A stretch of DNA of 20,572 nt from a virus, in IMG/VR virus record IMGVR_UViG_3300027906_000197, positions 1 to 20,572 of that record; one strand, written 5' to 3'. Below the pieces are notes generated by a model. It made no database searches. It saw only the letters and a list, made by a program, of their open reading frames with translations, and was not told where the DNA came from. Every line of letters begins with the position of its first letter. Positions within the stretch are counted from its first letter, which is position 1. A program made the position numbers and the translations under genes. Shown piece after piece: positions 1 through 20,572 of this stretch.

Positions 1-2
1 AG

Positions 3-92
3 CTTTCAGAGTATGAACAAGAAGATAACACGAAGTCGAGTCAGACATTTGCTTGCTCTGGTGACGTGTGTGAAGTAGTCGATATAACATAG
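3..92 (+). CDS. C-terminal end of an unidentified protein, cut by left edge
   Basis: The frame starting at base 3 is open for 29 codons to a TAG at 90-92 and encodes an acidic, soluble tail (LSEYEQEDNTKSS...) with two cysteines. The next gene's Shine-Dalgarno sequence (TAGGAGT) overlaps this stop codon, as expected for adjacent genes of one operon. The frame starting at base 1 is also open, to a TAG at 76-78, but gives a basic, less phage-like tail and no such junction. The function cannot be told from 29 residues. The choice of frame is inference. Confidence 0.5.
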   Translation, partial: LSEYEQEDNTKSSQTFACSGDVCEVVDIT

Positions 93-101
93 GAGTTAAA
101 T

Positions 102-218
102 ATGGACGTAATAGCAACAGCAATAATCGTTTTCTTTGCTACATTCAGTGTAACAGAGAAGTATCTTGAACCTTGGGTCAACGATAAAGTTGAACAGTAT
201 TATGAAGCAAAGGAATAA
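102..218 (+). CDS. 38-aa single-pass membrane peptide
   Basis: This is an ATG-started ORF of 38 codons plus TAA. A good ribosome binding site (AGGAG, at 91-95) lies 6 bases upstream of the start. Residues 2-17 (DVIATAIIVFFATFSV) form one short hydrophobic segment, followed by a charged tail rich in Glu, Lys and Tyr, so it is probably a small inner-membrane protein with a soluble C-terminus. It lies 4 bases before the next gene on the same strand. I do not recognise a family. Tiny membrane peptides are common among phage accessory genes, but neither a lysis nor a superinfection role can be assigned from sequence. Confidence 0.6.
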   Translation: MDVIATAIIVFFATFSVTEKYLEPWVNDKVEQYYEAKE

Positions 219-222
219 GTAA

Positions 223-420
223 ATGGCTTGGGTATTAGTAGCACTCTTTATATTTGATGGAGAGCCAATGATTATGAGTGACAACATCTTGTATGAAAAT
301 AGAGATAAATGTAATGTGGCTGCAGATATACGTAGCAAATACTTAGAGGCTACTAGACCTGAGTATATGGAAGACGCAAAATACTGGGTATGGTGTACTC
401 AGATACCACAGGAAGTATAA
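223..420 (+). CDS. 65-aa hypothetical protein with two cysteines
   Basis: This 65-residue ORF starts at ATG 223, with AAAGGA about 9 bases upstream inside the end of the preceding gene. The N-terminus (MAWVLVALFIF) is hydrophobic and short, like a beta strand or a weak membrane anchor. The rest is polar, with cysteines at residues 30 and 58 and a Tyr/Trp-rich patch before the second one (DAKYWVWC). The Cys pair could form a disulfide if the protein is exported. Its stop overlaps the next start (TAATG), so translation is probably coupled. Short proteins of this look recur in marine phage genomes, but I know of no established function. Confidence 0.65.
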   Translation: MAWVLVALFIFDGEPMIMSDNILYENRDKCNVAADIRSKYLEATRPEYMEDAKYWVWCTQIPQEV

Positions 421-611
421 TGAAACTAGAACGTGAAGCTACAGATTACATGGAGGCAAAGCGTGAACAATTCAAGAAAGACTTGAACAAAGCCATAAGA
501 GTGGCAGACAAATTCCTGCTAGATAACCTTGAGGACAATGACCAGCGCAAGAAAGCTAGAGATAAACTCCTTGAGTGTAAGATGTGGGCAGGACATAGCT
601 ATACAAAATAA
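420..611 (+). CDS. 63-aa charged helical hypothetical protein
   Basis: The chosen start is ATG at 420, which overlaps the upstream stop as TAATG and has AGGAA at 410-414 at good spacing. A longer reading from ATG 390 would add ten residues overlapping the upstream gene and has no better ribosome site. The 63-residue product is very rich in Lys, Glu, Asp and Arg and is predicted almost wholly alpha-helical, with one Cys near the C-terminus (LLECKMWAGHSY). It is the last plus-strand gene, and its TAA sits immediately before the shared terminator. No family is recognised. It could be a small regulatory or host-interaction protein, but that is a guess. Confidence 0.65.
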   Translation: MKLEREATDYMEAKREQFKKDLNKAIRVADKFLLDNLEDNDQRKKARDKLLECKMWAGHSYTK

Positions 612-612
612 A

Positions 613-635
613 AAGGGCGCTTAATGCGCCCCTTC
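613..635. terminator. Bidirectional intrinsic terminator between convergent operons
   Basis: A perfect 6-bp GC stem, GGGCGC (615-620) with GCGCCC (626-631), encloses a 5-base loop. Read on the minus strand the hairpin is followed by TTTTTATTTT, a strong U-tract. Read on the plus strand it is followed by CTTCTTTT, a weaker one. It lies directly after the stop of the last plus-strand gene (611) and just past the stop of the last minus-strand gene (638), so it should end both convergent transcripts. Confidence 0.85.
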
Positions 636-637
636 TT

Positions 638-712
638 TTATACACAGTCACAGGTTGGACTGCACTTTTTATTTCTTAAGGCACACCATAGCCTCCATAA
701 GTATTTTCTCAT
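638..712 (-). CDS. 24-aa Cys-rich microprotein at the end of the late operon
   Basis: The ORF runs from ATG (712-710) to TAA (640-638), 24 residues. It begins MRKYLWRLWCALRNKK and ends with a cysteine cluster. Cysteines are at residues 10, 17, 21 and 23 (C-x6-C-x3-C-x-C), and the N-terminal half is basic and Trp/Leu-rich, which would suit an amphipathic helix. The main evidence that it is real is the ribosome site AGGAGGTGATCT directly before the ATG, one of the best matches to the 16S anti-SD sequence in the window. It is placed between the large internal virion protein and the terminator. I do not recognise a family. A metal-binding or membrane-active peptide is conceivable, but this is inference. 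Confidence 0.6.
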   Translation of the reverse strand: MRKYLWRLWCALRNKKCSPTCDCV

Positions 713-724
713 AGATCACCTCCT
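713..724 (-). promoter_or_regulatory. Extended Shine-Dalgarno sequence overlapping a stop codon
   Basis: On the minus strand the bases read AGGAGGTGATCT, followed at once by ATG. GGAGGTGATC is complementary to the 3' end of bacterial 16S rRNA over about ten bases, with 6 bases between GGAGG and the start. Its first two bases (AG) are the last two bases of the TAG stop of the 1187-aa gene, so terminating ribosomes would be delivered straight onto it. Confidence 0.75.
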
Positions 725-3700
725 ATATTTTAGCTACTGTTTTATACATATCTTTTAGATAGTCTACGTAGTCTAGGATAATACCTAGCTCTCTGTAATC
801 CATATCTTCTACTTTACCATCTATTCCAAACTGTTCTTTAGCCATACGTAAAGCATCAGTTCTTATTTCTTTATCAACTCCTGAAACCTTTGTTGCCATC
901 CTAAGTCTAGCATTCTCATTACCTCCATGTCCTTCCTCCATACGTTTACGCACGTAGCTTTTAATATTGCTTACTCTCTTTTTAAGTAGCTGCCTTCTAG
1001 CATTGAGGTCACCATTCTTAAATTTAGGAGTGTCTATGAGTCTCTGTAGTTCACTCTCCATGATAGGAGCCACCATTGTATTAAACACTTTGTCATATTC
1101 AGGCACTTTGGTACGCTCACTGGCTGTCCAATCATGCATCTCAGACATGGTGTATGCTTTTTCTGTAGCTGTTCTTCCAGGTTTTATTCGCAAACCAAAG
1201 ATACGAGCAAGAGGATTGGGGTCATAAATCTCACCTTCTCTACTTGCCACTCTTAGTTCTTCTCCTGTGAGAGCATCATCTCCAAACCCTGCACCCTTTC
1301 TATCTAATGAATCAAGCAAGCTTTCAAATATATTGTCTACATACTTGGTAGCTGACTGTGTAAAGACATTCATGCCATCTGCCTGACGGACATCTTTACC
1401 TGTATCATTTCCTACAACGAAACCATGTAGTTTGTTTACGAAATCTAATGGGCGAGTAACACCTGCAACAATATTACCTGTGGCTTTGTAGAAAGCGTCT
1501 AGGTTTGCGCCACGATTTGCACCTTCTTGACCCACGTTTGTAATAGCGTCTAGTGCGTTCATCAAGTCGTTACCAAACTGTATGTCTTTTGCTACCTGTC
1601 CTACCGCAAGCTGAGTTAATGCTTCTGTTGTTAGCTCTTTAGGTACAGGCTTACCCTCACGCATGTTGTTGCCCACACGTCCTACAGCTAGGAATATGGA
1701 GAATGGGAATGTGTTCTTTGCATCAACAATAGTACCACCTCCAACATTTATATCAAACACACCAAGATTTTGCTTCTGTCTTTCTTTGTCATATTCCATA
1801 GCTAGACCTAAACCAGTGCTACCAACTAAGAACCTACCAAATGCTTCTCTTTCATCTAAGGTTGCTTCTGTGTTTAATATACCTTTACCTGTTCTAACAT
1901 CCTTAGATTCTCTAAACATCCAACCTAGTGATTTACTTCTTCTAGTAAAGTCTCTAAGGATACCCATACCTGCAAGAGGTGACCACTGATAAGCAGAACC
2001 AACAACGTTATTCATAAACCTACCAAAAGGTATAATAGTACCTATTCCCGGCGTGTTTGAAGCGGTTTCAACTAGCTTTGCCACCTGTCCTAAAAGCTGG
2101 TCATTTGTTTGTGTGTAGTCCTTTGCGTACACAGATTTAAGAGTAGTGTCTATTGCAGCTTGTATTACATCCTCGCCTATCTCTGCGCCATCATCGTTCA
2201 AAGCTTGACGTAGTGTCATATTCTTTTCTGTGCGTAGATACTTGTCCATCTCAGTCATAAACATTTGAGACTTTGTAAATGTGTCCTGTATTCTAACACC
2301 TGAGATTTGTGCTGACGCATCTGCTACAGCTTCTGTAACCTTTACCATCTTTCCGTTAGGATCTATTCCATATCTTGCTGCCGTTGACTGATCAACACCA
2401 CCTGCATATGTTTCGAATAGTATTTTCTTTAGGTCTTTGTTTTCTTCTTTAGCAAGAAACCTCATGTACTCGTTATGAGTAGTGTAAGGGTCTAGTAAGT
2501 TGCGAAACTTTTGACCCTGCATCATAGTCAAAGCTCTTGCCTGTTGAAATGTTCTTGTAGCTTCTTTAGGATTAGTATACACCTGAGCCAAACCTTTTGC
2601 TCCCAATATACCAGAGTTAAATATGTCTGCCATAGTTTGCCCTAAGTAGAACTGTCCAAAGCCAAACACGTTGATAGCAGTTGTAGCAGGTGAGGACACA
2701 AGCATACGCTTCCACACAGACTGACCATATCTTAGTCTCTGCGCTCTCTTTAGTTCTTTGCCTATTTCTTGTTTAGCATCTATACTATCTACTGTAGCAG
2801 CTAGTGCATCTTGTGCTGATACAATAGAACTATCCAAGACTTTACGAAGTTGAGATTGCACATTCAGAGTAGCACCTGCCTCACTTAATTTCCTAGCAAG
2901 TAAATCACTGACCTTACCTTGGTTGCCTGTCAAATCTCCTACCTGAAAACCTGCACCTTTCAATGCTTGGTTTATTTCTAATATGGCATCATCATCAAAG
3001 TTACGTACAACGTTTGTCATCAAGTCAGAGACTGTCATTTTCCTAGTCATCTTGATGCCGTTTGCTTTCATAACTTTAGCAATACCACCTAGAGTTTCTT
3101 CTGTGCCTTTATAGTCTACACCAAACACAATATCGTTTATAAGTTCTGATGGCATAACAGCTTGATCGTAGAGTTTGCCTCTTTCTACTTTTTTACCCCA
3201 TTCATCTGCAGCTTGTATGAATGTATTCTTTACTTTTTTAGTTTGGTCTGATGGCAGTAAAGGCATAGCTTCTTCTATGATCCTGTTTGTCACACCTGCC
3301 AACGCTTCATCTGCATCCTCTGCAAGATTAGATGCACCACGAAACTTACCAAAGCCTAGCTGTGCAGCACCTGCCACACCACCAAGTAAAGAAGAGAAAC
3401 CTGTCTGTAGTAGGCTATACTTTTCCTGTGACCCTGCTCTCATAAGAGTTCTTTGAGCCATGTTATCCTGCAATACAGCAGCAGTAGAGTCTAAGGCAAC
3501 AGTTGCAATTAGAGACTTCTTACCTGCAGAATCAAACAGTTTATCCTGTGCTTCTCTAGATGCTTTTCTAGCTAACATTCTACGGTTTTCTTTAGCTACC
3601 TGTTTAGCAACTCTTGCTGCCGCTTTATCTGCTGCATTACTACTAGCACCTCTAGCTACTGCTCTCTTAGCTGCAATCTTTCCTGCCTTAAGACCTGCTT

Positions 3701-4286
3701 CTTTTGCTGCTTCTCTACCTGCACCACCCAACGCAGCTTCTCTTGCTGCTTTACGGACTATTTCGTTTACCGCTTTTTTGCCTCCAAAAGTAACAGCACC
3801 TGCTGCAAACTTTCCAACACCACCAGTAAGTAAGCCTAAGTAGTTTGTTGGATCTTTTGCCCCTGCCATGAGGTAGTCTCCTACACCACTAACTGCACCA
3901 AACGCACCATCATTTACAAACACATTACCTAAATTGTCGTATATATCATATGCACGTTTTACTTTTAGTTTCTTTGCTTCATCTGCTTTTGAAACAAAGC
4001 GCATCTCACCAGAGGTAGAGAGAACATTTGTGTTGAAGTACCGCATGTGTTTTACAAAGTCATCTACAACTTTTTCATCAGGAGCATCTCTATAGTCAAC
4101 ACCTTTACGTTCTATCATGTAGTCACGAATAGGATTAAGGTATTGGCTGTCTTTTACTATATCGTCTACGGTAAGAGAATCTTCACCAAATACAGGATCT
4201 CTTGTAGCACCTTCATAGGATGAGGATGTACGACTAGTGATTCCAACACCACGATATTGGTTCATTAAATTGTTGAAGCTACTCAT
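723..4286 (-). CDS. Large internal virion protein (1187 aa), ejection-protein type
   Basis: This is the longest gene in the window, in the promoter-distal position where T7-like phages carry their large internal core/ejection proteins (gp15-gp16). I infer the same role: packed in the head and ejected into the cell envelope with the DNA. Residues about 170-250 are extremely rich in Ala, Lys and Arg (KKAVNEIVRKAAREAALGG, AGKIAAKRAVARGASSNAAD), giving long basic amphipathic helices suited to binding DNA or membrane. A Gly/Ala/Leu hydrophobic stretch lies near residues 295-312. The rest is mixed helical with no Cys-rich or recognisable enzyme motif; in particular I see no lytic transglycosylase motif. 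Its ATG overlaps the upstream stop (TAATG), with AAGGTGAG as ribosome site. Similar very large proteins occur in marine phages. The exact family is not certain. Confidence 0.7.
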   Translation of the reverse strand: MSSFNNLMNQYRGVGITSRTSSSYEGATRDPVFGEDSLTVDDIVKDSQYLNPIRDYMIERKGVDYRDAPDEKVVDDFVKHMRYFNTNVLSTSGEMRFVSKADEAKKLKVKRAYDIYDNLGNVFVNDGAFGAVSGVGDYLMAGAKDPTNYLGLLTGGVGKFAAGAVTFGGKKAVNEIVRKAAREAALGGAGREAAKEAGLKAGKIAAKRAVARGASSNAADKAAARVAKQVAKENRRMLARKASREAQDKLFDSAGKKSLIATVALDSTAAVLQDNMAQRTLMRAGSQEKYSLLQTGFSSLLGGVAGAAQLGFGKFRGASNLAEDADEALAGVTNRIIEEAMPLLPSDQTKKVKNTFIQAADEWGKKVERGKLYDQAVMPSELINDIVFGVDYKGTEETLGGIAKVMKANGIKMTRKMTVSDLMTNVVRNFDDDAILEINQALKGAGFQVGDLTGNQGKVSDLLARKLSEAGATLNVQSQLRKVLDSSIVSAQDALAATVDSIDAKQEIGKELKRAQRLRYGQSVWKRMLVSSPATTAINVFGFGQFYLGQTMADIFNSGILGAKGLAQVYTNPKEATRTFQQARALTMMQGQKFRNLLDPYTTHNEYMRFLAKEENKDLKKILFETYAGGVDQSTAARYGIDPNGKMVKVTEAVADASAQISGVRIQDTFTKSQMFMTEMDKYLRTEKNMTLRQALNDDGAEIGEDVIQAAIDTTLKSVYAKDYTQTNDQLLGQVAKLVETASNTPGIGTIIPFGRFMNNVVGSAYQWSPLAGMGILRDFTRRSKSLGWMFRESKDVRTGKGILNTEATLDEREAFGRFLVGSTGLGLAMEYDKERQKQNLGVFDINVGGGTIVDAKNTFPFSIFLAVGRVGNNMREGKPVPKELTTEALTQLAVGQVAKDIQFGNDLMNALDAITNVGQEGANRGANLDAFYKATGNIVAGVTRPLDFVNKLHGFVVGNDTGKDVRQADGMNVFTQSATKYVDNIFESLLDSLDRKGAGFGDDALTGEELRVASREGEIYDPNPLARIFGLRIKPGRTATEKAYTMSEMHDWTASERTKVPEYDKVFNTMVAPIMESELQRLIDTPKFKNGDLNARRQLLKKRVSNIKSYVRKRMEEGHGGNENARLRMATKVSGVDKEIRTDALRMAKEQFGIDGKVEDMDYRELGIILDYVDYLKDMYKTVAKI

Positions 4287-5668
4287 TACTCACCTTTTAA
4301 TTGTTTAGGAGATCCATCAGGATTGTGTGTTGCACCAAACAATTCATCCCATTGATTAGGTCTTAGGCGTTCAGGCACAGGTGCGTTGCCTTTATAGATT
4401 TCTTCTATATCCTCACCACCAAGACCTGCTCCACCTAAAATATTACCAAGTCCTAACTCTGGTCTAGGTGGTACTCCCATTACGACATTCCCCTCGTCAT
4501 CACGGTAGTATACATTTTCTTGTATTCTTTGCTTTGTAAGTAACGCTTCTTCTTCAGTTGCTGTAAGGGGCGTTGGCGCTTTTTTATTTTTTTCGACAAT
4601 CTTTTTAACTGTTTCTGATGCCTCTTCAATAGTCGGTATTTCTCCTTCTTCTTCTTCTAGGTCTGGTAAAAATTCTGCTCTTAAATCGTTGTAGTATTCT
4701 AATCCAGTTGTATCATCTTCACCCCCACCTTCTTGGTTCATGGTGCGTATGATTATATCCTTTGTCATTGAGTCATCAAAGAAGCCTGTTGGTGTGTAAT
4801 CCTCTGCAGCTTTACGAATTAGGAAGTCTGCTTGCTCTAAACGTATTGCCATAGTTGCGTGTGCTTTTGCTTGCTGACCGCTTAGTACAACACCGTCTAC
4901 TATATATTGATTTTGCATCCCTAATTCATATGCTGCATTAACCTCATGCTCTCTAGCTTTCAGTCCATCGTTCTGTGCTGCTATTACATCGTTCCCAAAA
5001 TCAAACTTAGCTTGAGAGTTAAAGTTAGGCATATCTGCAAAAGTCATAGTAGCATTAGGCACAAGAGATTTGTACTCAGATTGTTGGGCTAGGAAGTTTA
5101 TATCAGATATGGACATATCGCCATAGAAATCCCCCTTATCAATTTCTCTATCTACCTTTGCTCTCTCATCAAAACCAAACAGATCTCTCATACCTCCCAC
5201 CTGTGGTGTTGGTGTTGGGTCTGTGGCTTCAGGTCTAGTAAGACTGCCACCATAAGTTTCCCTTGCTACCTTATCCAACTGCATGGTAATGTACTTAGGG
5301 TCTATACTTGGTATGCCTGTCATAGCAATACCAACATCAATATCTTCCTGTGTTAGCTGTTGACCTGCAATTAAATTATTTTCTGAGGCTATCTGTTGAA
5401 GCTTTGTATAGAAATCCTGAATACCTCCTGCTCCTGAAGACATAGCAGCAATAACTTGCTCTTTAGTAGCACCAAGTTGCATAGCTTGTCTGCCTATTTG
5501 TGCAGCTTGTTGCGCTCTTTGATTACGAACCCTAACTAGATCTAGATTACGTTCAGCCTTTTGCTTTTGTTCTTCTTTATATTCTTTGGCTTCTGTTTCT
5601 CTTTCTTCTATACCTTCAGTAATTTCTTCTAAGAATCCACCTGCGAAGGATTTCCAATCAAAACTCAT
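4286..5668 (-). CDS. Putative virion/internal protein with N-terminal coiled coil (460 aa)
   Basis: The gene starts at an ATG preceded by AAAGGATAAGAG. Residues about 12-60 are highly charged (ITEGIEERETEAKEYKEEQK and on), a likely coiled coil, followed by a Gln/Ala-rich helical part. The middle holds no enzyme motif that I recognise. The C-terminal third has an acidic run (DLEEEEGEIPTIEEASE) and then a Gly/Pro-rich tail (GLGNILGGAGLGGEDIEE). It sits between the 173-aa protein and the 1187-aa internal protein, and its stop forms TAATG with the latter's start, which suggests that the two are made and perhaps assembled together. A role as an internal core or scaffold-like virion component is inference from position and composition. 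Confidence 0.55.
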   Translation of the reverse strand: MSFDWKSFAGGFLEEITEGIEERETEAKEYKEEQKQKAERNLDLVRVRNQRAQQAAQIGRQAMQLGATKEQVIAAMSSGAGGIQDFYTKLQQIASENNLIAGQQLTQEDIDVGIAMTGIPSIDPKYITMQLDKVARETYGGSLTRPEATDPTPTPQVGGMRDLFGFDERAKVDREIDKGDFYGDMSISDINFLAQQSEYKSLVPNATMTFADMPNFNSQAKFDFGNDVIAAQNDGLKAREHEVNAAYELGMQNQYIVDGVVLSGQQAKAHATMAIRLEQADFLIRKAAEDYTPTGFFDDSMTKDIIIRTMNQEGGGEDDTTGLEYYNDLRAEFLPDLEEEEGEIPTIEEASETVKKIVEKNKKAPTPLTATEEEALLTKQRIQENVYYRDDEGNVVMGVPPRPELGLGNILGGAGLGGEDIEEIYKGNAPVPERLRPNQWDELFGATHNPDGSPKQLKGE

Positions 5669-5672
5669 ACTC

Positions 5673-6194
5673 TTATCCTTTCGCCATTAAGCCCATAGGC
5701 TTTTCTTCTGGGGTTGCTTCTTCCTCTTCAGTCTCACCTGCGTCAACTACTTCTTGCAACATTTGCTTTCCGGGATCTGCATCATCAGGGTTTTCAGACA
5801 AATAGTTTGCAACTAACATTTTCATTCTATCTATTTCTTTTTCTTTAGATTGTTTCTCATAATCTATGCCGTCTTCATCAACCTTAATACCCATAGTTTC
5901 AACAGCTTCTTTTAGGAAGTTGTGTATTGTTGGACCAACTCGCATAGCCGCATCTACTGAGTGCAATCCTCTCATAGTACCTGCTGTAGTTATGGACTCA
6001 ACAACAGGCTTTAGGGGTATACCTGTTTCCATTAACACAGCTATGTCATCTATCACATCTTTGTTAGCTAACTTCTTAACATAGTATACGGTAATATCCG
6101 TTATGTCAGACATCTCTGCAGGGTTCTCCCAAGGATTATTTTTAGGTTCGTCTGTGAGAGCTTGTCCTGGAATTGGTCTATCAAATGGGTTCAT
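5673..6194 (-). CDS. Conserved phage protein of unknown function (173 aa), FDRPIPGQ start
   Basis: The protein opens with MNPFDRPIPGQALTDEP, a proline-rich N-terminus that I associate with a small conserved protein of marine phage structural modules. It continues as an alpha-helical domain (about residues 30-120) and ends in an acidic tail (EETEEEEATPEEKP). There is no signal peptide, membrane segment or catalytic motif. The ribosome site is AGGATA, 7 bases before the ATG. It lies between the 148-aa membrane protein and the 460-aa virion protein, 4 to 9 bases from each. The family recollection is moderate. The biochemical role is unknown, but a virion or assembly function fits the location. 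Confidence 0.55.
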   Translation of the reverse strand: MNPFDRPIPGQALTDEPKNNPWENPAEMSDITDITVYYVKKLANKDVIDDIAVLMETGIPLKPVVESITTAGTMRGLHSVDAAMRVGPTIHNFLKEAVETMGIKVDEDGIDYEKQSKEKEIDRMKMLVANYLSENPDDADPGKQMLQEVVDAGETEEEEATPEEKPMGLMAKG

Positions 6195-6203
6195 CTTTTT
6201 ATC

Positions 6204-6650
6204 CTACTTAGTAAATCCTGCACCAAAGTATAAGCCTACGATAGCTGATACAATGTGTGTATCTAGTGGTGTTATTACAAAGCCTTGTGCGTACTGCCAC
6301 TTGACTAGTTCTGGCCCTGCCCCAAAGATAAAATCTAAGAAGCCTACCTGTACCTCAGTGTAGCCTACGTACACACCTACTTCTGGGTAGAACACAGCAA
6401 CCAACTTCGGCAACACTATTATAGCAAAGACTGCAGATAATGCAATAAGTCTTCTTGTCCATGCGAAGTGTTTATCATTCTTTCCAGCGTTACGTGCATC
6501 AGCTACAAACCCTGCGTTTGCGTTGGCACGTTCCATGAGCATCTTGTTCTGCTCTTGTTTCATCTTCATGCTCTGCCCCCAGATGGACATCACTCCACCT
6601 AAGACTGTGGAGCCAAGCATTGTTATTAGTTCTAGTGGTAGTCCAAACAT
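6204..6650 (-). CDS. Three-segment membrane protein, holin-like candidate (148 aa)
   Basis: Hydrophobic segments occur at about residues 5-24 (PLELITMLGSTVLGGVMSI), 67-88 (LIALSAVFAIIVLPKLVAVF) and 125-146 (a Gly-rich C-terminal helix, SAIVGLYFGAGF). Between the first two is a charged amphipathic stretch (MKMKQEQNKMLMERANANAG) ending in basic residues. The size and pattern resemble three-helix phage holins, such as the gene-transfer-agent type. It directly follows the LysM-lysozyme gene, with only one base between that gene's stop and its ATG, which is consistent with a lysis pair. Alternatively it is a virion membrane protein active during DNA ejection, since its neighbours look structural. 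The ribosome site is AGGAT. Confidence 0.5.
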   Translation of the reverse strand: MFGLPLELITMLGSTVLGGVMSIWGQSMKMKQEQNKMLMERANANAGFVADARNAGKNDKHFAWTRRLIALSAVFAIIVLPKLVAVFYPEVGVYVGYTEVQVGFLDFIFGAGPELVKWQYAQGFVITPLDTHIVSAIVGLYFGAGFTK

Positions 6651-6651
6651 T

Positions 6652-7959
6652 TTATATCCTATTAGCTTCTTTTGCTAGTGTATCAGATAACCCCTTCATC
6701 CTACGTTTAACTCCACGCAAGGTTGTTGTTCTGTATTCGTTGTTATCTAAAAATTCTTCGGATGCCTCCTGAAACTTACCCTCATTTATTAAGTCTATGG
6801 TTATAGGACTTCCTGCTATACCACCCCTAAACCAACTCTGTGCTATTTCTATTTGTAACTCTTGACTCAATCTATCAAAGTTTTTAATTTTACTTTTTAT
6901 CTTAGGTATTCTTTTTGCTAAGTCTTTACGTAGTAAAGCATCTGCCTCTTTTGCAGTAATAGTTTGACCTTCTTTTACATCAGCCCCATAGTGTCCATGT
7001 CCTATAGTGTAAAACTCTTCACCAAACTTTTTCTCTGCTACGTAATCAATACCCTCTTCTGTCTTTAGTCTAGTTATGATAGCATCATTTAAAGGTATCT
7101 TTGGTTTGTGTGGAGGTAATGCGTGGACTAATGGGTAGGCTGTTTTAATAGGTTCAAGCTCTTTCATACTTGTAGCGTTCTTTACTACTTCTGCATCATC
7201 ATCTCTGTATATGGGTATCTTTATATCTTTACCTGCCACTATTCTATTTTTATCTTCTATCTTATTAAGATACATTAGTTCTTGAACAGTAGTGCCTGTT
7301 GCATCAGCTATCTCACCTAAAGTATCACCTGATTGTATTGTGTAGGCTGCAGTATTTGTAGGAGAACCAATAAGTATAGGTTGACTTTCCATAGTAGGAG
7401 AACCCAAGCCCTTACCAACAACTTGGTTTCTGTCAATAGTAGGTACTTCATCAACGCCACCTATCTGTGGTGTGGTGTCTATGTTGGGTTGTGTTCTTGG
7501 CTGACTAGGACCACCAGTTAGCTTTGACATATCTATAAAGTCATAACCACCAGTGTTAATACCACTTTCAGTTACAGGTACTGGATCTGGTATAACAAAC
7601 ATAGGATCACTATTGTATGCATCTAATAGAAACATATCATCATCACGTGGTTCTGGTTTATTCATACCAAAGAACTGCGCTCCGTAGTATTTCATTCCAT
7701 CATATATCTTTTGGTCTAGGTTTCTATCGTCTGGTTTTTCTCCAAACGTTTTAATCTTTTTATCTACCTTTGCTTGAGAAGGTAGTTTTATTTCATCATA
7801 GCCAACTGCAGCCTGACTACTAGTATCATAAGCACTAGATGAATAGTCAGGTACACCTAACCCTTTTCTCAGCCCCTGCTGCTTACTAGTCTGTGTTCCT
7901 GCTGCTCGACTGAAGGCCAGTTGCTGTGCTGCAAACGTTTGTCTAGGATCATATGTCAT
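6652..7959 (-). CDS. LysM plus GH24 lysozyme-like peptidoglycan hydrolase (435 aa)
   Basis: The chosen start is ATG 7959 (MTYDPRQTFAAQQ), 16 bases after the upstream stop. A longer TTG reading from 8085 overlaps the previous gene. Residues about 1-200 are polar, Pro/Asp/Gln-rich and look like a virion tether. Residues about 205-250 form a LysM domain (AYTIQSGDTLGEIADATGTT, ending AGKDIKIPI), which binds peptidoglycan. Residues about 290-430 resemble T4-type lysozyme: TEEG (Glu302, matching T4 Glu11) and FYTIGHGHYG (Thr318, matching T4 Thr26), then T-x-x-E-A-D-x-LL. The residue matching the catalytic Asp20 of T4 appears to be Lys. The protein could be the endolysin, or a virion-borne hydrolase helping DNA entry. 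The structural-looking N-terminus favours the latter, and the adjacent holin-like gene the former. Confidence 0.75.
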   Translation of the reverse strand: MTYDPRQTFAAQQLAFSRAAGTQTSKQQGLRKGLGVPDYSSSAYDTSSQAAVGYDEIKLPSQAKVDKKIKTFGEKPDDRNLDQKIYDGMKYYGAQFFGMNKPEPRDDDMFLLDAYNSDPMFVIPDPVPVTESGINTGGYDFIDMSKLTGGPSQPRTQPNIDTTPQIGGVDEVPTIDRNQVVGKGLGSPTMESQPILIGSPTNTAAYTIQSGDTLGEIADATGTTVQELMYLNKIEDKNRIVAGKDIKIPIYRDDDAEVVKNATSMKELEPIKTAYPLVHALPPHKPKIPLNDAIITRLKTEEGIDYVAEKKFGEEFYTIGHGHYGADVKEGQTITAKEADALLRKDLAKRIPKIKSKIKNFDRLSQELQIEIAQSWFRGGIAGSPITIDLINEGKFQEASEEFLDNNEYRTTTLRGVKRRMKGLSDTLAKEANRI

Positions 7960-7975
7960 TTTTATACCTGTATTA

Positions 7976-9763
7976 TTAGAAGATAGAATCCAAGGCTCTT
8001 TCGGTGAGCTTACCAACGAAACCCCCAAGTCCTTTTTCGAAAGCACTAGAGCCACCATCAGTAGCACTGATTTTAGCAGTAGCAATGTTGTTATCCCTTT
8101 GTTTTGCGTTTTCAGAGGACTTCCATGCCCACCCTAGTATGTCTCTTTCTCTTTGTAGTACAGCATCATAGGCTGCTCTTGTCAGATTATTAGCTGCCAT
8201 AGCTGCATCACGGTTAGCTTGGTTAGCAGCGGCATTATCTGCAGTAGTTATACTCTGCGCCCACTTAGCATTTGCTTGTGCTATTACAAGATGATTCTGT
8301 GCATTAAACTGGTCACGTGCATTAGTCTGTGCAGTGTTAAATCTACCAATAGCATTTGCTTCACCTGCATTAAAACGTTCCATTGCATTGGTTTGCTCTG
8401 AGTTAAACTGTGAAACCTGAGTAGCCATAGTAGAAAAGAATTGATCAGTCTGGTTCTGTGATGTAGCGTTGAACTGTTTGGCTGCATTGTCTGCTGATTG
8501 ATCAGACATAATAGAAGCTATTTGAGCCTGTGCTTTGAACATAGTGGTTTGTTGCTCATTAGATAGGTTAGTCATATCCATTGCCAAGAATGAGTCAGCA
8601 TTTTGTTTAGCTGCTTGCTGCCTGTTGTTTAAGTTAGCCATGTCCATCTGTGACATAGTAGCAGCATCAGCCATGACTTTGGCTTGTTGGTTTGATAAGT
8701 TAGTTAAGTCTACAGTCTGAGCCATCCTAGCATTTTCTAGTGCTACTTGTTGCTCTGCACTAAAGTTAATGTTAGCTATTTCTGATACACGTGCTGCATT
8801 CTTAACTTTAGTTTGAAAGCCTTGATCAAACTCTTGTCCTAAAAATCTTGCACGTTGTTCTGCTTTAGCCATAGCCATTTGTTGTTTATTAGATGCATCC
8901 ATCTGAGCGATGGGCAATGCCGATTCCATAGCAGCCTGTACAACTGCCATACCTGCCATAGATGATGCTCCTAATCCACGTGCTTGCATCTGTGCATTTG
9001 CATTACGCATAGCACCTGCTGCCCATGATGGTGTGTTACCACCTTGGAAGTCTTGCATCAAATCATCTAGTTCAGTCTTTACAGATGCAGCTTGTTCTTT
9101 TGCTAGGGTAGTATCTACCTGTGCCTGATCTACAGTAGTACCACTAATAGTTTGATCTGCTGTCATCTGCATAGGAGTAGGGGCTTGCACTTGTTGTGCC
9201 TGTCCTTGTTGAGCAGCTTGTAATCCTAGTGATGATGCTTGTGTTGGGTCTACCTGTGCAGCTTGCATCTGTGCATTAGGAGCAACATTTCCTTGTGCTG
9301 CTTGTTGTTGTGTTCCTGCTACTCTAACTGCTGTCTGAGTTGATCCTGCTTGCATTTGATTAGCAGGTGTTGTAGGTGGTGCAACTGTAGGTACATTTGC
9401 TGCTGCATTTGTATTTGTAACCTGTGTTGCTACAGGAGCCTGTCCAGTATTTACTGCTATTTGTGTAGGTGTTCCACCAGTATCCGCAATAGTAGCTGCT
9501 TTACTAATCATAGTAGTAGGATCAGTCTGTATCTGTCCTGTGGATTGCTGGCCTGTAAGTACACCAGTAGCAGCTTCTACAGGTTTTTGTTCTACTAGTT
9601 TTTTGGCTGCTAAAGTAAGCTGACCCATCATAGCTGCTGCAGAAGGACTAGCTGCAAGAAACTGGTTTATAGATTTTTGATCCATTGCACCTTTGTAGCC
9701 CAAGGATGGGAGTATTTTCTTTTGCATTACTTCAGGCTTAAACCCTACAAATTTCTTAGCCAT
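7976..9763 (-). CDS. Ala/Gln/Asn-rich repeat-containing virion protein (595 aa)
   Basis: The N-terminus (MAKKFVGFKPEVMQKKILPS and SINQFLAASPSAAAMMGQLT) is like virion proteins of marine phages, probably a short docking domain. Residues about 70-200 are low-complexity Gln/Ala/Thr/Pro. Residues about 330-417 hold repeats built on TNLSNQQ, ANLNNRQQ and TNLSNEQQ. Residues about 429-491 hold a second array with Phe-Asn (FNATSQNQTDQFF, FNSEQTNAMERFN, FNTAQTNARDQFN). Both arrays should form long helices or coiled coils. There is no enzyme motif. It lies at the place of the T7 internal virion genes 14-15, and I infer an internal core or other structural role. The ribosome site is AGGGAAAT. A fibre-like rod is the main alternative. 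Confidence 0.6.
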   Translation of the reverse strand: MAKKFVGFKPEVMQKKILPSLGYKGAMDQKSINQFLAASPSAAAMMGQLTLAAKKLVEQKPVEAATGVLTGQQSTGQIQTDPTTMISKAATIADTGGTPTQIAVNTGQAPVATQVTNTNAAANVPTVAPPTTPANQMQAGSTQTAVRVAGTQQQAAQGNVAPNAQMQAAQVDPTQASSLGLQAAQQGQAQQVQAPTPMQMTADQTISGTTVDQAQVDTTLAKEQAASVKTELDDLMQDFQGGNTPSWAAGAMRNANAQMQARGLGASSMAGMAVVQAAMESALPIAQMDASNKQQMAMAKAEQRARFLGQEFDQGFQTKVKNAARVSEIANINFSAEQQVALENARMAQTVDLTNLSNQQAKVMADAATMSQMDMANLNNRQQAAKQNADSFLAMDMTNLSNEQQTTMFKAQAQIASIMSDQSADNAAKQFNATSQNQTDQFFSTMATQVSQFNSEQTNAMERFNAGEANAIGRFNTAQTNARDQFNAQNHLVIAQANAKWAQSITTADNAAANQANRDAAMAANNLTRAAYDAVLQRERDILGWAWKSSENAKQRDNNIATAKISATDGGSSAFEKGLGGFVGKLTERALDSIF

Positions 9764-9766
9764 ATT

Positions 9767-10006
9767 TTATTTCCCTATTTGCATCCACAATGATGCGGCA
9801 ATGAATGTTATTACTGCTACTGTTGACATCTTTACAATGGTTGACCATACACCTCTTCGTGTATCACGCCACGTTTCTAGTAAGTTACGCATCTCAATTA
9901 TATCTTTACGAGCATCGTCATCATGTAACCCTACCTCACGCAACGCTGCTGTAGCACCACGCTTGGCTGCACGATTTAGCATTTCTTCTAATTCATCTGG
10001 TGTCAT
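9767..10006 (-). CDS. Small protein with C-terminal membrane anchor (79 aa), DUF6127-like
   Basis: The start is fixed by a TAATG overlap with the tail fibre stop. Residues 1-50 are a charged helix (MTPDELEEMLNRAAKRGATA, then DARKDIIEMRNLLETWRDTR). Residues about 57-76 form one transmembrane helix (IVKMSTVAVITFIAASLWMQ) with a very short tail. The layout of a cytoplasmic amphipathic helix, a DxxARKDI-x-E-(M/L)-R-x-LL core and a terminal anchor resembles the small DUF6127-type proteins of phages and prophages of alphaproteobacteria, and also XhlA-like lysis accessories. I recall this family from memory only. A lysis or membrane-tethering role is plausible but unproven. Confidence 0.55.
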   Translation of the reverse strand: MTPDELEEMLNRAAKRGATAALREVGLHDDDARKDIIEMRNLLETWRDTRRGVWSTIVKMSTVAVITFIAASLWMQIGK

Positions 10007-12024
10007 TAGGTATACATCTGATATCTAATTGTCCATAATCCAGAACCCTGCCCTACAACTGCATTGTAGTATGCTAGAATAGTAGCAGACACAGAACTAC
10101 CAGTAGAGTTGGTGTATTTTACTATCCCAGTTCCTGCAGTTCCTGTAGCTACTGTTGATCCACCAACTTGAACAAGAACAGCACCTGCTAAGTTTGACCA
10201 CGCAACTATTGTAGAACCATTAGCTATGGATAAAGAAGATATTTGTGTTGCTACTCCGTTTGTTACATTCTCTGTTTTACCACCTACACTATCAGGTGCG
10301 CCACCACTACCCCCAGATGCGGAATCAGCGGATGTAATTGCTGTAACGTGTCCATACGAATCTAAGGTAATGTCTTGTATAAAGTTTGTGCCACTATTGT
10401 TTACAGAAGCCTGTGTTGAAGTGTCTTCGTGGTCAATAGTAATTGTTGAGTTACTACTTGCGTTAGTGGTAAAGTTTCCACCACCTGTAAGTGCATCACC
10501 TGCAGTTATTGTTATGGTAGAATTATTAGCAGCAGCTATATCATTTGTTATTACACCAGTTGTGGAGTTGTATGACATACCTGTACCTGCAGATACAGAA
10601 CCTCTTGCTCTTGCTGTAGTGTGATATAAGTTAGAAGAACCTTCTGATAAATCATCTGTGTCGTGATTGGCAATAGAGGATACAGTACCAGTTACGTTGC
10701 CTGTAAGGTTGCCAGTTACATCACCAGTTACAGCACCTGTCAAATTACCATGAACTCTTGCTACGTTTAGCTCTTTATTCATGTTCCAACGATCATCAGA
10801 GTTTGTATATGTAAATGTTGCGTTGGCTCCACCTACAGTAAGACCGCCAGTGTTAGCAGCAGCAGAGCTACCTGCGCCACTTGCGACTGTTATGTTAAGA
10901 TCTGCGACATCTACAGTAGTAGAGTTAACAGTTGTTGTTGTGCCTTGAACAGTTAGGTTACCTGTAACTACAGCATTGCCACCAACAGTAACGTTTCCTG
11001 TGGTTGTGATTGCATCAATGTATCCATGTGACCAGTAGTTAGATGAATCACCTATGGTGTATGTGCTGTCTGCACTTGGTATTAAGTTAGAAGCTACATC
11101 TGCAGTGAATGTAACTGTGTCTGAGGCAGCGTTACCTAATACTGTATTACCATTAGCTGTAAGTACACCTGATACATTTACTGTAGTTAATTCACTAGTG
11201 CCGCTAGATGTTACATTACCAGTTAAGTTGCCTGTGACATTTCCTGTAACACCACCGTTAGCATTTATAGCACTTGTCATAGTACTTACACCAGTGACAG
11301 CAAGAGTACCTGCTATAGCTGTATTACCTGATGAAGAAGCTACAGTAAATTTATTTGTGTTAATGTCAAAGTCGCCATCAATACCAGTTGCGCCAGAAGC
11401 AGCTATTGTAGTAAAAGATCCTGCTGCTGCAGTGCTGCCCCCTATAATAGTTGCGTCTATCGTACCACCGTTTATATCTGCTGTATCTGCTACAAGGCTA
11501 TCTATATTAGCAATTCCATCTAAGTATAAATTTCTCCACTCTTGTGTTGAACTACCTAAATCATATGTATTGTCATCATCAGGAATGAAGTGACTGTCAA
11601 TGTCTGCACCAAAAGAAACTGTGTCAGTAGCAGCATCACCAAATGTAAGGTTTCCGTTAATGGTTGTATTACCTGTTACAGTTAAATCACCTCCTATAGA
11701 AACATCATCTGTAACGGTTAGGTCATCACCTATAGTTACATCACCCCCGAAGAATCCATCCTTCCATCTTCTTGTAGTTTTACCCAAGTCAATGAGGTTA
11801 TCTACTTTTGGAAATACAGCACTTGCTTCTACCTCCAATTCGTTAGAACCACCGATCTTAGTTACTGGCGCACCACCGCCTGTAGTACCATCATGGTTGT
11901 GGCCTGATGATGCATTAAAGGCATTTACAATGGCATTGTATTCATCGTTGAACAAATCGGCATCAATAGGATTGCCGTCAGCTAATTGCCCTGTAGTATC
12001 CTGTCTAACATAACCTGTTGGCAT
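10006..12024 (-). CDS. Tail fibre protein (672 aa)
   Basis: The N-terminus (MPTGYVRQDTTGQLADGNPI, then NAFNASSGHNHDGTTGGGAP) is typical of fibre proteins of marine podoviruses and likely anchors to the tail. The shaft is Thr/Gly/Asn-rich beta structure with GNVTGNLTGNVTG-type repeats. A module ending in a Trp motif (NTYDLGSSTQEWRNLYLDG) appears at residues about 129-171 and again at 297-339, with a shorter related copy at about 74-93. Downstream are the fibre motifs SNLYHTTARARGSVSAGTGM and LDSYGHVTAITSA (about 465-565), and a Gly-rich hinge (SGGSGGAP) before a C-terminal domain of about 90 residues that could contact the receptor. It follows tail tubular protein B by 11 bases with AAGGAAC as ribosome site. 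Receptor specificity cannot be read from sequence. Confidence 0.8.
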   Translation of the reverse strand: MPTGYVRQDTTGQLADGNPIDADLFNDEYNAIVNAFNASSGHNHDGTTGGGAPVTKIGGSNELEVEASAVFPKVDNLIDLGKTTRRWKDGFFGGDVTIGDDLTVTDDVSIGGDLTVTGNTTINGNLTFGDAATDTVSFGADIDSHFIPDDDNTYDLGSSTQEWRNLYLDGIANIDSLVADTADINGGTIDATIIGGSTAAAGSFTTIAASGATGIDGDFDINTNKFTVASSSGNTAIAGTLAVTGVSTMTSAINANGGVTGNVTGNLTGNVTSSGTSELTTVNVSGVLTANGNTVLGNAASDTVTFTADVASNLIPSADSTYTIGDSSNYWSHGYIDAITTTGNVTVGGNAVVTGNLTVQGTTTTVNSTTVDVADLNITVASGAGSSAAANTGGLTVGGANATFTYTNSDDRWNMNKELNVARVHGNLTGAVTGDVTGNLTGNVTGTVSSIANHDTDDLSEGSSNLYHTTARARGSVSAGTGMSYNSTTGVITNDIAAANNSTITITAGDALTGGGNFTTNASSNSTITIDHEDTSTQASVNNSGTNFIQDITLDSYGHVTAITSADSASGGSGGAPDSVGGKTENVTNGVATQISSLSIANGSTIVAWSNLAGAVLVQVGGSTVATGTAGTGIVKYTNSTGSSVSATILAYYNAVVGQGSGLWTIRYQMYT

Positions 12025-12035
12025 AGTTTAGTTCC

Positions 12036-13913
12036 TTATTGTCTATCGTTTGTTTTGTATTCTAACACAGCAGTGTCTAATGTAAAGCTTGGATTTGTTG
12101 TATTGTCTTGTATTCTTACAGAAACAGTCTTTCCTGAACCTATAATATTTACTGGATAAATTTTATCTATAAGTGCGCCAAATTTGTGACCAAAAGCGGA
12201 ACCAAATTGTGCGCCTTGGTTAAAGAAAGCCACAGACCCAGAGCTAGTTAAAATATTTATAGTGTCTGGTTGTATAATACTGTTTCTTGTATTTGATTCA
12301 AAGTCAAACTTTAAGTTAAAGTCTAAGTCTATAGTTCCAAATGGGTCAATAAACCAAACAGCTTTATAAAAAGTCTTCCTTATTTGTGGATCGTTTATAG
12401 GCATGAATGCTGATTGAAATACAGCGTTTATGTTTGAACTGTCAAAGGTAGATCCACTTTCACCTTTGTATATATACCCATCACTGTTTGCAAATGCTAA
12501 AGTTTCTACTGAACCTTCATATACACTGTCTGCAACATAGGCTTTTATGCCTTTACAAGTTGACCACTCAATTCCTTGAGAGCCTTGAGTTGTAACCTTT
12601 GTAGCTATTAGACCTTCAGAGGAAGCCTCTCTCCTACTACTAAGATATGAGAATATTCTGTACTGAGATTTACCTCTAAGTATGTGAGAGCAAAATGTAG
12701 ACTCTCCACCAACAAAATCTAGAAAAGTTTCTTTTATTTTATCGGATGCAACATCTAGAGCAAAGTCACCTATGCGATCAGTAGCACCTAGCTGCCTAAT
12801 ACCATCGGGAGATAAGTACATAATGTCTCCACCAACTTCCTGTATAGTATCTTTGTTAACACATCCTATCTTTTCTGTAATGGACTGAAGCTGGAAGTCT
12901 GCTGCTGTATTACCTACTAATCTACTGATGGTGTCACTTGTAAAAATAACTAGCTGCTCACGAAAGACTGCCATGCCTGTAATGTCGTGAGATAAACTTA
13001 TACTACCTGCACCATCTGCTACAGAAAAGTTATCTACCGTAAAAGGTGCTGTAAAAAATACTGTATTACCTTTTGAATAAAAAGCAGTACGTTTAAATAT
13101 AACTACGTTGTCTGCACCCTCTACATCTGTATTTATTTTAGAACTAGATGCTGATAGGAAAGAAGTGTAGTTACCGTTTTGATTGTATATGGCAGGGTAA
13201 CTTTTACCATCTACAAATACTACCTTGTCATCTCCATCAAAGTTAAACTCAGCATGTTTTACTTTAAGACCGTTTGTATTGTTACTTACTGCTACAGTTG
13301 TACTTCCGTTAGAGGCCACCATAGGTGTCCACGTAGTTCCTGTACCAACATAGTAAGCAGTTTTACCTACATCTGAATTTGTAAAAGCAAAAGTAGTTAG
13401 ACGTGTTAGTACCCAGTTAGTAGATCCGTTACCTGCTGTTGTAACTTTATAAACACCATTCTGTGTTGAGTCAGTTTGTGCATTTACTTTTATCTTACTG
13501 TCTACAGCGTATGCGTTGCCGCTTATAGCAAAAGCAGCTTGTGTTCCTGAGTTTGTAAGAGTACCTGCACCACTATTAAATGTAGCAGTTAAGTTAGCGT
13601 TGGTTGTTGCTACAGTAGTATGCGATTGATCTAGAAAAACACTGGAAACAGCAGCACTATTTACTTTACGTGCAGCTAGTATACGTGTAGATGAAATAAC
13701 TTTCAATCCTAAAATTTCAGACTCGCCTGGAACTGTTGTAGAACTGAACTTTGTGTATCCTAATATCTTACTATAACCACCTTCTTTGTTGACCTCAAAG
13801 TTACTTAACTGAAAAGCAGAACCTACAGCATTAGTACCTTGCTGAAGCAAGCTCATATTTGAGATTAGACCACCCTTAAACTCAACAGGGAAGGTTTGCC
13901 ATTGTGTTGCCAT
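12036..13913 (-). CDS. Tail tubular protein B, nozzle (625 aa, T7 gp12-like)
   Basis: The N-terminus (WQTFPVEFKGGLISNMSLLQ, then NFEVNKEGGYSKILGYTKFS) matches the conserved opening of podoviral tail nozzle proteins, where the chain crosses the nozzle platform (family pattern E-x-G-G-Y-x-K-x-x-G). The rest is predicted beta-rich, with phrases such as HDITGMAVFREQLVIFTSD and GGDIMYLSPDGIRQLGATD that fit a beta-propeller-like nozzle. The length is somewhat below T7 gp12 (794 aa) but within the range of marine podoviruses. The product would form the hexameric tip through which DNA leaves. Its ATG overlaps the stop of tail tubular protein A (TAATG), so the two are made together. Confidence 0.85.
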   Translation of the reverse strand: MATQWQTFPVEFKGGLISNMSLLQQGTNAVGSAFQLSNFEVNKEGGYSKILGYTKFSSTTVPGESEILGLKVISSTRILAARKVNSAAVSSVFLDQSHTTVATTNANLTATFNSGAGTLTNSGTQAAFAISGNAYAVDSKIKVNAQTDSTQNGVYKVTTAGNGSTNWVLTRLTTFAFTNSDVGKTAYYVGTGTTWTPMVASNGSTTVAVSNNTNGLKVKHAEFNFDGDDKVVFVDGKSYPAIYNQNGNYTSFLSASSSKINTDVEGADNVVIFKRTAFYSKGNTVFFTAPFTVDNFSVADGAGSISLSHDITGMAVFREQLVIFTSDTISRLVGNTAADFQLQSITEKIGCVNKDTIQEVGGDIMYLSPDGIRQLGATDRIGDFALDVASDKIKETFLDFVGGESTFCSHILRGKSQYRIFSYLSSRREASSEGLIATKVTTQGSQGIEWSTCKGIKAYVADSVYEGSVETLAFANSDGYIYKGESGSTFDSSNINAVFQSAFMPINDPQIRKTFYKAVWFIDPFGTIDLDFNLKFDFESNTRNSIIQPDTINILTSSGSVAFFNQGAQFGSAFGHKFGALIDKIYPVNIIGSGKTVSVRIQDNTTNPSFTLDTAVLEYKTNDRQ

Positions 13914-14602
13914 TAGTAAGCTACTCTTCTGTCTCTTATTGCGTCAGTACGATTTATGTGTATACTTCTCAGATATTTTATACCGCTTTCAAAATCTTGT
14001 TTTGCCATCTGTGCCATCTGTGTATCAGATCTAAACTGATATATTAAACTCATAGCACCTGCTACAATGATGTGTCTATATGACTCTGGTAATACAGGAA
14101 CATCATCATGTAATAGCATTTCGTAGCCAAGCCTGTAATATTCATAAACTAACTCGTAGGCTTTGTCTGGTTCTGGTACTAGTATGATTTCACGGCTAGG
14201 TGTGCGTACTATATGTCTTGGCACACCTCTGTTACTTGTATCAGTGTCGTATTCTTGGTCTACATATTTTTCTAGGTATTCTTCATAGCTTAACTTTTTT
14301 AGGTGTTCAGTGCCATTTTCTAGTGTTGCACTTCTTTTTATCCTAAACGTTTCCATGTCTATTGTTTTTGCATCGTCTGGAAAAGGATAACGACTTGTAC
14401 CTGCAGTTAAAGTGAGAGTCTCCTCTACATGGTTCCAAGGCCATTCAAACTCTTCTTGATTGATGTGTCTTATTGCAGTATTTACTGAGTCTTTAACAAA
14501 ACTATAGTAACCTGTTGTAATAGAAAAGTCAGTAGTCGTTAATGCTACTTCATTTAATCTTCTGTTGCAGTCGTTTACTAACCCAAGGAAATCATATGCC
14601 AT
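13913..14602 (-). CDS. Tail tubular protein A, adaptor/gatekeeper (229 aa, T7 gp11-like)
   Basis: The sequence MAYDFLGLVNDCNRRLNEVA followed by VKDSVNTAIRHINQEEFEWP is the helical opening of podoviral tail tubular protein A. It is followed by a beta insertion (LTAGTSRYPFPDDAKTIDME) and the conserved later helices (YRHIIVAGAMSLIYQFRSDT). The length is close to T7 gp11 (196 aa). The protein should form a dodecameric ring joining portal and nozzle. It is directly followed by tail tubular protein B, the invariant order in T7-like tails, which supports both calls. The ribosome site is AGGGAGAA, and one base separates the ATG from the stop of the upstream 105-aa gene. Confidence 0.85.
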   Translation of the reverse strand: MAYDFLGLVNDCNRRLNEVALTTTDFSITTGYYSFVKDSVNTAIRHINQEEFEWPWNHVEETLTLTAGTSRYPFPDDAKTIDMETFRIKRSATLENGTEHLKKLSYEEYLEKYVDQEYDTDTSNRGVPRHIVRTPSREIILVPEPDKAYELVYEYYRLGYEMLLHDDVPVLPESYRHIIVAGAMSLIYQFRSDTQMAQMAKQDFESGIKYLRSIHINRTDAIRDRRVAY

Positions 14603-14603
14603 T

Positions 14604-14921
14604 CTATTTCTCCCTGACTGTTAAGAAAATTGTTCTGTTATACGTTAGGCTTGCTGCAGTAGTTATCTGACAAGTTACAGTATACTTAGTGCCAACTACA
14701 CCTGCTGTAAATCTAACAGTAGCAACAGTAGTTGTATTTGTAGGTTGTACTAAAGTTAATCCGTTAGATGCGTCACCAGAGTAAACGTCTGAGTCTGACA
14801 TTGTTTCTCCGTTAACTTTCCAAACAACGGTTGCAATAGTATCAGTACCTAAAAAACGTGACCAATCTACACTGTAATCTACCACTTCATCTGGGTCATG
14901 GTTAGGCCATTTGTACGCCAT
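14604..14921 (-). CDS. Small Ig-like virion protein, fibre-tail adaptor type (105 aa)
   Basis: The opening KWPNHDPDEVVDYSVDWSRF followed by LGTDTIATVVWKVNG matches a widespread small phage protein pattern (K-x-P-D-x-x-x-D-Y-x-x-D-W-x-x-x-L-x-x-D-T-I). The protein is predicted all-beta, one Ig-like domain ending in a strand (NRTIFLTVREK). Members are commonly annotated as fibre-tail adaptor or virion structural proteins, and I recall this from memory only. It is placed immediately before tail tubular protein A. AAGGAAGT precedes the ATG. The function is probably that of a small adaptor or decoration in the tail. Confidence 0.6.
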   Translation of the reverse strand: MAYKWPNHDPDEVVDYSVDWSRFLGTDTIATVVWKVNGETMSDSDVYSGDASNGLTLVQPTNTTTVATVRFTAGVVGTKYTVTCQITTAASLTYNRTIFLTVREK

Positions 14922-14930
14922 GTTACTTCC

Positions 14931-15593
14931 TTAATAGTTACTAACTTTTTGAATATACACAGTGTAGTTTTGGTAAGGTACAATGTTTACACACCGTTCT
15001 CTGCCAAAGTCTGTGCTTAAATAAACTACGTTATTAGAATATATACCACCGTTTAAGGCTGAATCACTATTAACAGCAGCAGTCATAGTTGCAGATACAC
15101 CTGTAAGTGTGGTGCTACCTTGAGCATCCTCATCATCAAAACTATTTACTGTTAAGTCTAGTGTTGCTGATGCTGAACTTAATGTTATGTTAGCTTCTGC
15201 ATCAAAACTTATACCTGATGCAAATGTGCTGATAACTCCTGTAGGTGTTGGACTAGCTTTACCACTTGCGGTGGTTGCACTTATTGCTGATGTACCGCTT
15301 GTACCCGATACAGTAATGTTACCTTTTGCCTGTGTGTTTCCTGCAGGAAGATTTATAGCACCAGTAACAGTAGTACCAGTAACTGTGATATTACCAACGC
15401 CAGTAATTGAAGAAAACGCAGTAGGCGTAGCAGTAGCAGTAACACCTGTAGGTGTAATAGAAGCTTTGGCTATAAAGGTAAGTGTACCAAGTGAAAAGGT
15501 ACTTTGTGATCCACCTGAAATGTAAGCATTAGCGGCAGCAGATGTTACTGCCTGTGCAAAAGGTGTTTCAGAGAGTGCGGAAAAGCCTAGCAT
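14931..15593 (-). CDS. Beta-rich virion-associated protein with internal repeats (220 aa)
   Basis: The opening MLGFSALSETPFAQA is like the first residues of several tail-associated phage proteins. From about residue 38 to 175 it is Thr/Ser/Ala/Gly-rich with loosely repeated strands (ITPTGVTATATPTAFSSITG, GNITVTGTTVTGAINL, GNITVSGTSGTSAISATTAS, SPTPTGVISTFASG), about 40 residues apart, which suggests stacked beta strands. The C-terminus (VYLSTDFGRERCVNIVPYQN, then YTVYIQKVSNY) is less repetitive. It lies between the chaperone-like gene and the adaptor-type gene. A structural role is likely, but no defined family is recognised. Confidence 0.5.
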   Translation of the reverse strand: MLGFSALSETPFAQAVTSAAANAYISGGSQSTFSLGTLTFIAKASITPTGVTATATPTAFSSITGVGNITVTGTTVTGAINLPAGNTQAKGNITVSGTSGTSAISATTASGKASPTPTGVISTFASGISFDAEANITLSSASATLDLTVNSFDDEDAQGSTTLTGVSATMTAAVNSDSALNGGIYSNNVVYLSTDFGRERCVNIVPYQNYTVYIQKVSNY

Positions 15594-15596
15594 TAT

Positions 15597-15905
15597 CTAT
15601 GTGTCTTTTGGATCTGTAGGTAACGTTTTAAAAGGATGAGCTATGTAGTCTCTATTTTTACAATGATACTTTTCATTGTCGCTACCTGTTGTGGGGTCTT
15701 TATTTTCTTTAGTAACTTCAAAAGGGTAAGGTTTTCTAGGCCATGTAACATCACTTGCATCAGCACTGTCAGGAATTGCATTAACATAACCACGATAAGC
15801 AGTTACTTCAGCAGTCTCTGTAAGTAGACCTTGTGCTATCGCTGCATCCAATGCTCGTATAAGTTCGGATTTGTAATGTTTGGTTGCCTGTTGTAAAGCT
15901 AACAT
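15597..15905 (-). CDS. Tail-assembly chaperone-like small protein (102 aa)
   Basis: Residues 1-45 are helical (HYKSELIRALDAAIAQGLLT). They are followed by YRGYVNAIPDSADASDVTWP and RKPYPFEV. The pattern of an N-terminal helix, then Y-R-x-x-(V/L)-x-x-I-x-(D/P), then V-x-WP-x-x-P resembles the small phage tail assembly chaperone domain (Phage_tail_APC type). Such proteins usually sit next to a fibre gene and help it fold or assemble. Here it follows the Ser/Thr-repeat and glycosyltransferase-like genes, and its ATG lies directly after the stop of the latter. The C-terminus is charged (KENKDPTTGSDNEKY) without clear homology. The resemblance is at motif level only. Confidence 0.45.
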   Translation of the reverse strand: MLALQQATKHYKSELIRALDAAIAQGLLTETAEVTAYRGYVNAIPDSADASDVTWPRKPYPFEVTKENKDPTTGSDNEKYHCKNRDYIAHPFKTLPTDPKDT

Positions 15906-16847
15906 TTACTTACCTACTCTATATGCTTCTTTATAAAAATCTCTTAACTGGACAATGTAATCTAGATAATCGTCTATCTTCTTTATCCAGTTTTTATCCA
16001 CCTGTGGATGTATAATACCAGACTTAGGGGATGCAAAAGTTTTGTTAGCCCATTCTACTGGATTTGGATTACTGAATAAATAATAGTTTACGTGTCCAAA
16101 AGATGTCGTGTCTCTATTTTGTAATAAGTCAATATGACCAACTTGTTTGTCTAATACTTGTGCTACTAATGCACTCTCAGAAATCATGGTGCTATATATA
16201 AAATCAGAGTTCTTGATTAATTCAAATAAATCAGCGTCTTCATCTGCAAAGTTTATACCGCCAAGATATTTATCTAACTCAATATATGCTTCATCCCAAG
16301 ATATAGGATGCTTTTTGAATACAACATTGTTACGTCCATGCTTACGTAGAATGTATTGTATCTTACCAACACAACAATGTTTCTTTATTTTATTACCACC
16401 GGGTAGTATTATTAATGCTTCAGCACCTGTAGAATCAGATTTATTTGTATAGTTATATTTGCTAAAAGTGTTTTCTGTTTCTATCTTATTCTTAATCCAA
16501 TCAATATGACCTACTGGTTTAGTTGCGTCGGCATAAGCATCGGACATTTGTCTTAGGCTTTGTTCAAACGCCAGAGGATGAAGCATAAAAAATCCTGCAA
16601 ACGTTGTATAGTTTATAGTATCAAAGTATAACTCTTCTACTGCTGTGCAATCATAAGCTAATTTTATTCCTTTGTAAGGGAATTTACTTTTTACATATCT
16701 TTCAACTTCAACTAGGTGTGACATTTTAGGATGCCATCCTATATTAGTTGTGCCTTGTTCAAACTCTTCTGTTGATTTACTAGCTCCATAAATACTTTGT
16801 GCAACCGCACTATCTAAGTTATCGCTAACGTTTGTATCTTTAGGCAT
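15906..16847 (-). CDS. Putative glycosyltransferase-like protein (313 aa)
   Basis: The chosen start is ATG 16847 (MPKDTNVSDN), overlapping the end of the repeat gene by 8 bases. The frame stays open back to 17108, but that extension is a Gln/Leu/Arg-rich shadow of the repeats. The C-terminal half shows a GT-B-like pattern: a strand and Gly loop (EALIILPGGNKI, about 143-154), VVFKKHPIS (175-183, compare the K-x-HP of polysaccharide and polyol-phosphate transferases), and NSDFIYSTMISESALVAQVL then DKQVGHID (213-240, compare the donor-site S-x-x-x-x-E-A-x-x-x-x-K-P-V region). Two cysteines (158-159) follow the first loop. The N-terminal half is not recognised. If correct, the substrate could be the adjacent Ser/Thr-rich protein or host surface sugar. 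The call rests on motif resemblance alone. Confidence 0.4.
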   Translation of the reverse strand: MPKDTNVSDNLDSAVAQSIYGASKSTEEFEQGTTNIGWHPKMSHLVEVERYVKSKFPYKGIKLAYDCTAVEELYFDTINYTTFAGFFMLHPLAFEQSLRQMSDAYADATKPVGHIDWIKNKIETENTFSKYNYTNKSDSTGAEALIILPGGNKIKKHCCVGKIQYILRKHGRNNVVFKKHPISWDEAYIELDKYLGGINFADEDADLFELIKNSDFIYSTMISESALVAQVLDKQVGHIDLLQNRDTTSFGHVNYYLFSNPNPVEWANKTFASPKSGIIHPQVDKNWIKKIDDYLDYIVQLRDFYKEAYRVGK

Positions 16848-17523
16848 AGAAGTTTGTTGTCCTTGATGTTGAGTTAGTTGTATTAAACGTTGTAGTGGTA
16901 CTTTTTGATGTGTTAAACGTAGTGGTTGTACTCTGAGTAGTATTGAACGTTGTCGTGGTACTCTTAGAAGTATTGAACGTTGTCGTTGTAGAATGTGACG
17001 TACCATACGTTGTGGTTGTAGAATGTGATGTGCCATACGTTGTAGTATAACTTGTTGTAGTAGTTGATGCTGCTGTTCTATTGACGTACCAGTAAGGGTA
17101 TCCATCATTTAAGTTAAAATAAAGTCCTTGCTTATAATAGGTATATCCTCCACCACTAATTGAGTTTGTACCATGTCCACCACCCATATTTCTGTAAGGA
17201 GTTGCGCCCCAGTATATATTAACCCCTGACCAAGGTGCGCTTATCCACCAATCATTTGCCCCTCCATATTGAGTAACTGTACTAGATGTACTATGTGATG
17301 TACTATGTGATGTGTTATACGATGTTGTGGTACTATGTGAAGTGTTGTAAGATGTTGTAGTTGAGTTACTAGTACTGTAAGTTGTCGTAGTAGAATTAGA
17401 AGTACTAAACGTAGTAGTGGTACTATTTGAAGTTGAATATGTAGTTGTAAATGTAGAAGAAGTACTAAACGTTGTATTGAACGTAGTAGTAAATTCTTTT
17501 ATACCATTTATAAACCAAGACAT
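16840..17523 (-). CDS. Ser/Thr-rich decapeptide-repeat virion protein (227 aa)
   Basis: Two arrays of a ten-residue unit, consensus S-T-T-T-T-(F/Y)-(N/S/G)-T-(S/T)-x, flank a central domain. Array 1 covers residues about 11-84 and array 2 about 154-221. The register is exact: in array 2 every tenth position is Phe or Tyr. The centre (about 85-153) is rich in Gly, Tyr and Trp (GGANDWWISAPWSGVNIYWG, GGGYTYYKQGLYFNLNDGYP). The arrays should form extended beta or rod structures and are rich in possible O-linked sites and N-x-S/T sequons. The gene is coupled by TAATG to the 658-aa fibre-like gene and overlaps the glycosyltransferase-like gene. It is likely a tail appendage. Similar Thr-rich repeats occur in marine phages as I recall, without known function. 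Confidence 0.65.
   Translation of the reverse strand: MSWFINGIKEFTTTFNTTFSTSSTFTTTYSTSNSTTTTFSTSNSTTTTYSTSNSTTTSYNTSHSTTTSYNTSHSTSHSTSSTVTQYGGANDWWISAPWSGVNIYWGATPYRNMGGGHGTNSISGGGYTYYKQGLYFNLNDGYPYWYVNRTAASTTTTSYTTTYGTSHSTTTTYGTSHSTTTTFNTSKSTTTTFNTTQSTTTTFNTSKSTTTTFNTTNSTSRTTNFYA
16861..17064 (-). repeat. 30-bp tandem repeat array 2 (decapeptide)
   Basis: Nearly seven 30-base units encode S-T-T-T-T-(F/Y)-(N/G)-T-(S/T)-x in the C-terminal part of the 227-aa protein. Lys, His, Gln or Asn fills the variable position. FNTS-K and FNTT-Q/N units alternate, which suggests growth by duplication of a 60-base pair of units. Confidence 0.8.
17272..17493 (-). repeat. 30-bp tandem repeat array 1 (decapeptide)
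   Basis: About seven units encode the same decapeptide with drift (YSTSNSTTTT, FSTSNSTTTT, YNTSHSTTTS), ending in a short TSHS duplication. It has the same register as array 2, so both arrays probably share one origin, with the Gly/Tyr/Trp-rich centre between them. Confidence 0.8.
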
Positions 17524-19499
17524 TAAGCAAAATCTCCAATGTAGTTCACTAATATGTTTGAACTATCTAACACATAATATGATAACACACTTATTTCGTT
17601 AGCGTTAGTAGCTTGAACAATGGCTGCACCGTTAACTGGTGTTTTACATTCTGCAGGTAGAGTAAAAGATCTACCGCCTGTACCATCCTGTACAAATACT
17701 ATGTTACCAAAACGTCCTGCATCTTTGTTTGAAAATGCAAAGGTTGTGTTAGCTGTCATGTTTACCTTAAAGTTATTAGCAGCAGCAAGATCTATGGTAA
17801 CTGTGCTGCCCCCACCTGCTACGGTATCTTGATCCTGCCGTAGGCCGCCTGTCATAGTACCACCTGCTAGGGGTAACTTTGCGTCTAACTGTGTCTGTAC
17901 TGCAGATGTAACACCATCTACATAGTTAAGTTCGGCTGTGGTTGCAGTCACACCGTCTAGTAAATTTAACTCAGCAGCCGTTGATGTAACTCCATCAAGA
18001 ATATTTAACTCAGCAGCCGTTGATGTGACACCATCTAAGATGTTCAATTCAGCAGCAGTTGAAGTTACAGTTGTACCATTAATAGATAATGCATCTGTTT
18101 CTAATGTTCCATCAATATCAGCATCACCTGATATGTCTAAAGTGGCAGCATCTAATTCACCTGTAATAGTGAAGTTTCTTACACCTGTATAATCTTTATT
18201 AGCATCAAGTATAACTGCTTTAGAAGCTATGGCAGTACCAACAGCAGTTGAACCTAAGTCAAGAGCATTAAGCTCACCTACGACTGCTGTAATGCCATCT
18301 AAGGTATTTAACTCGGCAGCGGTAGATGTAACACCATCAAGAATATTTAGTTCTGCAGCCGTAGCTGTTACCCCATCCATGATGTTTAGCTCTGCAGTAG
18401 TTGCAGTAACACCGTCTATGATATTTAGTTCTGCAGTAGTTGCAGTTACACCATCCAGTATGTTTAATTCTGTTGTAGTCGCAGTTACACCGTCTAATAG
18501 ATTTAGTTCTGCAGGAGTTGAGGTAATAGACTGACCGCCTACCTGTAACGTAGTAGCATTTATTTCACCTGATGATCCGTAAATTACACCCTTACTATTA
18601 ACTACAGTACCTGCGCTAGACCCGTCTACAAGATTTAATTCTGCTGCTGTTGATGTTACACCATCAAGAATATTTAGTTCTGCAGCAGTTGAGGTAACTC
18701 CATCTAGTATGTTAAGCTCTGCTGCTGTGGAAGTGACACCGTCAAGTATGTTAAGCTCTGCTGCTGTGGAAGTGACACTTGTTAGATCTGTAGGTGCAAT
18801 AGCAATATTACCAGTACCATCAAAACTTTGACCTGCTATTGTACGTGCGTTTGCTAATGCTGTTGCTGTGGACGCATTACCTTCTAAGGCAGCTACAATA
18901 GTACCTGCTGTACCACTAAATACTTCGCTTGAGTTTGTTGCATCTGGAATAAAAGTAAATTTACCTGTACTGTCATCAAAGCCAAAGAAACCTACTTTAG
19001 CTGCAGATCCGTTGTGCCAACGAAATTCTATGCCTCTGTCTTTGTTGTCATCAGATCCAGGCGCTGAGTCGCCACCTATTGTAAACACAGGGTCATCAAC
19101 AGTAGTGGTTGTACTGTTTACTGTAGTAGTTGTTCCGCTAACTGTTAGATTACCTGAGACAGTTAGGTTACCACTTGCATCTAAGAACACAGCCTTACTT
19201 GAAGGATATGTCATAAAGACGTCTTTAGTACCTGCAGCTAAGTCAACTGCATTGTTGGAATTAGAACTAGCTATAACTGTGGTACGAGTAAGAGTGTTAC
19301 CTGTATTCCACGTTCCTAGCCCTACTTCCCATTCATTTACACCTGAAGCGGTATGTGCAATGGCGTAGTAAGTCGTGTCACCATTGGACATGTAGTCTGT
19401 GAATGCTTTGAAGGTAGCCCCTGCACCTGCTAGACTTATTGCGCCTGTGCCTGTAGTAGTGGTTCCTTCTTTTACACGATCTTTTAATATTAATGCCAT
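17523..19499 (-). CDS. Fibre-like virion protein with 13-residue ELN(I/L)LDG repeats (658 aa)
   Basis: The N-terminal domain (LKDRVKEGTTTTGTGAISLA, then WEVGLGTWNTGNTLTRTTVI and KDVFMTYPSSKAVF, about residues 5-105) is a recurrent module of marine phage fibre proteins. Then comes GNLTVSGTTTTVNSTTTTVD, shared with the 672-aa fibre. From about 240 to 530 there are 15 copies of V-T-(S/A)-T-(A/T)-A-E-L-N-(I/L)-(L/M/I)-D-G, as blocks of 11 (with one 31-residue spacer) and 4. A shaft motif (DAKLPLAGGTMTGGL) leads to a C-terminal domain of about 100 residues (GNIVFVQDGTGGRSFTLPAE). A trimeric fibre or appendage role is inferred. It is unusual in lying between capsid and tail tube genes. AAAGG precedes the ATG. 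Confidence 0.75.
   Translation of the reverse strand: MALILKDRVKEGTTTTGTGAISLAGAGATFKAFTDYMSNGDTTYYAIAHTASGVNEWEVGLGTWNTGNTLTRTTVIASSNSNNAVDLAAGTKDVFMTYPSSKAVFLDASGNLTVSGNLTVSGTTTTVNSTTTTVDDPVFTIGGDSAPGSDDNKDRGIEFRWHNGSAAKVGFFGFDDSTGKFTFIPDATNSSEVFSGTAGTIVAALEGNASTATALANARTIAGQSFDGTGNIAIAPTDLTSVTSTAAELNILDGVTSTAAELNILDGVTSTAAELNILDGVTSTAAELNLVDGSSAGTVVNSKGVIYGSSGEINATTLQVGGQSITSTPAELNLLDGVTATTTELNILDGVTATTAELNIIDGVTATTAELNIMDGVTATAAELNILDGVTSTAAELNTLDGITAVVGELNALDLGSTAVGTAIASKAVILDANKDYTGVRNFTITGELDAATLDISGDADIDGTLETDALSINGTTVTSTAAELNILDGVTSTAAELNILDGVTSTAAELNLLDGVTATTAELNYVDGVTSAVQTQLDAKLPLAGGTMTGGLRQDQDTVAGGGSTVTIDLAAANNFKVNMTANTTFAFSNKDAGRFGNIVFVQDGTGGRSFTLPAECKTPVNGAAIVQATNANEISVLSYYVLDSSNILVNYIGDFA
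17913..18068 (-). repeat. 39-bp repeat block B, four units
   Basis: Four contiguous 39-base units (156 bases exactly) encode VTSTAAELNILDG and close variants in the 658-aa protein, the last being VTATTAELNYVDG. Many codons differ between units although the protein repeat is conserved, which indicates selection on the peptide. Confidence 0.85.
18255..18776 (-). repeat. 39-bp repeat block A, eleven units with one spacer
   Basis: Eleven 39-base units (429 bases) plus one 93-base spacer fill the 522 bases exactly. The first two units in the gene (18699-18776) are the most alike, with their last 32 bases identical, so they look like a recent duplication. Others have drifted to forms such as VTATTTELNILDG and ITAVVGELNALDL. 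Confidence 0.85.
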
Positions 19500-19511
19500 T
19501 GCACTTTACCT

Positions 19512-19949
19512 TTAAGCTATGCGGATAACAGCGTTTGAAGCGTCTGCAGTTGGGAAAACAACTGTAAAATCACCTGATGTAGATGTAACGTTACCGCCAA
19601 AACTAAACACTGCTATAGCTTTGTTGCTTACTGATGAGTTGTAAATAATAGCACCAGCCGCTGTAATAGTTAAGTTTGTAAAAACTTCATCAGCAAAGTC
19701 AACTAGAGCAGTCGATCCTGATAGTGAGATTGCTGCACTGTCTAAGGCTTGACCACCTGCTGAGTAGTTTGTACCTGTAGCTTCATCAGAGTTACCTGTT
19801 AGATCAGAATAGTTTGTAGTGGCTGCACCATAACTACCTGACTGCGAGGCTTTAATTAGAGCTATTTTCAAAGTATGGGTATCTAAGTCGTGAACACCTC
19901 CAAGAAGCTCTTGCTTGAAGCTGTTACACATTGCCGTTGTGATTGCCAT
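19512..19949 (-). CDS. Conserved virion protein next to the capsid gene (145 aa)
   Basis: The opening MAITTAMCNSFKQELLGGVH followed by HTLKIALIKAS, and later FTNLTITAAGAIIYNSSVSN, FSFGGNVTSTSGDFTVVFPT and NAVIRIA, matches a small all-beta protein found in very many marine phages (pattern M-A-x-T-T-A-x-C-x-S-F-K-x-E-L-L-x-G, ending F-P-x-x-x-A-x-x-A-x-I-R). The precise role is not established to my knowledge. The place between capsid and fibre genes suggests a capsid- or tail-associated structural component. It is the first gene after the capsid terminator, so its level depends on readthrough or on a promoter I could not identify. AAGGACA precedes the ATG. Confidence 0.65.
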   Translation of the reverse strand: MAITTAMCNSFKQELLGGVHDLDTHTLKIALIKASQSGSYGAATTNYSDLTGNSDEATGTNYSAGGQALDSAAISLSGSTALVDFADEVFTNLTITAAGAIIYNSSVSNKAIAVFSFGGNVTSTSGDFTVVFPTADASNAVIRIA

Positions 19950-19985
19950 TTGGAAATGTCCTTATGTTAATGGGAAAATGCACAA

Positions 19986-20009
19986 AGAGGCCACCCGAAA
20001 GCAGCCTCT
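19986..20009 (-). terminator. Intrinsic terminator after the major capsid gene
   Basis: On the minus strand AGAGGCTGC pairs with GTGGCCTCT over nine positions, two of them G-U, around the loop TTTCGG. The following TTGTGCATTTT is only a moderate U-tract, so readthrough is likely. The capsid gene's tandem stop TAATAA is 13 bases upstream. T7 has its late terminator in the same place, after gene 10, which leaves capsid as the most abundant product. Confidence 0.75.
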
Positions 20010-20022
20010 AAGTTTATCTTTA

Positions 20023-20572
20023 TTAAGCAGCGTTATAACGTGCTGTGACCAATGCTTGTGGGCGCAAGATTTTACGTCCGTAAAGGTGCATACCACGTAC
20101 AATGTCTGCGAATGAATCAGGATCTCTGTAGTTCTCAACTTTAGAGATTTGCTCTGCAGTTGCTACACCTTCTTCTTGACCTGCTAGGATGATACCGAAG
20201 TTGTCATCTTGTGCAGTTGTGCCAGAAGTTCCTGCTCCAGTACCGTCTGATGGTAGGTTGTTTGAAACATGGACTTTAAAGCCGTGAATGTTTCCTGCAA
20301 CCAATCCGTTTTGTAGACCTGCTCCACCGAAGTCTGAATTTAGAAGACGTGAATCTTCGTCCTTCAACATTTCCATGAAGATTGGGTCAACAACCAAGTA
20401 ACGTCCACGTGAGTCAACGTTGCCTGTGTCCAACTGTCTAGCCATTCTTGCAATAAGCTGTAATGGTGATGCAGTTGTAGTTGCTTTTGCAGTAGCGCCT
20501 GGTAGTCTAGGTGCTAGAGGGATAGAGTCGCCAGTTGTAGAACCTGAAGCTGAAGTTGTGATGTTAGTCATG
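20023..20572 (-). CDS. Major capsid protein, C-terminal half, cut by right edge
   Basis: About 182 codons are visible. The part TTTASPLQLIARMARQLDTG, then VDSRGRYLVVDPIFMEMLKD, corresponds to the region of HK97-fold podoviral capsid proteins that precedes the P-domain strand (family pattern L-D-x-x-N-V-(P/D)-x-x-G-R-Y-x-V-(V/L)-x-P). HGFKVHVSNNLP and the ending GMHLYGRKILRPQALVTARY follow the usual C-terminal layout of T7-like marine phage capsids. Family members are about 300-400 residues, so the N-terminal half lies beyond the window. The ATG one base from the edge is therefore probably an internal Met. The gene ends in tandem TAATAA followed by a terminator. Confidence 0.8.
   Translation of the reverse strand, partial: MTNITTSASGSTTGDSIPLAPRLPGATAKATTTASPLQLIARMARQLDTGNVDSRGRYLVVDPIFMEMLKDEDSRLLNSDFGGAGLQNGLVAGNIHGFKVHVSNNLPSDGTGAGTSGTTAQDDNFGIILAGQEEGVATAEQISKVENYRDPDSFADIVRGMHLYGRKILRPQALVTARYNAA

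Follow-up and report, generated by a model that had tools for sequence, protein, structure and literature searches.

What is the function of a gene pair in a phage tail operon in which a protein rich in Thr and Ser is followed, with a short overlap, by a glycosyltransferase-like protein? The original prediction for this locus was that the second product glycosylates the first, as a self-glycosylating virion module. From sequence comparisons and structure models, we propose a closely related answer: within the tail operon, the two genes probably constitute a cassette of enzyme and acceptor, which would O-glycosylate the appendage protein with a Kdo-type sugar. A description of this gene pair was not found in the open-access literature.

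The tail operon and the Ser/Thr-repeat protein

The window, that is the whole stretch of DNA analyzed, is a linear IMG/VR virus record of 20,572 nt whose minus strand carries a structural operon of podovirus-like type. As presented in Table 1, the fibre-like protein, the Ser/Thr protein, the enzyme and the fibre-assembly-like protein are encoded consecutively in this order, with adaptor genes on the same strand, so the location in a tail-gene operon, already proposed, was recovered. Part of the tail genes of the window shares approximately 67% DNA identity with the Roseobacter phage CRP-207, and the tail region of CRP-207 is without any Ser/Thr protein and enzyme pair. The C-terminal domain of the fibre-like protein is kept in relatives; its match between the window and the Caulobacter phages, at a probability of 24%, is only suggestive and was not relied on. 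This protein also contains 39-nt tandem repeats (window 17905-18778), corresponding to 13-aa AELN.LDGVT units whose number varies among relatives. Within the virion gene block, the protein encoded at 6652-8085, for which the mechanical ORF list gives a TTG start, resembles by eye a fusion of LysM and phage lysozyme.

The 227-aa protein was predicted to be mucin-like with two Thr/Ser decapeptide arrays, and its composition agrees with this description: 75 Thr and 40 Ser account for 115 of the 227 residues (51%). The 30-nt tandem repeats that encode the decapeptides were found independently by TRF (period 30), and the two arrays, at approximately residues 11-82 and 154-223, flank a 70-aa centre rich in aromatic residues and Gly. 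No other ORF of the seven comparison loci reached a window of 50% Ser and Thr. When the homologues of the Ser/Thr protein (L003, L004, L012-L015) were aligned, the ends and the arrays were kept and the 70-residue centre was variable, a pattern that would fit a modular appendage with a variable, receptor-binding tip. The protein is probably a fibre tip or a whisker, and its place in the operon suggests a virion protein. Its AlphaFold2 (AF2) model was uninformative (pLDDT 28.6).

The overlap between the two genes is exactly 8 nt (ATGCCTAA), as first described, and would be consistent with translational coupling of the two genes. The mechanical ORF list puts the start of the enzyme at 17108 (400 aa); we used 16847, since the conservation of the start and of the overlap supports this position. 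In four wider comparisons between IMG/VR relatives, dN/dS was 0.28-0.34 for the Ser/Thr protein and 0.12-0.16 for the enzyme, and in the close pair L013/L015 it was 0.50 and 0.24, respectively. Because of these values for both genes, the gene pair is not a product of chance.

Table 1. Position and supporting evidence of the features of the cassette and of its operon neighbours in the window.
Feature	Position	Strand	Evidence
Fibre-like protein, 658 aa, immediately upstream of the Ser/Thr gene	17523..19499	-	phrog_697 structural protein, E 7.5e-32
Ser/Thr-repeat appendage protein, proposed acceptor, 227 aa	16840..17523	-	ORF, translation, 30-nt repeats, dN/dS, homologues
Ser/Thr decapeptide array 1, T-T-T-T-[FY]-x-T-S-x-S	17278..17493	-	TRF period 30, alignment
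Central aromatic/Gly-rich domain, most variable part among relatives	17065..17277	-	alignment
Ser/Thr decapeptide array 2	16855..17064	-	TRF, alignment
8-nt overlap joining both genes	16840..16847	-	sequence; same overlap in 6/6 clade members examined
Glycosyltransferase-like enzyme, 313 aa, phrog_26179 family	15906..16847	-	profile, AF2 and Foldseek, dN/dS
Asp66, candidate catalytic base, N-terminal domain	16650..16652	-	invariant 100/100
Lys130-Tyr131	16455..16460	-	invariant 100/100
Gly150-x-Asn152 loop, at the place of QXXXD in known beta-Kdo enzymes	16392..16400	-	G150 100/100, N152 99/100
KxHP motif, Lys178-Lys-His180-Pro181, CMP-phosphate-binding type	16305..16316	-	K, H, P invariant 100/100
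S/T-rich phosphate loop ending Ser223-Glu224	16176..16193	-	S223 95%, E224 97%
Tail-fibre-assembly-like protein, 102 aa, directly downstream of the enzyme	15597..15905	-	phrog_105 tail fiber assembly E 4e-4, Caudo_TAP E 0.04
Podophage fibre-tail adaptor (Gp77 family), same operon	14604..14921	-	PF23148 66.8 bits, cut-off 27
Tail adaptor protein, same operon	13913..14602	-	SU10_adaptor 71.8 bits; phrog_10775 tail protein

Fold and conserved residues of the enzyme

Comparison of the window enzyme with Pfam, NCBIfam and the PDB sequences gave no useful match. It matched phrog_26179 (E 3.5e-20, residues 43-307 on profile positions 34-295 of 302); this family and phrog_30602, to which no function had previously been assigned, include the window protein and homologues from Caulobacter and Vibrio phages. 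Using the homologue of the Caulobacter phage Cr30 (23% identity) as a step for an iterated search, we found homologues in Caulobacter Autographiviridae (Lullwater, BL198, Quill), in KVP40-like Vibrio phages and in marine contigs, and profile comparisons link the Caulobacter, Vibrio and marine enzyme groups. Two subfamilies independently touch GT-B families, both below the curated cut-offs. The Quill, BL198 and Lullwater homologues matched Capsule_synth (PF05159, E 6e-4 to 6e-3) over the KxHP to SE region, the best relative reaching 19.8 bits for a gathering score of 20 bits and the window protein giving no match, and KVP40.0256 matched Glyco_transf_52 (PF07922, E 5e-4) at 19.8 bits, below the gathering score of 26.1 bits.

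The AF2 model of the enzyme, built from 12 homologues, had a pLDDT of 84.5 and a pTM of 0.83. When this model was compared to the PDB using Foldseek, the seven best matches were all structures of WbbB, KrkA or KpsC, which are GT-B-like Kdo transferases (E 1.4e-5 to 8e-3, TM 0.28-0.40), five of them with E <= 8e-5, and a non-transferase fold was not among the best matches. As the TM values are only 0.28-0.40, these matches suggest a shared fold class with the Kdo transferases and not a close kinship. Among viral structures, the own homologues of the enzyme came first, followed by a capsule-synthesis protein. The GT-B-like assignment had initially been made from motifs (LPGG, KKHP and SDFIYSTMISESA), which are present as quoted; it is strengthened by the best structural matches, by the sub-cut-off family matches of the relatives and by the invariance of the catalytic-type residues.

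We scored this invariance in 100 homologues, the most distant of which share 14-20% identity. D66, K130, Y131, G150, K178, H180 and P181 never change, and N152, S223, E224 and G277 are nearly invariant (Table 1). D66 appears as the natural candidate for the catalytic base. In KrkA, the CMP phosphate is bound through the (K/R)XHP motif, with an essential His (PMC12887879), and an HP motif is common to the CMP-sialic-acid transferases (PMC9587256, PMC10148158). Taken together, the fold and the invariant motifs predict that the protein is catalytically active.

WbbB (GT99), KpsC (GT107) and KrkA (GT140) are the best fold matches of the enzyme, at low TM values, and have in common with it the (K/R)XHP motif and the S-rich loop. 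These enzymes possess a QXXXD nucleophile/Gln motif, whereas the window enzyme is without it and without detectable sequence similarity to them; moreover, they belong to LPS or capsule loci, whereas in phages the enzyme gene is found in tail operons, linked to that of a Ser/Thr protein. QXXXD carries the covalent nucleophile in the characterized retaining beta-Kdo transferases. At this site, as placed by motif order, the phage family has the GxN loop, and a search for QXXXD in columns 140-165 of the 100 homologues found it in 2/100, which was taken as chance. With QXXXD and its nucleophilic Asp missing, membership of the canonical GT99, GT107 or GT140 families was rejected. The missing motif also counts against fixing the stereochemistry and against a Kdo donor. 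Overall, the enzyme looks like a CMP-ulosonic-acid transferase outside GT99, GT107 and GT140, as far as sequence and model indicate.

Linkage of the enzyme gene to Ser/Thr-repeat genes

Pairing of the two genes across phages was analyzed from both sides. From the Ser/Thr side, the decapeptide was turned into a degenerate DNA pattern, built without reference to the enzyme, and this pattern was searched over IMG/VR; it replaced a tblastn search with the Ser/Thr protein, which gave nothing, probably owing to low-complexity filtering. The matches listed comprised 119 stretches, two of them without a Ser/Thr ORF and 38 ending less than 1 kb past it. Among these listed matches, the enzyme was present in 78 of the 79 stretches long enough to judge, almost always as the next gene. 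In the whole records behind the short stretches the enzyme was found in most cases, and further cases are accounted for by contig ends. The apparent exceptions that were traced are mostly contigs that end within or just past the Ser/Thr gene, and L182 ends inside the enzyme gene. One exception is true: in L119, the Ser/Thr gene is followed by acetyltransferase-like and CoA-ligase-like genes and there is no enzyme. In L186 (1-7001), a close relative of L119, acetyltransferase-like and NDP-forming CoA-ligase-like genes lie between the Ser/Thr protein and the enzyme. Both genes are perhaps involved in another modification of the appendage.

From the enzyme side, loci were fetched by the enzyme sequence only (in one search, 80 of 297 matches were kept) and are partly redundant. 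We searched them for an ORF within 3 kb in which Ser and Thr make up at least 50% (strict criterion) or at least 40% (relaxed criterion) of a 60-residue window. With at least 1.5 kb of upstream sequence, 104 of 112 loci had a Ser/Thr gene by the strict criterion, compared to 0 of 113 background ORFs, located more than 4.5 kb away, that reached even 40%. After clustering at 50% identity, in a set that includes loci selected by the Ser/Thr repeat, a Ser/Thr gene was present in 17 of the 21 testable clusters by the strict criterion and in 20 by the relaxed one. The Ser/Thr gene precedes the enzyme in 198 loci and follows it in 2. The co-occurrence expected across related phages is thus near-obligate in both directions, and extends to unrelated phages.

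The pair was found in the isolates Cr30, Lullwater, BL198, Quill, KVP40, F86 and 6E35.1a, and in the Campylobacter fetus plasmid mp1. The Ser/Thr proteins of Lullwater and BL198 contain 39-40% Ser and Thr (relaxed cases, checked by eye). Cr30 encodes a 116-aa Thr/Tyr/Ser-rich protein, and the ORF that reached 40% in the locus count is a different one. In the Vibrio phage F86, an unannotated 202-codon frame with up to 62% Ser and Thr per 60 residues precedes the enzyme (L021:3855-4460). In mp1, the order observed by eye was fibre, two Ser/Thr/Tyr-rich proteins and enzyme; the cassette (L190:5978-7861) lies on an element that is phage-like but bears a plasmid annotation, and is closely followed by an IS605/TnpB element. 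The gene order is rearranged in L026 and the linkage of the two genes is kept. L278 and L281 are weak cases of pairing, and in DLP6 the enzyme lies beside an ordinary fibre, without a Ser/Thr-repeat neighbour. By eye, this DLP6 fibre next to the enzyme (L188:3-1652) and one Ser/Thr protein (L184:14154-18708) present Hint/intein-like ends. In KVP40-like phages, a second gene without assigned function (KVP40.0257, phrog_30897; L018:5581-6213) overlaps the end of the enzyme gene and is possibly a second transferase; L187 carries another unassigned gene at this position.

The pairing persists across podovirus-like and T4-like phages, across proteobacterial and campylobacterial hosts, and through rearrangement, the phages concerned being those of Caulobacter, Vibrio and Campylobacter and marine ones. 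In phages generally the enzyme is uncommon: no tblastn search detected it in more than 44 of 50,697 phage records. Two bacterial genome scans, with patterns derived from two alignments and a sensitivity limited by this pattern step, did not find a chromosomal relative of the enzyme, and a chromosomal LPS origin is therefore not supported. Overall, the linkage makes us fairly confident that the acceptor of the enzyme is the Ser/Thr appendage protein.

Sugar donor, alternative readings and significance

Judging from gene order, the Ser/Thr protein would be translated first, and re-initiation at the overlapping start codon would yield the enzyme beside it. Based on fold, motifs and linkage, the enzyme would then transfer a sugar from a CMP-sugar onto the Ser and Thr hydroxyls of the repeats in the host cytoplasm. 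The operon context suggests that this O-linking could take place before or during tail assembly, the modified appendage then joining the tail. The O-linked sugar would be acidic, most likely Kdo or a close relative, and a possible benefit would be a glycan coat altering adsorption, solubility or recognition.

Genes for the donor were found in some of the phages. Kdo-8-phosphate synthase (KdsA, TIGR01362) was detected in 5 of the 48 cassette records tested, four of them above the curated cut-off. In L335 and L336 the kdsA start lies 14 nt beyond the enzyme gene, and in L337 kdsA is the third gene downstream; in G020 and G007, KdsA is encoded in a separate cluster together with a KdsB-like cytidylyltransferase and GT29-like and GT-A-like genes. 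KdsB- and KdsD-like genes were found in G059, which brings the cassette records with a KdsB-like gene to three and those with a KdsD-like gene to one. A KdsA-like match was present in 14 of 50,697 phage records, several of the 14 being probably DAHP synthases. The enrichment of KdsA in cassette records was significant (Fisher p 7e-12, or 4e-8 when collapsed to 3 of approximately 20 lineages), a result to be read with caution, as the two collections and the methods differ. In a cyanophage with Kds genes, no cassette was found within the surrounding 15 kb. The KdsA frames of L335 (3919-5310) and L336 (4314-5720) run approximately 200 codons past the KdsA domain (464 and 469 aa), and this extra part had no Pfam match. 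GT29-like (sialyltransferase family) and GT-A-like genes lie beside kds genes (L335:5632-7139, L338:3473-4926, L327:3141-4614), with the GT29-like copy of L338 above the cut-off of PF00777, hinting at longer glycans on a Kdo-like base.

Kds genes are lacking in most cassette phages. These phages would depend on host CMP-Kdo as the donor, and the window phage seems to be among them, to judge from this fragment. CMP-Kdo is already made by common laboratory E. coli. The term self-glycosylating consequently holds for a phage-encoded enzyme with its own acceptor and does not extend to the activated sugar, which the window phage, within this fragment, would obtain from its host. In E. coli, CbMaf, the Maf protein of C. 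botulinum, adds Kdo or Neu5Ac to Ser and Thr of flagellin (PMC11339370), which is a precedent for Kdo O-linked to these residues. On balance, we slightly favor a Kdo-type sugar as the donor.

The sugar put on the appendage could also be a nonulosonic acid (Pse/Leg/Neu) or a common hexose, in which case the donor alone would differ from the explanation that we prefer. Such a donor would agree with the missing QXXXD, with the KxHP motif common to CMP-sialic-acid enzymes (PMC9587256), with the GT52 match and with the presence, in some records, of GT29-like genes close to kds genes. It appears rather unlikely, given that the top structural matches are all Kdo enzymes and that the cytidylyltransferase and synthase genes examined in phages belong to the Kdo type. 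Modification of the host surface (Kdo of the LPS inner core, O-antigen or capsule), which would mask the receptor against superinfection and make the Ser/Thr gene only a neighbour in the adsorption module, is improbable: the enzyme sits among tail genes, between fibre and assembly protein, in 20 of the 21 sequence clusters its partner is one specific type of protein, and the two bacterial scans gave no chromosomal relative, even if its nearest structures act on LPS or capsule, Capsule_synth and GT52 are LPS/capsule families and phage kds genes are also found apart from the cassette. We give little credit to a protein dedicated to the folding or assembly of the repetitive appendage, which has kept the GT-B-like fold and is inactive as a transferase. 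Its gene adjoins a fibre-assembly-like gene and no curated GT family was matched above threshold, but at 14-50% identity Asp66, KxHP, K-Y and SE change little or not at all, as catalysis predicts, and kdsA is next to or near the enzyme in three records. Glycosylation of phage DNA, a frequent role of phage glycosyltransferases (discussed in PMC12619734), is hardly credible for an enzyme with CMP-sugar-type motifs, a tail-operon position and a linkage to a Ser/Thr protein.

The preferred reading, O-glycosylation of the appendage by the enzyme, can be compared with other systems. According to the accounts of Freeman et al. (2023) given in PMC12619734 and PMC11256854, virion proteins are glycosylated in mycobacteriophages and the phages encode glycosyltransferases. 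In those accounts the capsid and tail-tube C termini are modified, whereas the likely acceptor here is a dedicated Ser/Thr-repeat appendage; the enzyme family differs and the phages are unrelated. Maf and FlmG (PMC11339370, PMC7591256) transfer CMP-ulosonic acids onto Ser and Thr of an extracellular filament, the same type of transfer as proposed here, but they are bacterial, with other enzymes and another acceptor, and the window enzyme had no match to a Maf domain in Pfam or NCBIfam.

Four points are new here: the enzyme family itself, a mucin-like acceptor dedicated to it, the wide occurrence of the pairing and the connection to Kdo genes. Near-obligate pairing in hundreds of contigs from unrelated phages suggests a widespread, unrecognized sugar-coating of phage tails. 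To our knowledge, few systems of virion protein glycosylation exist in phages, and we know of no earlier phage enzyme family that puts an LPS sugar on a viral protein, if our reading is true. More tentatively, many unrelated, mostly aquatic phages may encode a dedicated protein-O-Kdo(-like) transferase together with its own Ser/Thr-repeat acceptor, some with sugar biosynthesis, which would represent a new glycosyltransferase family and a mucin-like coat of the tail appendage. The cassette offers a sequence-based and taxonomically broad case, with a predicted enzyme, a predicted donor and an acceptor with approximately 100 potential sites. If true, this reading would give a function to phrog_26179, to phrog_30602 and to many Ser/Thr-repeat proteins annotated as hypothetical, and would explain some phage-encoded Kdo genes besides LPS modification. 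Many phage tails would then carry acidic glycans, which could influence adsorption and recognition.
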